Origin: Acuticoccus yangtzensis | Lineage (GTDB): Bacteria; Pseudomonadota; Alphaproteobacteria; Rhizobiales; Amorphaceae | DNA: 64,000 nt | NCBI RefSeq assembly: GCF_001927245.1 | Contig: NZ_MJUX01000004.1 | Span: 248,001 to 312,000, forward strand | Direction of reading: 5' to 3' | Part shown: positions 1 to 64,000 of the stretch, one piece after another | How positions within the stretch are numbered: the first letter of the stretch is position 1 | Layout of the letters: each line of letters begins with the position of its first letter | The notes under the pieces: generated by a model | Seen by the model: the letters and a program-made list of their open reading frames with translations, nothing else | What the model was told of the DNA's origin: nothing | Databases searched by the model: none | Program-made: the position numbers and the translations under genes

Positions 1-33
1 CGTCCGCCCCCGTCTCAGGCCGTGCGGCGCCCG

Positions 34-957
34 TCAGGCCGCAGCGCTCGCCTCGGCCGCGGCGTAATCCACAGGCGTGGCGTGCCAGCCTTCGGCCCGT
101 TTTTCCCAAAACCGCGCCTTCAGGGCGAGCGACACGGGGCCGGGACTGTCGTTGCCCAGCATGCGCCCGTCGATTCGCGAGGCCGGCATGATCCCGCCGG
201 CGGTGGTGGAGAGGAAGATCTCGTCTGCCTCGCGGAACTCCTCCGCGGAAATGTCGCGCACCTCCAGCGGCAGGCCCATCTCCTCGCACAGCTCCATCAC
301 CGACTTCTGCGTCACGCCCTCCAGCGTGCCGCGCGCGGGGGTGGCGACGCGCCCGTCCGTCACGCAGAAGACGTTGAAGCCTGCGCCCTCGGTGACGTTG
401 CCGTCATGGTCGAGCAGCACGGCGAAGTCGGCCCCCGCCTCCTCCGCCTCGAACTGTCCGGCGGTGAGGTCGCCCCAGTGAAAATTCTTGCCGCGCGGGT
501 CGACGCTCGTGGCCGGGATGCGCCGCACGGTGGGGATCATCAGCCGCACGCCGCGCTCCTGCACCTCGGGCGGGGCGACCCAGGCCCACGGCATCGCCAT
601 CACCATGATGTAGGACGGGGCCTGCGAGGGCTGGCGCGGCGCACCCGGAGGCGGCGCGGCGCGTAGACAGTCCATCGCCACATAGGAGCGGGTGAGGCCG
701 GACAGCGCCACCGTGCGGTGGACGATGGCGCGGATCTCGTCGTCGCTCTCCTTCGGCACCATGCGCATGCGCTCCATGGAGGCGCGGAAGCGGGCCAGGT
801 GATCGTCGAGCCGGAAGAAGGCGCCGTCCCACACGCCGACCACGTCATAGGTCACGTCCGACCGCCGATAGCCCCAATGGGTGACGGGGATCTTCGCCTC
901 GCTCAGCGGCATGTAGCTGCCGTCGATATAGGCGGCGCCTTTGGTGTAGTCGCTCAT
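34..957 (-). CDS. Class IV PLP-dependent aminotransferase (branched-chain/D-amino-acid type)
   Basis: Predicted cytosolic aminotransferase of 307 residues, fold type IV PLP (BCAT/D-amino acid transaminase/4-amino-4-deoxychorismate lyase superfamily). The expected PLP lysine is K157 in GKNFHWGDLT, and the cofactor-contacting glutamate lies in the NVTEGAGFNVF block (E190). Length is normal for the family. The start at 957 is chosen because GAGAGGGAT lies just upstream; an in-frame ATG at 1020 would add 21 low-complexity residues. Substrate cannot be read from the sequence: proteins of this type are often annotated as branched-chain aminotransferase-like, and an (R)-amine or D-amino acid transaminase is possible. 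It stands alone on the minus strand, with no operon partner visible before the window edge. Confidence 0.85.
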   Translation of the reverse strand: MSDYTKGAAYIDGSYMPLSEAKIPVTHWGYRRSDVTYDVVGVWDGAFFRLDDHLARFRASMERMRMVPKESDDEIRAIVHRTVALSGLTRSYVAMDCLRAAPPPGAPRQPSQAPSYIMVMAMPWAWVAPPEVQERGVRLMIPTVRRIPATSVDPRGKNFHWGDLTAGQFEAEEAGADFAVLLDHDGNVTEGAGFNVFCVTDGRVATPARGTLEGVTQKSVMELCEEMGLPLEVRDISAEEFREADEIFLSTTAGGIMPASRIDGRMLGNDSPGPVSLALKARFWEKRAEGWHATPVDYAAAEASAAA

Positions 958-1422
958 CGGATCCCTCTCTTTCCAGTCCCGGCGGCCCGCATCGTCCCGC
1001 GGCGGCCCATGGTGGTGCATCGGCGCGCCCGTGTCATCGCCGGACTTCTCGCGGCCGGGCCGCGCCTCCGGCCTCGTTCTCGCTCATGCATGGTCCGTTC
1101 CGCCGGGCGTGCGGCGCGCATCCGGGTGCGGCAAATCGGCTCCCGTCAGCCGGCGTGACGGACGCGCCCCCGCCCTGTCCGGCTGGCCGCTGCCGCCGTC
1201 GCCCGTCCGTATGTCGGTGTGAGGGCGCCCTCCGCGACCCGACGCTTTGACTTGGAATGCATCTCTATTTCGGATCGTTACGAAGAGAAATTCACCTTAT
1301 AATCCCTCCAATTATAGATGAAGTGCCGGCGCTTGCCTTGGTCTCTGGACTGGAATAGTCCGCTTTTGCGGTGCCCTGCGTCGCAGCGGCGCCTTTCCAC
1401 TTTCCGGCCTGCGGACGATTGC
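958..1422. other. Intergenic region between divergent aminotransferase and exb/tonB operon
   Basis: This 465-bp stretch holds no convincing gene. The left part is GC-rich like the coding DNA. The part from about 1247 to 1320 is clearly richer in A+T and probably carries the exb operon promoter: a TTGACT at 1247-1252 and a TATAAT at 1298-1303 are visible, but they are too far apart to be one promoter. An imperfect dyad at 1297-1317 is listed separately. Confidence 0.5.
1297..1317. promoter_or_regulatory. AT-rich imperfect inverted repeat upstream of exb/tonB operon
   Basis: TTATAAT, seven bases, then ATTATAG form a 21-bp dyad with 6 of 7 pairs matching, about 105 bp before the first start codon of the operon and overlapping a -10-like TATAAT. 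The location and AT-richness suit an operator, for instance for an iron-responsive repressor as is usual for exbBD-tonB genes. No specific regulator can be assigned from the bases alone. Confidence 0.35.
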
Positions 1423-1869
1423 ATGACCCTCATCTCAACGCGCCTCGCGGCGTCCTTCATCGTTGCGGCGATGCTTGCCGGTCCGGCGTGGGCCGAGACG
1501 GCCGCGCCGACGCCCGCAGCGCCCAATCTCGGCCTGTCGCTCAACAGCCTGCAGACCGAGGGGAGCGCCTGCCGCGTCACCTTCGTGGCCACCAACGCCA
1601 TGGGCGTGGAGGTCGACGATCTGGGCATCGAGGTCGCCATCTTCCGCAAAGGCGGCGCGCTGGAGCGGCTGATGCGGCTCAATCTCGGCCACTTCCTCGA
1701 CGGCAAGACGCGCGTGCGCCAGTTCGACCTCGCCGGCACCGACTGCACCGCCGTCGAAGCGATCCTCATCAACGACGTCACCGCGTGCGACGGCGACGGG
1801 CTCGACCCGCTGGTTTGCCTGCGCGCCATCACCGCCACCTCCAACACCGACACCGGATTCAGCCTGTGA
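1423..1869 (+). CDS. Small secreted four-cysteine protein leading the exb/tonB operon
   Basis: Unrecognised 148-residue protein. The first 25 residues form a clear Sec signal peptide (hydrophobic core LAASFIVAAMLAGP, cleavage after AWA). The mature part has four cysteines (contexts GSACRV, GTDCTA, VTACDG, LVCLR), an even number that would allow two disulfides in the periplasm. Its stop overlaps the GTG start of exbB by two bases, so it is translationally coupled to that gene and probably acts with the ExbB/ExbD/TonB machine. The ATG at 1423 is chosen because the signal peptide follows it directly; an upstream in-frame ATG at 1318 would place 35 non-hydrophobic residues in front. Function unknown. 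Confidence 0.75.
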   Translation: MTLISTRLAASFIVAAMLAGPAWAETAAPTPAAPNLGLSLNSLQTEGSACRVTFVATNAMGVEVDDLGIEVAIFRKGGALERLMRLNLGHFLDGKTRVRQFDLAGTDCTAVEAILINDVTACDGDGLDPLVCLRAITATSNTDTGFSL

Positions 1870-2588
1870 ACTTCGAAACGATCGTTCAGAGCCTCGTCGC
1901 CCGGCTCCAGGCCGAGGACGGCATCCTGTCCGTTCTCGCCCTCGGCGGGCCGGTGGTCATGCTGCTCGTCGCCCTGTCGGTGGTGATGATCGCGGTCAGC
2001 CTCATCAAGCTCGCCCAGTTCGCGCGCGCCGGTGTCGGTCGCCACGGTGCGGCGGAGCGTGCGGTCGAGACGGCGCTGCGCGGCGAGGCGGACGGGCGTC
2101 AGCGCTCCGGCGGCCCGCTGAGCCGCCAGGTCATCGCGCTGCAGATCGCCGAGGGGACGAACACCGCCGACGCGCGCGAGGCGGCCGAGAGCTACGCCGC
2201 GCTGCGCCTGCACCAGCTCCGCAAACTGGTGAACCTCCTCGACACCATCGCCCAGATCTCGCCTCTGCTGGGCCTTTTCGGCACCGTTCTCGGGATGATC
2301 GAGGCGTTTCAGGCGCTGGAGGGGGCGGGCAGCGCGGTCGACCCGTCGATCCTGGCGGGCGGGATCTGGGTGGCGCTCCTCACCACCGCGGTCGGCCTCG
2401 CGGTGGCGATGCCCGCGTCGGTCATCTCGTCCTGGTTCGAGTCGCGGATCGAGAACGAGCGGGTGGCGCTCGACACCTTGATCAGCCGCCTGGCGACGGG
2501 GTCGCGCGCCGGCCGCCTCGCCCACCCCGCCCGGCGCGGCGCCGGTCCCCGCGGCCCCGGCGATGCCGCCGCCCTCGCGGCCGAATGA
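1866..2588 (+). CDS. exbB: MotA/TolQ/ExbB proton channel family protein
   Basis: Inner-membrane stator subunit that, with ExbD, turns the proton gradient into movement of TonB; 240 residues. Three membrane segments are visible (about 21-50, 131-148 and 167-190). The second carries ISPLLGLFGTVLGM with T140, and the third ALLTTAVGLAVAMP with T173/T174, the threonine positions that line the channel in this family. The GTG start overlaps the stop of the preceding secreted-protein gene (GTGA). It lies in an operon with two exbD genes and tonB. The 25-residue Gly/Ala/Pro-rich tail is not conserved-looking. TolQ is less likely because no tolA, tolB or pal follows. Confidence 0.9.
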   Translation: MNFETIVQSLVARLQAEDGILSVLALGGPVVMLLVALSVVMIAVSLIKLAQFARAGVGRHGAAERAVETALRGEADGRQRSGGPLSRQVIALQIAEGTNTADAREAAESYAALRLHQLRKLVNLLDTIAQISPLLGLFGTVLGMIEAFQALEGAGSAVDPSILAGGIWVALLTTAVGLAVAMPASVISSWFESRIENERVALDTLISRLATGSRAGRLAHPARRGAGPRGPGDAAALAAE

Positions 2589-2625
2589 TGGGCGCCTTCA
2601 ACCCGGCCGGCACGACGAGGCGCGC

Positions 2626-3030
2626 GTGATCGCCGCGCCCGTGCGCAAGAGGCGCCGCCTGCCGCTGACACCGCTGATCGACGTCATCTTCCTGCTGCTC
2701 CTCTTCTTCATGCTGTCGTCCACCTTCCTGCGCTTTGCCGATGTCGAAGTGGCCGCCGCCGCGGGTGCCTCGCCCCGCGCCGCCGCGCCCGCGGGCGACA
2801 CGGCACTCCTGAAGCTCAGGTTCGACGGTACGCTGGCGCTCGGCCCCCGCACCGTGGCGCTCGCCGACCTCGCCGCGGAACTGTCGGCGCTGCCTGGGGA
2901 CGGGATCGCGCGGCTGATCCTCACCGCCGACCGCGGCGCCTCCGTTCAGGCGCTGGTGGAGGTGCTGGAGGTGGTGGAGGCCGGGGCGCTGCCGGTGATC
3001 CTCGCCGCCCCCCCGGAGGAGACGCCGTGA
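2626..3030 (+). CDS. exbD: ExbD/TolR family biopolymer transport protein, canonical copy
   Basis: Single-pass stator protein of 134 residues with a short basic cytoplasmic head (RKRRRLP), one membrane helix (about 15-35) and a periplasmic domain. The helix holds the invariant aspartate in PLIDVIFLLLLFF (D19), equivalent to the proton-carrying Asp of E. coli ExbD/TolR. I chose the GTG at 2626 because GAGG lies just before it and the basic head follows at once; an ATG at 2563 in the same frame would overlap exbB by 26 bases and add 21 residues. The second exbD starts four bases before its end. Confidence 0.88.
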   Translation: MIAAPVRKRRRLPLTPLIDVIFLLLLFFMLSSTFLRFADVEVAAAAGASPRAAAPAGDTALLKLRFDGTLALGPRTVALADLAAELSALPGDGIARLILTADRGASVQALVEVLEVVEAGALPVILAAPPEETP

Positions 3031-3443
3031 GCCGCCTGCGCGCCCCCGCCCGCAAGGCCGACAAGGGCGAGCCGACGATCGCGCTCATCAACGTCGTCTT
3101 CCTGCTGCTCGTCTTCTTCCTCGTCGCCGGTACGCTGTCGGCGCCGCGCGATGCCGCGGTGGAGCTCGCCGACTCGACCGCCTTCGACCCCGCCGCGCTG
3201 GACCCCGCCGCGATCTACGTGGACGCCGGGGGACAGTTGCGCGTGATGGGTGAGGCCGTCGCCGCCGAGGAGGCCATCGCGCGGGTTGAGGCGGTTGCGA
3301 CGCCGGAGCCCGGCGCGCCGCTCACCATCGTGCCCGACCGTACGCTCGACGCGCGCGATATGCTGGCCCGCCTCGCCGCCTTGCGCGCGGCGACGGATCG
3401 GCCGCTGACGATCCTCACCCGCCGCCGCACGGAGGCCGATTGA
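3027..3443 (+). CDS. Second ExbD-like protein with Asn replacing the membrane Asp
   Basis: 138-residue ExbD/TolR-type protein: basic head, one membrane helix (about 17-37), periplasmic C-terminal domain. Aligned with the upstream copy, PLIDVIFLLLLFF becomes ALINVVFLLLVFF, so the proton-carrying aspartate is an asparagine (N22). The rest of the helix is conserved, so this is a real paralogue rather than a decayed copy. It starts with GTG overlapping the previous stop and its own stop overlaps tonB, so all four are translationally coupled. Known of the family: loss of this Asp in E. coli ExbD or TolR abolishes energy transduction. I infer that this copy needs the canonical ExbD as a partner, perhaps as a heterodimer in one ExbB pentamer. 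Confidence 0.85.
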   Translation: MSRLRAPARKADKGEPTIALINVVFLLLVFFLVAGTLSAPRDAAVELADSTAFDPAALDPAAIYVDAGGQLRVMGEAVAAEEAIARVEAVATPEPGAPLTIVPDRTLDARDMLARLAALRAATDRPLTILTRRRTEAD

Positions 3444-4684
3444 TGGCCTTGCGCATTTCGCCCCGCGCGTGGATCGCCGCCGTCGTCCTGTCGCTGATCA
3501 TCCATTTGACGATCGCGCTGGCGATGACCGAGACGGGAACGCCCCCCGCTCCGAGCGAGGCGGCGGCGACGCCTGTCACCATCGTGGTGGAACCGACCGC
3601 GCTGGAGGAGGTGACGACGGAGGCGGCCGAGGCGGAGGCGATCGAGGCCGCCGCCGTCGCGCCCGACGAGGGGCTCGAGGCGGAGATCGCGGACGCGGAC
3701 GAGGCCGCCCCGGTCGAGCCGAGCGAAGCGGAGCCGGTGGCGGACGCGGACCCTGCGCCGGTGGACGCCGCGGCCGTGGATGCGGAGGTCGTCGAGGCGG
3801 ACGCCGCCGAGGTGGACGCGGCGCCGGTGGAGACGGTCGAAGTCGTCACCGAGCCGGCCCCTGCAGAGATCGTGCCCGCGGACGCTGTGGCGGTCGCCGA
3901 GGCCGCGCCGCTCGAACTGGAGGTGGCCGAGGTTCCCCCGGTCGATCCCACCCCGGTCGAGGTGGCGATGGCGGCCCCCGAACCGCCGGCAGAGCCGGTG
4001 GCCGAAGCGCCGCCCCCCGCGCCCGCCGAGGACGCCGGCGAGGCAGACACGCAGGCGGCTACAGTCGAGCCCGTGCCCGATATCGCCCAGCGCCCGGCCG
4101 ATCCGACGATCGCCTTCCCGATGGCGCGCCCCTCCCCCGACGCGCCGCAGGAGCCGCCGACCGCCGAGGAGATGGCCGCCTTCGAGAGCGTGCCCGTGCC
4201 GCTCTTCAACCCCGCGACGCCCGCCGAGCGAGCCGCGGCCGATGCGCGGTTCCGCGCGCGTGAGGCCCGCCGGATGGCCGAGGCGCGCCGCGCCGCGCAG
4301 GAGCGCCGCGAGGCCGAGGCGCAGCGCGCGGCGACCCGCCGTGCCGCGGCGGCGGAGGCGCGCACGACGCGCCGTGCCGCGCGCACCGGCGGAAGGACAT
4401 CCGGCGCCCAGGCCGCCGCCGCGGAGGCGGCCTACGGGCGTGCCGTCCGCTCCCGCGTCGCACAGGCGTTCGGGCGGCAGGGCGCGCGGGGTCGCGGCCG
4501 CGCCGTGGTGCGCTTCACCGTCGGCCGCAACGGCGCGGTGTCGGGTGTGACGCTGGTCGAGAGTTCCGGCGACCGCGGCATCGACCGTGCCGCCCTCGCC
4601 GCCCTCAACACACGCTTCCCCGCCTTTCCCGCCTCGGTCACGCGGGCGAGCCTGTCCTTCGCCATTCCCCTCCGCGTCCAGTAG
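3443..4684 (+). CDS. tonB: TonB family protein with very long acidic Ala/Glu/Val/Pro linker
   Basis: 413 residues. Residues 9-28 form the N-terminal membrane anchor, with the SxxxH motif of TonB (S17 and H21 in LSLIIH). A linker of about 230 residues rich in A, E, V, D and P replaces the usual Pro-Glu/Pro-Lys spacer. Residues about 265-320 are strongly Arg/Ala-rich and probably helical. The TonB C-terminal domain (about 332-413) contains RAVVRFTVGRNGAVSGVTL and ESSGDRGIDRAAL. It spans the periplasm and energises outer-membrane receptors; none is encoded nearby. ATG 3443 overlaps the exbD stop; a TTG one codon earlier is an alternative start. The linker's alternating acidic composition is unlike most TonBs and would suit a long rod. 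Confidence 0.88.
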   Translation: MALRISPRAWIAAVVLSLIIHLTIALAMTETGTPPAPSEAAATPVTIVVEPTALEEVTTEAAEAEAIEAAAVAPDEGLEAEIADADEAAPVEPSEAEPVADADPAPVDAAAVDAEVVEADAAEVDAAPVETVEVVTEPAPAEIVPADAVAVAEAAPLELEVAEVPPVDPTPVEVAMAAPEPPAEPVAEAPPPAPAEDAGEADTQAATVEPVPDIAQRPADPTIAFPMARPSPDAPQEPPTAEEMAAFESVPVPLFNPATPAERAAADARFRAREARRMAEARRAAQERREAEAQRAATRRAAAAEARTTRRAARTGGRTSGAQAAAAEAAYGRAVRSRVAQAFGRQGARGRGRAVVRFTVGRNGAVSGVTLVESSGDRGIDRAALAALNTRFPAFPASVTRASLSFAIPLRVQ

Positions 4685-4806
4685 GGCGTCCAGTAGGGCG
4701 CGGCGGCCCGCCGCATTCGTGCGTTGGGCCCCGCGCAGGCGCCAGAGCGTGCGACGGGCTCCCGCGCCAGCGCAGCGCCATGACGACGACCGACCGCGAA
4801 ACGCAA

Positions 4807-4849
4807 AAAGCCGTGCGGCGGGACAGATCACTGCCCGCCGCACGGCTTT
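4807..4849. terminator. Strong bidirectional rho-independent terminator
   Basis: A perfect 16-bp stem (4807-4822 with 4834-4849, sequence AAAGCCGTGCGGCGGG on the left arm) with an 11-base loop. It has an A-run on its left side and TTT on its right, so it can terminate tonB on the plus strand and the tRNA-Pro/DUF3830 transcript on the minus strand. Confidence 0.85.
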
Positions 4850-4922
4850 CAACGGATCGTCGTCACACCGCGCGCATCAACTTGCGCAGTGCATGGTCCC
4901 CACCAGTTTTCATTGAATTGAG

Positions 4923-4999
4923 TGGTCGGAGTGGCAGGATTTGAACCTGCGACCCCCTCGTCCCGAACGAGGTGCGCTACCAGGCTGCGCTACACTCCG
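4923..4999 (-). tRNA. tRNA-Pro (anticodon CGG)
   Basis: Reading the minus strand, the acceptor stem CGGAGTG pairs with CACTCCG, followed by discriminator A and an encoded CCA (4923-4925). The anticodon arm CTCGTTCGGGACGAG has loop TTCGGGA, giving anticodon CGG, which reads the proline codon CCG. The T-arm contains GGTTCAAATCC. All stems close without mismatches. Confidence 0.95.
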
Positions 5000-5034
5000 T
5001 GTGCCGAGCCATCTAGCCGGATTCGGCTGTCAGC

Positions 5035-5454
5035 TCAACCCTCAGCCAGCGTTATTTTCAACGGCTGTGCGCCGTGCCAGAGGCACCGCGTCCCGAGGGC
5101 GTGGAGGCTCTCTAGCCCACTCGTGAGCGTAAGGAAATGGTTTCCGGCCAGTTGTCCCATTTTCGATGCGAAATGCACACCTCCATAGGCGAGAAGGATT
5201 TCGGTCTCAGAAATTCCGCCCGGATAGAGGATCATCTGCCCAGGGGCGGGATAGCTGGTATGGTTCTCGTAGGTGACGCCGAAGTCGCGCTCGCCCAGCG
5301 GAACCCACACGCCCTCGCCGCTCCAACGCACGTGCACGAACTGACTCTCGAACGGCATGTTCGCCTTGAAGGCCGCGCACGTCTTCGGCGCCTTCTCCTC
5401 CTCCAGCACCGCCTCGAACACAAACGGCCCGGCCTCGACCTTCACCTTCGTCAT
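5035..5454 (-). CDS. DUF3830 family protein (cyclophilin-like fold)
   Basis: 139-residue soluble protein recognised as DUF3830 from its pattern: a short beta start (MTKVKVEAGPFVFEAVLEEE), then KAPKTCAAF, the tryptophan segment GEGVWVPLGERDFG, YPAPGQMILYPGG and a GVHFASKMGQLAGNHF tail. The fold predicted for this family is a cyclophilin-like barrel; the biochemical role is unknown, and members often sit near amide or hydantoin catabolism genes. Start 5454 has GAGG six bases upstream; an ATG at 5466 lacks such a site. It lies 35 bp upstream of the tRNA-Pro on the same strand and may be cotranscribed with it. Confidence 0.8.
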   Translation of the reverse strand: MTKVKVEAGPFVFEAVLEEEKAPKTCAAFKANMPFESQFVHVRWSGEGVWVPLGERDFGVTYENHTSYPAPGQMILYPGGISETEILLAYGGVHFASKMGQLAGNHFLTLTSGLESLHALGTRCLWHGAQPLKITLAEG

Positions 5455-6123
5455 CGTGATCCTCATCTTGTCGGCGCCGCTCCGGGGCGCAGTCTCAGGA
5501 CGCCATAGCCCGCCGCCCGCTCGAACGCCATGCACGCCCCGCGCCGCACGTCCCGACGACAGGACCGCACAGTCTCAACGGCCCCGCACAGTCAATCACC
5601 CGCGTCGTGCCGCGCGCTGCCTGTGCATGACGCGGCGGGTAAAGGCACCGTCATCGCGCCGTCACGAATCGGCGGCCACGGATCGGATCCGCGCCGCTGG
5701 CAAGGCGCAGCGCACAACGATGTTGATAAGTGGCCGATAACGCTCGAACAGGTGTGCAAGCAGGCGCTTAAGGGTGAACCTTAAGGGACCGGAGCGGGCC
5801 GCCGTACGCGCTCCGAGTGGCCGCACCGCCATCCACAAGGCCGCGGCGCCGGGCCATCCACAGCGAGCCCGCCCGCATCGACGTCGGGCCCCGATGTTTA
5901 CCCTTCGTTCCGGCCATGATAATTTACTATTCATTAAGAGCTGACCCGCCATTTAGGTGGCATCGCGGCGCTCAGACACCATATGTGGTGTGTGGGGATG
6001 ATTCGGGAAGCCGGGGATAACCTCGTCCGTCCACAGGCGAGGCACCCCTCTCCCCTAGCCACCCCACCCCCTCCTGAGCACCTTCTGTCGCCCAGACGGG
6101 CCTAGTTTGGTGAAGGACGAACG
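5455..6123. other. Regulatory region upstream of nrdJ
   Basis: 669 bp without a convincing gene; the open frames here lack family resemblance. It holds an AT-rich stretch at about 5910-5960, an NrdR-box pair (listed separately), a direct repeat CTTAAGGG at about 5767-5790, and several near-matches to DnaA boxes (for instance TTATCAACA on the minus strand at 5721-5729 and two CATCCACA). The last 120 bp are the nrdJ leader. Confidence 0.5.
5944..5991 (+). promoter_or_regulatory. NrdR box pair upstream of nrdJ
   Basis: ACACCATATGTGGTGT at 5976-5991 fits the 16-bp NrdR box (acaCwAtATaTwGtgt) at nearly every position and is an almost perfect palindrome. A weaker copy, ACCCGCCATTTAGGTG, lies at 5944-5959, exactly 32 bp (about three helical turns) upstream, the usual spacing for paired NrdR boxes. 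NrdR is the ATP/dATP-sensing repressor of ribonucleotide reductase genes. The second box is degenerate (about half the positions match), so confidence in it is lower. Confidence 0.75.
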
Positions 6124-9100
6124 ATGCGGATTGATCGGCGCTACACGACGGACGGTAAGTCCCCCTACGACGGTATCGAGTTCCGGACCGCGGTTTCCGA
6201 AATCCGCAATCCGGACGGCTCGGTCGTCTTCCGCCTCGACAATGTCATGGTGCCCGCGTCCTGGTCGCAGGTCGCCACCGACATCATCGCGCAAAAATAT
6301 TTCCGGAAGGCCGGCGTTCCCGCCAAGCTGGTGAAGGACACCGAGAACCAGGTTCCGGTGTGGCTCTCCCGCTCCAAGGCCGACGACGAGGCGCTCGCCG
6401 CGCTGCCGCAGAACGAGCGCACCGTCGGCGAGACCGACAGCCGCGCCGTCTTCGACCGCCTCGCCGGCGCCTGGACCTATTGGGGCTGGAAGGGCAAATA
6501 TTTCGACACCGAAGACGACGCCCGCGCCTTCTACGACGAAATCCGCTACATGCTCGCCACCCAGAAGGTGGCCCCCAACTCGCCGCAGTGGTTCAACACG
6601 GGGCTGCACTGGGCCTACGGGATCGACGGCCCCAGCCAGGGCCACTTCTACGTCGACTTCCAGTCCGGCGAGCTGACCCGCTCGGCGACCGCCTACGAGC
6701 ACCCGCAGCCGCACGCCTGCTTCATCCAGTCCGTCGCCGACGATCTGGTGAACGACGGCGGCATCATGGACCTGTGGGTGCGTGAGGCGCGCCTCTTCAA
6801 GTACGGCTCCGGCACCGGCTCCAACTTCTCGTCGATCCGCGGCGAGGGCGAGAAGCTGGCCGGCGGCGGCAAGTCGTCCGGCCTCATGAGCTTCCTCAAG
6901 ATCGGCGACCGCGCGGCCGGCGCCATCAAGTCCGGCGGCACCACCCGCCGCGCGGCCAAGATGTGCGTGGTCGACGTCGATCACCCCGACATCGAAGCCT
7001 ATATCGACTGGAAGGTGAAGGAAGAGCAGAAGGTCGCCGCCCTCGTCACCGGCTCGAAGGTCGTCAAGAAGCACCTCACCGCGGTGATGAAGGCCTGCGT
7101 CAACTGCGAAGGCTCCGGCGACGACTGCTTCATGCCGGAGAAGAACCCGGCCCTGAAGCGCGAGATCAAGGCCGCCAAGCAGGCGATGGTGCCGGAGAAC
7201 TACGTCCGCCGCGTCATCCAGTTCGCCAAGCAGGGCTACACCTCGATCGAGTTCCCGACCTACGACACCGATTGGGACTCCGAGGCCTACCTCACCGTCT
7301 CCGGCCAGAACTCCAACAACTCCGTGCGCGTGACGGACGACTTCCTGCACGCGGTGAAGTCGGACCGCGACTGGGACCTCACCTGGCGCACCTCCGGCGC
7401 CGTCGCCAAGACGCTGCCGGCGCGCGAATTGTGGGAGAAGATCGGCTATGCGGCGTGGGCCTCGGCCGACCCCGGCATCCAGTTCCACACCACCATCAAC
7501 GACTGGCACACCTGCCCGGCGGGGGGCGAGATCCGCGCCTCCAACCCCTGCTCGGAGTACATGTTCCTCGACGACACGGCGTGTAACCTCGCATCGGTGA
7601 ACCTGATGCAGTTCCGCGCCGAGGACGGGGCCTTCCAGACCGAGCTGTTCGAGCACGCGGTGAAGCTCTGGACGATGGTGCTGGAAATCTCAGTCACCAT
7701 GGCGCAGTTCCCGTCCGCCGAAATCGCCCAGCGGTCCTACGACTACCGCACGCTGGGCCTCGGCTTCGCCAACATCGGCGGCCTCCTGATGGTGTCCGGC
7801 ATTCCCTACGATTCCTCGAAAGGACGGTCCATCTGCGGCGCCATCAGCGCGATCATGACCGGCGTCGCCTATGCGACCTCGGCCGAGATGGCGCGCGACC
7901 TCGGCCCCTTCCCCAAGTACGCCGAGAACCAGGACGCGATGCTGCGCGTCATCCGCAACCACCGCCGCGCGGCGCATGGCGAGAATGGCGGCTACGAGAA
8001 GCTCGCCACCCGCCCCGTTCCGCTCGACAAGGCGGCCTGCCCGGATGCGGCGCTCGTGGAGCGCGCCGAGGCGGCGTGGGACCGTGCCCTCGGCCTCGGC
8101 CAGAAGTACGGCTACCGCAACGCCCAGGCGACGGTGATCGCCCCCACCGGTACCATCGGCCTGGTGATGGACTGCGACACCACCGGCATCGAGCCCGACT
8201 TTGCCCTGGTGAAGTTCAAGAAGCTGGCCGGCGGCGGCTACTTCAAGATCATCAACCGCGCGGTCCCGGCGGCGCTCGAGGCGCTCGGCTACAGCCAGAG
8301 CCAGCGTGAGGCGATCATCGCCTACGCCGTCGGCCACGGCTCGCTGTCCGGCGCCCCGCACATCAACCCGGACTCGCTGACTGAGAAGGGCTTCCCGGCC
8401 GAGGCGATCGCCGCGGTCGAGGACAGCCTCGCCTCCGCCTTCGACATCCGCTTTGCCTTCAACAAGTGGACCATCGGCGAGAAGGTGCTGCGCCAGATGC
8501 TGTGCGCCGACGCCAAGCTCGACGATCCCGCCTTCGACGTCCTCAGCGCGCTCGGCTGGTCGAAGAAGGAGATCGACGCGGCGAACATCCACGTCGCCGG
8601 TGCGATGACCTTGGAGGGTGCGCCGCACCTCAAGGCCGAGCACCTGCCGGTGTTCGACTGCGCCAACCCGTGCGGGCGCCTCGGCAAGCGCTTCCTGTCG
8701 GTGGAGAGCCACATCCGCATGATGGCGGCCGCCCAGCCGTTCATCTCCGGCGCGATCTCCAAGACGATCAACATGCCGAACAACGCCGCGGTGGTGGACT
8801 GCATGGCCGCCTACGAGCTGTCCTGGCAGCTCGGCATCAAGGCCAACGCGCTCTATCGTGACGGCTCCAAGCTGTCGCAGCCGCTGTCGGCCGCCCTCAT
8901 CTCCGACGACGAGGACGAGGTGGAGGAGATCATCGAGGCGCCGGTGGCCGCCCGTGCCGCCAAGGTGGCCGAGAAGCTGGTCGAGCGCGTCGTGGAGCGC
9001 GAGGTGATCACCCGCAAGCGCGAGTCGATGCCCGACCGGCGCAAGGGCTACACCCAGAAGGCGATCATCGGCGGCCACAAGGTCTATGTGCGCACCGGCG

Positions 9101-9852
9101 AGTTCGACGACGGGCGCCTGGGCGAAATCTTCATCGACATGCACAAGGAGGGCGCCGCCTTCCGTGCGATGATGAACAACTTCGCCATCGCCATCTCGCT
9201 CGGCCTGCAATACGGCGTGCCGCTGGAGGAGTTCGTGGACGCCTTCACCTTCACCCGCTTCGAGCCGGCGGGCCTGGTGCAGGGCAACGAGGCGATCAAG
9301 AACGCCACGTCGATCCTCGACTACATCTTCCGCGAGCTCGCCATCTCCTACCTGGGCCGGAACGATCTGGCGCACGTGACGCCCGAGGACGTCGGCGGGG
9401 CGACCGCGCTCGGCCACGGCGTGAAGGGCGACAAGCCGCAGCAGCAGATGGTGTCGCGCGGTCTGGTGCGCGGCCAGCAGTTCCGCCTCATCCGCGCCGA
9501 TGCGCCGGAGGCCCGCGCGGTGGACGTGATCGCCCACGCGCTGACGCGGACCGCGGCGCACGGCAATGCCGCCACCGCTTTGGCGCCGCTGGAAGAGGCG
9601 AGCCCGGCCGGGGAGCGCTCGCCGATCGACGAGCTGCGCGCCGAGGTGGCCGCTCTGCTGGGCGCCGAGATGGAGGCACCCGCGGCCGCGGCGGCCAAGC
9701 CCGCCGCGCCGACGAGCAGCGAGCAGGCGATGATCGCCCGCCTGAAGGGTTTCGAGGGCGACCCGTGCGGCGAGTGCGGCAACTTCACCCTGGTGCGCAA
9801 CGGCACCTGCCTGAAGTGCGACACCTGCGGCTCCACCTCGGGCTGCTCGTGA
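6124..9852 (+). CDS. nrdJ: Adenosylcobalamin-dependent (class II) ribonucleoside-diphosphate reductase
   Basis: 1242-residue enzyme that reduces ribonucleotides to deoxyribonucleotides using coenzyme B12, with no need for oxygen or an NrdB radical subunit. Visible family blocks: [25 protein letters not shown], the cysteine/glutamate block [18 protein letters not shown] (C476), the substrate-binding run [20 protein letters not shown], and the C-terminal Cys-rich tail with CGECG and CLKCDTCG that shuttles reducing equivalents. Length matches the long alphaproteobacterial NrdJ form. ATG 6124 follows GGTGAAGGACGA. It is monocistronic: an NrdR box lies upstream and a strong terminator follows. No nrdAB or nrdDG is in the window. 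No cobalamin riboswitch was recognised upstream. Confidence 0.97.
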
Positions 9853-9903
9853 TCTGCGAGACGTCGCCGGCCCGGTGAACGCCGCGCACGATTGAGACGA
9901 CAC

Positions 9904-9937
9904 GCGGCGCGCCGGCCTCCGGCGCGCCGCTTCGTTT
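9904..9937 (+). terminator. Rho-independent terminator of nrdJ
   Basis: A perfect 12-bp GC stem (GCGGCGCGCCGG with its complement at 9919-9930) closes a 3-base loop and is followed by TTCGTTT, 50 bp after the nrdJ stop codon. Confidence 0.8.
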
Positions 9938-9958
9938 GCCGGGTGCCGCACGGCTGAC

Positions 9959-10086
9959 GGTGGACGCGGCAAGCGGCGGGCGTCGCAGGCGGTGGTCACG
10001 GCAGGCGGCGGGCGTCGCAGGCGGTGGTCGCGGCAGATGACGGGCGCGGCAGGCGGTGGACGTCGCAAGCGGTGGACGTCGCAGTC
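9959..10086. repeat. Eight-unit 16-bp tandem repeat
   Basis: Eight consecutive 16-bp units with no spacer, consensus GGYGGDCGYSGCARGC: units start at 9959, 9975, 9991, 10007, 10023, 10039, 10055 and 10071. Units 2 and 4 are identical (GGCGGGCGTCGCAGGC), and two alternating subtypes (GGTGG.. and GGCGG..) suggest growth by duplication of a dimer. A 16-bp period shifts frame each unit, so it is not built as protein. It lies between the terminators of the convergent nrdJ and antiporter genes. Confidence 0.9.
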
Positions 10087-10382
10087 GAGACGCCGAGGAC
10101 GCGGTGGGAACGGCAGGCCGAGGGGCCGTGTCTGCGTCGGGACGTCGTCGCACACGAAAACCCCGGCGACCGGAAGGGCGCCGGGGTGCGCCTCGTTTCA
10201 CCGGAGTGGGAACGCCAGCGGCGCGCCCGCGAAGACAGCGGCGGTGGGTTATGGCGCGCGGTAGGTCATACGCAGCGGCGCTCGCGCGGCGCCTCTCGGC
10301 TGCTCGGGCATGGGGCGACGGGTGCCCGCCGCGGCGCCTCCGTCCGTCCAGCTTATCGTGTTCTGCACTGGGGCCGCGGTGT
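10087..10382. other. Non-coding gap between repeat array and antiporter gene
   Basis: Together with the repeat array this makes a 530-bp gene-free stretch (9853-10382) between convergent transcription units. Apart from the minus-strand terminator at 10157-10186 I see no gene or regulatory site. Confidence 0.5.
10157..10186 (-). terminator. Terminator for the aspS-antiporter transcript
   Basis: On the minus strand an 8-bp stem (CCCCGGCG with CGCCGGGG, 10161-10168 and 10179-10186) is followed directly by TTTT (10157-10160). It is placed about 200 bp past the antiporter stop, as expected for its read-through end. Confidence 0.65.
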
Positions 10383-11684
10383 TCAACCGCCGCCTTCTCG
10401 TGCCGGGTCGCGGTCCCCATGGTGGCCCCGCAAGCGCGTCGGGAACGGCGAGACGGACTGGCGTTCGCCGCTGGCCGGCCCGCCGTCGACCGAGCGGCCA
10501 TAGCGCCGCGCCAGCGGGGCGGCACTCACACCGTGGAGTACGATGCTGAGCGCCACGGTGAGGAACGCGGTGACGGTGACGTCGTGCAACCCGGCAAGAC
10601 CGGCCCCAGCGCCCTCGCTGATGATGAGGACGTAAAGCAGCGAGGCGAGACCGCGCGGACCGAACCAGCCGATGAACAACACGCTGCGCCGCATCAACCG
10701 GGTGCCGATGAGGCTGACGGCCACCGGCACCATCCGCAGCACCGTCAACGAGAGCAGCGCATAGAGGAGGTGCCGGACTCCGACCTCGGCGAAGGCGACC
10801 GGCAGAAGCACCGCACCGAAGATCATGAAGACGACGAGGTTGAGGAGCTGACCCTCCGTCTCGCCGAAGTCCTCCACCGCGTCGAGGAGAACGCGCGACC
10901 GGGTGCCGACCACCATGCCCGCCACGAACGCGGCGATGAAGCCGTTGCCGCCGATCAGCTCGGCCGTGCCGAAGGCCATGATGGCGAGCGAGAGCACCGA
11001 GATTTGCACGAAGACGCGGTTCATGATGCCGCGGCGATGGGCCCAGGCGACCGCCGCGGCCCCCGCCGCGCCAACGCCGATCCCCGCCAGCGGCCCCACC
11101 ACCACTTGGCCCGCGGTGAACAGACCCCACGCCGCGACGCCGCGCGCCTCCTCCGCCTCCACCGCCAGCGACAGGACGATGACGAGGACGGGAAAGGCCA
11201 GCCCGTCATTGAGGCCGCTTTCCACGTTGAGCGCCTGGCGGATACGCACCGGCACGGCAGGATTGTTCACCACCGCCTGGCCCAGCGCCGCGTCGGTCGG
11301 CGACAGGATGACGGCGAGGAGCGCCGCCTGCCACACATCCAGCCCCGGCAGGACGAGGAGCGCGGCCACGGTGCCGAACACCATCGTCAGCGGCAGACCG
11401 ATGCCGAGCAGCCGCAACGGCACGTCATGCTCGGCATTGAGGCGTGAGACGTCGATGCGCGCCGCGTCGGTGAAGAGGACGAGGACGAGGGTGATCTCGG
11501 CGAGGCTATGGATGACCGCGCCGTTCACGTTGAGGCTGACGACGCCCAGCACGGCCGAGCCGGTGACGAGACCGAAGGCGGTGAACACCATCGGCCCGGT
11601 CAGGCTGCCTCTCTCGCCCCAGCGCGAGAAGAGGCCGTAGAGGAACACGCCGAGCGCGATGATGAGGAGGTCGGGCATCCCCAT
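10383..11684 (-). CDS. Cation:proton antiporter, CPA1/NhaP type
   Basis: 433-residue inner-membrane protein with about twelve hydrophobic segments. Diagnostic CPA1 blocks are SPTDAALGQAVV and NVESGLNDGLAFP, whose Asp and Asn-Asp residues form the ion site in NhaP/NHE proteins, plus GWFGPRGLASLLY with the conserved arginine. It should exchange Na+ (or K+) for H+ across the membrane. The last 40 residues are hydrophilic and Arg/Gly-rich. It begins 16 bp after the aspS stop on the same strand, so it is probably cotranscribed with aspS. A second ATG two codons downstream is an alternative start. A Na+ antiporter in the same window as a probable Na+-type ATPase may be relevant to sodium cycling (inference). 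Confidence 0.88.
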   Translation of the reverse strand: MGMPDLLIIALGVFLYGLFSRWGERGSLTGPMVFTAFGLVTGSAVLGVVSLNVNGAVIHSLAEITLVLVLFTDAARIDVSRLNAEHDVPLRLLGIGLPLTMVFGTVAALLVLPGLDVWQAALLAVILSPTDAALGQAVVNNPAVPVRIRQALNVESGLNDGLAFPVLVIVLSLAVEAEEARGVAAWGLFTAGQVVVGPLAGIGVGAAGAAAVAWAHRRGIMNRVFVQISVLSLAIMAFGTAELIGGNGFIAAFVAGMVVGTRSRVLLDAVEDFGETEGQLLNLVVFMIFGAVLLPVAFAEVGVRHLLYALLSLTVLRMVPVAVSLIGTRLMRRSVLFIGWFGPRGLASLLYVLIISEGAGAGLAGLHDVTVTAFLTVALSIVLHGVSAAPLARRYGRSVDGGPASGERQSVSPFPTRLRGHHGDRDPAREGGG

Positions 11685-11700
11685 CAGCGCGCGCCGCCGG

Positions 11701-13506
11701 TCAATTCGGCAGGTTCAGGCGGATGTGCAGCTCGCGAAGCTGCGCCGGGGTGACCTCGGACGGGGCGCCCATCATCAGGTCCTCGGCGCGCTGGTTCATC
11801 GGGAACAGCGTCACGTCGCGCAGGTTCTCGCGCCCGCACAGCAGCATCACGATGCGGTCGATCCCCGGCGCAATACCGCCGTGCGGCGGCGCGCCATATT
11901 CCAGCGCCGACAGCATGCCGCCGAACTTGTCGTGCAGCACCTTCTCGTCGTAGCCGGCGATCGCAAAGGCCTTCTTCATGATCTCCGGCTTGTGGTTCCG
12001 GATGGCGCCGGAAGACAGCTCGATGCCGTTGCAGACGATGTCGTACTGGAAGGCGTCGATGGTCAGCGGGTCCTTGGTCTCCAGCGCCTCCAGGCCCCCC
12101 TGCGGCATCGAGAAGGGGTTGTGGCTGAAGTCGACCTTCTTGTTCTCCTCGTCCCACTCGAACATCGGGAAATCGACGATCCAGCAGAAGGCGAACTGGT
12201 CTTCGTTCATGAAGGTACCGCCGGACAGCTCCTGCAGCTCGCGGCCGACCTTCGTGCGCGCCTGACCGGCGAAGGACAGGAACTGATCCGGCTTGCCGGC
12301 GCAGAAGAACACCGCGTCGCCCGTGCCGAGGCCGAGCTGTTTGCGCAAGGATTCGGTCCGCTCGGGGCCGATGTTCTTGGCGATCGGCCCGGCGGCCTCC
12401 ATGTCGCCGCCGCCCTCAGGCGTGCGCCAGAAGATGTAGCCGAGGCCCTTCTGCCCTTCGGACTGCGCCCAGGAGTTCATCCGGTCGCAGAAGGTGCGCG
12501 AACCGCCGCCGGGCGCGGGGATCGCCCACACGCGCACCTTCGGGTCCGACGCGATCATGCCTGCGAAGACCTTGAAGCCCGAGCCGTCGAAGTGCTCGGT
12601 GACGTCGCCCATCTCGATCGGGTTGCGAAGGTCCGGCTTGTCGGAGCCGTATTTCGCCATCGCGTCCTTGTACTTGATGTGCGGGAACTTCTGCGTGACG
12701 GGCTTGCCCTCGCCGAACTCCTCGAACAGGCCGCGCAGCACCGGCTCCACCGCCTCGAACACGTCCTGCTGCTCGACGAAGCTCATCTCGATGTCGAGCT
12801 GGTAGAACTCGCCGGGCGAGCGGTCGGCTCTGGCGTCCTCGTCGCGAAAGCAGGGCGCGATCTGGAAGTAGCGGTCGAACCCGGCGATCATGCACAGCTG
12901 CTTGAACTGCTGCGGCGCCTGGGGCAGCGCGTAGAACTTGCCGGGGTGGAGCCGCGACGGGACCAGGAAGTCGCGCGCGCCCTCCGGCGAGGAGGCCGTG
13001 AGGATCGGCGTCTGGAACTCGGTGAAGCCCTGCTGCACCATGCGGTTGCGGATCGAGGAGATGATCTTCGACCGCTTCACGATGTCGTTGTGGATCGTCT
13101 CGCGGCGCAGGTCGAGGAAGCGGTATTTGAGGCGGATGTCCTCCGGATAGTCCGGCTCACCGAAGATCGGCAGCGGCAGCTCGGGCGCGGTGGACAGAAC
13201 CTCGATCTCGCGGGCGAAGACCTCGACCTCACCGGTCGGCAGGCGGGCGTTCTTCAACGCCTCTTCGCGCTCCTTCACCTCACCGTCGATCTTGATGACC
13301 CATTCGGCGCGCACGGTTTCGGCGGTCTTGAACGCGGCCGAATCCGGGTCGATGACGACCTGGGTGATGCCATAATGGTCGCGCAGGTCGATGAAGATGA
13401 TGCCGCCGTGGTCGCGCACACGGTGCACCCAGCCGGAGAGGCGGACATTCGAGCCGGCATCGCCGGCGCGAAGGTCGGCGCACGTGTGGGAGCGGTAACG
13501 GTGCAT
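11701..13506 (-). CDS. aspS: Aspartyl-tRNA synthetase
   Basis: 601-residue class II synthetase that charges tRNA-Asp (and possibly tRNA-Asn). An N-terminal OB-fold anticodon domain ([23 protein letters not shown]) is followed by the class II core: motif 1 near [18 protein letters not shown], motif 2 [20 protein letters not shown], the bacterial GAD insertion in the middle, and motif 3 [14 protein letters not shown] near the C terminus. Length is normal for bacterial AspRS. The start at 13506 (MHRYRSHTC) gives the usual N terminus; the longer frame to 13569 is not family-like. Whether it is discriminating cannot be judged here; no gatCAB is in the window. Confidence 0.97.
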
Positions 13507-13795
13507 GACAGGGCCTTTGAAGAGGGAACAATCGCCCGCGCATTGCCCACCGCAGCGCCATGATGTCAAGGTCGCGGCGCATCTGCCGGCCTCCCATGCA
13601 CCGCGGGGCGGCGGTCGGAGCGTGCTTCACGGCCGGCGACAACAGCCGGATGCGCCGGGGCTTCCGTCTGAAGAAAGCGCCTGCGGGGGTCGCGGCTTAC
13701 GGCGGTATGGGATCGGCAAATCACCGCGCGCTCCGCTTGACCGGGCACCCGCTGCACGACATTTCGCCAGGACCGACGCCGACAAGGGGGGAGAG
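13507..13795. other. Divergent promoter region between aspS and 2H phosphoesterase gene
   Basis: 289-bp GC-rich spacer between divergent genes; it must contain both promoters. No clear -35/-10 pair, operator or T-box-like structure was recognised. Confidence 0.4.
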
Positions 13796-14305
13796 ATGAC
13801 CCGGCCCATCATCATCACCCTTCAGTTCGACGCGGCGGCGGCGGATTTCTTCGAGGCGGAGCGGCGCCGTCACTTCCCGCCGGCGCTGAACAGGATCCCG
13901 GCCCACCTGACGCTGTTCCACGCCCTCCCCGGCGAGGCGCAGGACGAGGTGATGCGCGCCTGCGCCGAGTCGGCCGCGCGCCCGGCCTTCCGCGTCAACG
14001 TGGACGGGCTGATGGCGTTGGGGCGCGGCGTCGCCTACGCCGTCTCCGGCGGCGGGCTTCTCACCGTGCGCGCCGACCTCGCCCGCCGGTTCGACGGGAT
14101 GCTGACCCGCCAGGACCGCGAGAAGTTCCGCCCCCACGTGACAGTGCAGAACAAGGTGGACCCGCAGGAGGCGCGCGCGCTGAAGGCGGAGCTTGAGCGC
14201 ACCTTCACCCCCTTCGTGGCGACGGCGGAGGGGCTGCAGCTCTGGCATTATGACGGCGGACCATGGTCGCCCATCGGCGCCGTCGGCTTCGCACGGGGCG
14301 GCTGA
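13796..14305 (+). CDS. 2'-5' RNA ligase family / 2H phosphoesterase
   Basis: 169-residue cytosolic protein with the two HxT/S motifs that define the 2H phosphoesterase superfamily: AHLTLFH (H37) and PHVTVQN (H114), about 77 residues apart as usual. Family members cleave 2',3'-cyclic phosphates or 2'-5' linkages in RNA or nucleotides; the actual substrate here is unknown. The ATG at 13796 follows AAGGGGGGAGAG. It is divergent from aspS. No RtcB or RNA-repair partner is adjacent. Confidence 0.85.
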   Translation: MTRPIIITLQFDAAAADFFEAERRRHFPPALNRIPAHLTLFHALPGEAQDEVMRACAESAARPAFRVNVDGLMALGRGVAYAVSGGGLLTVRADLARRFDGMLTRQDREKFRPHVTVQNKVDPQEARALKAELERTFTPFVATAEGLQLWHYDGGPWSPIGAVGFARGG

Positions 14306-14582
14306 GACACGCCACCGCGCCGCATCGCTCATGGCGGAGGCCGGGCCCCGGTTGGCGACGATCGTCGGCACCCCCAGCCGATGGCGGTGGCCGGCACTCC
14401 AGCCGGCGGCGATGGGCCGGCACCCCGACCAGTGACGATCGGCGGGCCGTGGGCCGGCCGGGCGTGGCCGCGGGTCCACAGCGGCCCAATATCGGCGCAG
14501 CAAAGCCACGGCGCCATTGCGCGGCGGCGGCAAACTCTCAGACTGGCGAACCACCGTGCTGGCCAACCGGAGCCGTTCCCGC

Positions 14583-15362
14583 ATGAAGTCGCCGTCCGTC
14601 CTCACCCGCGCGGGTGCCGTGCTCGCCGTCCTCCTCGCCGCATGGCTGCCGCTGGCGGCGCCCCCCGCCGCGGCCCAGGACATCTCGGCCGACGCTGCGG
14701 CGGCGTGCCTTTCCAAGATGCGCCAGTCCTCCGCCGCCTTCAAAGCCATGGCGGCCGAGCTGCCGCGCTACTACGGGCGCAGCGCCATCGGGAACAAGCG
14801 CCACGTGATCCTGATCGACTACACCAAGCATCAGACGGCCGAGCGGCTCTATGTGGTCGACCTTCCGGCGTGCAAGATCATCCACAAGAGCCGGATCATC
14901 CATGGCGGCGCCTGGTACCTCTACAAGAAGGAGCGGCCCGATCCGAGCTGGGCGTGGAGCAACGCCAAGCAGGCCTGGTACACGCGCATCAACCTCAATA
15001 CCGAGCCCGGCATGCTGACCACCTGCCGCAACACGGTGAAGGGCGGCTCCACCCACATGACGCGGCCGGGCTGGCAATATACCGGCGGCTGCCACCCCAA
15101 CGCCAACGAGGGCTGGACCACGGTGCGCACGGACCGTTGCACCGGCTACGGCATCCAGGTGAAGCCGCTGGAGGGCCAGGCGCTGGGCGGGGTGACGCTG
15201 CACGACCACGTCCGGCTCGTCTATTCCAAGCATGTCGGCCAGGGCAGCCTGGGGTTCGAGCGGGGCGGCACGCAGCAGGTGATCGACGCCATCAAGAAGA
15301 ATGGCGGCGTCGACATCACCCGCGGCACGCTGATCTACGTTCACGCCCCGCAGTGCGGCTGA
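14583..15362 (+). CDS. Murein L,D-transpeptidase-like (YkuD_2) secreted protein lacking the catalytic Cys
   Basis: 259 residues with a Sec signal peptide (cleavage near AAA-QD, residue 31). The N-terminal part matches the YkuD_2 pattern in order: HVILIDYTKHQTAERLYVVD, then IIHGG. Later come VTLHDHVRLV (H207/H209), GQGSLGFERGG and GTLIYVHAP. In this family the segment is GRSxGCPA with the nucleophilic cysteine; here GSLGF has Phe225 where the Cys should be. Three other cysteines lie outside this motif. So the fold is recognisable but peptidoglycan cross-linking activity is doubtful. ATG 14583 directly precedes the signal peptide. The next gene, a secreted protease, starts 4 bp after its stop. 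Confidence 0.7.
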   Translation: MKSPSVLTRAGAVLAVLLAAWLPLAAPPAAAQDISADAAAACLSKMRQSSAAFKAMAAELPRYYGRSAIGNKRHVILIDYTKHQTAERLYVVDLPACKIIHKSRIIHGGAWYLYKKERPDPSWAWSNAKQAWYTRINLNTEPGMLTTCRNTVKGGSTHMTRPGWQYTGGCHPNANEGWTTVRTDRCTGYGIQVKPLEGQALGGVTLHDHVRLVYSKHVGQGSLGFERGGTQQVIDAIKKNGGVDITRGTLIYVHAPQCG

Positions 15363-15366
15363 GGCG

Positions 15367-16296
15367 ATGGGCTGGCGCCCCTTTTCGCTGCCGGGTGCCC
15401 GTGGCGGACGCCAGCGCACGGGCCTTGCGGGCTGCCTCCTCGCGGCGCTGCTGACGGCGCTGGCGGCCGTGCCTCTCCCGGCCGCGGCGACGCAGTTCGA
15501 AAGCAGCCATTTCCGCCGCACCGGCGCTTATGCCGCCTCCATGGTCCATGCCTGGGAACGCGGCCGATCCAGCGCCAAGGCGAGCGCCTTCTTCCTCGCC
15601 AACCGCGAGCGGCGCCTTCTGGTGATGACGGCGACCCATGTCGTCGGCGCCGCGCCGGTGTTCGTGTTCCGCGGCCGCACCGCGTCGTCGGCCCAGCTTC
15701 TGATGAAGGACGGTGACGTCGCGGTCTACGAGGTGACCTTCGGACGGGGGATCACATACGGCTCGGTGCGGCCGCTGAGGATTGCGGCGGCCACGCCCGG
15801 CATCGGCCGCCCGTTGCAGGTGGTGGGTTTCCCGCTCGGGTTCGGCGGGGCGCTGATGCTGTCGGAGGGGTGCACCCTGTTGCCGCGCAAGCAGCTCCTG
15901 CATCCCACCTTCTTCACCTGCCGCGATCTGGACGCCTGGTGCCGCTATGCCGAGGCGGCGGGAAAGAGCCGCAAGACCTGCCAGGAGGACGCCGAGGCGG
16001 TGCGCCGCGGGCGGCCGCGTCTGTGCGCGGCGCCGATCGCCGCGCGGGCGACGCGGCGCGGCGGCGAGCGTCATACGCCGTCCACCCACGCGATGAATTG
16101 CGCAGCGCGGCTCGGCAACAGCGGCGGGCCGGTGATGCTCGCCGGCGGGACCGGGAGCGGCGCCGTGGCCGGGATGCCCTCGGCGGTCTTCGCGCGGGTC
16201 GACGGCCCCTACCCGAACGACCTCGGCGTGGGCGTGTCGGTGTTCAGCCCGTCCCTCAAGGCGCGGCTGCGCCAGCTCGGCGTCGTCCTCGATTAG
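15367..16296 (+). CDS. Secreted trypsin-like serine protease
   Basis: 309 residues: N-terminal signal segment (about 18-42, ending LPAAA) and one chymotrypsin-fold domain. The triad is visible as H91 (MTATHVVGA), D117 (KDGDVAVYEV) and S252 (RLGNSGGPVML). Six or more cysteines after residue 168 (EGCTL, FTCRD, AWCRY, KTCQE, RLCAA, MNCAA) suggest disulfides in the periplasm. No PDZ domain follows, unlike DegP/HtrA. It is coupled (4-bp gap) to the transpeptidase-like gene upstream, and its stop overlaps the convergent membrane-protein gene by 4 bp. Substrate unknown; the neighbour suggests an envelope target (inference). Confidence 0.85.
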   Translation: MGWRPFSLPGARGGRQRTGLAGCLLAALLTALAAVPLPAAATQFESSHFRRTGAYAASMVHAWERGRSSAKASAFFLANRERRLLVMTATHVVGAAPVFVFRGRTASSAQLLMKDGDVAVYEVTFGRGITYGSVRPLRIAAATPGIGRPLQVVGFPLGFGGALMLSEGCTLLPRKQLLHPTFFTCRDLDAWCRYAEAAGKSRKTCQEDAEAVRRGRPRLCAAPIAARATRRGGERHTPSTHAMNCAARLGNSGGPVMLAGGTGSGAVAGMPSAVFARVDGPYPNDLGVGVSVFSPSLKARLRQLGVVLD

Positions 16297-16703
16297 GCCC
16301 GCGCGGGGACCCAGAGGTTCACGAGGTGGACCGCGGCCGCGCCGCCGATCGCCCCGGCGACGAGGCCGAGCGGCGCCAGAAGGGTGCCGAGGAAAGCGGC
16401 ACCGATGACGAACCCGACGACGGCGCCTGCGATGGCACCGCCGCGCCGCGTCAGGCCGCGCCGGTCCATGAGAAGCCAGACGGGCAGGCCGATCACGAAA
16501 CCGGGTGCCGCGCCGAAGATGGCACCGAACACCCCGAACAGGACGAGGCTCGCGGCCCATTCTCGCAGCAGCGGCTCACCGCGCCACAGCGTGCCGGAGA
16601 GGGCGGCGGCGGTACTCATCAGCACCGTCGCGACGGCCCACGCGGTGAGCGCGGCGATGCCGGACCCCGCGGCGCCGCGTCCGAGCGCACGGCCCAGGCT
16701 CAT
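16293..16703 (-). CDS. Small multi-pass membrane protein of unknown function
   Basis: 136 residues with about four hydrophobic segments (ALTAWAVATVLMSTAAAL, SLVLFGVFGAIFGAAPGF, AIAGAVVGFVIGAAFLG, LAPLGLVAGAIGGAAAVHLV) and little else; not recognised. An in-frame ATG at 16802 would add 33 Pro/Arg/Ala-rich residues; neither start has a strong ribosome site, and I prefer 16703, where GGGGGCGG precedes it. It lies just downstream of the phasin-like gene on the same strand and could be its operon partner. Confidence 0.5.
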   Translation of the reverse strand: MSLGRALGRGAAGSGIAALTAWAVATVLMSTAAALSGTLWRGEPLLREWAASLVLFGVFGAIFGAAPGFVIGLPVWLLMDRRGLTRRGGAIAGAVVGFVIGAAFLGTLLAPLGLVAGAIGGAAAVHLVNLWVPARA

Positions 16704-16872
16704 CCGCCCCCGCGGGCGCTCCGGGCGGGCGCGGGCGGTCCCGCGGGGCCCAAGGCGCGCGGGCGACCCTGCCGGCGGCGGAGCGGCCTTCCGCGCGGTC
16801 ATCACGCGGCGTCCGCCCGCGCAGTGCGGCGGCGCCGGCAGGTGGACAGGCGCCGCCGCGGCGGGCGGCGGA

Positions 16873-17229
16873 TCAGACCAGGACCGGGGCCGGCTCGGCC
16901 GTGCGCTCCGATTCCATCGCCAGCAGCGCATCGTCGGACACCTTGCCGATCACCCCCGGCATGCGGTCCATCTCGCGCGTATAGTCCAGCATCGAGAGGC
17001 GCTGAAACTCGATCATGCAGCTCCACGAGGCGAAGATGTTGGGCGAGCGCATCAGCGCCAGCTCCAGCTCCGCGTAGCGCTGCAGGCGAAGGCCGACGAA
17101 GCGGGCTCCCTCCCGCATCATCTCGCTCGACGCATGGTAGGCCGAGCGCGACAAGGCGTCAGCCGCCCCGAGCGGCGGTGACATGGCCAGTTTCGGTGAC
17201 AGTGTCTCGCCCATGACCAGCTGTTGCAT
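16873..17229 (-). CDS. Phasin-like protein
   Basis: 118-residue, mostly helical amphipathic protein without signal peptide or membrane segment. The segment ALMRSPNIFASWSCMIEFQRLSMLDYTREM resembles phasins, which coat polyhydroxyalkanoate granules. The neighbourhood supports this: a PHA synthase-family gene lies 1.4 kb away. The start at 17229 has GGGGAG nine bases upstream; the longer frame upstream is not family-like. It is divergent from the universal stress protein gene, and the FNR-type box between them could serve both. Resemblance is compositional, so the assignment is moderate. Confidence 0.6.
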   Translation of the reverse strand: MQQLVMGETLSPKLAMSPPLGAADALSRSAYHASSEMMREGARFVGLRLQRYAELELALMRSPNIFASWSCMIEFQRLSMLDYTREMDRMPGVIGKVSDDALLAMESERTAEPAPVLV

Positions 17230-17415
17230 GGCCTGTCTCCCCAATGTGTTGAGCTTTGCTCTTGTGTCATTCCCGGCATGGACCCCGAAGGGTCGCGACG
17301 ATTGGATCCGGCACGCGAGGCGGCCGATCGGGTCCGGCGGCGCGATGCCGGCCCACGATCCGACGACCCATCCCGTACCCGACAGCGATGAGAGCAAGTA
17401 TCAGGTGCCCATGTA

Positions 17416-17429
17416 TTGATGAAAATCAA
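17416..17429. promoter_or_regulatory. FNR/FixK-type box upstream of the universal stress protein gene
   Basis: TTGATGAAAATCAA is a perfect match to the TTGAT-N4-ATCAA recognition site of FNR, Anr and FixK regulators. Its centre is 62.5 bp before the stress-protein start codon, which would suit class II activation (site centred near -41.5) with a leader of about 20 bases. Confidence 0.85.
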
Positions 17430-17484
17430 GGCCCTCGTCTGTCAGTCTGGTAGAGCGGGCTCAGTATTTCGCAGGGAGGTGAAC

Positions 17485-18312
17485 ATGCCTGCAGTAAAGA
17501 CCGTGCTGGCGCTTGCACAAAACAACGACGCCAGTGAATCGTTTTTGAAGGAAGCGGCAGCCTTCGCCGCGCGTCACGAGGCCCATCTGATCGCGCTGAC
17601 CATCGGCCGGCAGGAAACGATCGCCTATGCCGGCCTGCCTGACCTGCCGCCCTCCGTCTATGCCGACGAGATGGCCGCGGTGCGCGCCCGCGTTGAAACC
17701 CGCATGGCGGCGGCGACGCAGACGCTGACCGCAACGGGCGTGTCGTTCGAGGTGCGCGGGGCCGTCGTTCCGGCGGGAGAAGCCGGACGCACGTTCGCCG
17801 CTCAGGCCCGCTACGCCGACATCGCCCTCCTGCCGCGCGATGCCGATTGTGCCGACATCGCCGACGCCGCGCTCTTCGCTAGCGGCCGCCCGGTGCTGAT
17901 CGTCCCGCCCGGCGCCTCCTTCGCCGGGATCGGGTCGCGCGTCGTGATCGCCTGGGATCCCGGCGCGGAGGCGACGCGCGCCGCCCATGACGCCATCACC
18001 TTGATGGCCGGCGCCGAGGAGGTTCGCGTCGTCGTGGTGGATCCGCGGGTCGGCCCCGGCGCGCATGGCGAGGAGCCGGGCTCCGGCCTTGCCACCAGCC
18101 TCGCCCGGCACGGCCTTCCGGTGACGGTCGATTCCATCCCCTCCGCCGGGCTGTCGGTCGCCGATGCGATCAAGCGCCAGGCCGCCGCCGCCTCGGCGGA
18201 CCTCATCGTCTCCGGCGCCTACGGCCACTCGCGCCTCACCGAGATCATTCTCGGCGGGGTCACGCGGGACCTTCTGGCCGGCTGCGACAGGCCCTTGCTG
18301 ATGGCCCATTGA
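17485..18312 (+). CDS. Universal stress protein, tandem Usp domains
   Basis: 275-residue cytosolic protein with two UspA-type domains. The first (about 4-145) begins VKTVLALAQNNDASESFL. The second ends with the nucleotide-binding motif G-2x-G-9x-G-[ST] in SGAYGHSRLTEIILGGVTRD; the first domain lacks a clear copy. Tandem-domain Usps of alpha- and betaproteobacteria are often induced at low oxygen. ATG 17485 follows a strong GGGAGGTGA. An FNR-type box lies upstream, and the PHA synthase/N-ATPase block follows downstream with its own FNR-type box. Confidence 0.88.
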   Translation: MPAVKTVLALAQNNDASESFLKEAAAFAARHEAHLIALTIGRQETIAYAGLPDLPPSVYADEMAAVRARVETRMAAATQTLTATGVSFEVRGAVVPAGEAGRTFAAQARYADIALLPRDADCADIADAALFASGRPVLIVPPGASFAGIGSRVVIAWDPGAEATRAAHDAITLMAGAEEVRVVVVDPRVGPGAHGEEPGSGLATSLARHGLPVTVDSIPSAGLSVADAIKRQAAAASADLIVSGAYGHSRLTEIILGGVTRDLLAGCDRPLLMAH

Positions 18313-18454
18313 GGGGTCGGGCGCGGCGGGGTTGCCGCCGCGCCCGCCGGGTACGCGAACGATCGACTGCCGCAAGGCAATTCATCGCGGCAATGCTTTC
18401 ACGCCCATCTATACTAAAATATTTGCAGTTTTTATTTCTGTCGCTCTTCAGAAA

Positions 18455-18521
18455 CGTCATTTTGACGCAGCGTCATCTGTTTTCGTCAGACGACCCGTGC
18501 CGACGTTACCGCATGACGTCA
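18455..18521. promoter_or_regulatory. Cluster of CGTCA/TGACG inverted half-sites
   Basis: CGTCA (18455), TTT, TGACG (18463), CAG, CGTCA (18471) form two overlapping inverted repeats with equal 3-base spacers. A further CGTCA lies at 18484 and a TGACGTCA palindrome at 18514-18521. The regular spacing suggests operator sites for a dimeric or oligomeric regulator of the phaC promoter; which one is unknown. Confidence 0.45.
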
Positions 18522-18596
18522 CTGCACCGCTGATATGCGTTTGCCTCAAGTCCGTTGATATCACGGGCGATTTCGCAACGTGGCAAAGATGTAATA

Positions 18597-18610
18597 TTGA
18601 TCCTGATCAA
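18597..18610. promoter_or_regulatory. FNR/FixK-type box upstream of phaC-atp block
   Basis: TTGATCCTGATCAA is a perfect TTGAT-N4-ATCAA site, centred 63.5 bp before the phaC start codon. The spacing is nearly the same as at the stress-protein gene, so both promoters are probably activated the same way under low oxygen. Confidence 0.87.
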
Positions 18611-18666
18611 GGTGCCGCGGAGGGCCACGGGCGAGGGCTGACACTTCAGGAACGCTGGAGTGCGTC

Positions 18667-20571
18667 ATGCCCAGAACGGTCCAGGCCCCGACCGACCCTT
18701 CCACGTCAGAAACGGCGGAAGCGAACACGGCGGAAGCGAAGACAGCAGACCGGCCACCGCGCCAGACCCCCGAACCCGCCAAGTCCCGGGACACGCCGTC
18801 CGCGGACCCCGATGAGCGGTCCGTACACCGAGACGCCTCGCCTGCGCCCGACCCCACCGTGTACGAGCTGATCGACCGCTCGGTCCACGCCTCCGCCGCC
18901 AAGCTGACGATGGGCCTCTCCCCCGCCGCCCTCGCCGGCGCCTATCTCGATTGGGCCTCGCACCTCGCCTTCTCGCCCGGAAAGCAGATGGAGCTGGCCG
19001 CCTCCGCCTTCTCCAAATTCACGCGCCTGACGGATTATGCCGGCCGCGCCGCCTTCGGTGAGGCGAACACGCCTGTCGCCACCGCGCTGCCGCAGGACCA
19101 CCGCTTCAGGGCGAAGGGCTGGGCGAACTGGCCCTTCAACGTCATGCAGCAGAGCTTTCTCACCGCCGAGGCGTGGTGGGAGGAGGCGACGAGCGGGGTG
19201 CACGGCGTCACCCGCCAGCACGAGAAGATGGCCGCCTTCTGCGCCCGCCAGATGCTGGACGCGGTGTCCCCCTCGAACCAGGCGGCGACCAACCCCGAGA
19301 TCGTTGCGCGCACGATCCACGAAGGGGGCGCCAACCTCCTGCGCGGCGCCCAGAACGCCTTCAAGGACATGGTGGCCACCGCCGCCCACGACGACCCGCC
19401 CGGCACCGGCACCTTCCGCCCCGGCGAAACGGTGGCGATCACCCCCGGCAAGGTGGTCTTCCGCAACCACCTGATGGAGCTGATCCAATACGCCCCCGCG
19501 ACCGGCACCGTGCATCCCGAACCGGTTCTGATCGTCCCGGCGTGGATCATGAAATATTATATCCTCGACCTGTCGCCGCAGAACTCGCTGGTGCGCTACC
19601 TCGTCGGCCAGGGGCATACGGTGTTCGCGATCTCCTGGCGCAATCCCGGCGCCGAGGACCGCAACGTCGGCATGGACGATTACGTCGCCCAAGGCCCGCA
19701 CGCGGCGCTTGAGGCGATCGGCGCGATCGTCCCGGACACGAAGGTGCACGCGGTGGGCTACTGCCTCGGCGGCACGCTCCTTTCCATCACCGCCGCCGCC
19801 ATGGGGCGCGATGGCGACGACCGCCTCGCCTCCGTGACCCTGTTCGCGGCGCAGACCGACTTCACCGAGGCGGGCGAGCTCACCCTCTTCATCAACGAGA
19901 GCCAACTCGCCTTCCTCGACGACATGATGTGGGAGCGCGGCTATCTCGACTCGTCGCAGATGGCGGGCGCGTTCCAGATCCTGCGCTCCAACGATCTCAT
20001 CTGGTCCAAGGTGGTGCGCGACTATCTCCTCGGCGAACGGGCGCCGATGATCGACCTGATGGCCTGGAACGCGGACGCAACACGCCTGCCCTACCGCATG
20101 CACATCGAGTACCTGACGCACCTCTTCCTCAACAACGACCTGGCTGAAGGGCGCTACCGAGTGGGCGGGCGCACGATCTCGGTCGGAGACATCCGCTGCC
20201 CGATCTTCGCCGTCGGCACCGAGCAGGACCACGTCGCCCCCTGGCGTTCCGCCTACAAGATCCACCTCCTCGCCGACACGGACGTGACCTTCGTCCTCAC
20301 CAGCGGCGGCCACAATGCGGGCATCGTCTCAGAGCCCGGCCACAAGCGGCGCCACTACCGCATCCGCACCACGCGGGTGGACGACCATTATGTCGACCCG
20401 GACACCTACATCGCCTCCACGCCGGTGAACGAGGGCTCCTGGTGGCCGGAACTGTCCGCCTTCTTCGGCGCCCACTCGGGCGAGCGCACCGCCCCGCCAC
20501 CGATGGGCGCCCCGGCCGCCGGCTATGCCCCGGTGTGCGACGCGCCCGGCACCTACGTCCTCATGCGATAG
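18667..20571 (+). CDS. phaC: PHA/PHB synthase family alpha/beta-hydrolase protein
   Basis: 634 residues. The first 70 are a hydrophilic Thr/Ala/Pro/Glu-rich extension. They are followed by the PhaC N-terminal domain (LNVMQQSFLTAEAWW-type block) and the alpha/beta-hydrolase core. The lipase-like box is GYCLGG with C366 as nucleophile; D521 (GTEQDHVAP) and H549 (SGGHNAGIV) complete the triad, matching class I PHA synthase. It should polymerise (R)-3-hydroxyacyl-CoA, though cluster-linked paralogues of this family are poorly studied and may act differently. GGAG lies six bases before the ATG. First gene of a block with 3-9 bp gaps; the downstream hydratase could supply (R)-hydroxyacyl-CoA. Confidence 0.88.
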   Translation: MPRTVQAPTDPSTSETAEANTAEAKTADRPPRQTPEPAKSRDTPSADPDERSVHRDASPAPDPTVYELIDRSVHASAAKLTMGLSPAALAGAYLDWASHLAFSPGKQMELAASAFSKFTRLTDYAGRAAFGEANTPVATALPQDHRFRAKGWANWPFNVMQQSFLTAEAWWEEATSGVHGVTRQHEKMAAFCARQMLDAVSPSNQAATNPEIVARTIHEGGANLLRGAQNAFKDMVATAAHDDPPGTGTFRPGETVAITPGKVVFRNHLMELIQYAPATGTVHPEPVLIVPAWIMKYYILDLSPQNSLVRYLVGQGHTVFAISWRNPGAEDRNVGMDDYVAQGPHAALEAIGAIVPDTKVHAVGYCLGGTLLSITAAAMGRDGDDRLASVTLFAAQTDFTEAGELTLFINESQLAFLDDMMWERGYLDSSQMAGAFQILRSNDLIWSKVVRDYLLGERAPMIDLMAWNADATRLPYRMHIEYLTHLFLNNDLAEGRYRVGGRTISVGDIRCPIFAVGTEQDHVAPWRSAYKIHLLADTDVTFVLTSGGHNAGIVSEPGHKRRHYRIRTTRVDDHYVDPDTYIASTPVNEGSWWPELSAFFGAHSGERTAPPPMGAPAAGYAPVCDAPGTYVLMR

Positions 20572-20579
20572 GCCGCGTC

Positions 20580-21356
20580 ATGACCCTTTCCGCAACGCCG
20601 CTCGCCGGGCGCAAGGGCCTCGTCGTCGGCATCGCCAATGCCGACAGCATCGCCACCGGCTGCGCCCGCGCCTTTCGTGAAGCCGGAGCCGATCTCGCCG
20701 TCACCTACCTGAACGAAAAGGCGCTGAAATATGTCGAGCCCGTCGCCGCCGCTCTGGAGGCGCCGATCGTCATGCCGCTCGACGTGACCGACGAGGCGCA
20801 GATCGACGCCGTCTTCGCCCGCATCGCCTCCGAATGGGGCCGGCTCGACTTCCTGCTCCACTCCATCGCCTATTGCCGCAAGAACGATCTCACCGGCCGC
20901 GTGGTCGACACCTCGCGCGACGGGTTCGCCGAGGCGATGGACGTTTCCGTCCACTCCCTCTTCCGCCTTCTGAAGCGGGCCGAGCCGTTGATGAGTGCGG
21001 GCGGCAGCGCTCTCACCGTCAGCTACTACGGCGCTGAAAAGGTGGTCGACAATTACAACATCATGGGCCCGGTGAAGGCGGCGCTGGAGTCCAGCGTGCG
21101 CTACCTTGCCGCCGAGCTCGGGCCGAAGGGGATCCGCGTCAACGCCCTGTCGCCGGGGCCGCTGAAGACGCGCGCGGCCTCCGGCATCGCCCATTTCGAT
21201 GCGCTGGTGGATGCGGCGCGCCTCAGGGCCCCGGCCCATCAGATCGTCACCATCGAGGATATCGGCGCCATGGCCCGCTATTATGTGAGCGACGACGCCG
21301 CCCGCGTGACCGGCAACGTCGCCTACATCGACGGCGGCATGAACGTGATGGCCTGA
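20580..21356 (+). CDS. fabI: Enoyl-ACP reductase FabI-like SDR
   Basis: 258-residue cytosolic SDR of the FabI branch. The atypical nucleotide-binding start GIANADSIATGCA and the Tyr-x6-Lys active site (Y159-NIMGPV-K166) distinguish it from ordinary SDRs with Y-x3-K. It would reduce enoyl-ACP or enoyl-CoA with NADH/NADPH. Gaps are 8 bp after phaC and 3 bp before the hydratase/phosphotransacetylase gene. Being in this block, it is more likely a specialised acyl-CoA/ACP reductase or redox sink than the housekeeping FabI (inference). Confidence 0.88.
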   Translation: MTLSATPLAGRKGLVVGIANADSIATGCARAFREAGADLAVTYLNEKALKYVEPVAAALEAPIVMPLDVTDEAQIDAVFARIASEWGRLDFLLHSIAYCRKNDLTGRVVDTSRDGFAEAMDVSVHSLFRLLKRAEPLMSAGGSALTVSYYGAEKVVDNYNIMGPVKAALESSVRYLAAELGPKGIRVNALSPGPLKTRAASGIAHFDALVDAARLRAPAHQIVTIEDIGAMARYYVSDDAARVTGNVAYIDGGMNVMA

Positions 21357-21359
21357 GCG

Positions 21360-22769
21360 ATGGACTACATCGAGAACCGCACCTTCGACGAGCTCGCCGT
21401 CGGCGACAGCGCCGAGCTGACGCGCACCCTGCGTCACGAGGACATCGAGCTCTTCGCTGTGATGTCCGGCGACGTGAACCCCGCCCATGTGGACGCCGAC
21501 TATGCGGCGGCGGACATGTTCCACAAGGTGATCGCCCACGGAATGTGGGGCGGCGCGCTGATCTCGGCGGTGCTCGGCACGCAGTTGCCGGGGCCGGGCA
21601 CGATCTACCTCGACCAAACGCTGAAGTTCCGCCGCCCCGTGGGCCTCGGCGACACGGTGACCGTGCGCGTCACCGTGGCCGAGAAGATCGCCGAGTCGAA
21701 GCGGCTGAAGCTCGAATGCCTGTGCCTCAACCAGGCGGGCGAGAAGGTGATCATCGGCGAGGCGCTGGTAATTGCGCCGAGCGAGAAGGTCCGCCGCCCG
21801 CGCGTGGCGCTGCCCGCGGTGCGGATCAACGCGCGCGGCACGCATCTGCGCGACGTGATCGCCCGTGCGGCCGGCGTGCCGGTGCGGGTCGGCGTCGTCC
21901 ACCCGGTCGACGGCGACACACTGACGGACGTTGCCGAGGCGAAGGCGGCGGGGCTGATCGACCCGGTCCTGATCGGCCCGGCGGGCGCGATCCATGCGGC
22001 GGCCGCGGCGGCGGGCGTGCCCCTCGGCGCCATCCCCGTGCAGGACGCGCCGGACGCCATGGCCGCCGCGCGGATCGCCGCCGCGCGCGCCAAGTCCGGT
22101 ACCCTCGACGCGCTGATGAAAGGCGCGGTCGATCTCGCCGCCCTGGTTCGCACCGCGGCGGACGAAGGGCTGGGGCGCGAGACGAGCGCCACCCACGTCC
22201 ACATCCTCGACGTCGCGACCTACGGCAAGCCGCTCCTCGTCACCGATGCCGCGCTGGTCCCCTCGCCCACCTTGGCCGAGAAGCGGGACATGGTGGCGAA
22301 CGCGGCCGCACTGGCGCAGGCGATGGGGATCCGCGCGCCGAAAGTCGCCGTCCTCTCCGCCAGCGAGACGGTCGACCCGCGCCTTCCCTCCACGCTGGAC
22401 GCGGCCGCGCTGTGCAAGATGGCCGAGCGCGGCCAGATCACCGGCGCGATGGTGGACGGCCCGCTGGCCTTCGACACGGCGATTTCGCGTGCCGTGGCCG
22501 CCAAGCGGCATTTCGGACCCGTCGCCGGGGATGCCGACATTCTCCTGGTGCCGGACCTCGAAGCGGGGGCGCTTCTGGTCAAGGAGCTGATCCACCTCGC
22601 CGGGGCGGATGCGGCGGGGATCGTCCTCGGCCTCAAGGTACCGGTGATCGTCGCGGGACGGACCGGCGGTGCGCTCCCGGCACTGGCCGCCGCCGCGCTC
22701 GCCAAGCTTCTGGTGCGCCGCCCCTTCGCAGGGCAGGCCGCCTCTCCCAGCCCCCGCGCGGCCGAGTAG
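21360..22769 (+). CDS. Bifunctional MaoC-like (R)-enoyl-CoA hydratase / phosphate acetyl(butyryl)transferase
   Basis: 469-residue two-domain fusion. Residues about 1-140 form a MaoC hot-dog domain with the (R)-specific hydratase motif DVNPAHVDADYA and IAHGMWGGALIS. Residues about 155-455 match phosphate acetyl/butyryltransferase, with PSPTLAEKRDMVANAAALAQAMG and VDGPLAFDTAISRAVAAKR. Reactions: hydration of enoyl-CoA to (R)-3-hydroxyacyl-CoA, and exchange of CoA for phosphate to give an acyl-phosphate. The first product suits the adjacent PHA synthase; the second normally feeds an acetate or butyrate kinase, which is absent from the window. This fusion is known from other bacteria. Start ATG 21360 lies 3 bp after fabI. 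Confidence 0.88.
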   Translation: MDYIENRTFDELAVGDSAELTRTLRHEDIELFAVMSGDVNPAHVDADYAAADMFHKVIAHGMWGGALISAVLGTQLPGPGTIYLDQTLKFRRPVGLGDTVTVRVTVAEKIAESKRLKLECLCLNQAGEKVIIGEALVIAPSEKVRRPRVALPAVRINARGTHLRDVIARAAGVPVRVGVVHPVDGDTLTDVAEAKAAGLIDPVLIGPAGAIHAAAAAAGVPLGAIPVQDAPDAMAAARIAAARAKSGTLDALMKGAVDLAALVRTAADEGLGRETSATHVHILDVATYGKPLLVTDAALVPSPTLAEKRDMVANAAALAQAMGIRAPKVAVLSASETVDPRLPSTLDAAALCKMAERGQITGAMVDGPLAFDTAISRAVAAKRHFGPVAGDADILLVPDLEAGALLVKELIHLAGADAAGIVLGLKVPVIVAGRTGGALPALAAAALAKLLVRRPFAGQAASPSPRAAE

Positions 22770-24705
<1,936 letters not shown>

Positions 24706-24709
<4 letters not shown>

Positions 24710-25053
24710 CCCACCGCGACGAGGCCCGCAATAATGCCGGAGACGCCGCCGCGCGGCCGGCAGCGGCATCCGCCGAGACGAGCGAGACCGATGCGGCGCT
24801 GGCGACGGCCGCCCGCCGCCAGCGCGTGCGGGAACGGCGGGGACGCGAAGAAGGTGCACTCGGCACCATGCGCATGGTCGGCCAGATCGGCATCCTGGGG
24901 TGGATCATCGTCACCCCGGCCCTCCTCGGCCTCCTCCTGGGACGCTGGCTCGACGGGCAGGCCGGCACGAAGATCTTCTTCGCCGCGCCGCTTCTGATGC
25001 TCGGCGTCGCCGCCGGCGGCTGGTCCGCCTGGCGCTGGATGCACCGCCAATGA
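24706..25053 (+). CDS. atpQ: N-ATPase AtpQ (AtpZ/AtpI-like) membrane protein
   Basis: 115 residues: a charged N-terminal region (1-50), then two membrane helices (about 59-80 and 88-106, MVGQIGILGWIIVTPALLGL and FFAAPLLMLGVAAGGW) with a short turn at GRWLDGQAGT. This is the AtpQ (URF2) protein unique to N-ATPase operons, related to AtpZ of other F-ATPases; a role in ring assembly or cation (Mg/Ca) supply has been proposed for the relatives. The start overlaps the atpC stop (ATGA). Confidence 0.85.
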
Positions 25054-25541
25054 CCGCCTCTGCCGCTCTCACCCTGCTCGTTTCCCTCGCCGCCGGTGCC
25101 GCTCTGGGCGCGGCGCACCTTCTGACGCTCGCGGCCAGCGTGCGGCGCATCGCGGCAGGCGAGGTGTGGGCGCCGGTGCTCCTCCAGGTGGGGCGCCATC
25201 TGGTGGTGGCGGCGGCCCTCTTCGGTGCGGTGTGGCTGGGGGGCGGTCCGGGGCTCATCGCCTTCGCCGCCGGTCTTTTGGGCGCCCGAAAACTCCTGAT
25301 GCCGCGGGTCGCCGGCAGGAAGCAGGCCGGCGCCATGGATGAGGCCGATGGCGCGACGCAGGCCGCCCGCGCGACGCAGGCCAACGGCGTGACGCAGGCC
25401 AACGGCGTGACGCAGGCCAACGGCGTGACGCAGGCCGGGCACTCAAGCGAGGTCGGCGAGGTGACGCAGGCCACCCGGTCCGAGACGTCGAGCGCTTCGG
25501 AGAAGCTCAGCGAATTGGCGGAGGTGAGCGGGCATGGATAG
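25050..25541 (+). CDS. atpR: N-ATPase AtpR with repeat-built C-terminal tail
   Basis: 163 residues. Residues 1-90 are the normal AtpR: three hydrophobic helices (about 4-28, 42-62, 68-84). In N-ATPases AtpR is thought to sit in the membrane and interact with the c ring. The remaining 70 residues are an unusual hydrophilic tail, with five copies of a hexapeptide (ANGVTQ and variants) encoded by 18-bp tandem repeats at 25353-25442, then a Ser/Glu-rich end. AtpR proteins normally stop near 100 residues. The start overlaps the atpQ stop, and atpB starts 8 bp before its end, so the tail is read in a tightly packed operon and is not a downstream artefact. Confidence 0.85.
   Translation: MTASAALTLLVSLAAGAALGAAHLLTLAASVRRIAAGEVWAPVLLQVGRHLVVAAALFGAVWLGGGPGLIAFAAGLLGARKLLMPRVAGRKQAGAMDEADGATQAARATQANGVTQANGVTQANGVTQAGHSSEVGEVTQATRSETSSASEKLSELAEVSGHG
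25353..25442 (+). repeat. 18-bp tandem repeat inside atpR
   Basis: Five in-frame 18-bp units (starts 25353, 25371, 25389, 25407, 25425), core GTGACGCAGGCCAACGGC; units 3 and 4 are identical. A degenerate sixth copy is at 25461-25478. They encode the xTQANGV hexapeptide repeats of the AtpR tail. Confidence 0.9.
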
Positions 25542-26226
25542 CACGCCCCTCGTCGCCCGCGTCGTCTTCTCCATCGGCCCGGTGCCGGTCACCGAGCCGG
25601 TGGTGATCACCTGGGCCATCATCGCGCTGCTGGCGGGCGGCGCCGCCCTCGCCACACGGCGGCTGACCCTGGTGCCCGGCACCTTGCAGACGGTGCTCGA
25701 GATGGTGGCCGAGGTGATCGACGATCAAATCCGCTCCACGATGAGGGCGGAGCCCCAGCCTTACCGCGCCCTCGTCGGCACGCTCTTCCTGTTCATCCTC
25801 ACCGCCAACTGGTCGAGCCTCATCCCCGGCGTGGAGCCGCCCACGGCGCACCTCGAGACCGACGCCGCGCTCGGCCTCATCGTCTTCGTAGCGACGCTCT
25901 ATTTCGGCATCCGCACATTGGGCCCCGCCGGCTACGCCAAGACGTTCATGGAGCCGACCATCATCATGCTGCCGGTCAACGTGGTGGAGGTGTTCACGCG
26001 CACCTTCTCGCTGATCGTGCGGTTGTTCGGCAACGTGATGGCGGGGGTCTTCATCATCGCCATCGTCTTGTCGCTCGCCGGTCTTCTCGTCCCCATTCCC
26101 TTGATGGCGCTCGACCTTCTGACCGGCTCCGTCCAGGCCTACATCTTCACGGCCCTCACCATGGTCTTCATCGCAAGCGCTCTCGACGAAGGGCGGCCGC
26201 AAACCGGCAGGAGTATCACGTCATGA
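25534..26226 (+). CDS. atpB: N-ATPase Fo subunit a
   Basis: 230-residue membrane stator of the ion path, about five to six helices. The essential arginine is R163 in [13 protein letters not shown], the block that faces the c-ring carboxylates. Another family block is [16 protein letters not shown]. The start overlaps the atpR end by 8 bp; its stop overlaps atpE. Shorter than the typical a subunit of the housekeeping ATPase, as usual for N-ATPases. Confidence 0.92.
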
Positions 26227-26468
26227 ATTGGGTGGAGATTGCGAGCATCATCGCCGCCGCCATCGCGGTCTCGTGCGGCGCGGTCGGTCCGGCGCTGGGC
26301 GAAGGGCGCGCCGTCGCCGCCGCGATGGACGCCATCGCGCGCCAGCCGGAGGCCGCGGGTACGATCTCGCGCACGCTCTTCGTGGGCCTTGCGATGATCG
26401 AGACGACGGCGATCTACTGCCTCGTCATCGCGCTGCTGCTCCTGTTCGCGAACCCCTACGCCGGTTGA
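26223..26468 (+). CDS. atpE: N-ATPase Fo subunit c with Na+-type ligand set
   Basis: 81-residue hairpin of two membrane helices with the ARQPEA loop. It carries two carboxylates: E27 in the first helix (GPALGEGRA) and E60 in the second ([10 protein letters not shown]). The second-helix run E60-T61-T62 with Y65 corresponds to the E-S-T...Y ligands of the Na+-binding Ilyobacter c ring, and E27 stands at the position of its Gln32. This double-carboxylate, ExT pattern is what is reported for N-ATPase c subunits and indicates Na+ (or an alternative coupling ion) rather than simple H+ use; ion choice remains an inference. Confidence 0.93.
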
Positions 26469-26469
26469 T

Positions 26470-27198
26470 ATGACGATCGACTGGTGGACGCTGGCGTTGC
26501 AGACGATCAACGTCGTCGTCCTGGTTGCGCTGTTGGGGCGCTTCTTCTTCCGCCCCGTCGCGGCCGCCGTCGCCGCCCGCAAGGCCGAGATCGCGGCACG
26601 GCTGGCGGACGCCGACGCCGCCCGCGCCGAGGCGGACCGGCTGATGGCCACGCGCCAGGCCGAGCTTGACGCCGTCGACGCCGAGCGGGATCGGCTGATC
26701 GCCGCCGCCCGCGCCGAGGCCGAGAGGCAGGGGGCCGCCCTCACCGGCGCGGCGCGCGAGGAGGCGCTGCGCATCACCGCCCAAGGGGCAGCGGACGTCG
26801 CGCGGGCCCGCACCGCCGCCGAGGACCATGCCCGCGCTGAGGCGGAGCGGCTGGCGCTCGCCATCGCCCGCCGCCTCGTCGCGCGCCTTCCCGCCGCCAG
26901 CCTGAACGCCGCCTTCGCGGACGGGCTCGCCGCCGAGCTCGGCGCCCTCACTCCGGGCGAACAGGCGCAGGTGGCCGAAGGTCCGGTGCGCGTCACCACC
27001 GCGGCGCCGCTCGCCGAGGCGGACCGCGCCGCCCTCGCCGCCGCCCTCGCCCCCCTCGGCGCCGCCGCCTTCGAAACGGCGGTGGACCCGGGATTGGTGG
27101 CGGGGCTGACCCTCACCGCCCCCGGCCTTCTCGTCGAGAACGCATGGGGGGCGGACCTCGGCCGGATCGCAAAGGAGTTCCGCCGTGAGCACACCTGA
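26470..27198 (+). CDS. atpF: N-ATPase subunit b with delta-like C-terminal domain
   Basis: 242 residues, long for subunit b. Domains in order: one N-terminal membrane helix (about 6-24, [20 protein letters not shown]), a long Ala/Glu/Arg coiled coil (about 33-140), and a C-terminal domain (about 170-240) whose end [18 protein letters not shown] resembles the C terminus of F1 delta (LIAGVVIRAGDMVIDGSV in E. coli). The operon has no separate delta gene, so this part probably clamps the stator to alpha/beta. It starts 1 bp after the atpE stop. Confidence 0.88.
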
Positions 27199-28834
27199 AG
27201 CACCCACCGGCACGTCCCTCACCGACACGTCCCCCATCGGCGAGCCGATCACCGGTGACCCGGTCAGAGGCGGCGCGGCCCGGCCCGGCGAGGCACCTTC
27301 TCCCAGCCCCACGCCTCTCCTCGATGAGGCGCAGGCCGCGCTTGCCGCCGCCGCCGTCGGTCCGGCGCGCGCGGAAATCGGCGAAGTCCTCTCCATCGCC
27401 GACGGGATCGCCTTCGTCTCGGGCCTCCCCAATGTGCGGCTGGACGAACTCGTCACCTTCGCGGGGGGCGAGACGGGCTACGTCACCGCCCTCGACAGGG
27501 ACGCCGCCGCCGTCGTCTTCCTCGACGACCCGTCCGCCGTCACCGCGGGCACCCGCGTTTCGGGCACCGGCGAGGTCGTGCGGGTTCCGGTCGGCCCCGG
27601 CCTCCTCGGCCGCGTGGTCGACCCGCTCGGCCGCCCGCTCGACGGGAAGGGCCCCGTCGCTGCGGCCCGTCACGACCCGGCCGAAAGGCCCGCCCCGCCC
27701 ATCGAGGCGCGCGACTTCGTCACCCAGCCGGTGAAGACCGGCATCCTCGTCATCGACACCCTGTTCGCCCTCGGCCGCGGCCAGCGTGAGCTCATCGTCG
27801 GCGACCGCGCGATCGGCAAGACCGCTGTCGGTGTCGACGCCATCATCAACCAGCGCAGCAGCGACATCATCTCGGTCTACGTCGCGGTGGGGCAGAAGTC
27901 GTCCACGGTGGCGCGCGTGGTGGAGGCGATCGCGGCGCACGGGGCGCCGGAGCGCACGATCATCGTCGTCGCCTCGCCCTCCAGCGCGTTGGGTCTGCAG
28001 TGGATCGCCCCCTTCGCGGCGACCACCATGGCCGAATATGTGCGCGACACCGGGGGCCACGCCCTCATCGTCATCGACGATCTCACCAAGCACGCCGCCA
28101 CCCACCGCGAGATCGCGCTCATCACCCGCCAGCCGCCGGGGCGTGACGCCTTTCCGGGCGACATCTTCTACGTCCACGCGCGGCTTCTGGAGCGGGCGGC
28201 GAAGCTGTCGGCCGCGCACGGCGGCGGGTCGCTGACGGCACTCCCCATCGCCGAGCTCGATGCCGGCAATCTGTCGGCCTACATCCCCACCAACCTCATC
28301 TCGATCACGGACGGGCAGATCGTCCTCGACTCGGCGCTGTTCCAGGGCGGCCAGAAGCCTGCGGTGGACGTGGGGCTCAGCGTCAGCCGCGTCGGCGGGA
28401 AGACGCAGGCGCCCGCGCTGCGCCACGCCGCCCGCGCGCTGAGGCTGGACTATGCGCAGTTCCTGGAGGTGGAGATGTTCACCCGCTTCGGCGGGGTGAC
28501 GAGCGCCGCGGTGGAGGCGCGGATCGCCCGCGGCCGGCGCATCCGCGCGGGGCTGACGCAGGGCCAATATGCCCCACTGCGCCTCGCCGACGAGGTGGCC
28601 TTCGTCCTCGCCCTGCAGTCGGGCCTGCTGGACGCCGTGCCGCTCGACGCCATGGATGCCTTCAAAGAGGGGCTCGCGGCGGCGATCGACACCGGCGCGC
28701 CGGGTGCGGTCGCCTCCATCGAGGCGGACGGAACGCTCGGCGAGGCGGACGAGGCGGCACTCACCGCGGCCCTCACCCGGCTCGCCGCAACCCTGAGCCC
28801 CGGCCGGCCGGGCGAGCGCCACGCCGATGGCTGA
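27185..28834 (+). CDS. atpA: N-ATPase F1 subunit alpha
   Basis: 549 residues, with an extended Thr/Pro-rich N terminus of about 45 residues. The non-catalytic P-loop is GDRAIGKT (206-213); most alphas have GDRQTGKT. Other blocks: [40 protein letters not shown], and [13 protein letters not shown]. The GTG start is preceded by AAGGAG and overlaps atpF by 14 bp. It lies after the b gene, matching N-ATPase order. Confidence 0.94.
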
Positions 28835-29732
28835 GCGCCACGCCGATATCGCCGCCCGCATCACCCTCGTCGGCCAGTTGCAGGCGGTGGTGACGGCGAT
28901 GCGCGGGATCGCCGCCGCCCGCGCTCAGCACGCCCGCAGCCTTCTGCCGGCGATCGACGCCTTTTCGCGGCAGGTGGCGGACGCGATCGGGCGCGCCTCG
29001 TCCGCCGCGGGCGACGGCGGATCGGGTACCGGGTCCACTGCCGAGTCCGCAGGCGCGCCGGGAGCGGGCCGCGAGGGTTCTCGCCGTCCCGCGGAGGCCG
29101 GAACGGTACTGATCGCGTTCTGCGCCGAAGAGGGATTTGCCGGCGCCTTCAGCGAGCGGATATTGGACGCGGCCACCGCCAGCGGCGCGCCGCGGGGGGC
29201 CGATCATCTCATCGTCGTCGGCACCCGCGGTATCGCGGCGGCGCATGAGCGGGGCCTCGAGGTGGCCGCCAGCGCCGCGATGCCGAGCCGGGCGGACGAG
29301 GTGGAGCGCCTCGCCTCGTCCCTCGTCGATCTTCTCGTCCCGCTCCTCGCCGCGGGATCGAGCCGTGTGGACGTCCTCTTCACCCGCCAGGGCGAGGACG
29401 GGGGGATGGAAGCCGACCGCCGGTCCGTGCTGCCGCTGGACCACACGGCCTTCCCGGCCCCTTCCGCTGGGGCGGCGCCGCTGACGACGATCGCGCCCGC
29501 CATGCTCGTCGAACGGCTGGCGATGGAGTATGTGTTCGCCGCGCTCTGCCGCGCCGCGCTCCACGCCTTTGCGGCCGAGAACGAGGCGCGGCTGAGGGCG
29601 ATGGCCGCCGCCCGCAGCAATATCGAGCAACGCCTCGCCGGATTGAAGCGCACCGAGCGGATGCTGCGCCAGGCGGAGATCACCTCCGAGATCATCGAGC
29701 TGACCGCCGGAGCCGAGGCCGCACGGGGCTGA
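28827..29732 (+). CDS. atpG: N-ATPase F1 subunit gamma
   Basis: 301-residue central-stalk subunit. The N-terminal helix is [21 protein letters not shown] and the C-terminal helix [26 protein letters not shown], the two arms of the gamma coiled coil. The middle has a Gly/Ser-rich insertion (residues about 55-90). The start overlaps the alpha stop by 8 bp. It ends the N-ATPase operon, and the next gene is convergent. Confidence 0.88.
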
Positions 29733-29752
29733 GGCCATCGGCCAGAGCGGGT

Positions 29753-29768
29753 CGAGCCGCGCGGCTCG
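29753..29768. terminator. Possible weak terminator between atpG and cueR
   Basis: CGAGCCGCGCGGCTCG is a perfect 16-bp palindrome between the convergent atpG and cueR genes. There is no T-tract and the loop would be very short, so its role is uncertain. Confidence 0.3.
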
Positions 29769-29800
29769 GGCGCCCCGCGGCGTTCATCAGGTGCGGCCGG

Positions 29801-30202
29801 TCAGGCCGCGTGCGTGGCGTGGGCGGGGCGCCTGAGGTCGTCCATGATCGGGCAATCGGCGCCGTCGTCACCCCGGCAGCGCGAGACGAGAGCCTTCAGC
29901 GTCCCGCGCATCGCCTCGAGTTCGGCGATCTTGGCGGCGATGCGGGTGAGGTGCTCCTCGGCGATCACCTTCACGTCGTGGCTGGTGCCGCCCTGCTCCA
30001 GCGCCAGAAGCGTGCGGCAGTCCTCGACGCTGAAGCCGAGGGAGCGGGCCCGGCCGATGAAGGCGAGCGCGGCGAGTTCCGCCGCACCGAACACGCGGTA
30101 GCCGTTGGCAAGGCGCGGCGGCCGCACCAGGCCGATGTCCTCATAATAGCGGATGGTCTTGGCCGGCACGCCGCTTTCGGCCGCCGCCTCGGAGATGTTC
30201 AT
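29801..30202 (-). CDS. cueR: Cu(I)-responsive MerR-family regulator CueR
   Basis: 133 residues: N-terminal MerR helix-turn-helix (MNISEAAAESGVPAKTIRYYEDIGL), a dimerisation helix, and a metal loop with C109 and C117 spaced C-x7-C (CRGDDGADC), the Cu(I)/Ag(I) signature of CueR. It is divergent from the copper ATPase gene, and its operator lies in the 104-bp spacer. The start at 30202 gives the canonical MerR N terminus. Confidence 0.93.
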   Translation of the reverse strand: MNISEAAAESGVPAKTIRYYEDIGLVRPPRLANGYRVFGAAELAALAFIGRARSLGFSVEDCRTLLALEQGGTSHDVKVIAEEHLTRIAAKIAELEAMRGTLKALVSRCRGDDGADCPIMDDLRRPAHATHAA

Positions 30203-30245
30203 CGGCTCCCCCTGTCCTGTCCGCACGGAGATAGGCCCCCGCCCC

Positions 30246-30276
30246 TTGACCTTCCAGTGGCTGGAAGCCCCATCTG
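30246..30276 (+). promoter_or_regulatory. CueR operator/promoter of the copper ATPase gene
   Basis: A -35-like TTGACC (30246-30251) runs into the dyad CTTCCAG-TGG-CTGGAAG (30251-30267), the usual CueR site, placed between the -35 and a weak -10 at about 30271. The long spacer of about 19 bp is the MerR-family feature that allows activation by DNA distortion. Confidence 0.8.
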
Positions 30277-30306
30277 CCTTTCCGCAAGAACGAAAGAGGC
30301 GCGCTT

Positions 30307-32850
30307 ATGAGCGAGCATAGTGCGGGCGGCCACCACGAAGGCGGCCATCATTCAAGCGGCCACGCGGCCGATCATCAGGGCTGCTGCGGCGGCCATTCCG
30401 GCGCCGCGGGCAAGCCTCAGGCGAACGAGGTGATCCGCGACCCGGTCTGCGGCATGACCGTGGACCCCGCCGCCGGCAAGCCGACCTTCGAGCGCGAGGG
30501 CCACACCTACCATTTCTGCTGCGAGGGCTGCCGCAAGAAGTTCGCCGCGGCGCCCGACGACTACATCACCGCGATCGACCCGGTGTGCGGCATGAAGGTG
30601 AACCGCGCCACCGCGAAACACATGACCAAGCATGAGGGCGAGCGTTTCTACTTCTGCTCGGCCCGGTGCGAGGAGAAGTTCACCGCCGACCCGTCCGCTT
30701 ATCTCGGCGACCGTCCGGCGCCGGAGCCGATGCCGGAGGGCACCATCTACACCTGCCCGATGGACCCCGAGATCCAGCAGGTCGGGCCGGGCGACTGCCC
30801 CATTTGCGGCATGGCGCTTGAGCCGATGGGCGTCCCCACCGGCGACGTCGGCCCCAATCCGGAGCGGATCGACTTCCAGCGCCGCGCGGCGATCGGCGCG
30901 GTGTTGACGGTGCCGCTCGTCGTCATCGCCATGGGCCCCATGGTGGGGCTCGACGTGCATGGCCTCATCGGGGCCACGGCGGCGCGCTGGGCCGAGCTGG
31001 CGCTGGCGAGCCCGGTGGTTCTGTGGTGCGGCTGGCCCTTCCTGGTGCGCGGGGCAAAATCCTTCCGCTCCGGCAACCTCAACATGTTCAGCCTGATCGC
31101 AATGGGTGTCGCCGCCGCCTACGCCTTCAGCGTGGTGGCGACGCTGATGCCCGGACTCTTCCCGGACAGTTTCCGTGGCCACAACGGCAGCGTCGGCGTC
31201 TACTTCGAGGCGGCGGCGATGATCATCGTCCTCGTCCTCGTCGGCCAGATCCTGGAGCTGCGCGCGCGCGAGCAGACCGGCACGGCGATCCGCGCCCTTC
31301 TCGACCTCGCCCCCAAGACGGCGCGCATCGTACGGGCGGACGGGCGAGAGGAGGAGATCGCGCTGGAGGACGTCGCCGTCGGTGACCGCCTGCGAGTCCG
31401 ACCGGGCGAGAAGATCCCCGTCGACGGTGCGGTGGCCGAAGGGCGATCCTCGGTCGACGAATCCATGCTGACGGGCGAGCCGCTGCCGGTGGAGAAATCC
31501 GAAGGCGACCAGGTGACCGGCGCCACCTTGAACCGCAACGGCTCCCTGATCATCGAAGCGCGCCGCGTCGGTAAGGACACGATGCTGTCCCAGATCGTCG
31601 AGCTGGTGGCGAGCGCGCAGCGTTCGCGCGCGCCGATCCAATCCGTGGCGGACCGGGTGGCGGGTTATTTCGTGCCCGCCGTCATCGGCGTCGCGGTGCT
31701 GGCCTTTGCCGTCTGGGCGGTGTTCGGCCCCTCCCCGTCCTTCTCCTACGCGCTCGTCGCGGCGATCTCGGTCTTGATCATCGCCTGCCCGTGCGCGTTG
31801 GGACTGGCGACGCCCATGTCCATCATGGCCGCCACCGGGCGCGGGGCCCAGGCCGGCGTTCTCATCCGCAACGCCGAGGCACTGGAGGGATTTGCCAATG
31901 TCGACACGCTGGTGGTCGACAAGACCGGCACGCTGACCGCGGGGCGGCCCGACCTCGTCGCCGTTCTTCCCGCGGCCGGGTTCGACGAGGTGGAGCTTCT
32001 GCGCCTCGCCGCCAGTCTGGAGCGGGGGTCCGAGCACCCGCTCTCGGAGGCGATCGTGAAGGGGGCCGAAGCGCGCGGGGTCACGCTCACCAAGGCGGAA
32101 GGATTCGAGGCGGTGACCGGGCGCGGCGTGAGCGGCACCGTGGACGGCCGCACCGTCGCCCTCGGCAACGAGGCGATGATGGAGGCGCTCGGCATCTCCA
32201 TCGACGCGGTGGACCCCGGTGCGCGGCGCGATGCGGGCGAGACGGTGATGATCGCCGCGGTGGACGGTGTGTGCGCCGGTCTCATCTGCGTGGCCGATCC
32301 GGTGAAGGAGACGACAGCGGAGGCGTTGAAGGCGCTGCACGAGCTCGGCCTCACCATCGTGATGGCGACCGGCGACAGCGCGCGCACGGCGGCCGCCATC
32401 GCCGGCCGCCTCGGCATCGACGACGTGCGCGCCGAGGTGTCGCCCGAGGGCAAGGCGGCGATCATCGCCGAGCTGAAGGCGGCGGGCCGCACGGTCGCGA
32501 TGGCGGGCGACGGCGTGAACGATGCCCCGGCGCTGGCGGCGGCCGATGTCGGCATCGCCATGGGCACGGGCGCGGACGTTGCGATCGAGAGTGCGGGCCT
32601 GACCTTGGTGAAGGGCGACCTCACCGGGATCGTGCGGGCGCGGCGGCTGGCGCTGATGACGATGCGCAACATCCGCCAGAACCTCTTCTTCGCGTTGGTC
32701 TACAATGCGGCGGGGGTGCCGATCGCGGCGGGGGTGCTCTACCCGGTGTTCGGGTTGTTGCTGTCGCCGATGGTGGCGGCGGCGGCGATGAGCCTGTCGT
32801 CGGTCTCGGTGATCAGCAATGCGCTGCGTCTGAAGGCGGCGCGGATCTGA
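30307..32850 (+). CDS. copA: Copper-exporting P1B-type ATPase with two YHS domains
   Basis: 847-residue inner-membrane P-type ATPase. N terminus: His/Cys-rich leader (residues 4-30), two YHS domains (DPVCGMTV ... FCCEGC and DPVCGMKV ... FCSARC), then a heavy-metal-binding segment ([22 protein letters not shown]). The core has eight membrane helices, the ion motif CPC (C494-P-C496, [13 protein letters not shown]), the phosphorylated D538 in DKTGTLT, the SEHPLSEA block and [13 protein letters not shown] with cueR next door indicates Cu(I) export. There is no classical CxxC ferredoxin-like HMA domain. Confidence 0.95.
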
Positions 32851-32860
32851 CCGCTCTCGG

Positions 32861-32883
32861 GGGCGCGGGGGAGGCCCGCGCCC
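32861..32883 (+). terminator. Terminator after copA
   Basis: A 9-bp GC stem (GGGCGCGGG with CCCGCGCCC) closes a 5-base loop 10 bp after the copA stop and is followed by AACCCTTTGTCTT, a modest T-rich stretch. Confidence 0.6.
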
Positions 32884-33058
32884 AACCCTTTGTCTTCGCT
32901 CCTTAATTTTTTCGACCACCGGGTCCGGCAGGCGGCCTCTGTGGACAACCGGGCAAGTTTTTCGCGCCGGAGTGACGATGGCGCTTGCATTGGGCCGGGG
33001 GGAGCGATAGATCACGCCCACCGACGCACTTCGGCCCCGCCCGAAGCTGCTGAGGCCC

Positions 33059-33135
33059 GCGCCGGTAGCTCAGCTGGATAGAGCACCAGACTACGAATCT
33101 GGGGGTCGGGGGTTCGAATCCTCCCCGGCGCGCCA
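33059..33135 (+). tRNA. tRNA-Arg (anticodon ACG)
   Basis: Acceptor stem GCGCCGG pairs with CCGGCGC, then discriminator G and an encoded CCA (33133-33135). The anticodon arm CAGACTACGAATCTG has loop CTACGAA, so anticodon ACG (wobble inosine, reading CGU/CGC/CGA). D-arm and T-arm (GGTTCGAATCC) are intact. A small hairpin, CCATTG-GTCA-CAATGG, begins at the CCA. Confidence 0.96.
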
Positions 33136-33987
33136 TTGGTCACAATGGCTTAGCGCACACCGCACACTCCACCTACCACACCGCTTACGACCGGCACCGG
33201 CTGACCATCCGCTCGGACCGCAGCGCTCGTTCGCGACGGGACGTCCCTCCGCGTCGCGGCCGCTTTCGCGTCCGTCCCGCGTATTCGCTCGTCACCAACA
33301 GGCGCTGCGCGAGCGCCCAGTCAAGCCGCCCGTGACAGCGTCAGGCCGTCACCGCGCACCGCGGGCGCCGCCACCGCGCCTCCTTGCGCCGCCGCGACAG
33401 CCCGCCTCGTGCCTCTTCCAGCAGAGCGCGGCTGTTACCGGAGCGCTCAAGCGCCTTCGCGCCCCCGCGAGGAAATACCGCTTACGCGGGAGCGTGGATC
33501 GAAACTGGTCCCCAGCGCCTTCGCGCGCCCGCGAGGAGCCACGGCATCCTCGCGGCCTGCGGCCCCCGCGGCGTGGGGAACCTTCACTGCATGCGCCACC
33601 CCCGCCCGCTGCGGCACCCCCGCGGCATGTGGCCCACGCGCGGTACGAGGTGCACGCGCGGCATGAGGCCCACACGCGGCATGCGGCCCACACGCGGCAT
33701 GAGGCGCGACGCACCGCTCAGCACCCACGGCCGGCGCCACTGCCACGCGGCGTGGCGGCCGCCACCCGCCACCACGGTCGCCGGCTGCCGGCCACCCCCC
33801 GTCCCCCGCCGAACCACGATCAACCGGCCCGCCCCCTCCCCGCGCACCATCTAAACTGAACATCTGCTTTGCAGCGCGTAGCCACAGGCTCTGCGGCCTC
33901 TCTGCGGCCTCCTGGCACAGGGTGTGCATTTTGGAATGCCATCCAAAACCGGGCGCCCACCACGGCGCCGCACCAAGGAGCCCCTTC
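33136..33987. other. Gene-free, repeat-bearing gap after tRNA-Arg
   Basis: 852 bp with no believable gene; the open frames on both strands are Arg/Pro/His-rich and lack family resemblance. It contains two near-identical 23-bp direct repeats (GCGCCTTCGCGC... at 33451-33473 and 33515-33537), an 18-bp tandem array at 33624-33713, and, at the right end, the promoter and ribosome site of the TRAP operon. No integrase or second copy of the tRNA end (att site) was seen. Confidence 0.6.
33624..33713. repeat. 18-bp tandem repeat (five units)
   Basis: Five head-to-tail 18-bp units, consensus GGCATGNGGCCCACRCGC, starting at 33624, 33642, 33660, 33678 and 33696; units 3 and 4 differ at one base, unit 2 is the most diverged, and unit 5 fades at its end. 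The period is a multiple of three, but neither strand offers a plausible protein start or family. Confidence 0.8.
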
Positions 33988-35022
33988 ATGGACCTTCGAC
34001 TTCCTGCCATCGCCATGGCGGTCGCCTTGACCGCCGGCGCGGCACACGCCCAGGTCAACCTCAAAGTCATGGGGCAACCCGGTTCCACCGGCCTCATCAT
34101 GAAGAACTTCGAGCAGCCCTTCTTCGAGAACTTTGCCGAAAAAACAGGCGTCGATGCGAACGTCACCTACACCCCGGTCGACGTCACCGGCGTGAAGGAG
34201 CCCGAACAGCTTCGCCTCCTGAAGTCCGGCCTGTTCGACATCATCGGCCTGCGCCTCGGCCAGGTCAGCCGTGACGAGCCGACCATCCTCGGCCTCGACC
34301 TCGTCGGCCAGAACCCCGACTACGAGACCGCGAAGAAGACGATCACCGCCTTCATGCCGGTCGTCGACAAGCAGCTTCAGGCCAAATTCAATACCAAGCT
34401 GCTCGGCGTGTGGCCGTTCGGGCCGCAGGTGCTCTTCTGCGAGCCGGAAATCGCCCAGCTTGCCGATCTGTCCGGCAAGAAGGTGCGGGTCTACGACCAG
34501 TCGCTCGCCAACTTCATCTCCTCCGTCGGCGGCACGCCGGTGCCGATCGGCTTCTCCGAAGTGCACCAGTCGCTGGCCCGCGGCGTGATCGACTGCGCCG
34601 TGACCGGCCCGTCCTCGGCCAACACCGCCGGCTGGCCGGAAGAGACCAGCTACATGCTGCCGATCGCCTTCCAGGTCGCGGTGCAGGGCTACGGCATCAA
34701 CCTCAACGTCTGGAACAAGTTTTCCGCCGAAGAGCAGGAGAAGATCCAGGCCGCGTTCGACGAGCTGACCGGCGAGATCTGGGCCTACTCGGAAGAGATC
34801 TTCAACGACGCGGTGCGCTGCAACGTCGGCGAAGAGCCCTGCGAGACGGTGAAGCTCTACGACCTCACCCGCGTGCCGATCTCGGACGCGGACAAGGAGA
34901 TCATCCAGGGCGCCCTCACCAACATCTCCTTCCCGGCGTGGAAAGAGATCTGCGATGCCGTCAACCCGACCTGCTCGGCCGATTGGATGGCGACGGTCGG
35001 CGCCGCGCTCGGCCTCGAATAA
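33988..35022 (+). CDS. TRAP transporter substrate-binding protein (DctP family)
   Basis: 344 residues: Sec signal peptide (cleavage after AHA, about residue 21) and a DctP-type periplasmic binding domain with blocks GWPFGPQVLFC-like (VWPFGPQVLFCEPE), GKKVRVYDQSLANFISSVGG and VIDCAVTGPSSANTAGW. It captures an organic anion for the adjacent DctQM permease. AAGGAG precedes the ATG at 33988. First gene of a five-gene operon with permease, amidase and a decarboxylase/isomerase-like enzyme, so the ligand is probably an amide- or malonate-type acid (inference). Confidence 0.92.
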   Translation: MDLRLPAIAMAVALTAGAAHAQVNLKVMGQPGSTGLIMKNFEQPFFENFAEKTGVDANVTYTPVDVTGVKEPEQLRLLKSGLFDIIGLRLGQVSRDEPTILGLDLVGQNPDYETAKKTITAFMPVVDKQLQAKFNTKLLGVWPFGPQVLFCEPEIAQLADLSGKKVRVYDQSLANFISSVGGTPVPIGFSEVHQSLARGVIDCAVTGPSSANTAGWPEETSYMLPIAFQVAVQGYGINLNVWNKFSAEEQEKIQAAFDELTGEIWAYSEEIFNDAVRCNVGEEPCETVKLYDLTRVPISDADKEIIQGALTNISFPAWKEICDAVNPTCSADWMATVGAALGLE

Positions 35023-35080
35023 GACAACGGCGGCCCGGCGGCTCAGGCGGCCGGGCCTTCTCTCCTCACCGGAAGGCGCC

Positions 35081-35635
35081 ATGAAGCATTTTTCCCGCGC
35101 GGCAAGCTGGCTGTTCGGCCTCGCCCTCGTCGCCCTGTCCCTGTTCGTGGCCGCCGAAACGGTCAGCCGCAAGCTCTTCAACGTCTCCTTCGAGGGCGCG
35201 GACGAGCTGGGCGGCTACGTTCTGGCCATCGGCGCGGCGCTGTCCTTCACCGTGGCGCTGGTGGAGCGCGCCCACGTGCGCATCGACGTGCTGCACGGCA
35301 AATTCCCCGCCCCCGTGCGCGCCATTCTCGACTGGCTGTCGGCCGTCTCGCTCGCCGCGCTGGGCATCTTCCTCGTCTATATCGGCACCTCGGTCATCCG
35401 CGACACGATCGCCTACGGATCGACCGCGCAGAGCCCCTGGGCCACCCCGCTCATCTATCCGCAAAGCGGCTGGTTCGCCGGCTATGTGCTGTTCGCCACC
35501 GCCTCCTGCGGCCTCGCCATCTACGCCACGGCGCTTCTGGTGACCGGGCGCCTCTCCAAGATCAGCGAGAGCTTCGACCCCAAGGGCGCCGCCGACGAGG
35601 TGCGCGAAGAACTGGAAAACGTGCAGTCCCGATGA
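35081..35635 (+). CDS. TRAP transporter small permease (DctQ family)
   Basis: 184-residue inner-membrane protein with four helices (about 8-28, 45-65, 85-108, 130-155) and the DctQ pattern ADELGGYVLAIGAALSFTVAL and HVRIDVL. It partners the DctM subunit in Na+-driven uptake. ATG 35081 follows GGAAGG. It is 58 bp downstream of the binding-protein gene. Confidence 0.9.
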   Translation: MKHFSRAASWLFGLALVALSLFVAAETVSRKLFNVSFEGADELGGYVLAIGAALSFTVALVERAHVRIDVLHGKFPAPVRAILDWLSAVSLAALGIFLVYIGTSVIRDTIAYGSTAQSPWATPLIYPQSGWFAGYVLFATASCGLAIYATALLVTGRLSKISESFDPKGAADEVREELENVQSR

Positions 35636-35681
35636 CCCGACTCCTCCTCGACCCCGGCCACCGTCCCGCGGCGGTCACCTC

Positions 35682-36989
35682 ATGAGCGCATCCGCCGTCC
35701 TCATCGGCTTCGCGGCGATGATCGCGATGCTGCTCCTCTCCTTCCCGGTCGCCGTCATCATGGTGGTGACGGGGGTTATCGGCGGGGTGCTGATCTTCGG
35801 CTGGCCGCTGGTGATGTCCATGGGGCCGGTCTCCTGGGGCGTCCTCAACGAGAACATCCTCACCGCCGTGCCGCTCTTCATCCTGCTCGGCGAATTGCTG
35901 CTGCGCTCGGGCCTCGCGGACAAGATGTACACCGCCCTCGCGGTCTGGTTCGTGCGCCTCCCGGGCGGGCTTCTCCACACCAACATCGGCGCATCGGCCA
36001 TGTTCGCGGCCACCTCCGGCTCGTCGGTCGCAACGGCGGCCACCATCGGCACCGTGTCCCTCCCCAACCTCACCAAGCGCGGCTACAGCCCCAGCCGCTC
36101 GCTGGGGTCGCTGGCGGCGGGCGGCACGCTCGGCATCCTCATCCCGCCGTCGGTCAACCTCCTCATCTACGGGTCGATGGCGGAGGTCTCCATCGGCCAG
36201 CTCTTCATCGCCGGCATCGTTCCGGGCGTGCTCCTCACGCTGTGCTTCATGGCCTACATCGCCATTCACAGCATCATCAGCCCGGACCCGGCCGAGCGGG
36301 ACGCGCGCGAGACGCTGCTGCCGATCAAGGAGCGGCTGAAGCTCGCCGTCCACCTCATCCCGCCGATGATGATCTTCCTCGTCGTCATGGGGTCGATCTA
36401 TCTCGGCATCGCCACGCCCACCGAGTCGGCGGCGCTGGCGGTGGTGGCGGCGCTGATCTTCATCGCCTTCTCCGGCCGGCTGACCTTCGCACTGCTCGAC
36501 GTCTCGTTCCGCCAGTCGGCCAAGACGACGGGGATGATCCTCCTCATCGTCGTCGCCGCCTTCATGCTGAACGTCACCCTGGCGCTCGGCGGCGCGGCGC
36601 AGGCGATGACCACGTGGGTCGCCTCCTTCGGCTTGTCGGCCACGTCGCTCCTCCTGGTGCTGATCGTCTTCTACCTGGTGCTCGGCATGTTCATGGACGT
36701 TCTGTCCATGCAGGTGCTGACGATCCCGATCGCGCTGCCGGTGATCACCGCGGCCGGCATCGACCCTGTGTGGTTCGGCATCTTCGTGGTCTTGATGTGC
36801 GAGCTTGGGATGATCACGCCGCCGGTCGGCATGAACCTCTACGTCGTTCAGGGCGTCAGAACGGACCGCGGCCCGTTCGGCGACGTGGTGAAGGGCGCGA
36901 TCCCTTATGCGGTGATCATGATCCTCTTCACCATCTTCCTCATCATGGTGCCCGAGGTGGTGCTGTGGCTTCCGGCGGAGGTGCGCTAG
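35682..36989 (+). CDS. TRAP transporter large permease (DctM family)
   Basis: 435 residues with about twelve hydrophobic helices. DctM blocks: VPLFILLGELLLRSGLADKMY, GASAMFAATSGSSVATAATIG, GTLGILIPPSVNLLIYG and, near the end, ITPPVGMNLYVVQG. It forms the ion-coupled channel of the transporter. The start is 46 bp after dctQ; the amidase gene begins 9 bp downstream. Confidence 0.94.
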   Translation: MSASAVLIGFAAMIAMLLLSFPVAVIMVVTGVIGGVLIFGWPLVMSMGPVSWGVLNENILTAVPLFILLGELLLRSGLADKMYTALAVWFVRLPGGLLHTNIGASAMFAATSGSSVATAATIGTVSLPNLTKRGYSPSRSLGSLAAGGTLGILIPPSVNLLIYGSMAEVSIGQLFIAGIVPGVLLTLCFMAYIAIHSIISPDPAERDARETLLPIKERLKLAVHLIPPMMIFLVVMGSIYLGIATPTESAALAVVAALIFIAFSGRLTFALLDVSFRQSAKTTGMILLIVVAAFMLNVTLALGGAAQAMTTWVASFGLSATSLLLVLIVFYLVLGMFMDVLSMQVLTIPIALPVITAAGIDPVWFGIFVVLMCELGMITPPVGMNLYVVQGVRTDRGPFGDVVKGAIPYAVIMILFTIFLIMVPEVVLWLPAEVR

Positions 36990-36998
36990 AGACGCGCC

Positions 36999-38429
36999 AT
37001 GACCATCGCTCATGACGAAGTGTGGCGCCTCGGCGCCACCGAACTCCTCGCCGCCTACGCCGCGCGCACCCTGTCCCCGGTGGACGTGATCGAGGCGACA
37101 TTTGCGCGCATCGCCGCGCTGGACGGGGCGTTGAACGCCTTCGTGGCGCTGTCCTCCACCGCGCGGGAGGAGGCCGCGGCCTCGGCCCTTCGCTGGACGG
37201 CGGGCACCCCCATCGGCCCGCTCGATGGTGTGCCGGTGGCGGTGAAGGACAACATCGCCGTGGCGGGCATGCCGGCGACCTTCGGCAGCGCGCTCTATGC
37301 GGGCCACCCGTGCGCGGCGGACGAACTCCCTGTGGCGCGGCTGCGGGCGGCCGGGGCGATCATCGTCGGCAAGACCAACACGCCCGAATTCGCGTGTGAG
37401 GGCTACACCGGCAACGCCCTCTTCGGCGACACCAAGAACCCGTTCGACCTCGACCTGACGCCGGGCGGCTCGTCCGGCGGCTCGGTGGCGGCGGTGGCGG
37501 CGGGGCTCGTCCCTCTGGCGCTGGGAACGGACGGCGGCGGCTCCACCCGGCGCCCGGCCGCCTACACCAGCCTCGTGGGGCTGAAACCCGGCATCGGCAC
37601 CATCGCCCGCGCCGGCGGCCTGCCGCAGATCCTCATGGACTTCGAGGTGATCGGCACCTTCGCCCGGAGCGCCGCCGACAACCGCTTGCTGTTCGAGGCG
37701 CTCGCGGGGCCGGACCGCACCGACCCCGCCTCGCGCCCGCGCGTCGCGCCGCATCCGGGCACCGGGTTCGGCGCTGGGGACCGCCCCCTCACCGTGCGCC
37801 TGGTCGAGCGGCTGGACGATGCGCCGTGCGATCCGGCGATCCTCGCCGCCGTTCGCCGTGCGGGCGATGTCCTTTCCGGCATGGGGCACCGGGTCGTCCC
37901 CGGCGACCTTCCCGTCGACACCGCCCACCTCGCCACCCATTGGAGCGCGATCGCCGAAATCGGCCTGGCGCGGCTGATGGAGACCGAGCCCGATTTCCGT
38001 GCCAAGGCGATGCCGAAATATATCGGGATGGCCGAACGCGGCGCCGGCCGCAGCGCCGCCGATCTCCTCGCCATCATCGAGGCCGTGGCGCTGGTGAAGC
38101 GGCAGACCTCGGCCGTCTTCGCGGACTGCGACCTCGTCCTGATGCCCGCCTGCGCGGCGATGCCGTGGCCCTTCGCCGAGGTGTTTCCGCCTGAGATCGA
38201 CGGCACCGCGGTCGGCCCGCGCGGCCACGCGGTCTATACCGGGTGGGTGAACGCAGCAGGTCACCCCGCCATGTCGCTGCCCTGCCCGCTAGACGAGGGA
38301 TTGCCGATCGGCGCCCAGTTCATCGCCGACCTCGGCGGCGAGAGCCTGCTTCTCGACCTCGCCAACGCCTACGCCGCCGAGGTCAACCTGTTCCCGCGCT
38401 GGCCGGCGATGGCGAGCGCTCTCTCATGA
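36999..38429 (+). CDS. Amidase signature family hydrolase
   Basis: 476-residue cytosolic amidase. The Ser-cisSer-Lys triad is visible: lysine in VAVKDNIAVAG, cis-serine and nucleophile in GGSSGGSVAAVAAG, with the third block TDGGGSTRRPAA. It hydrolyses a carboxamide to acid and ammonia. It lies in the TRAP operon and overlaps the next gene by 4 bp (ATGA), so it likely acts on the imported compound. GatA is unlikely because gatB and gatC are absent. Confidence 0.92.
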   Translation: MTIAHDEVWRLGATELLAAYAARTLSPVDVIEATFARIAALDGALNAFVALSSTAREEAAASALRWTAGTPIGPLDGVPVAVKDNIAVAGMPATFGSALYAGHPCAADELPVARLRAAGAIIVGKTNTPEFACEGYTGNALFGDTKNPFDLDLTPGGSSGGSVAAVAAGLVPLALGTDGGGSTRRPAAYTSLVGLKPGIGTIARAGGLPQILMDFEVIGTFARSAADNRLLFEALAGPDRTDPASRPRVAPHPGTGFGAGDRPLTVRLVERLDDAPCDPAILAAVRRAGDVLSGMGHRVVPGDLPVDTAHLATHWSAIAEIGLARLMETEPDFRAKAMPKYIGMAERGAGRSAADLLAIIEAVALVKRQTSAVFADCDLVLMPACAAMPWPFAEVFPPEIDGTAVGPRGHAVYTGWVNAAGHPAMSLPCPLDEGLPIGAQFIADLGGESLLLDLANAYAAEVNLFPRWPAMASALS

Positions 38430-39205
38430 CGGACCCGATGACCCCCACCGACCCTTCGTTGCGGCGCGACTACCCGCGCAGCACGTGGACGCGCCTCGGC
38501 ATGATCGTGCCGTCGTCCAACACGGTGCTGGAGCCCTATACGGCGGCGATGCTGCGGCCGCTGGGCGACAGCGTGACGGCCCACTTCGCGCGGCTGAAGG
38601 TCACCGAGATTTCGCTGTCCGGCGCCTCCAAGGACCAGTTCGGCGACGCCGCCCAGCTCGCCGCAGCCGCCCAGCTCGCCGAGGCCTTTTGCGACGTGAT
38701 CGCCTGGAACGGCACGTCCGGCAGTTGGCTGGGCCTTGCCGGCGAGGAGGCGATGGTCGCCCGCATGGAGGCGGCGACCGGCGCGCGCGCCACCACCACA
38801 TCGCTCGCCTTCCGCGAGGCGTACGGCGTGTTCGGCGCCAAGCGCATCGGCCTCGTCACGCCTTATCTTGCCGAGGTGCAGGAGAAGATCACCGCCAACT
38901 ATGCGGCCTCCGGGCTGACGGTGGTGTCCGAAGAGCACCTGGAGGATCCCGGCAACTTCACCTTCGCCGAATATTCGGACGCTCTGGTGGCCGACCTCGT
39001 GCGCCGCGCCGCCGAGGCGAAGCCCGACGCCATCGCCATCGTCTGCACCAACTTCCGCGGCACCCGTCACGTCGCGGCGCTGGAGGCCGAACTCGGCATC
39101 CCGGTGCTGGATTCCATCGCGGTGACTTTGTGGCAGTGCCTGCGTCTCGCCGGGATCGACACCGCCCCCCTCGGCGCCGAGGGGCGGCTCTTTGAGGCGG
39201 GGTGA
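38426..39205 (+). CDS. Asp/Glu racemase superfamily: maleate isomerase / arylmalonate decarboxylase-like
   Basis: 259 residues. The start RLGMIVPSSNTVLEPY and the C-terminal half match the maleate isomerase/AMDase group. Where racemases and maleate isomerase have their first cysteine, this protein has NGTSGSW; the second catalytic cysteine is present (C210, IVCTNFRG). One-Cys architecture with Gly-Thr-Ser is the arylmalonate decarboxylase arrangement, so decarboxylation of a substituted malonate is a real possibility beside isomerisation. It is translationally coupled to the amidase. Confidence 0.82.
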   Translation: MTDPMTPTDPSLRRDYPRSTWTRLGMIVPSSNTVLEPYTAAMLRPLGDSVTAHFARLKVTEISLSGASKDQFGDAAQLAAAAQLAEAFCDVIAWNGTSGSWLGLAGEEAMVARMEAATGARATTTSLAFREAYGVFGAKRIGLVTPYLAEVQEKITANYAASGLTVVSEEHLEDPGNFTFAEYSDALVADLVRRAAEAKPDAIAIVCTNFRGTRHVAALEAELGIPVLDSIAVTLWQCLRLAGIDTAPLGAEGRLFEAG

Positions 39206-39211
39206 CGGGGC

Positions 39212-40552
39212 CTAGATCCGCTCCAGCCCGCACCATTCGGCGATGAAGAGGGCGATGGCCCCGGTGATCCTTTCGGTCGACGACAGGCTGACCCTCTCGT
39301 CGAACCCGTGGATCGCCTCCGACACCGGCCCGTAGACCAGGCACGGCATGTCCGCGTAGATCACGAACACGCGCCCGTCGAGATAGCCGGGGGTGACGAA
39401 GCTTTCCAGCGGCGCATCGAAGGTCGCCAGGTGGCAGCGCGCCAGCAGCCCCTCCGCCTCGCTGCCCGGCTCCAGCACATAGCCCCGCGCGAAGAAGCCG
39501 TTGAACTCCACCTGCGGCGGCGAGTTGGCGAGGAAGGCGATCCCCGCCGCAGCATCGCGCACCGCGCTTTCGATCTCGCGCGCAGCCTCGTGCGGGTCTT
39601 GACCCGGATAGATGGCGATGCGGCAATCGAGCGAGCACCAGGCGGGAACGGTGGACGCCCAGTCGCCGCCCTCGATCTTGCCGACGTTGAAGTTGATCGG
39701 GTGGTCCACGTCCTCGAAGAAGCGGTGTTCGCCCTTCATGGCGTTCCATCGCTCCTCGAGCGCGCGCAGCCCGGCGATGATCGTGTAGGCCGCGCCGATG
39801 GCGTCGCCCCCGGTGCCCGCCTCGCGTACATGGACCGGTGCGCCGCGCACGTGGACGCGGAACCAGATGACGCCCACATTGGCCCGCACCAGGCGGTTGT
39901 CCTCCGGCTCAGGGATGATCGCCGCATCGGCGGTGTAGCCGCGCAGGAGGGCAGCCAGCGCGCCGTTGCCGGTGCACTCCTCCTCCACCACCGACTGCTG
40001 GTAGAGCGTGGCCGCCGGCCGGTAGCCGAGCCGCGCCAGGGCGTCGACGGCGAAGATGTTGGCCGCCAGCCCGGCCTTCATGTCGCCCGCCCCGCGGCCA
40101 TAGAGCCAATCACCCTCGACGCGCGGTTCGAAGGGCGGGGCCGACCACATGTCCGCCGGTCCGGTCGGCACCACGTCGATGTGTCCGTTGAGGATGAGGC
40201 TGCGGCCCGTCTCCTCACGCGGCCGCATCGCGCCGACGACGTTGTAGGCGTTGGAATAATCCACGGCGACGGGGGAGAAGCCGGGATGGTGGCGGATCTC
40301 TTCGGGGTCGATGCGCCAGCGGTCGACGCCGTAGCCGCGCTTGGCGAGCTCGCGCGCGATGAAGTCCTGCGCCGTGTGCTCCTGCCCGCGCAGGGACGGG
40401 AAGCGCACGAGGTCCTCGGTGAAGCGGACCTGATCGGCGAACCCCTTGCGCACCTCGGCGAGGATGGCGCGGCTCATGTCGGCGGACAGCGTGGTGTTCA
40501 CATCGCGCTCCTGTGCGGTGCTGATTAGGGCGGTGAATGGGTCGGTGGTCAT
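39212..40552 (-). CDS. M20 family metallopeptidase (ArgE/DapE-type deacylase)
   Basis: 446-residue cytosolic dizinc amidohydrolase. Metal ligands: His in LILNGHIDVVPTG, bridging Asp in GRGAGDMKAG, the Glu-Glu pair in VVEEECTGNGA, and a later HxEPE-like run (IIPEPEDN). The family cleaves N-acyl, N-carbamoyl or succinyl amino acids. The ATG overlaps the stop of the LysR gene upstream, so both are on one transcript. It converges with the amidase/TRAP operon at a 6-bp gap. The true substrate may be linked to the region's hydantoin- and amide-type enzymes (inference). Confidence 0.88.
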   Translation of the reverse strand: MTTDPFTALISTAQERDVNTTLSADMSRAILAEVRKGFADQVRFTEDLVRFPSLRGQEHTAQDFIARELAKRGYGVDRWRIDPEEIRHHPGFSPVAVDYSNAYNVVGAMRPREETGRSLILNGHIDVVPTGPADMWSAPPFEPRVEGDWLYGRGAGDMKAGLAANIFAVDALARLGYRPAATLYQQSVVEEECTGNGALAALLRGYTADAAIIPEPEDNRLVRANVGVIWFRVHVRGAPVHVREAGTGGDAIGAAYTIIAGLRALEERWNAMKGEHRFFEDVDHPINFNVGKIEGGDWASTVPAWCSLDCRIAIYPGQDPHEAAREIESAVRDAAAGIAFLANSPPQVEFNGFFARGYVLEPGSEAEGLLARCHLATFDAPLESFVTPGYLDGRVFVIYADMPCLVYGPVSEAIHGFDERVSLSSTERITGAIALFIAEWCGLERI

Positions 40553-41466
40553 CGGGAAGCGGCCCCCGCCAGGCTCGCCTCGATGCGCGGGGCGGCGAAG
40601 TCGATGAAGGCGCGGACCTTCTGCGGCACCATCCCGGCGGGGTAGACGAGGTGGACCGGCCATTCCTCCGGCTCATGCTCGGCGAGCACCACCCGAAGCG
40701 CACCGGACGCCACCGCGTCGGCCGCCTGATAGGAGAGGACGCGGGTGAGGCCGAGACCGTCCACCGCGGCCGCGATCGCCGCCTCCGCGGTGTTGGTCAT
40801 CAGGCGCGAGTGGATGCGCACCGTCTCGTCGGCCCGGCCGGGCGCCCACGAGGGGCCGAAACGCCAGCGGTCGGCGGGCATCAGGCTGGCGAAGGTCACG
40901 CAGTCGTGCTCCGCGAGGTCGGCGGGGCGGTCCGGCCGCCCGCGCGCCGCGAGGTAGGCGGGCGCGGCGCACACCACCCAGCGCACCGCCCCGACGCGGC
41001 GCGCCCTCAGCCCGCTGTCCGGCAGCGCGCCGATGCGGATCGCCGCATCCACCCGCTCCTCCACAAGGCTGACGACGCGGTCCGTCTGCTCCAGCCGCAC
41101 CGCCACTTCGGCGTAGGTCTTGAGGAAGGCGGCCACCGCGGGAAGAACGTGAAGCCGGCCGAAGACGATGGGCGCGGTCACCGTCAAAAGCCCGCGCGGG
41201 GCGCTGAACTCGCCCGAGGCCACACGCTCGGCCTCGGCCACATCCTCCAGAATGCGGCGGCAGGCGGCGAGATAGTCGGCCCCCGGATCGGTCAAGGACA
41301 GGCCGCGCGATGAGCGGTTGAGGAGCTGCGCCCCCAGCGCGGCCTCGAGGTCCGCCACGCGGCGGCTGACGGTGGCGAGCGGCAGACCGGCCACCCGCGC
41401 GGCGCCGGACAGGCTCCCTGCATCGACGGCGGCAACGAGCAGGCGCATGGCGTCGAGCCGGTCCAT
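40549..41466 (-). CDS. LysR-type transcriptional regulator
   Basis: 305 residues: N-terminal winged helix-turn-helix (MDRLDAMRLLVAAVDAGSLSGAARVAGLPLATVSRRVADLE-type pattern, residues 1-60) and a two-lobe effector domain. It is divergent from the AhpD-like gene (106-bp spacer) and overlaps the M20 gene downstream by 4 bp, so it probably regulates one or both. The effector is unknown. Confidence 0.93.
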   Translation of the reverse strand: MDRLDAMRLLVAAVDAGSLSGAARVAGLPLATVSRRVADLEAALGAQLLNRSSRGLSLTDPGADYLAACRRILEDVAEAERVASGEFSAPRGLLTVTAPIVFGRLHVLPAVAAFLKTYAEVAVRLEQTDRVVSLVEERVDAAIRIGALPDSGLRARRVGAVRWVVCAAPAYLAARGRPDRPADLAEHDCVTFASLMPADRWRFGPSWAPGRADETVRIHSRLMTNTAEAAIAAAVDGLGLTRVLSYQAADAVASGALRVVLAEHEPEEWPVHLVYPAGMVPQKVRAFIDFAAPRIEASLAGAASR

Positions 41467-41572
41467 GACCCTTCCAATTTGCGGGAGGAGTGTTCCCGAA
41501 AGCGCAGTCTACTTGGCGGGGGCGAGAGGGTCTAGCTGAGGTTCACCAACCGAAGCCCGAAAGGAACACGTC

Positions 41573-42121
41573 ATGTCCCGCATCGCTTATCCCGCCACCG
41601 TCGACGCCGCGCCCGAAGCCTCCCGCCCGCTCTTGGAGGGTGTCGGCAAGCAGCTCGGCAGCGTGCCGAACCTCTTCCGTCTCGCCTCCGTCAGCCCGGC
41701 GGCGCTGGAGGGTTTCCTCGGCCTGTTCGGCGCGCTCGGCAAGGGCCGGCTGCCGGCCGCCACGCGCGAGCGGATCGCCCTCGCCGTCGCCGCCTACAAC
41801 GGCTGCACCTACTGCCTGGCGGCGCACACCTATCTCGGCACCCACCTCGCCAAGCTGCCCGCCGAGGAGATCGCCGCCAACCGCAACGGCCGCTCCACCG
41901 ACCCGAAGGCGGATGCGGCCGTGCGCTTCGCCGTCGCCGTCGCCAAGAACCGCGGCCACATCGACGTGGACGATCTCGGCGCGCTGAAGGACGCCGGTTA
42001 TGACGATGCCGCGGCGGTGGAGATCGTCGCCCACGTCGCGCTGAACGTTCTGACCAACTACCTGAACGAAGTCGCGAACACCGAGGTCGACTTCCCGGCC
42101 GTCGATACGGTCGCCGCCTGA
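41573..42121 (+). CDS. Carboxymuconolactone decarboxylase / AhpD-like protein
   Basis: 182-residue cytosolic helical protein with the AhpD core motif E-x10-C-x2-C-x3-H: E67, C78, C81 and H85 ([10 protein letters not shown]). This CxxC is redox-active in alkylhydroperoxidase AhpD relatives; carboxymuconolactone decarboxylases lack it. So a peroxidase or disulfide-reductase role is more likely than decarboxylation. It is divergent from the LysR gene, a likely regulator. AAGGAACACGTC precedes the ATG. Confidence 0.88.
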
Positions 42122-42275
42122 CCGCTCCGACGCCACGTGCAGCGCGGCGCCGGTGGCTTGCTCCGCCGGTGCCGCACGCTGCCCCCCGTTGATCACGGCC
42201 GCCATTTCAGCGCTGCCATGTCGGCAGCCGTCGGCCTCCCGGACCCGCACGCCCTCCCGCATTTTGGAGATGCCC

Positions 42276-42740
42276 ATGAGCCGCCCGCCCATGCCCCCGT
42301 TCACCGCCACGACCGCCGCCGCCAAGGCGCGCATGGCCGAGGATGCCTGGAACACGCGCGACCCGGAGCGCGTGGCCGCCGCCTATACGCCGGATTCGGT
42401 CTGGCGCAACCGCGACACGTTCATCACAGGGCGCGAGGCGATCACCCGCTTCCTCGCCGCCAAGTGGGCGCGCGAGCAGGACTACCGGCTGATCAAGGAG
42501 GTGTGGGCGCACGCGGGCGAGCGGATCGCCGTGCGCTTCGCCTACGAGTGGCGCGACGCATCCGGCGCCTGGTTCCGCTCCTACGGCAACGAGAACTGGG
42601 AGTTCGACGCGGGCGGGCTGATGCGCCGCCGCCACGCCTCGATCAACGATCTCGCCATCGCCGAGGCGGACCGCCTGTTCCACTGGCCGCTCGGCCGCCG
42701 CCCGGACGATCATCCCGGCCTCAGCGCGCTCGGCCTCTGA
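42276..42740 (+). CDS. NTF2-like protein, DUF1348 family
   Basis: 154-residue small alpha/beta-cone protein. Family pattern: [57 protein letters not shown] and [10 protein letters not shown]. Function of DUF1348 is unknown; SnoaL-like relatives are isomerases or hydratases. GGAG lies six bases before the ATG at 42276; an ATG two codons earlier is also in frame. It follows the AhpD-like gene on the same strand by 154 bp and may share its promoter. Confidence 0.85.
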
Positions 42741-42811
42741 CCCTACCGGCCTCCACGGCCCCCGACATTGGTACCGGCGCGCCCGTCCGCCGGAACCGTC
42801 ACCGCGCGGGG

Positions 42812-44338
42812 TCAGTGGATATGCAGGTGCCGCTCGTTCGCCAGAGGCTGGCGACCGAGACCGGGGCAGTAGGACCCCACCACGGGCAGCAGCTTCTCGA
42901 ACAGGGCGCGCTTGTCGTGGGTGGCGGCCTCCAGACGCTCGCGGGCGCGCTCGGCGGATGCGGCGAGGCCCGCCATGTCGGCGCCGACGAGCTTGCCGTT
43001 CGCCACCACCACGCGCCCGTCCACCATGACGGAGTGGACCGAACGCCCGTCCTCCGACTGCACGATCTGATTCACCGGATCGTTCAGCGGGATGAGGTTG
43101 ATGGACGACAGGTCCAGGAACACGATGTCGGCCTTGTACCCCGGCGCGATGCGGCCGACGTCGCTCAGCCCCAGCGCCCGCGCGCTGCCGGCGGTGGCGG
43201 CGGTCAGGACCTCGGAGGTGGACAGCCACTCCGCATAAGCGTCAGGCCCGCGCGCGTGGCTCATGTAGACCGCGGTGCGCATCGCCTCGTACATGTTCTG
43301 ATTGTCCGAACAGCTCGACCCGTCGGTGCCGATGGCGAGGTTCACGCCGCGGTCCAGCATCTTGCGCGCATGGGCGACACCGTTGCCCAGAAGCGCGTTG
43401 CTGCCCGGATTGTGCGACACGGACCCGCCGTGGCCACCCAGAAGCGCCATGTCCTCATCACTCAGCCACACGCCGTGGGCGACGACGAAATCGGGGCCGA
43501 CGAGGCCGAGCCGGTCCATGTGCGCAAGCTGCGTCATGCCGTAGAGCGTACGCCCGGCGACCACCTGCATGCGCGATTCGGCGACGTGGCTGTGAAGGCC
43601 GAGCCCATGCTCGCGGGCGATGTCGCGGCAGCCGGTGAGGAAAGCGTCGGTGCAGTGGTGCGGGATGGTGGGCGCCACGGCCGGGCGGATGGTGGACGGC
43701 CCTGCCCACGCCTTCAGCCCGGCGCGGATGGCGGCCAGCGTCGTGTCGCCCGGCGCCATGCGCATCGCCTCCACGTCCTTCTGCAGCGCCTTGGGGAGTG
43801 CATCCAGAAGGCCGGGAATGGCGTCGAAGAAGGAGATATCCGCCACCATCGGCGCGACGACCGCGCGCATGCCGACATCGGCATAGGCTTTGACGCAGGC
43901 GGCGAGACCGTCGGTGGTGGGGACCGGGAACTCGTAGGTGAGATCGTAGCAGGCGGTGCAGCCCTTCAGCAGCATCTCCGCCGCGCCCAGATAGGTGGAG
44001 AGATATTTGTCCTCCACCTGGCGCGGGCCAGACATCCACGGCCCCGCCGTCAGCAGGATCTCCAGCGTGAACCGGTCGGCCATGCCTTTGGAGAGGCCGC
44101 CGTGGCCGTGGGTGTGGCCGTTGATGAGGCCGGGATGCATCAGCATGCCGGACGCGTCGAACACCTCGGCGTCGTCCGGCGCGGCGAGGCCGGGGGCGCC
44201 CATCTCGGCGATCGTTCCGTCCAGCACCAGAATGTCGGCGAGGGGCGCGGTGTGGGCGGCGATGTCGACCAGGCGGCCACCGCGGATGACGACTGGGCGG
44301 GCGCTCACAGGGTCACCACGCAGCGCGGCGCAGGGCAT
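42812..44338 (-). CDS. Amidohydrolase superfamily deaminase/hydrolase (TrzA/8-oxoguanine deaminase-like)
   Basis: 508-residue cytosolic metallohydrolase. Metal ligands: H75/H77 in NGHTHGHG, a histidine in HSHVAES, one in VAHGVWLS and the aspartate in IGTDGSSCSDN. This order (HxH, H, H, D) is the single-metal TrzN/AtzA/guanine deaminase group acting on aminated rings or cyclic amidines. The start at 44338 is the first ATG; GTG 44308 is an alternative. It follows hydantoinase B by 102 bp on the same strand, so a ring-opening or deaminating step in the same pathway is likely (inference). Confidence 0.85.
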   Translation of the reverse strand: MPCAALRGDPVSARPVVIRGGRLVDIAAHTAPLADILVLDGTIAEMGAPGLAAPDDAEVFDASGMLMHPGLINGHTHGHGGLSKGMADRFTLEILLTAGPWMSGPRQVEDKYLSTYLGAAEMLLKGCTACYDLTYEFPVPTTDGLAACVKAYADVGMRAVVAPMVADISFFDAIPGLLDALPKALQKDVEAMRMAPGDTTLAAIRAGLKAWAGPSTIRPAVAPTIPHHCTDAFLTGCRDIAREHGLGLHSHVAESRMQVVAGRTLYGMTQLAHMDRLGLVGPDFVVAHGVWLSDEDMALLGGHGGSVSHNPGSNALLGNGVAHARKMLDRGVNLAIGTDGSSCSDNQNMYEAMRTAVYMSHARGPDAYAEWLSTSEVLTAATAGSARALGLSDVGRIAPGYKADIVFLDLSSINLIPLNDPVNQIVQSEDGRSVHSVMVDGRVVVANGKLVGADMAGLAASAERARERLEAATHDKRALFEKLLPVVGSYCPGLGRQPLANERHLHIH

Positions 44339-44440
44339 GTGGCGAGGATGGCAAGCAAGGCGGCCCCCTTCTGGGACATGGACGTGGCAGGATGACGTGT
44401 CGCCGAGGCTTTAGCGAGGGTCCGGCGGCGGCGCGGCAGC

Positions 44441-46084
44441 TCAGCCGAGCCCGCGGGCACGCTCGCCATAAGCCGCAACGGCGCCCTCCGGGGTGAGGAA
44501 GCCGTCTTCGATGTCCTGGGCGATGGCGGGGAGCGGGCGCGCATCCGGCGGGCCGTAGCCGCCGCCGCCCGCCTGGCGAAGCTCCGCCCGGCCGCCGGGG
44601 GCGATCACGTGACGCCCCTGCCCCACCACAGGCTCGCCGTCGACGAGGTGGACGCGCTTGGTCCCCGCCGCGCCGCCGAACATGCCGTTCGCGGCGAACA
44701 TCGTCCGGTTGGCCATGGAGAAGAGGACGAGATCATGCCCCGTATCGTTGCGGATGACGACGCGCTGGCCCGCACCTCCGCGCCACTCGCCCGCCCCGCC
44801 GGAGTCCGCCAAAAGCGCCTTCTCCTCCACCACCAGGCCGGACAAAGGCTCGAACACCTCGATCGGCGTCGTCCCCATGTTGGACGATCCCGGCGTGGTC
44901 TGGCGCCCGTCCATGTCCTTCAGCCCGCCGAAACCGCCGCACACGAAGTAGTTGGCGGACATCTGGCGCCCGTCCGGATGGCGGCCCTGGAAGGTCATGA
45001 TGTCGATGAGGCCGCTCGCCGCCGTCACCCGGTCCGGCACGATGCGCGCCATCGCGTCGAAGATCAGCGGCACGACGAAATGGCCGATGGTGTGGCGCCC
45101 GGCGGAGGGCGACGGCGGCACCGCGGCGAGGATCGACCCCACCGGCGCCACCACGTCGATCAGCGCCGTCGCCCCGTCATTGTTCGGGATCGCCGGGGTG
45201 GTGATGCACTTCAGCGCATAAAGCGCCATCGCCCGCGTGTAGGGGAACGGCACGTTGATCCCGGCGCCGACGCAAGGGCCGGTGCCGTCGAAGTCCACCG
45301 TCAGCCGGTCGCCGCGCTTGGTGACGCGGCATTTCAGCGTGCGCACCTCGTCATAGGCCTCCACCTCGGCCTCGCTGACATATTCCGCGTCCGGCATCGC
45401 GAGCAGCGCCTGGCGCACGGCGTTCTCGGACTGGGCCAGGATCTCGTCCGCCAGCGGGGTGAGGCTGGCGAGGCCGTATTCGTCCATGAAGTCCAGCACC
45501 TGGCGCACGACGACCGAGGTGCAGGAGAGGTTGGCGTGGATGTCGCCCGCCACCTGGTCGGCCACCCGCACGTTGAGCTTGATCAGCTCCATCAGGTCAT
45601 CGTCGAGCCGCCCGGCCTTCACCAGCTTAGTAATCGGCAGGCGCAGCCCCTCATGATAGATCTCGGTGGCGGAGACGGAGAAGCCCATGCCGCCGATGTC
45701 TGGCAGATGGGTGATCGACATCGCGTATCCGGCCAGCGCCCCGTCGCGGTAGATGGGGCGCATCACGGCAAGATCGTACATGTGGCCGGTGCCGATGGTG
45801 GGGTCGTTCGACACCACCACGTCCCCGGGGTCCAGCGTCTCGCCCGGAAACTTCGCCAGCATGTGTTTCAGGGTGATCGGCGCGGTGCCGATGAACACCG
45901 GGATGCACTTGGTGGACTGGGCGATCATCCGCGCGTCACGGTCGAAGATCAGCACCGAGAGGTCGAAGCCCTCGCGCACCAACGTGGAGAACGAGGTGCG
46001 GATGAGCGCGGTGGCGCCCTCGTCGGTGATCGAGACGAGGCGTTCCCAGAGGATCGAGAGGTCGACGGCGTTGAAAGCTGGCAT
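44441..46084 (-). CDS. hyuB: Hydantoinase B / oxoprolinase family protein (set 1)
   Basis: 547 residues, HyuB/acetone-carboxylase-alpha-like subunit. Blocks: LVSITDEGATALIRTSFS, GDVVVSNDPTIGTGHMYD, and a Gly-rich C-terminal region (GGAGEWRGGAGQRV, GGRAELRQAGGGGYG). With HyuA it forms an ATP-dependent enzyme that opens N-methylhydantoin, 5-oxoproline or related cyclic imides. The start is 10 bp after the hyuA stop. Shorter than the second HyuB in the window (677 residues), so the two sets are not recent copies. Confidence 0.9.
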   Translation of the reverse strand: MPAFNAVDLSILWERLVSITDEGATALIRTSFSTLVREGFDLSVLIFDRDARMIAQSTKCIPVFIGTAPITLKHMLAKFPGETLDPGDVVVSNDPTIGTGHMYDLAVMRPIYRDGALAGYAMSITHLPDIGGMGFSVSATEIYHEGLRLPITKLVKAGRLDDDLMELIKLNVRVADQVAGDIHANLSCTSVVVRQVLDFMDEYGLASLTPLADEILAQSENAVRQALLAMPDAEYVSEAEVEAYDEVRTLKCRVTKRGDRLTVDFDGTGPCVGAGINVPFPYTRAMALYALKCITTPAIPNNDGATALIDVVAPVGSILAAVPPSPSAGRHTIGHFVVPLIFDAMARIVPDRVTAASGLIDIMTFQGRHPDGRQMSANYFVCGGFGGLKDMDGRQTTPGSSNMGTTPIEVFEPLSGLVVEEKALLADSGGAGEWRGGAGQRVVIRNDTGHDLVLFSMANRTMFAANGMFGGAAGTKRVHLVDGEPVVGQGRHVIAPGGRAELRQAGGGGYGPPDARPLPAIAQDIEDGFLTPEGAVAAYGERARGLG

Positions 46085-46094
46085 CGGTCTCTCC

Positions 46095-48173
46095 TCAGGC
46101 GGCGATCGCGGCGACGACGGCGCCGCTCGGCTGAACGGTCGCGGTGTCGCCGGCGTCGATCAGGATGGTGGATTCGCGCTCCTCGATCAGCGCCGGGCCG
46201 GCGATCGTCTCGCCCGCCGCGATCAGGTAGCGGTCGTAGACGGGGCAGTCGACCATGCCTCCCGCCGCGGGGAAGAAGGCGCGGCGCCTCCCCTTCAGCG
46301 CAGCGGTGGCGGCGCCCGCCTCGTCGCCCCCCGCAAGGCCCGCCGGCATGCCTGGGCGCGGCCCCACCGCCTCCACCTTCAGAGCGACGATGGCGAGCGG
46401 CTGGTCCAGCAGCGTATCGAATGTGGCGCGGTAGGCGGCCGCGAACACGTCCGGCAGGCGGCCGGGCATCTCGTCCGGGGTGACGTCCGCGGGCAGCGTC
46501 ACCTCGATGTCGTAGCCTTGGCCGGCGTAGCGCATGTCCAGCCGCCGCTCGATGGTGATGTCGGCGGGGGAGAGCCCGGCCTTCAAGAGATACTCCGTCG
46601 CCTCGGCCTCCATCTCGGCCAGCGTGGCGGCGAAGGCGGGCGCGTCGAACGCGGCGAGGCTGGCGCGGAAGGAGCGGACGATCTCGAACGACGTGGCACC
46701 GACCAGCATGCCGAACGCCGACATGACGCCCGCCCCGGCCGGGTAGATCACCCGCGGCACCTTCAGCTTGCGGGCGATGCGGGCGGCATGGATCGGCCCG
46801 CCGCCGCCGGACGCCACCATGGCCGAGCGGCGATAGTCGAACCCGCGTTCGGTGGCGTGCATGCGGAAGGCGCGGCAGATGTCCTCGTTGGCGATGTCGT
46901 GGATGCCCCATGCGGCGCGCACGGTGTCGAGCTTCAAGGGCGCGGTGCGCGCGGCGATGGCGGCGGCGGCGGCCGGAGCGTCCAGCGCCATCTTGCCGCC
47001 GAGGAAGAAGCCGGGGTCGAGATAGCCGAGCGTCAGGTTGGCGTCTGTGAGGGTCGGCTCCGTGCCGCCGCGCCCGTAGCAGACGGGGCCCGGAACCGCG
47101 GAGGCGGAACGCGGCCCGACGCGCAAGAGGCCGAGCTCGTCGACGGTGACGATGCTGCCGCCGCCGGAGCCGATCTCGGCCATGTCGATGACCGGGATCT
47201 GCAGCTTCAGCCCGCTGCCGGTCTTGTGCTTGTAGGAATGGGCGGCCTCGAAGGCGTAGGTCTTGAACGGCCGCCCGCCGCGCACGAGGGCACCCTTGGC
47301 GGTGGTGCCGCCGAGGTCGAAGCCGATGAGGTCCGGCGTTCCCTCCACCTCGCCCACGCGCGCGGCCATCAGCACGCCCGCCGCAGGGCCGGACTCCAGA
47401 AGCCGCACCGGGAACTGGCGCGCGGTGGCGAGCGTCATCAGCCCGCCGCCTGACGCGATGATGGCGAGCCGCCCGGCAAAGCCCAGCCCCTGAAGCCCCG
47501 CCTCGAGCTGCGCCAGATAGGCGTCCACCATCGGCTGGGCGTAGGCGTTGGCGGTGGTGGTGGTCCACCTCTCGAACTCGCGCGCGAAGGGAAAGACGCC
47601 GGACGAGGTGGAGATATAGAGCTGCGGCGCCACCTCGCGGGCGATCTCGGCCGAACGCGCCTCGTGGGCAGGGTCGGCATAGGCGTGGAGGTAGCAGATG
47701 GCGAGCGCCTCGATGCCGTCCGCCACGAGGCCGGTGACGGCGCGCGCCACCTCGTCCTCGTCGAGCGGGCGGATGACGCTACCGTCGTGGCGCAGGCGCT
47801 CGGCGATCTCCACCCGGCGGCGGCGCGGCACAAGCGGGTCGGCGAACTTCAGGCGCAGGTCGTAGAGGTCGTAACGCTGCTCCTGGCCGATGTCGAAGGT
47901 GTCGCGAAAGCCCGCGGTGACCAGCATGCCGACCGTCGCGCCTCGCCGCTCGATCAACGCGTTGGTGACGAGCGTGGTGCCGTGGACGATCTCGCCGATA
48001 TCGGCCGGGCTGATGCCCTCCTGCGCGGCGATGGCGGCGACACCCTCGATCACGGCGCGGGCCGGCTCCCCCGGTGTCGTCAGCCGCTTGTGGATCGCCG
48101 AGCGCCCGGCGGCACCGTCCACCAGCGCGAAGTCGGTAAATGTTCCGCCGATATCGACGCCGAGCCGCAGCAT
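46095..48173 (-). CDS. hyuA: Hydantoinase A / oxoprolinase family protein (set 1)
   Basis: 692-residue ASKHA-fold ATP-binding subunit. The N-terminal phosphate-binding motif is VDIGGTFTDFALVDG; others are HGTTLVTNALIERRG and IGFDLGGTTAKGALV in the middle. It phosphorylates the cyclic amide oxygen to activate it for hydrolysis with HyuB. First gene of a hyuA-hyuB-amidohydrolase operon. It is divergent from the FAD oxidoreductase operon across a 442-bp spacer. Confidence 0.92.
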   Translation of the reverse strand: MLRLGVDIGGTFTDFALVDGAAGRSAIHKRLTTPGEPARAVIEGVAAIAAQEGISPADIGEIVHGTTLVTNALIERRGATVGMLVTAGFRDTFDIGQEQRYDLYDLRLKFADPLVPRRRRVEIAERLRHDGSVIRPLDEDEVARAVTGLVADGIEALAICYLHAYADPAHEARSAEIAREVAPQLYISTSSGVFPFAREFERWTTTTANAYAQPMVDAYLAQLEAGLQGLGFAGRLAIIASGGGLMTLATARQFPVRLLESGPAAGVLMAARVGEVEGTPDLIGFDLGGTTAKGALVRGGRPFKTYAFEAAHSYKHKTGSGLKLQIPVIDMAEIGSGGGSIVTVDELGLLRVGPRSASAVPGPVCYGRGGTEPTLTDANLTLGYLDPGFFLGGKMALDAPAAAAAIAARTAPLKLDTVRAAWGIHDIANEDICRAFRMHATERGFDYRRSAMVASGGGGPIHAARIARKLKVPRVIYPAGAGVMSAFGMLVGATSFEIVRSFRASLAAFDAPAFAATLAEMEAEATEYLLKAGLSPADITIERRLDMRYAGQGYDIEVTLPADVTPDEMPGRLPDVFAAAYRATFDTLLDQPLAIVALKVEAVGPRPGMPAGLAGGDEAGAATAALKGRRRAFFPAAGGMVDCPVYDRYLIAAGETIAGPALIEERESTILIDAGDTATVQPSGAVVAAIAA

Positions 48174-48615
48174 ATTTCACCATCGCAAACCAAGCCGCGA
48201 GGGTAGGTTTGGCGCGGCGAAACGGTCAACGCGTGCCAATTTCTATAAGCATGAAATAAAGGGCAGCGGCGGATGATTTTGGTGACAAACGGCGCAATGG
48301 TTGCGCAAATGGAATGCCAAAGCCCGGGTGACGGCCGACCCGTACGCTCCTCGGACGACACGAAACCCGAAGCATTTCGGTGACTTGACGGCCCCGCCGC
48401 CGCGCAGCCGCAAGCATGGTTGACAAAATGCGTGTGAAACATCGTCATGTATGCGTCATGCATTGCCCACCCTTGCATGCACCCCGGAACGGCGGATGCG
48501 ACAAGTGTTCGCCGCTCGCTCCGGGCTCTCACCCTTTCGCGTCCGGGCGGTCCAACTGGCCGGGCTCTTGCACCAAGGCGCTGACCTAAAAGCGCAAAGC
48601 CCGTGATGCCCGACC
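48174..48615. other. Divergent regulatory region between hyuA set 1 and FAD oxidoreductase genes
   Basis: 442 bp with no gene. It is richer in A+T than its surroundings, most clearly at 48235-48300 and 48420-48470. A TTGACA is present at 48420-48425 on the plus strand, without a clear -10. CGTCATG occurs twice as a direct repeat 11 bp apart (48443-48449 and 48454-48460), on the same helix face, which suggests a regulator site. Confidence 0.5.
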
Positions 48616-49956
48616 GTGACAGAGCCTGAACGCCCCGCCTCGCACGACACCGCCCTTCCCCGCGCCGCCGACGTGGTCGTCATCGGCGGCGGCATCGTCG
48701 GCGTCACCACGGCGTGGTTCCTGGCGCGCGACGGGCACAGCGTGGTGCTGCTGGAGAAGGGGCGCATCGCCGGCGAGCAATCGTCCCGCAACTGGGGCTG
48801 GATCCGCAAGCAGGGGCGTGACGCGCGCGAGCTCGGCCTGATGATCGAGAGTGCGCGGCTGTGGGAAGAACTCGCCGCCGAGACGGGCGAGGACATCGGC
48901 TTCGGGCGCCACTCCACCACCTACCTGGCGCAGAACGAAGCCGAGCTTGCCGACCGGTCCGCATGGCTGGACTCCGTGCGCGATTTCCAGCTCGACACGA
49001 AATTGCTGTCCCCCGCCGAGACGGACGCGCTGCTTGGGCGGGACGACCGCGCCTTCGCCGGCGCCCTCCACACCCCGTCCGACATGACCGCCGAGCCGAC
49101 GCTCGCCGTCCCCGCCTTCGCGCGGGCCGCGGCGCGGGCGGGCGTGACGGTGGTGGAAGGCTGCGCCGCGCGCGGGTTCGACAAGGCGGGCGGCCGGCTG
49201 TCCGGCGTCGTCACCGAGCGCGGGACGATCGCCTGTTCACAGGCCGTCATCGCCGGGGGCGCATGGTCGCGCACACTGCTGGAGAACATGGGCGTCTTCA
49301 TCCCGCAGCTCGCCGTGCGTTCGCAGGCGTGCAGGACCACGGCGGCGCCCGAAATCCACCCCGGCGGGCTCGGCGCGACGGGGGCCTCGCTGCGCCGCCG
49401 GCCCGATGGCGGCTACACCGTGGGCCGCACCAACGCGTCCACCTTCCAGATCATCCCCGCCGCCTTCCGTCACCTCTTCACCTTCCTGCCGATCCTGACC
49501 CACCGCTGGGGGATGACGAAGGTGCGGTTGGGGACGGAGTTCTTCGGCCCGCTCGGACACCGCGCCTGGGACCTCGACCGGGAAAGCCCCATGGAGCGGG
49601 TGCGCGTCTTGGATCCTGCGCCGGACATGGCGCTTCTGGGCGACATCCTCGCCACCGCCAAGCGCCTGCACCCGGCGCTGAAGGATGTCGAGATCGCCGG
49701 CGCCTGGGGCGGCATGATCGACGTGACGCCGGACGAGGTGCCGATCATCGACGAGACGCCGGGAACGCCGGGGCTGTGGATCGCGACCGGCCTCTCGGGC
49801 CACGGGTTCGGCATCGGCCCCGGCGTCGGGCGGATGGCGACGCAGTTGATGACCGGCCGCACGCCGCTCGCCGATCCCGCCCCGTTCGCCCTCGCCCGCT
49901 TCAAGGCCTTCCGCTCCGCCGCCGCCAAACCCGCCGCCACGCAGGCCGCCGCATGA
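48616..49956 (+). CDS. FAD-dependent oxidoreductase, DadA-like (first of tandem pair)
   Basis: 446-residue DAO/DadA-family flavoprotein. The FAD-binding motif VVVIGGGIVGVTTAWFL is at residues 20-36, and the C-terminal FAD block WGGMIDVTPDEVPIIDETP ... GHGFGIGPGVG near 360-415. It oxidises an amino or N-alkyl amino acid to imine/oxo acid plus reduced cofactor. GTG start at 48616. The overlap with the next FAD gene (ATGA) makes the two translationally coupled. Substrate is probably the imported or hydantoinase-released amino acid (inference). Confidence 0.88.
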   Translation: MTEPERPASHDTALPRAADVVVIGGGIVGVTTAWFLARDGHSVVLLEKGRIAGEQSSRNWGWIRKQGRDARELGLMIESARLWEELAAETGEDIGFGRHSTTYLAQNEAELADRSAWLDSVRDFQLDTKLLSPAETDALLGRDDRAFAGALHTPSDMTAEPTLAVPAFARAAARAGVTVVEGCAARGFDKAGGRLSGVVTERGTIACSQAVIAGGAWSRTLLENMGVFIPQLAVRSQACRTTAAPEIHPGGLGATGASLRRRPDGGYTVGRTNASTFQIIPAAFRHLFTFLPILTHRWGMTKVRLGTEFFGPLGHRAWDLDRESPMERVRVLDPAPDMALLGDILATAKRLHPALKDVEIAGAWGGMIDVTPDEVPIIDETPGTPGLWIATGLSGHGFGIGPGVGRMATQLMTGRTPLADPAPFALARFKAFRSAAAKPAATQAAA

Positions 49957-51113
49957 GCGTCGACGTTCTCGTCATCGGCGCCGGAATCACCGGGGCGAGC
50001 GCGGCGCTGGAGCTGGCCGAGGCGGGCCTCACGGTCGAGGTGGTGGACACATACGGGCCCGCGGCGATGGCCTCGGGGTGGACGCTCGCCGGGGTGCGCC
50101 AATCCGGCCGGCACGCGGCGGAGCTGCCGCTCGCCAAGGCCGCCGTCGCGCTCTGGCCTGACCTTGCCGAGCGGCTCGGCGCGCCGACCCACTACCGCCA
50201 GATGGGCAACCTGCGCCTGGCCCGCACGGCGGACGAGGTGGAGGTGATCAAGCGCCTCGTCGCGGACCAGACGGCGGCCGGACTGGACCTCGCCTTCCTT
50301 CCCACCCTCAGCGATGTGCGCGCCGTCGCCCCCGCGCTGTCGGACAGGGTGATCGCCGCTTCCTTCTGCGCCACAGACGGCCACGCCGACCCGGTCGCCA
50401 CCGTCACCGCCACCCTCGCCGCCGCCGAGCGCGCGGGGGCGACCCTCTCCTTCGGCGAGCCGGTCCTGTCCCTCCACGCGGAGGGCGGGCGCTTTACCCA
50501 CGCGGTGACGCCGACGCGGCGCATCGCGGCCGGCGCGGTCGTCATCGCGGGCGGCATCCACGTCAACGACCTCCTCGCCCCGCTGGGCGCTGCGATCCCG
50601 ATGATCGTGCCCATCGTCACCGTGGTGCAGACCGTTCCCGTTGCGCCGACGCTCGGCCCCGTTCTGGGCGTCGCCAACGCGGACCTCGCGGTGCGCCAGG
50701 AGGCGAACGGCTCCTTCCGCCTCACCAGCGGGCGCGAGCCGTTCGACGGACCGCTGATCACGCAGGAGGGCCGCCCGCTCGCCCGGCCGCGCACGGTGCA
50801 GGTGATGAACACCATCGCCAAGGTGGCCAACGTTCTGCCCGCCGTGGGCGAAGCGCCTTTTCAAGCGGTGTGGGGCGGTCTTCTAGACGTGACGCCGGAT
50901 TCGCTCCCCGTCATCGACCGCGTGCCGGGACTTGCCAACGCCGCCGTGGCGGCGGGCTTCTCCGGCCACGGCTTCGCCATCGGCCCGGTGACGGGCGCGC
51001 TCGCCGCCGACATCGCCCGCGGTCACCCGCCCCGCCTCGACATCGACGCCTTCCGCTTCGACCGGCTGTCCGGGCAGGACCCCGCCGCCGCCCAACTGAC
51101 GCTCCACGGATGA
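49953..51113 (+). CDS. FAD-dependent oxidoreductase, DadA-like (second of tandem pair)
   Basis: 386-residue DAO-family flavoprotein. FAD motif VLVIGAGITGASAALELAE at residues 5-23; C-terminal block GGLLDVTPDSLPVIDRVPG ... GHGFAIGPVTG. It shares the family layout with its upstream neighbour but differs widely in sequence, so the pair arose from an old duplication or separate origins. ATG 49953 overlaps the previous stop. Two coupled, unequal DAO subunits recall heteromeric amine or opine dehydrogenases, though no small ferredoxin-like subunit is seen. Confidence 0.87.
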   Translation: MSVDVLVIGAGITGASAALELAEAGLTVEVVDTYGPAAMASGWTLAGVRQSGRHAAELPLAKAAVALWPDLAERLGAPTHYRQMGNLRLARTADEVEVIKRLVADQTAAGLDLAFLPTLSDVRAVAPALSDRVIAASFCATDGHADPVATVTATLAAAERAGATLSFGEPVLSLHAEGGRFTHAVTPTRRIAAGAVVIAGGIHVNDLLAPLGAAIPMIVPIVTVVQTVPVAPTLGPVLGVANADLAVRQEANGSFRLTSGREPFDGPLITQEGRPLARPRTVQVMNTIAKVANVLPAVGEAPFQAVWGGLLDVTPDSLPVIDRVPGLANAAVAAGFSGHGFAIGPVTGALAADIARGHPPRLDIDAFRFDRLSGQDPAAAQLTLHG

Positions 51114-51262
51114 GGTTTTCCGGATGACGCAAACGCCCTCGCCCTCTCGTCATCCGGCCACGCCGCCCGCTCGGCCGTTCATCCCGCCGCCGCTGACGAT
51201 CCCGCATCTGCCGCGCCGTCCGCGTCCGCCCGCCGGCCGCACCATCGCGGCGGACGGTTTCC

Positions 51263-51976
51263 ATGCTTGATCCGGCCGGCCGCGTCGTCATGATCTCGGG
51301 CGCGAGCCGGGGCATCGGCCTCGCCCTCGCCCGAACGCTGCTCGCAAAGGGTTACGCGGTCTCCGCCGCCGCCCGCGATGCCGCCAAGGTCGCCGCCGCG
51401 CTGCCGGACGCGGCGCCGGACCGCCTCCTCGCCGCCCGGTTCGACGCCGAGGACCGCGCCACCTACCAGCCCTGGGTCGACGCCACATTGGCGAAGTTCG
51501 GCCGGATCGACGCGCTGGTGAACAACGCCGGCACCTCCAACCGCTTCAGCATCGAAGAGGGCGAGGACGCCGACCTCGACCAGCTCTTGACCATCAACAT
51601 CAAGGGGCCGCTCTACATGACGCGGCTCGTCCTGCCGCATCTGCGCAAGACCGGCGCGGGGCGGATCCTCAACGTCGCCTCTCTGTCGGGCAAGCGGGTG
51701 AAGAACGACAACATCGCCTACGCGATGACCAAACACGCCCTCATCGCCCTCACCCACGGCACACGGCGCATCGGCTGGGAGGACGGCGTGCGCGCCACCT
51801 CCATCTGCCCCAGCTTCGTCGCCACCGACCTCACCGCCGGCGTCACCAAGGTGGCGCGCGAGGAGATGATCCAACCCGACGACCTTGCCGAGCTGATGGC
51901 CACCGCGATCGCCCTGCCGAACACCGCGGTGATGGCCGAAATGCTCGTCAACTGCCGCCTGGAAGACCTGTTTTGA
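51263..51976 (+). CDS. Short-chain dehydrogenase/reductase
   Basis: 237-residue classical SDR. Cofactor motif SGASRGIG (12-19), NNAG (87-90), and catalytic S140, Y153 and K157 (YAMTK). NAD(P)-dependent oxidation or reduction of an alcohol/ketone in the pathway. It is 149 bp after the FAD pair and 56 bp before the binding-protein gene, within the same plus-strand set. Confidence 0.9.
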   Translation: MLDPAGRVVMISGASRGIGLALARTLLAKGYAVSAAARDAAKVAAALPDAAPDRLLAARFDAEDRATYQPWVDATLAKFGRIDALVNNAGTSNRFSIEEGEDADLDQLLTINIKGPLYMTRLVLPHLRKTGAGRILNVASLSGKRVKNDNIAYAMTKHALIALTHGTRRIGWEDGVRATSICPSFVATDLTAGVTKVAREEMIQPDDLAELMATAIALPNTAVMAEMLVNCRLEDLF

Positions 51977-52032
51977 GTTCATCCGCACCGGGCCACCACC
52001 ACGACCCGAACAGTTTTGAAGGAGGAGTAAGC

Positions 52033-53589
52033 GTGACAACAAAAGCCATTCTCGCAGGCCTGACGGGCCTTCTCGTCGCCACCAGTCTGAGCACCGGCGC
52101 TGAGGCCGCGGGCGACACCCTGAACATCGGCATGGGCACCGCCGATGCCGGAACGCTGGACCCGCACGTCGCCACCACCACGCCGGACAAGGGCCTGCTC
52201 TACTGGATGATGAGCGGCCTCGTGCGCATCGAACCCGGCAAGGCGAGCCCGGAGTTCATCGAGCCCGACATCGCCGAGAGCTGGGAGACGTCCGAGGACG
52301 GCCTCACCTGGGTCTTCAAGATGCGCGAGGACGTGGAGTGCCACGGCGACTACGGCAACCTCGACGCCGAAGACGTGGTCTACTCGCTGAAGCGGGCCGC
52401 GAACCCGGACACGTCGTCCTTCGCCAAGGACTACACGCCGCTCACCTCCATCGAGGCGACGGGGCCTTATGAGGTGACGATCACGCTGGCGCACGCGATC
52501 CCCTCGCTGCTGGGCCTGCTCGTGCCCTATCATGGCGGCAACATCGTCTGCCAGGACGCGGTCGAGGCGCTGGGCGACGACTTCAAGACCAACCCGATCG
52601 GCACCGGCCCGTTCATGTTCGCCGAGTATCAGCCGCAGCAGTTCGTGCGCCTTGTCGCGAACCCGGAATATTTCCGCGGCGAACCGGCGATCAAAGAGAT
52701 CAACTACCGCTACATCCCGTCGGACGCTGCGCGCGACCTCGCCTTCCAGGCGGGCGAGATCGACATGATCTACGGCCGCCAGGACCAGACGTGGGTGGAG
52801 CGCATCAGCCAGGTGCCGGGGACCAAGGTCGCCGTGATGGTGCCGGGCGAAATGTCGGTCATCCACCTCAACATGACGATGCCGCCGCTGGACGACATCC
52901 GCGTGCGCCGCGCGATCGCCCACGCCATCGACCGCGACACCATGGTGGCCTTCAAGGGCGCGGACGTGACGCTGCCGTCCGTGTCCGTCGTGCCGGAGGG
53001 TTATCTCGGCTACACGGACGACGTGCCGCTTTACGAATTCTCGGTGGAGAAGGCGAAGGAGCTTCTGGCCGAGGCCGGGCATCCGGACGGGATCACCATC
53101 AACGCGATCCACACCACGCTGCCGGGCATGCTGACCACGATGGAGGCCATTCAGGCGCTGCTGCGCGAGGCCGACATCAACATGGAGATCCAGACGGTCG
53201 AGCACGCGACCTTCCACAGCCAGATCCGCGAGGACGCCAGCCAGGTGGTCCACTACTCGGCCGCCCGCTTCCCCGTGGCGGACGTGTACCTGACGCAGTT
53301 CTTCCACTCCGACTCCATCGTCGGCACCCCCACCGCCGTTACGAACTTCTCCCACTGCGCGGTGGCCGACGAGGAGATCGAGGCGGCCCGGACCGAGACT
53401 GATCCCGAAGCGCAGGCGGCGCTCTGGGCGACGGCACAGCAGAAGATCGCCGAGGAGGTGTGCGCGGTGCCGATCTACCAGAACCTGCAGCTCTGGGCGT
53501 GGAAGGACACGCTGGACCTCGGCTACGAGATGACCGGCTCGCTCAACCTGTCGCCTGCGGTGACGGAGAAGGCGCACTTCACCGAGTAG
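52033..53589 (+). CDS. ABC transporter substrate-binding protein, family 5 (peptide/opine type)
   Basis: 518 residues: signal peptide (about 1-26, ending GAEA) and a family 5 binding domain (DTLNIGMGTADAGTLDPH; LAESWETSEDGLTWVFKMRE-like block; AIAHAIDRDTMV). Binds peptides, opines or similar solutes in the periplasm. The GTG at 52033 is preceded by GGAGGAG; a TTG at 51973 would add 20 non-signal residues. Followed by two permeases and a fused ATPase. Confidence 0.92.
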   Translation: MTTKAILAGLTGLLVATSLSTGAEAAGDTLNIGMGTADAGTLDPHVATTTPDKGLLYWMMSGLVRIEPGKASPEFIEPDIAESWETSEDGLTWVFKMREDVECHGDYGNLDAEDVVYSLKRAANPDTSSFAKDYTPLTSIEATGPYEVTITLAHAIPSLLGLLVPYHGGNIVCQDAVEALGDDFKTNPIGTGPFMFAEYQPQQFVRLVANPEYFRGEPAIKEINYRYIPSDAARDLAFQAGEIDMIYGRQDQTWVERISQVPGTKVAVMVPGEMSVIHLNMTMPPLDDIRVRRAIAHAIDRDTMVAFKGADVTLPSVSVVPEGYLGYTDDVPLYEFSVEKAKELLAEAGHPDGITINAIHTTLPGMLTTMEAIQALLREADINMEIQTVEHATFHSQIREDASQVVHYSAARFPVADVYLTQFFHSDSIVGTPTAVTNFSHCAVADEEIEAARTETDPEAQAALWATAQQKIAEEVCAVPIYQNLQLWAWKDTLDLGYEMTGSLNLSPAVTEKAHFTE

Positions 53590-53833
53590 TCGTCCCGGCC
53601 TCGCGCGGACGGGGGACGGTGAGCGCCGTCTCCCATTCGCGCGGGGTCCTTGGCGGTGGTTCCCGCCGCCTTCCCCCGCCTGACCGTTCCGCCGCGGCGC
53701 GCCCGCGGCTGCGCCCGACGGCCCGCGATGGAGACCGCCTCATGACGCCCACGGCCCGCGCCATCTGCCGCACCGCCGTCACGCCGCCGCGCCGCTCTGC
53801 GCAGCGCCGCACGACGAGCGGACACCGCGCCTC

Positions 53834-54775
53834 ATGACGGCGTTCATCCTCAAGCGGCTCGGCTTCGCCTGTGTGACGCTGTTCGGCGTCCTGACGGTGG
53901 TCTTCTTCATCGTGCGGGTGCTGCCCGGCGACCCGGCGCTGATCATCCTGGGTGACCAGGCGAGCCAGGCCTCCATCGAGAGCCTGCGCGCCCGGCTCGG
54001 CCTCGACCAGCCGATGATCGTGCAATATTTCGAGTTCCTCGGCGGCGTCATCGTCGGCGACTGGGGCAACTCGCTGGTGTCCGGCCGCCCGGTGATCGAC
54101 GAGGTGCTGAACGTCCTCCCCGCCACCATCGAGCTGACCCTCGTTTCGCTGGTCATCGGCACCGTTCTCGGCATCCCGCTCGGCATCTGGTCGGCGCTGC
54201 GCCGCAACAAGTTCACCGACTACGTGATCCGCATCACGTCGCTCCTGGGGCTGTCGCTGCCGGCCTTCGTGTCCGGCATCCTCCTCCTCATCGCCTTCGC
54301 CATTCAGCTGAGGTGGTTCCCGGTCATCTCGTCCGGCCGGGGGACGACCTTCGCGGACCGCGCGTCGGACCTCGCCCTTCCGGCGATCAATCTCGGCCTC
54401 ATCATGGCCGCCTACATCACCCGCGTCGCCCGCTCGGCCATGCTGGAGGTGCTGAACCAGGACTATGTGCGCACCGCCGAAGCCAAGGGCCTCGCCTTCG
54501 CGGTCATCGTCTGGCGCCACTGTCTCAGAAATGCGCTGATCCCGGTGGTGACGGTCGTGGGGCTCTACCTCGGCTACCTCATCGGCAACTCGGTGCTGAC
54601 GGAGATCGTCTTCAACCGGCCGGGGCTCGGCAAGCTCATCGTCGGCGCGCTGAACCAGCGGGACTATACGATGCTGCAGGGGATGATGGTCATCTACACG
54701 CTGATCGTCGTCCTCGTGAACCTCGTGACCGACCTCGTCTATGGGCTGATCGACCCGAGGATCAAATATCAATGA
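53834..54775 (+). CDS. ABC transporter permease (DppB type)
   Basis: 313 residues, six membrane helices. The N-terminal RLGFACVTLFGVLTVVFFIVRVLPGDPA pattern (first helix and periplasmic loop) is characteristic of DppB/OppB. The EAA loop AEAKGLAFAVIVWRHCLRNA contacts the ATPase. 244 bp separate it from the binding-protein gene; that gap is GC-rich with no gene seen. Confidence 0.93.
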   Translation: MTAFILKRLGFACVTLFGVLTVVFFIVRVLPGDPALIILGDQASQASIESLRARLGLDQPMIVQYFEFLGGVIVGDWGNSLVSGRPVIDEVLNVLPATIELTLVSLVIGTVLGIPLGIWSALRRNKFTDYVIRITSLLGLSLPAFVSGILLLIAFAIQLRWFPVISSGRGTTFADRASDLALPAINLGLIMAAYITRVARSAMLEVLNQDYVRTAEAKGLAFAVIVWRHCLRNALIPVVTVVGLYLGYLIGNSVLTEIVFNRPGLGKLIVGALNQRDYTMLQGMMVIYTLIVVLVNLVTDLVYGLIDPRIKYQ

Positions 54776-55682
54776 GCGCGCCTCACCTCGGCCCCGCCGC
54801 CCGCCCCGCCTCGCGCTTGGCCTATGCGCGGCGCACCCTGTCGGCGTTCGGCACCGGCCTCTTCAAGGCGTTCAACGCCAACAAGACGTCCTGGGTGGGC
54901 CTCGGCATCTTCCTGACCGTGTGCCTCCTCGCCATCCTGGCCCCGTGGATCGCGCCTTATGACCCGATCGACCAGTCCATCCTGTTCCGGCTGAAGCCGC
55001 CGTCCGAGGCGCACTGGTTCGGCACGGACTATTATGGCCGCGATACGCTGTCGCGCATCCTCTACGGGGCGCAGATCTCGCTCACCATCGGGCTTCTGGC
55101 GATCGGCCTGGCGCTGGTGGTCGGCACCACGATCGGCATGATCGCCGGCTATTATGGCGGCGCGCTCGACGTCATCCTCATGCAGATCATGGACGTCCTG
55201 CTCGCCTTCCCGTCGCTGATCCTGGGCCTCTTCATCGTCGCCATGCTGGGGCCGTCGATCGAGAATCTCATCGTCGCCATCTCGGTGACGGCGATCCCGC
55301 AATTCGCCCGGATCGCCCGCGCGCCGACGATCGCGGTGAAGGAACGCGAGTTCGTGGAGGCGGGGCGCGCGCTCGGCTTCTCGAACCGGCGGCTGCTCGC
55401 GGGGCACATCCTGCCGAACATCCTGCCGGAAGTGATGGTGATGGGCTCGCTCTACCTCGCCACGGCGATTCGCGTGGAGGCCTCACTCGCCTTCATCGGC
55501 CTCGGCGTGTCGCCGCCGACGCCGACCTGGGGCGGGATGATCCGCGAAGGCTTCGAGAACATCCTGGATTCGTTCTGGTTGGCGGTCTTCCCTTCGATCG
55601 CGATCCTCATCGTGGTCTTCTCGCTCAACCTCCTCGGCGACGGTCTGCGCGACGCCATCGACCCGCGCCTGAAGGGCGAAGA

Positions 55683-55686
<4 letters not shown>
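54772..55686 (+). CDS. ABC transporter permease (DppC type)
   Basis: 304 residues with a hydrophilic N terminus (1-38), six helices and the DppC/OppC block HWFGTDYYGRDTLSRILYGAQ-like run followed by the EAA loop EAGRALGFSNRRLLAGHILPN. Partner of the DppB-type permease; the start overlaps its stop (ATGA). Confidence 0.93.
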
Positions 55687-57506
<1,820 letters not shown>

Positions 57507-57647
57507 GACCACGGACTGAGGTCTGTGAACGCCTCCAGGGTCTCATGAATGCTGAAGTCGGCAACAGGCGACTTCAACGGGAGCGCGAGGGGGAAGCCCC
57601 TCGCGGAGCGTCCCGCTCTCGAAGGTGCCGGGGCTCCGCTCGGCGGC
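57507..57647. terminator. Twin hairpins between convergent operons
   Basis: Between the ABC ATPase and the convergent dehydrogenase gene lie two hairpins: TGAAGTCG (57553-57560) with CGACTTCA (57569-57576), and GCGAGGGG (57585-57592) with CCCCTCGC (57597-57604) closing a 4-base loop. Neither has a long T-tract; together they probably end both transcripts. Confidence 0.5.
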
Positions 57648-58697
57648 TCAGCCCCCGACCGAAAAGCCGTGCCGCTCCAGCTCCCGCGCATTGACGCAGC
57701 TGCGCACGGTGCCGTGGGTCAGGTACGCCATCGCCGCGCGGGTGGAGAGGCGGCGCATGTCGGCGAGGCCTTCGGGAGAGTAGAACGCGGCGTGGGGGGT
57801 GATGATCAGGCGCCCGTCCAGCCACGGCTCGCGCGCGCCCCACGCGACGATCAGCGGGTGGGAGCGGTCGAGAGGCTCCTTCGGCAGAACGTCCAGGCCG
57901 GCCGCACACAGGGCTCCGGAGCGAAGGCCGCGCTCGACGGCGGACAGGTCCATCGTTCCCCCGCGCGCCGTGTTGATGAGGACGGCGCCCTCCTTCATCG
58001 CAGCGATGAAGGCGTCGTCCACGATCTCGGTCGTCTCGGCCGTCAGCGGGCAGTGGACGCTGACGATGTCCGACTCGGCGAGCAAGGCCTCCAGGCTGGC
58101 GGCGCGCTCGAACCCCAACGCCAGCTCGGCGCCTGCGGGGAGGTAAGGATCATAGAACACGATCCGCATGCCGAAGGCGCGCGCCCGCAGCGCCGCGGCG
58201 GTGCCGATCCGCCCCAGCCCCAACACGCCGAAGGTGCGCACCGAAAGGCGCCGCACCGGGGGCAGCGGCAGGGCGTGCGTCCCCCACGCATCGTCGCGCG
58301 TCCACAGCCGCTCGGCATAGGTCGGGATGCCGCGCGACAGGGCCAGCATCAGGCCGATGGCGTGGTCGGCCACCTCCATGGTGCCGTAGTCGGGCGTGTT
58401 GCAGACCGGAATGCCGCGCTCGGCGCAGGCGTCGAGGTCGATGTGGTTGAAGCCGACACCGGCCTGCACCACCACCTTCACCGTGGTGAAGGCCTCCACC
58501 AGGGAGCGGGTGATGTAGTGGCGGCTGCGGCAGTTCACCAGCGCGTCCGCACCGTCCAGCGCGGCGGGGTCCACGGGGTCGTAACCGGGGCGCAGGATGG
58601 TGAACTCTGTGTCTGCCCCGGCTTCGTCGAGCTCGATGTCGGGGGTGCCATCGAATTGCGGGTCGATGATGGCGATGCGGGTCATGGAGGCACTCAT
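57648..58697 (-). CDS. D-2-hydroxyacid dehydrogenase (NAD-binding, C-terminal-binding-protein-like)
   Basis: 349 residues. The Rossmann motif GVLGLGRIGTAAA lies near 157-169. The catalytic residues are Arg in INTARGG, Glu in LPKEP, and His in TPHAAFYSPEG. It interconverts a 2-oxo acid and a D-2-hydroxy acid with NADH. The start overlaps the aminotransferase stop (ATGA). As last gene of the hyuA-hyuB-aminotransferase operon it could reduce the oxo acid made by transamination (inference). Confidence 0.9.
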   Translation of the reverse strand: MSASMTRIAIIDPQFDGTPDIELDEAGADTEFTILRPGYDPVDPAALDGADALVNCRSRHYITRSLVEAFTTVKVVVQAGVGFNHIDLDACAERGIPVCNTPDYGTMEVADHAIGLMLALSRGIPTYAERLWTRDDAWGTHALPLPPVRRLSVRTFGVLGLGRIGTAAALRARAFGMRIVFYDPYLPAGAELALGFERAASLEALLAESDIVSVHCPLTAETTEIVDDAFIAAMKEGAVLINTARGGTMDLSAVERGLRSGALCAAGLDVLPKEPLDRSHPLIVAWGAREPWLDGRLIITPHAAFYSPEGLADMRRLSTRAAMAYLTHGTVRSCVNARELERHGFSVGG

Positions 58698-59812
58698 GCA
58701 GGTTCGGTGGCCACGCCGATCTCGGCGAGGGATTCGTCAATGGCAGCGAGTACCAGAGTCATGTCGCTCTCGCCCAGGTCGCCCATGCAGCCGATGCGGA
58801 ATGTGCCGGCGGCGGTCAGGCGTCCGGGGAAGATGATGAAGCCGCGCTTCTCCATCGCCTCGTAGAAGCGGGGGAAGGAATAGGCCGGGTCTTCGGGGTC
58901 GACGATGGTGGCGATGATCGGCGCGGCCACATCGTCGGGCAGCAGTGTCTGAAAGCCGCGCTGGCGCAGACCGTCGACGAGGCGGCGCCAGTTGGCGCGG
59001 TAGCGGGCGGCGCGGGCCTCCATCCCCTCGGCGCGGTGCCGCTCGCACCCCTTGGCGAGGGCGGCGACGACATGGGTCGGCGGTGTCCAGCGCCAGAAGC
59101 CGTTGGCCTCCAGAAAGGCCCACTGGGCGTGAAGGTCGAGCACCACGGAGGGCGAGCGACCGGCCGACGCCTCCAGCAGATCCCGCCGCGCCACCACCAG
59201 CGCCACGCCCGGCACGGACTCCAGGCACTTGTTGGGGGAGATGAAGATGGCGGCGACGTCCATCGCCGCAGCGTCGAGCGGGAATCCGCCGAACGAGGCG
59301 ACCGCGTCCACCATCAGGAGCTTGCCATGGCGTTTGGCCACCTCGGCCACCATGGCGACGGGGTTGAGCACCCCGGTCCCGGTCTCGGCGTGGCAGATCA
59401 TGATGTGGGTGATCGCCGGATCGGCGGCCAATGCGGCCTCGATGTCGGCTTCGGTCGGCAGCGGCAGCATGGGAAGCTGCAGCGTGGTCACGTCGAACCT
59501 CGCGCCGGTGGCGATCTCGGTCAGGCGCTTGCCGTAAAAGCCGTTCTCGATGACGAGGATGCGGCTTTTCTCGCGGTCGACCAGCGTGTGCAGCCCCGCC
59601 TCGACGCCGTAGGTGGCGCTGCCCTGAAGCGGTACGCATTCATGGGTGGCGGCGCCGTTGCACAGCTCCAGCATGTAGGCGCGGATGGCGCGGGTCATGC
59701 CCTGGTGCGTCGCCGCGTTGGGGCTGTGGTCGGTCAGCATCTCGGCCTTGATCTCGGCCGGGACGGTGAGCGGTCCGGGGGTCAGTAGGTAGCGTTTCTC
59801 GGGTTTCGTCAT
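58694..59812 (-). CDS. Class V PLP aminotransferase, 2-aminoethylphosphonate-pyruvate transaminase-like
   Basis: 372 residues with the PhnW-like start YLLTPGPLTVP and the PLP lysine K195 in ISPNKCLESVPG. PhnW converts 2-aminoethylphosphonate to phosphonoacetaldehyde; the nearest related activities are serine-glyoxylate and alanine-glyoxylate transaminases. No phosphonate genes (phnX, phnY/Z, phnCDE) are nearby, so another amino substrate is likely here. Start 59812 has AGGGA upstream and leaves a 7-bp gap to hyuB; an ATG at 59830 would overlap it. Confidence 0.85.
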   Translation of the reverse strand: MTKPEKRYLLTPGPLTVPAEIKAEMLTDHSPNAATHQGMTRAIRAYMLELCNGAATHECVPLQGSATYGVEAGLHTLVDREKSRILVIENGFYGKRLTEIATGARFDVTTLQLPMLPLPTEADIEAALAADPAITHIMICHAETGTGVLNPVAMVAEVAKRHGKLLMVDAVASFGGFPLDAAAMDVAAIFISPNKCLESVPGVALVVARRDLLEASAGRSPSVVLDLHAQWAFLEANGFWRWTPPTHVVAALAKGCERHRAEGMEARAARYRANWRRLVDGLRQRGFQTLLPDDVAAPIIATIVDPEDPAYSFPRFYEAMEKRGFIIFPGRLTAAGTFRIGCMGDLGESDMTLVLAAIDESLAEIGVATEPA

Positions 59813-59819
59813 CCGTCCC

Positions 59820-61853
59820 TCATGCCGCATCCGTCGCCGAAAGGGCGGCGCGGAGCTTATTCATCTCGGTATCGAGCCGCGCGCGGGCGGCGGAAAGGTC
59901 GCCGATCACCTCGTCCATCGGCACAGGACCGGCCTCGGCGAGGCGCGGAACCACCGCCTCGAACAAAGCGCGGCGGCGCAGCGGGCGGTGGCCGGGCGAA
60001 AGCGCCATCAGCGCCGCGTTCAGCTCCACCATGGTGGCGTCGTCGAACAGCGCATCCCAGGCGGCGCGCTCGGGGCCGAAGCCGAAGGCGGCGACGGGCT
60101 CGTCGTCGTCGCGGTCGGCGCGGCGCGAGGCGCGCTCGGATTCGGTCTCCGCCTCGTCAAGCTCGCCGTCGATGATGACGACGCCGTAGTCGCGGCAGGC
60201 GGCGTCCGGCGTGACGTAGCCGAGCCGCACGTCCTCCACCACCATGGCTATGGGGCGTTCCAGCGGGTCGCCATAGCCGCCCCCGCCGGGGGTCATGATG
60301 GTGACGGTGTCGCCTGGCTCGGGGTGGAAGATGTCGAGCTTGCCGAGGTCCCGCTCGTCCGGGGTGCCGAGGTTGAGGACGACGCGCGCCTTCTCGCCCG
60401 GCAGGCCGCCCGCCATGCCCCAGGGGCGGAACACGAACCGCTCCATGCCGCGGCCCAGCACCGCGCTGCCCGCCTTGGCGATCTTCACCTGAAACACCAC
60501 TCCGGTGCCGCCGCGCCACATCCCGGCGCCGCCCGAGTCGGGGCGCAGCGCGTATTCGGTGATGATCGCCTCGGCCTCCTCCTCGGTCTTCTCCATCGGC
60601 GTGTTGCGCTGGTTGGCCAGCGAGGAATCGCGCCCGTCGACCCCGTCGGCGCCGTCACGCGCGCCGGTTCCGCCGACGAGGGATTGCAGCACCATCACGC
60701 GGCGGTCACCCGTGCGCTCGTCCTCCTCGACGAGGACGGCGGGGATCATGATGCCGCCGCTCGCCGCAGGCATCACGCCGGGCTTGGCGGAGGACATCGC
60801 GCCGACCAGCGCCTCGTTGAGGCGGATCGCTGTGGCGGAGCGGATGCCGACGGCCGCGCCGGGCGCCGGGTTCATCACCGAGCCGCGCGGGGCGTTGACG
60901 GTGATGTTCTCGAAGATGCCGTGGTTGAGCGGGATCGTCTTGTCGTGGCTGAAGATGAAATGCATCAGCTTCAAGGTCAGCCACGGGTGGCGGTGGCCGC
61001 CGGTGGGGATGTTGTAGGCCGACAGCACCTGCGGGTCCGACCCGGTGAAGTCGAGATGGATATGGCCGTCCTTGGCGGTCAAGGTGCAGCGGACGCGGAT
61101 GGGGACTTTGGAATTGTAGTCGTCGTCCATCAGGTCCCAGAAGGTCCAGGACCCGTCCGGGATCATCTTCTGCACCGCCAGCGCCTTCTGCGCGGCGACC
61201 TCGCCGAGGTCGGCCTGCGCGTCGAGGAAGGTCTGGACGCCGTGCAGGGCGATGAGCTGTTTCACCCGCCGCTCGCCCACCAGGAGCGCGGAAAGCATCG
61301 CCTTGATGTCTCCGAGGTTGACTTCGGGCGTGCGGCAGTTGGCGCGGTAGAGGGCCAGTACGTCCTCGTTCATCACCCCTTCCTTGACGAGCTTCAGAGG
61401 CGGGATCTGCAGCCCCTCCTGAAAATTGTCCGAGAAGCGGGGCGAGATGGAGGACGGCACGCCGCCGCCGATGTCGGCCGAGTGGATGAAGTCCCAGGCG
61501 TGGCAGACGATCGTCCCGTCGTGGAAGATCGGCCGGATCAAATGGAGGTCCGGCATGTGGGTCGCCAGCCCCTCGGACAGGTAGGCGTGGTTGGTGATGA
61601 CGACGTCGCCGGGGCGAAGGTCCGGCACGCGCGACAGGGTCGGGCCGACGTTGCTGTCGAGGAAGCCGGACACGCCCATCACCTTGGGATAGGCGAAGAA
61701 GTGGCCGTCCGGCGTGGCGAGCGCGGTGCCGAAGTCGCCCGCCTCCTTCACGTAGGTGGTGCGGGCGGTGCGCTGGAGGGCGATCGCCATCTCCTCGGCG
61801 ATGGCCGTCACCTTGTGGGACATGATTTCGACGAGGACGGGGTCGAGCCTCAT
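59820..61853 (-). CDS. hyuB: Hydantoinase B / oxoprolinase family protein (set 2)
   Basis: 677 residues: LVEIMSHKVTAIAEEMAIALQRTARTTYVKE start, GDVVITNHAYLSEGLATHMPD, AWDFIHSADIGG, and the C-terminal TPGGGGYGDPLERP block typical of HyuB. It is 130 residues longer than set 1, mostly in a C-terminal acidic and Arg-rich extension. The start overlaps hyuA set 2 by 4 bp, so the A:B pair is translationally coupled. Confidence 0.9.
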   Translation of the reverse strand: MRLDPVLVEIMSHKVTAIAEEMAIALQRTARTTYVKEAGDFGTALATPDGHFFAYPKVMGVSGFLDSNVGPTLSRVPDLRPGDVVITNHAYLSEGLATHMPDLHLIRPIFHDGTIVCHAWDFIHSADIGGGVPSSISPRFSDNFQEGLQIPPLKLVKEGVMNEDVLALYRANCRTPEVNLGDIKAMLSALLVGERRVKQLIALHGVQTFLDAQADLGEVAAQKALAVQKMIPDGSWTFWDLMDDDYNSKVPIRVRCTLTAKDGHIHLDFTGSDPQVLSAYNIPTGGHRHPWLTLKLMHFIFSHDKTIPLNHGIFENITVNAPRGSVMNPAPGAAVGIRSATAIRLNEALVGAMSSAKPGVMPAASGGIMIPAVLVEEDERTGDRRVMVLQSLVGGTGARDGADGVDGRDSSLANQRNTPMEKTEEEAEAIITEYALRPDSGGAGMWRGGTGVVFQVKIAKAGSAVLGRGMERFVFRPWGMAGGLPGEKARVVLNLGTPDERDLGKLDIFHPEPGDTVTIMTPGGGGYGDPLERPIAMVVEDVRLGYVTPDAACRDYGVVIIDGELDEAETESERASRRADRDDDEPVAAFGFGPERAAWDALFDDATMVELNAALMALSPGHRPLRRRALFEAVVPRLAEAGPVPMDEVIGDLSAARARLDTEMNKLRAALSATDAA

Positions 61854-63940
61854 TGCGCCGCCTCCCGCGACAGGTGCAGCGTGCCCAGGCGGTCGGCGAC
61901 GGCGCGCCAGCCGGGAAGCACGAAGGTTGTGGTGTCGAGCTGCTCGACGATGGCGGGCCCGGCGATCACCGCGCCGCGGCCGATGTCGGCGCGCTGGTAG
62001 ACGGCGGCCCGCACCTGGGCGCCGCGGTGCCAGACCGGGCGGTGGCCGCGCGGCTCGGGCGTCGCGGCATCAGGTTCGGGGAGCGCCACGGGGGCGACGC
62101 GGCCGATGACGCCGAGGCGCACCGTGGCGGTCTCGATGGGCGTTTCGTCCTCGCGGAAGCCGTAGAGGCGGTCATGCTCGGCGTGGAAGCGCTCGGTGAT
62201 GCCGGCCTCGTCGATCCCGTCCCGCTCGGCGGGGGGCACGATGATCTCGATCTCGTAGGCCTGGCAGCCGTAGCGAAGGTTGAACGACACCGACACGTCC
62301 GCCTCGCCGACGAGGTTTCCTTCGGTGGCGAGCCAGGCGCGCGCCTCCGCCTCCAGCTCGTCGATGATGGCGGCGATGGCGGGCCAGCCGGACCGGCCGG
62401 GCGCGACGGCACCGATGGTGTGGCGGGCGGTGCGCACATAGTCGCGCCGCACGTCGGCCAGGATGGCGCCGAGCGCACAGAAGGTGCCGGGCGCTGTGGG
62501 GACGAGGACGGTGCCCATCTGCGCCTCTTCGGCGAGGAGGCTGGCGTGGGTTGGCCCGGCCCCGCCATAGGCGACGAGGGCGAAGTCGCGCGGGTCGACG
62601 CCGGCGGTGGCGAGGAGCTTGGTGATCTCGGTCGCCATCTTGGCGCTGGCGACGTCGACGGCGGCGGTGGCGGCCTGCACGGCGCGGTCCGGCCCGCCGG
62701 GTGCCCCGGTATAGCCCAGCGTGTCGGCGATCCCCTCCAGCGCGGCCCTGGCGGCGGCGACGTCGAGCACCATGCGGCCACCGAGGAAGGTGGCGGGGTC
62801 GATGATGCCGAGTGTGATGTAGCAGTCCGTCATGGCGGGTTCGGTGCCGCCGCGGCCGTAGGAGACGGGGCCGGGATCGGCGCCCGCCGACAGCGGGCCG
62901 ACCTTGAGGAGCCCCGCCTTGTCGACCCAGACGATGGAGCCGCCCCCCGCCCCGATGGCGCCCACATTGACCACCGGCATCATCAGCGGAAAATCACCGA
63001 CGAAGGTGGTGGTGGTGAACTCAGGCACGCCCGCCTGGCAGACGGCGATGTCGGCGGAGGTCCCGCCCATGTCGAAGGTGACGAGCTTGGCGCGGCCGCC
63101 CGCCCCGCCCACCTTTGTGGAGGCGACGACGCCCGACGCCGGGCCGGACAGAACGGTGTCGATCGGCCGTTCGCGCGCGGTCTTGAGGCTCAGCGTGCCG
63201 CCGTTGTTGGCAGTGATGTAGATCGGCGCGGTGACGCCCTTCCCCGCCACGCGGCTCTCCAGCCGGTCGAAATAGCGCGTCATCAGCGGGTGGATGTAGG
63301 CGTTCAGTCCGGCGACGAGGCCGCGCTCATATTCGCGCACCTCCGGCCAGATGGTGCCGGACGAGGTGACGAGAACGTCCGGCAGGCGCGGTGCCAGCGC
63401 CTCGGCCAGCGCCAGCTCCAGCGAGGCATCGCGGTAGGCGTTGAGGAGCACCACGGCGACGGCGTCCACCTTGGCGGCGGCGAGCTGCTCGGCGAGCGCG
63501 TCCACCTCCGCGGGGTCCAGCGGGGTGATGAGGCTGCCGTCGGACCGCATGCGCGCCGACACCTCGAACACCAGGTCGCGCGGGACAAGCGGCGCCTCGC
63601 GCGGGACGGTGAAGTCGTAGGAGCTCGGCAGGCGCAGGCGGGCGATCTCGAGGAGGTCGCGGTTGCCCTTGGAGACGACGAGGGCCATGCGCGCCCCGCG
63701 CCGCTGGATGATCGCATTGAGGCCGATGGTGGTGCCGTGGACGATCAGTTCCACCTCGTCCGGGCGGACCCCATGAGAGGCGAACAGCGCGGCGAGGCCC
63801 CGCTCCACGGCCAGGGACGGATCACCCGGAACGCTCGGCTCCTTGTGGAAGGCGAGGCTTGCGCGGGTGCGGTGGGCGAGGACGAAGTCCGTGAACGTAC
63901 CGCCGACGTCGATGCCGATGCGGTAGGAGGCGTCGCTCAT
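61850..63940 (-). CDS. hyuA: Hydantoinase A / oxoprolinase family protein (set 2)
   Basis: 696-residue ASKHA-fold subunit: IDVGGTFTDFVLAHR N-terminal ATP motif, VHGTTIGLNAIIQRRG, and FDMGGTSADIAVCQAG. It should activate a cyclic amide with ATP for HyuB. First gene of the operon hyuA-hyuB-aminotransferase-dehydrogenase (61850 back to 57648). The promoter must lie in the last 60 bp of the window or beyond. Clearly diverged from set 1. Confidence 0.92.
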   Translation of the reverse strand: MSDASYRIGIDVGGTFTDFVLAHRTRASLAFHKEPSVPGDPSLAVERGLAALFASHGVRPDEVELIVHGTTIGLNAIIQRRGARMALVVSKGNRDLLEIARLRLPSSYDFTVPREAPLVPRDLVFEVSARMRSDGSLITPLDPAEVDALAEQLAAAKVDAVAVVLLNAYRDASLELALAEALAPRLPDVLVTSSGTIWPEVREYERGLVAGLNAYIHPLMTRYFDRLESRVAGKGVTAPIYITANNGGTLSLKTARERPIDTVLSGPASGVVASTKVGGAGGRAKLVTFDMGGTSADIAVCQAGVPEFTTTTFVGDFPLMMPVVNVGAIGAGGGSIVWVDKAGLLKVGPLSAGADPGPVSYGRGGTEPAMTDCYITLGIIDPATFLGGRMVLDVAAARAALEGIADTLGYTGAPGGPDRAVQAATAAVDVASAKMATEITKLLATAGVDPRDFALVAYGGAGPTHASLLAEEAQMGTVLVPTAPGTFCALGAILADVRRDYVRTARHTIGAVAPGRSGWPAIAAIIDELEAEARAWLATEGNLVGEADVSVSFNLRYGCQAYEIEIIVPPAERDGIDEAGITERFHAEHDRLYGFREDETPIETATVRLGVIGRVAPVALPEPDAATPEPRGHRPVWHRGAQVRAAVYQRADIGRGAVIAGPAIVEQLDTTTFVLPGWRAVADRLGTLHLSREAAQ

Positions 63941-64000
63941 GACGGCCTTTCAAGCGATGTGGGAGAGGTGTCCGCGCAGAGGGCCGCGCGGACGGGGGAC

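Follow-up and report, generated by a model that had tools for sequence, protein, structure and literature searches.

The operon and its genes

The window, i.e., the whole 64,000-nucleotide stretch of DNA analysed here, belongs to the 5.04 Mb genome of Acuticoccus yangtzensis and carries a tight operon of five plus-strand genes at positions 1423–4684, encoding a small secreted protein, ExbB, ExbD1, ExbD2, and a TonB-like protein. The first gene (1423–1869) encodes a protein with a signal peptide, here called U, for which no match was found in Pfam or NCBIfam. The second (1866–2588, GTG start) was identified by Pfam as exbB, the proton channel subunit of the MotA/TolQ/ExbB type. When aligned with its E. 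coli counterpart this ExbB retains both threonines of the pore (E. coli T148 and T181) and has Val at the position of E. coli Glu176. The last gene (3443–4684), whose ATG shares 1 bp with the stop codon of exbD2, matches Pfam TonB_C and TonB_2 as well as TIGR01352. Its product, a TonB-like energy transducer, has an N-terminal helix with an SxxxH motif (SLIIH) and a D-box-like stretch, TPVTIVVEP, both recognised by eye in comparison with a published account (PMC10907165). The region from 1866 to 4684 is thus a Ton system operon, with exbB, exbD, and tonB adjacent to each other. Just past the operon a tRNA-Pro (CGG) is encoded on the minus strand (4923–4999).

The two exbD genes lie in tandem and share 4 bp (GTGA). 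ExbD1 (2626–3030, GTG start) has a basic cytoplasmic N-terminus and a TPxxD motif, and its pore motif, LTPLIDVIFLLLLFF, includes Asp19 (codon GAC at 2680–2682), the equivalent of E. coli ExbD Asp25. ExbD2 (3027–3443, GTG start) has the pore motif TIALINVVFLLLVFF, which includes Asn22 (codon AAC at 3090–3092). The Asn22 residue aligns with E. coli Asp25, so that the expected proton-carrying Asp is present in ExbD1 and replaced by Asn in ExbD2, exactly at the residue named in the earlier reading made from the sequence alone (the sequence-only reading). Both proteins match the ExbD family PF02472 well above the cut-off of 25.4 bits (ExbD1, 58.8 bits, E = 7e-16; ExbD2, 49.1 bits, E = 8e-13). For ExbD2 AlphaFold2 predicts a helix at residues 17–36 followed by an alpha/beta domain (pLDDT 86), and the top PDB matches of this model in Foldseek are the ExbD periplasmic domains 8pek, 8vgd, 8vgc, and 8p9r (probability 1.00, E about 0.002–0.01), while a profile search of the PDB returned ExbD and TolR entries only. 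Judged from these models ExbD2 has the one N-terminal transmembrane helix and the periplasmic ExbD fold that define the ExbD/TolR family.

Other Ton and Tol genes of the genome

The A. yangtzensis genome contains five ExbD-family genes, i.e., tolR, the pair in the window, and another pair on contig C1. The TolR protein (contig C26) has Asp at the pore position, and the paralogous pair on C1 is again Asp then Asn. The C1 operon is arranged exbB-exbD1-exbD2 and has no detectable tonB. Its ExbD1 (locus L281, 6915–7862; an open reading frame of 315 aa) carries a long, repetitive C-terminal tail rich in Gly, Ala, and Thr, unlike the other ExbDs seen. A third ExbB paralogue is found on contig C27 (174847–176924; locus L282, 1348–3425), where it is followed directly by tonB with no exbD in between, and the C27 exbB-tonB and C1 exbB-exbD1-exbD2 genes may complement each other. 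One TonB-dependent receptor barrel was found in the genome (contig C23, 456432–457562), as opposed to three ExbB-type Ton operons, and the motors may therefore serve more than classical receptors.

Asp-Asn pairs are widespread

Relatives were gathered from named genomes, from the phylum and class, and by direct retrieval. The first homologue search, within the order, used the unmasked window protein; thereafter the pore residue was masked as X in the ExbD2 query alignment, and the pattern used for searching genome contigs started past the pore residue. The later searches were consequently without bias towards Asn. In total 277 loci from alpha- and gammaproteobacteria were obtained, which gave 262 unique ExbD groups. 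Among these were 209 unique tandem pairs with Asp in the first and Asn in the second ExbD (D/N pairs), always in that order and nearly all from other genomes, 44 solo ExbDs that all have Asp, five Asp-Asp pairs, one Asp-Ser pair, and three edge or overlap artefacts. Carriers of D/N pairs include Yoonia, Roseovarius, Sulfitobacter, Nitratireductor, Hoeflea, and Pseudovibrio, and further Alloalcanivorax, Thalassolituus, Teredinibacter waterburyi, and Salinisphaera. No relative was encoded on viral contigs, and a single plasmid record, from Acuticoccus sp. I52.16.1, contained one. Similar pairs in other alphaproteobacteria, as mentioned in the sequence-only reading, are real and extend into the gammaproteobacteria.

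Within the subfamily defined by the D/N pairs Asp is found in every first ExbD, and the second ExbD has Asn in 209 of 211 pairs, the other two being one Asp-Asp and one Asp-Ser pair. The suggested check for fixation of Asn in the second copy thus came out in favour of it, and Asp was found in the close homologues only as one isolated reversion (genome G025). Four of the five Asp-Asp pairs (L243, L250, L254, and L255) fall into another subfamily whose motif is TPML[D], and the fifth (L038, genome G025) sits within the Asn clade. In complete loci no N-type ExbD was found without a D-type partner; two apparent records of Asn alone are explained by an artefact of overlap (L015) and by the end of a contig (L227), and the latter, along with L190 (Tyr), also at a contig edge, was left out of the counts. 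Sequencing error or an isolated mutation can be dismissed as the origin of Asn22, given the Asn in the paralogous C1 operon and in the 209 pairs. The notion that tandem exbD genes are always of the D/N type was likewise rejected, both by the Asp-Asp tandems and by published data (PMC8599685). In L088, a metagenome-assembled genome from deep Lake Baikal, the second ExbD has Ser at the pore site (LPLISVVFLMLTFF), which is likewise non-protonatable.

The two genes also lie close together. The median gap from the ExbD1 stop to the ExbD2 start is 2 bp, and a 4-bp overlap is found in 69 of 206 cases. A TonB homologue adjoins most D/N operons with long flanks. A homologue of U directly 5' of exbB is found in most alphaproteobacterial D/N operons; among the D/N loci with long flanks 39 of 57 have one, almost all of these being alphaproteobacterial. 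Protein U may be a Ton accessory protein.

A single origin and selection for Asn

In a FastTree phylogeny of 166 ExbD domains, made with the pore column masked, the Asn-type ExbD2 proteins form a clade of their own, with a local support of 98, and the ExbD1 proteins group apart, although the tree is built from few columns and has many weak forks. A minimum of two changes between Asp and Asn is needed on this tree, i.e., a single gain of Asn from Asp and a single return to Asp, in G025. The codons for Asp and Asn (GAY and AAY) are one transition apart, and the near absence of reversion therefore means that Asn is under selection. The sole Asn-to-Asp reversion in an ExbD2 of the subfamily (L038/L124, genome G025) still lacks the Thr of the pore motif, and as a natural variant it allows the role of Asn to be judged by comparison.

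The Asn is accompanied by other differences between the two copies. In the aligned set Asp is found in 203/203 ExbD1 and Asn in 203/203 ExbD2 proteins, which follows from the choice of D/N pairs. Thr21, four residues before the pore site in the TPxxD motif, is present in 197 of 209 ExbD1 proteins and in only 5 of 209 ExbD2 proteins, where it is otherwise I, L, or V. The cytoplasmic stretch of ExbD1 is strongly basic (mean net charge +3.3), whereas 95% of ExbD2 proteins have an acidic residue close to where the helix enters the membrane from the cytoplasmic side. Conservation in ExbD2 is highest in the transmembrane helix, where among 203 sequences N25 and L29 are invariant and F28, F33, and F34 nearly so. 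This conservation bears on the idea that ExbD2 has its place outside the pore, where it docks TonB or peptidoglycan and has kept its Asn for packing. The periplasmic domain of ExbD2 does have the ExbD fold, which in E. coli binds TonB, but a helix conserved to this extent suits the ExbB lumen rather than exposure to lipid, and we regard a docking role as distinctly unlikely.

The ExbB proteins of D/N operons have kept the threonines of the pore. Thr181 is present in 203/203, and the equivalent of Thr148 in all 158 with a recognised motif, the pattern leaving the other 45 unresolved. The Glu176 position is nonpolar in 136 of 203 D/N operons compared to 3 of 41 beside a solo ExbD, counts that are phylogenetically non-independent. 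It could be argued from this that the ring has co-adapted, i.e., that protons take a second path provided by ExbB or water, that both halves of the axle carry protons, and that the Asn has little mechanistic effect; the lineage that reverted to Asp (L038) and kept its operon would also fit. The change at Glu176, however, takes a carboxylate away and adds none, and an Asn without effect would not become fixed. As a carboxylate is removed and 57 D/N operons keep Glu, the change is linked to lineage rather than compensatory, and compensation by the ring is very improbable. A strict coupling of Glu176 loss to Asn is ruled out by the same 57 operons.

Do ExbD1 and ExbD2 pair?

Covariation between the two proteins was analysed in 203 paired sequences (effective number about 180) by mean-field direct coupling analysis, with 112 data sets simulated along the tree without coupling as the null. 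ExbD1–ExbD2 pairs were among the strongest couplings (27–20, 115–49, 35–34, 126–50, 29–35, and 71–47 in E. coli numbering). For site classes that were set partly after the top pairs had been seen, and of which several were tested, the helix–helix (TM1–TM2) couplings had a top-5 mean of 6.25 compared to 4.10 in the simulations (as high in 1 of 112), and the couplings of ExbD2 strand 44–50 with the ExbD1 core reached 5.20 compared to 3.59 (as high in 0 of 112). Residues 44–49 form a swapped intermolecular strand in the ExbD homodimer (PMC10771500). The reciprocal class, ExbD1 strand with ExbD2 core, did not exceed the null (97 of 112), the couplings within each protein did so barely (16 of 112), and 40–24, one of the top helix pairs, is too distant for a parallel dimer. 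In 35 rows of the survey exbD1 reads through into exbD2 in frame; an AlphaFold2 model of one such product, from a relative (locus L191), had a pTM of 0.72 and a pLDDT of 79.6, which, for an artificial single chain modelled on its own, with no ExbB and no homodimer control, is compatible with a defined pair. The covariation above a tree-based null, though weak, suggests a heterodimer. The heterodimeric ExbD proposed in the sequence-only reading thus gains indirect support from the invariable co-occurrence and order of the two genes, their overlap, the opposite charge patterns, and the covariation, and ExbD1 and ExbD2 may well pair physically.

Asp-to-Asn variants of ExbD and MotB are classically inactive. 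This lends some weight to a different role for ExbD2, namely as a separate non-motor subunit whose Asn homodimers occupy some ExbB rings as a brake, a plug, or a reserve against proton leak, while homodimers of ExbD1 drive the motor. Strict conservation of Asn would also fit an inhibitory role, and the covariation that speaks for a heterodimer is modest. A brake should nevertheless be lost occasionally, yet in 209 pairs both genes are retained, in the same order and with almost no gap between them, and the opposite charge patterns together with the strand–core coupling favour direct pairing. We therefore consider the separate inhibitory subunit unlikely.

A proposed motor with a single proton site

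According to the models now accepted for MotAB, TolQR, and ExbBD, the dimeric axle turns 36 degrees per proton and consumes ten protons per revolution, with both aspartates used in turn (PMC9389320; PMC12215075). The same 5:2 architecture, i.e., five ring and two axle subunits, presumably applies here, as assumed from homology (PMC9389320; PMC12215075). The reading that we favour, and consider probable with ample room for doubt, is a Ton-type motor in which an obligate ExbD1–ExbD2 axle with a single protonatable site turns inside the ExbB ring. In such a motor ExbD1 would provide the sole protonatable side chain of the axle, the Asp, and ExbD2 would be a proton-dead partner helix, whose Asn may mimic an Asp that is always protonated and could form hydrogen bonds with the ring of ExbB threonines. 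The ring would presumably consist of five ExbB proteins, and we infer a 5:1:1 arrangement. In E. coli a single TonB D-box is held by the periplasmic domains of a pair of ExbDs, with one chain parallel and the other antiparallel (PMC10907165), and the working dimer is therefore asymmetric in any case. Since both periplasmic domains are still ExbD-like, such a pair could still hold the D-box of TonB.

A changed proton-per-step stoichiometry, as put forward in the sequence-only reading, is plausible but hypothetical; with a single proton site about half the protons would be spent per turn, i.e., five compared to ten in the 36-degree model. It is tempting to speculate that the D/N operons encode a widespread natural Ton motor with an obligate heterodimer and one protonatable site, which uses about five protons per turn in 72-degree power strokes and has one passive, permanently neutral helix. 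We hold this full version tentatively, as a serious possibility. If true, the two aspartates of 5:2 motors would be optional rather than required.

This version of the proton-driven Ton motor, with two ExbDs of which one has held on to its Asn through deep evolution where the essential Asp would be, is found in many bacteria of the sea and of soils. If ExbD1 and ExbD2 pair, it would be a natural rotary motor with only one of its two axle helices able to carry a proton. Such a motor, one of whose sites has been kept dead since an ancient duplication, would amount to a natural test of the need for both sites, of the gearing, and of the grip of an asymmetric axle on one TonB strand. A motor with distinguishable axle subunits would also offer a handle for purification and break the symmetry that blurs structures.

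Comparison with known systems

Tandem exbD genes as such are already known from Sphingobium SYK-6, where an apparently essential tonB1-exbB1-exbD1-exbD2 operon (PMC8599685) resembles the one described here in being an alphaproteobacterial Ton operon with two exbD genes; it differs in that Asp25 is kept in both copies (PMC8599685). An earlier description of an Asn-type ExbD or of an ExbD heterodimer was not found in the openly licensed PMC literature, and a genetic study of TonB in Teredinibacter names TonB clusters of other types and no D/N operon (PMC10734418). The Asp-Asp tandems of our survey (L243, L250, L254, and L255) similarly have two adjacent exbD genes beside one exbB, but have Asp in both copies and cluster with the solo ExbDs, apart from the D/N pairs.

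The ExbB-ExbD-TonB system of E. coli and Serratia, the 5:2 Ton motor, shares with the A. yangtzensis operon its components, the TPxxD motif and Asp of ExbD1, the Thr pair of the ExbB pore, and the periplasmic fold of ExbD. E. coli has a single exbD, whose product forms a homodimer with two Asp, whereas the A. yangtzensis operon has a pair of exbD genes, of which the second encodes Asn and lacks the Thr. A likeness in subunit composition is also seen in the AglR-AglQ-AglS gliding motor of Myxococcus, which combines one ring protein of the MotA/TolQ type with two paralogues of the MotB/TolR type (PMC9389320), and for which formation of an AglQ-AglS heterodimer was an open question in 2022 (PMC9389320). 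In contrast to the D/N pairs both AglQ and AglS have the aspartate (PMC9389320), and the motor drives gliding and is not linked to TonB.
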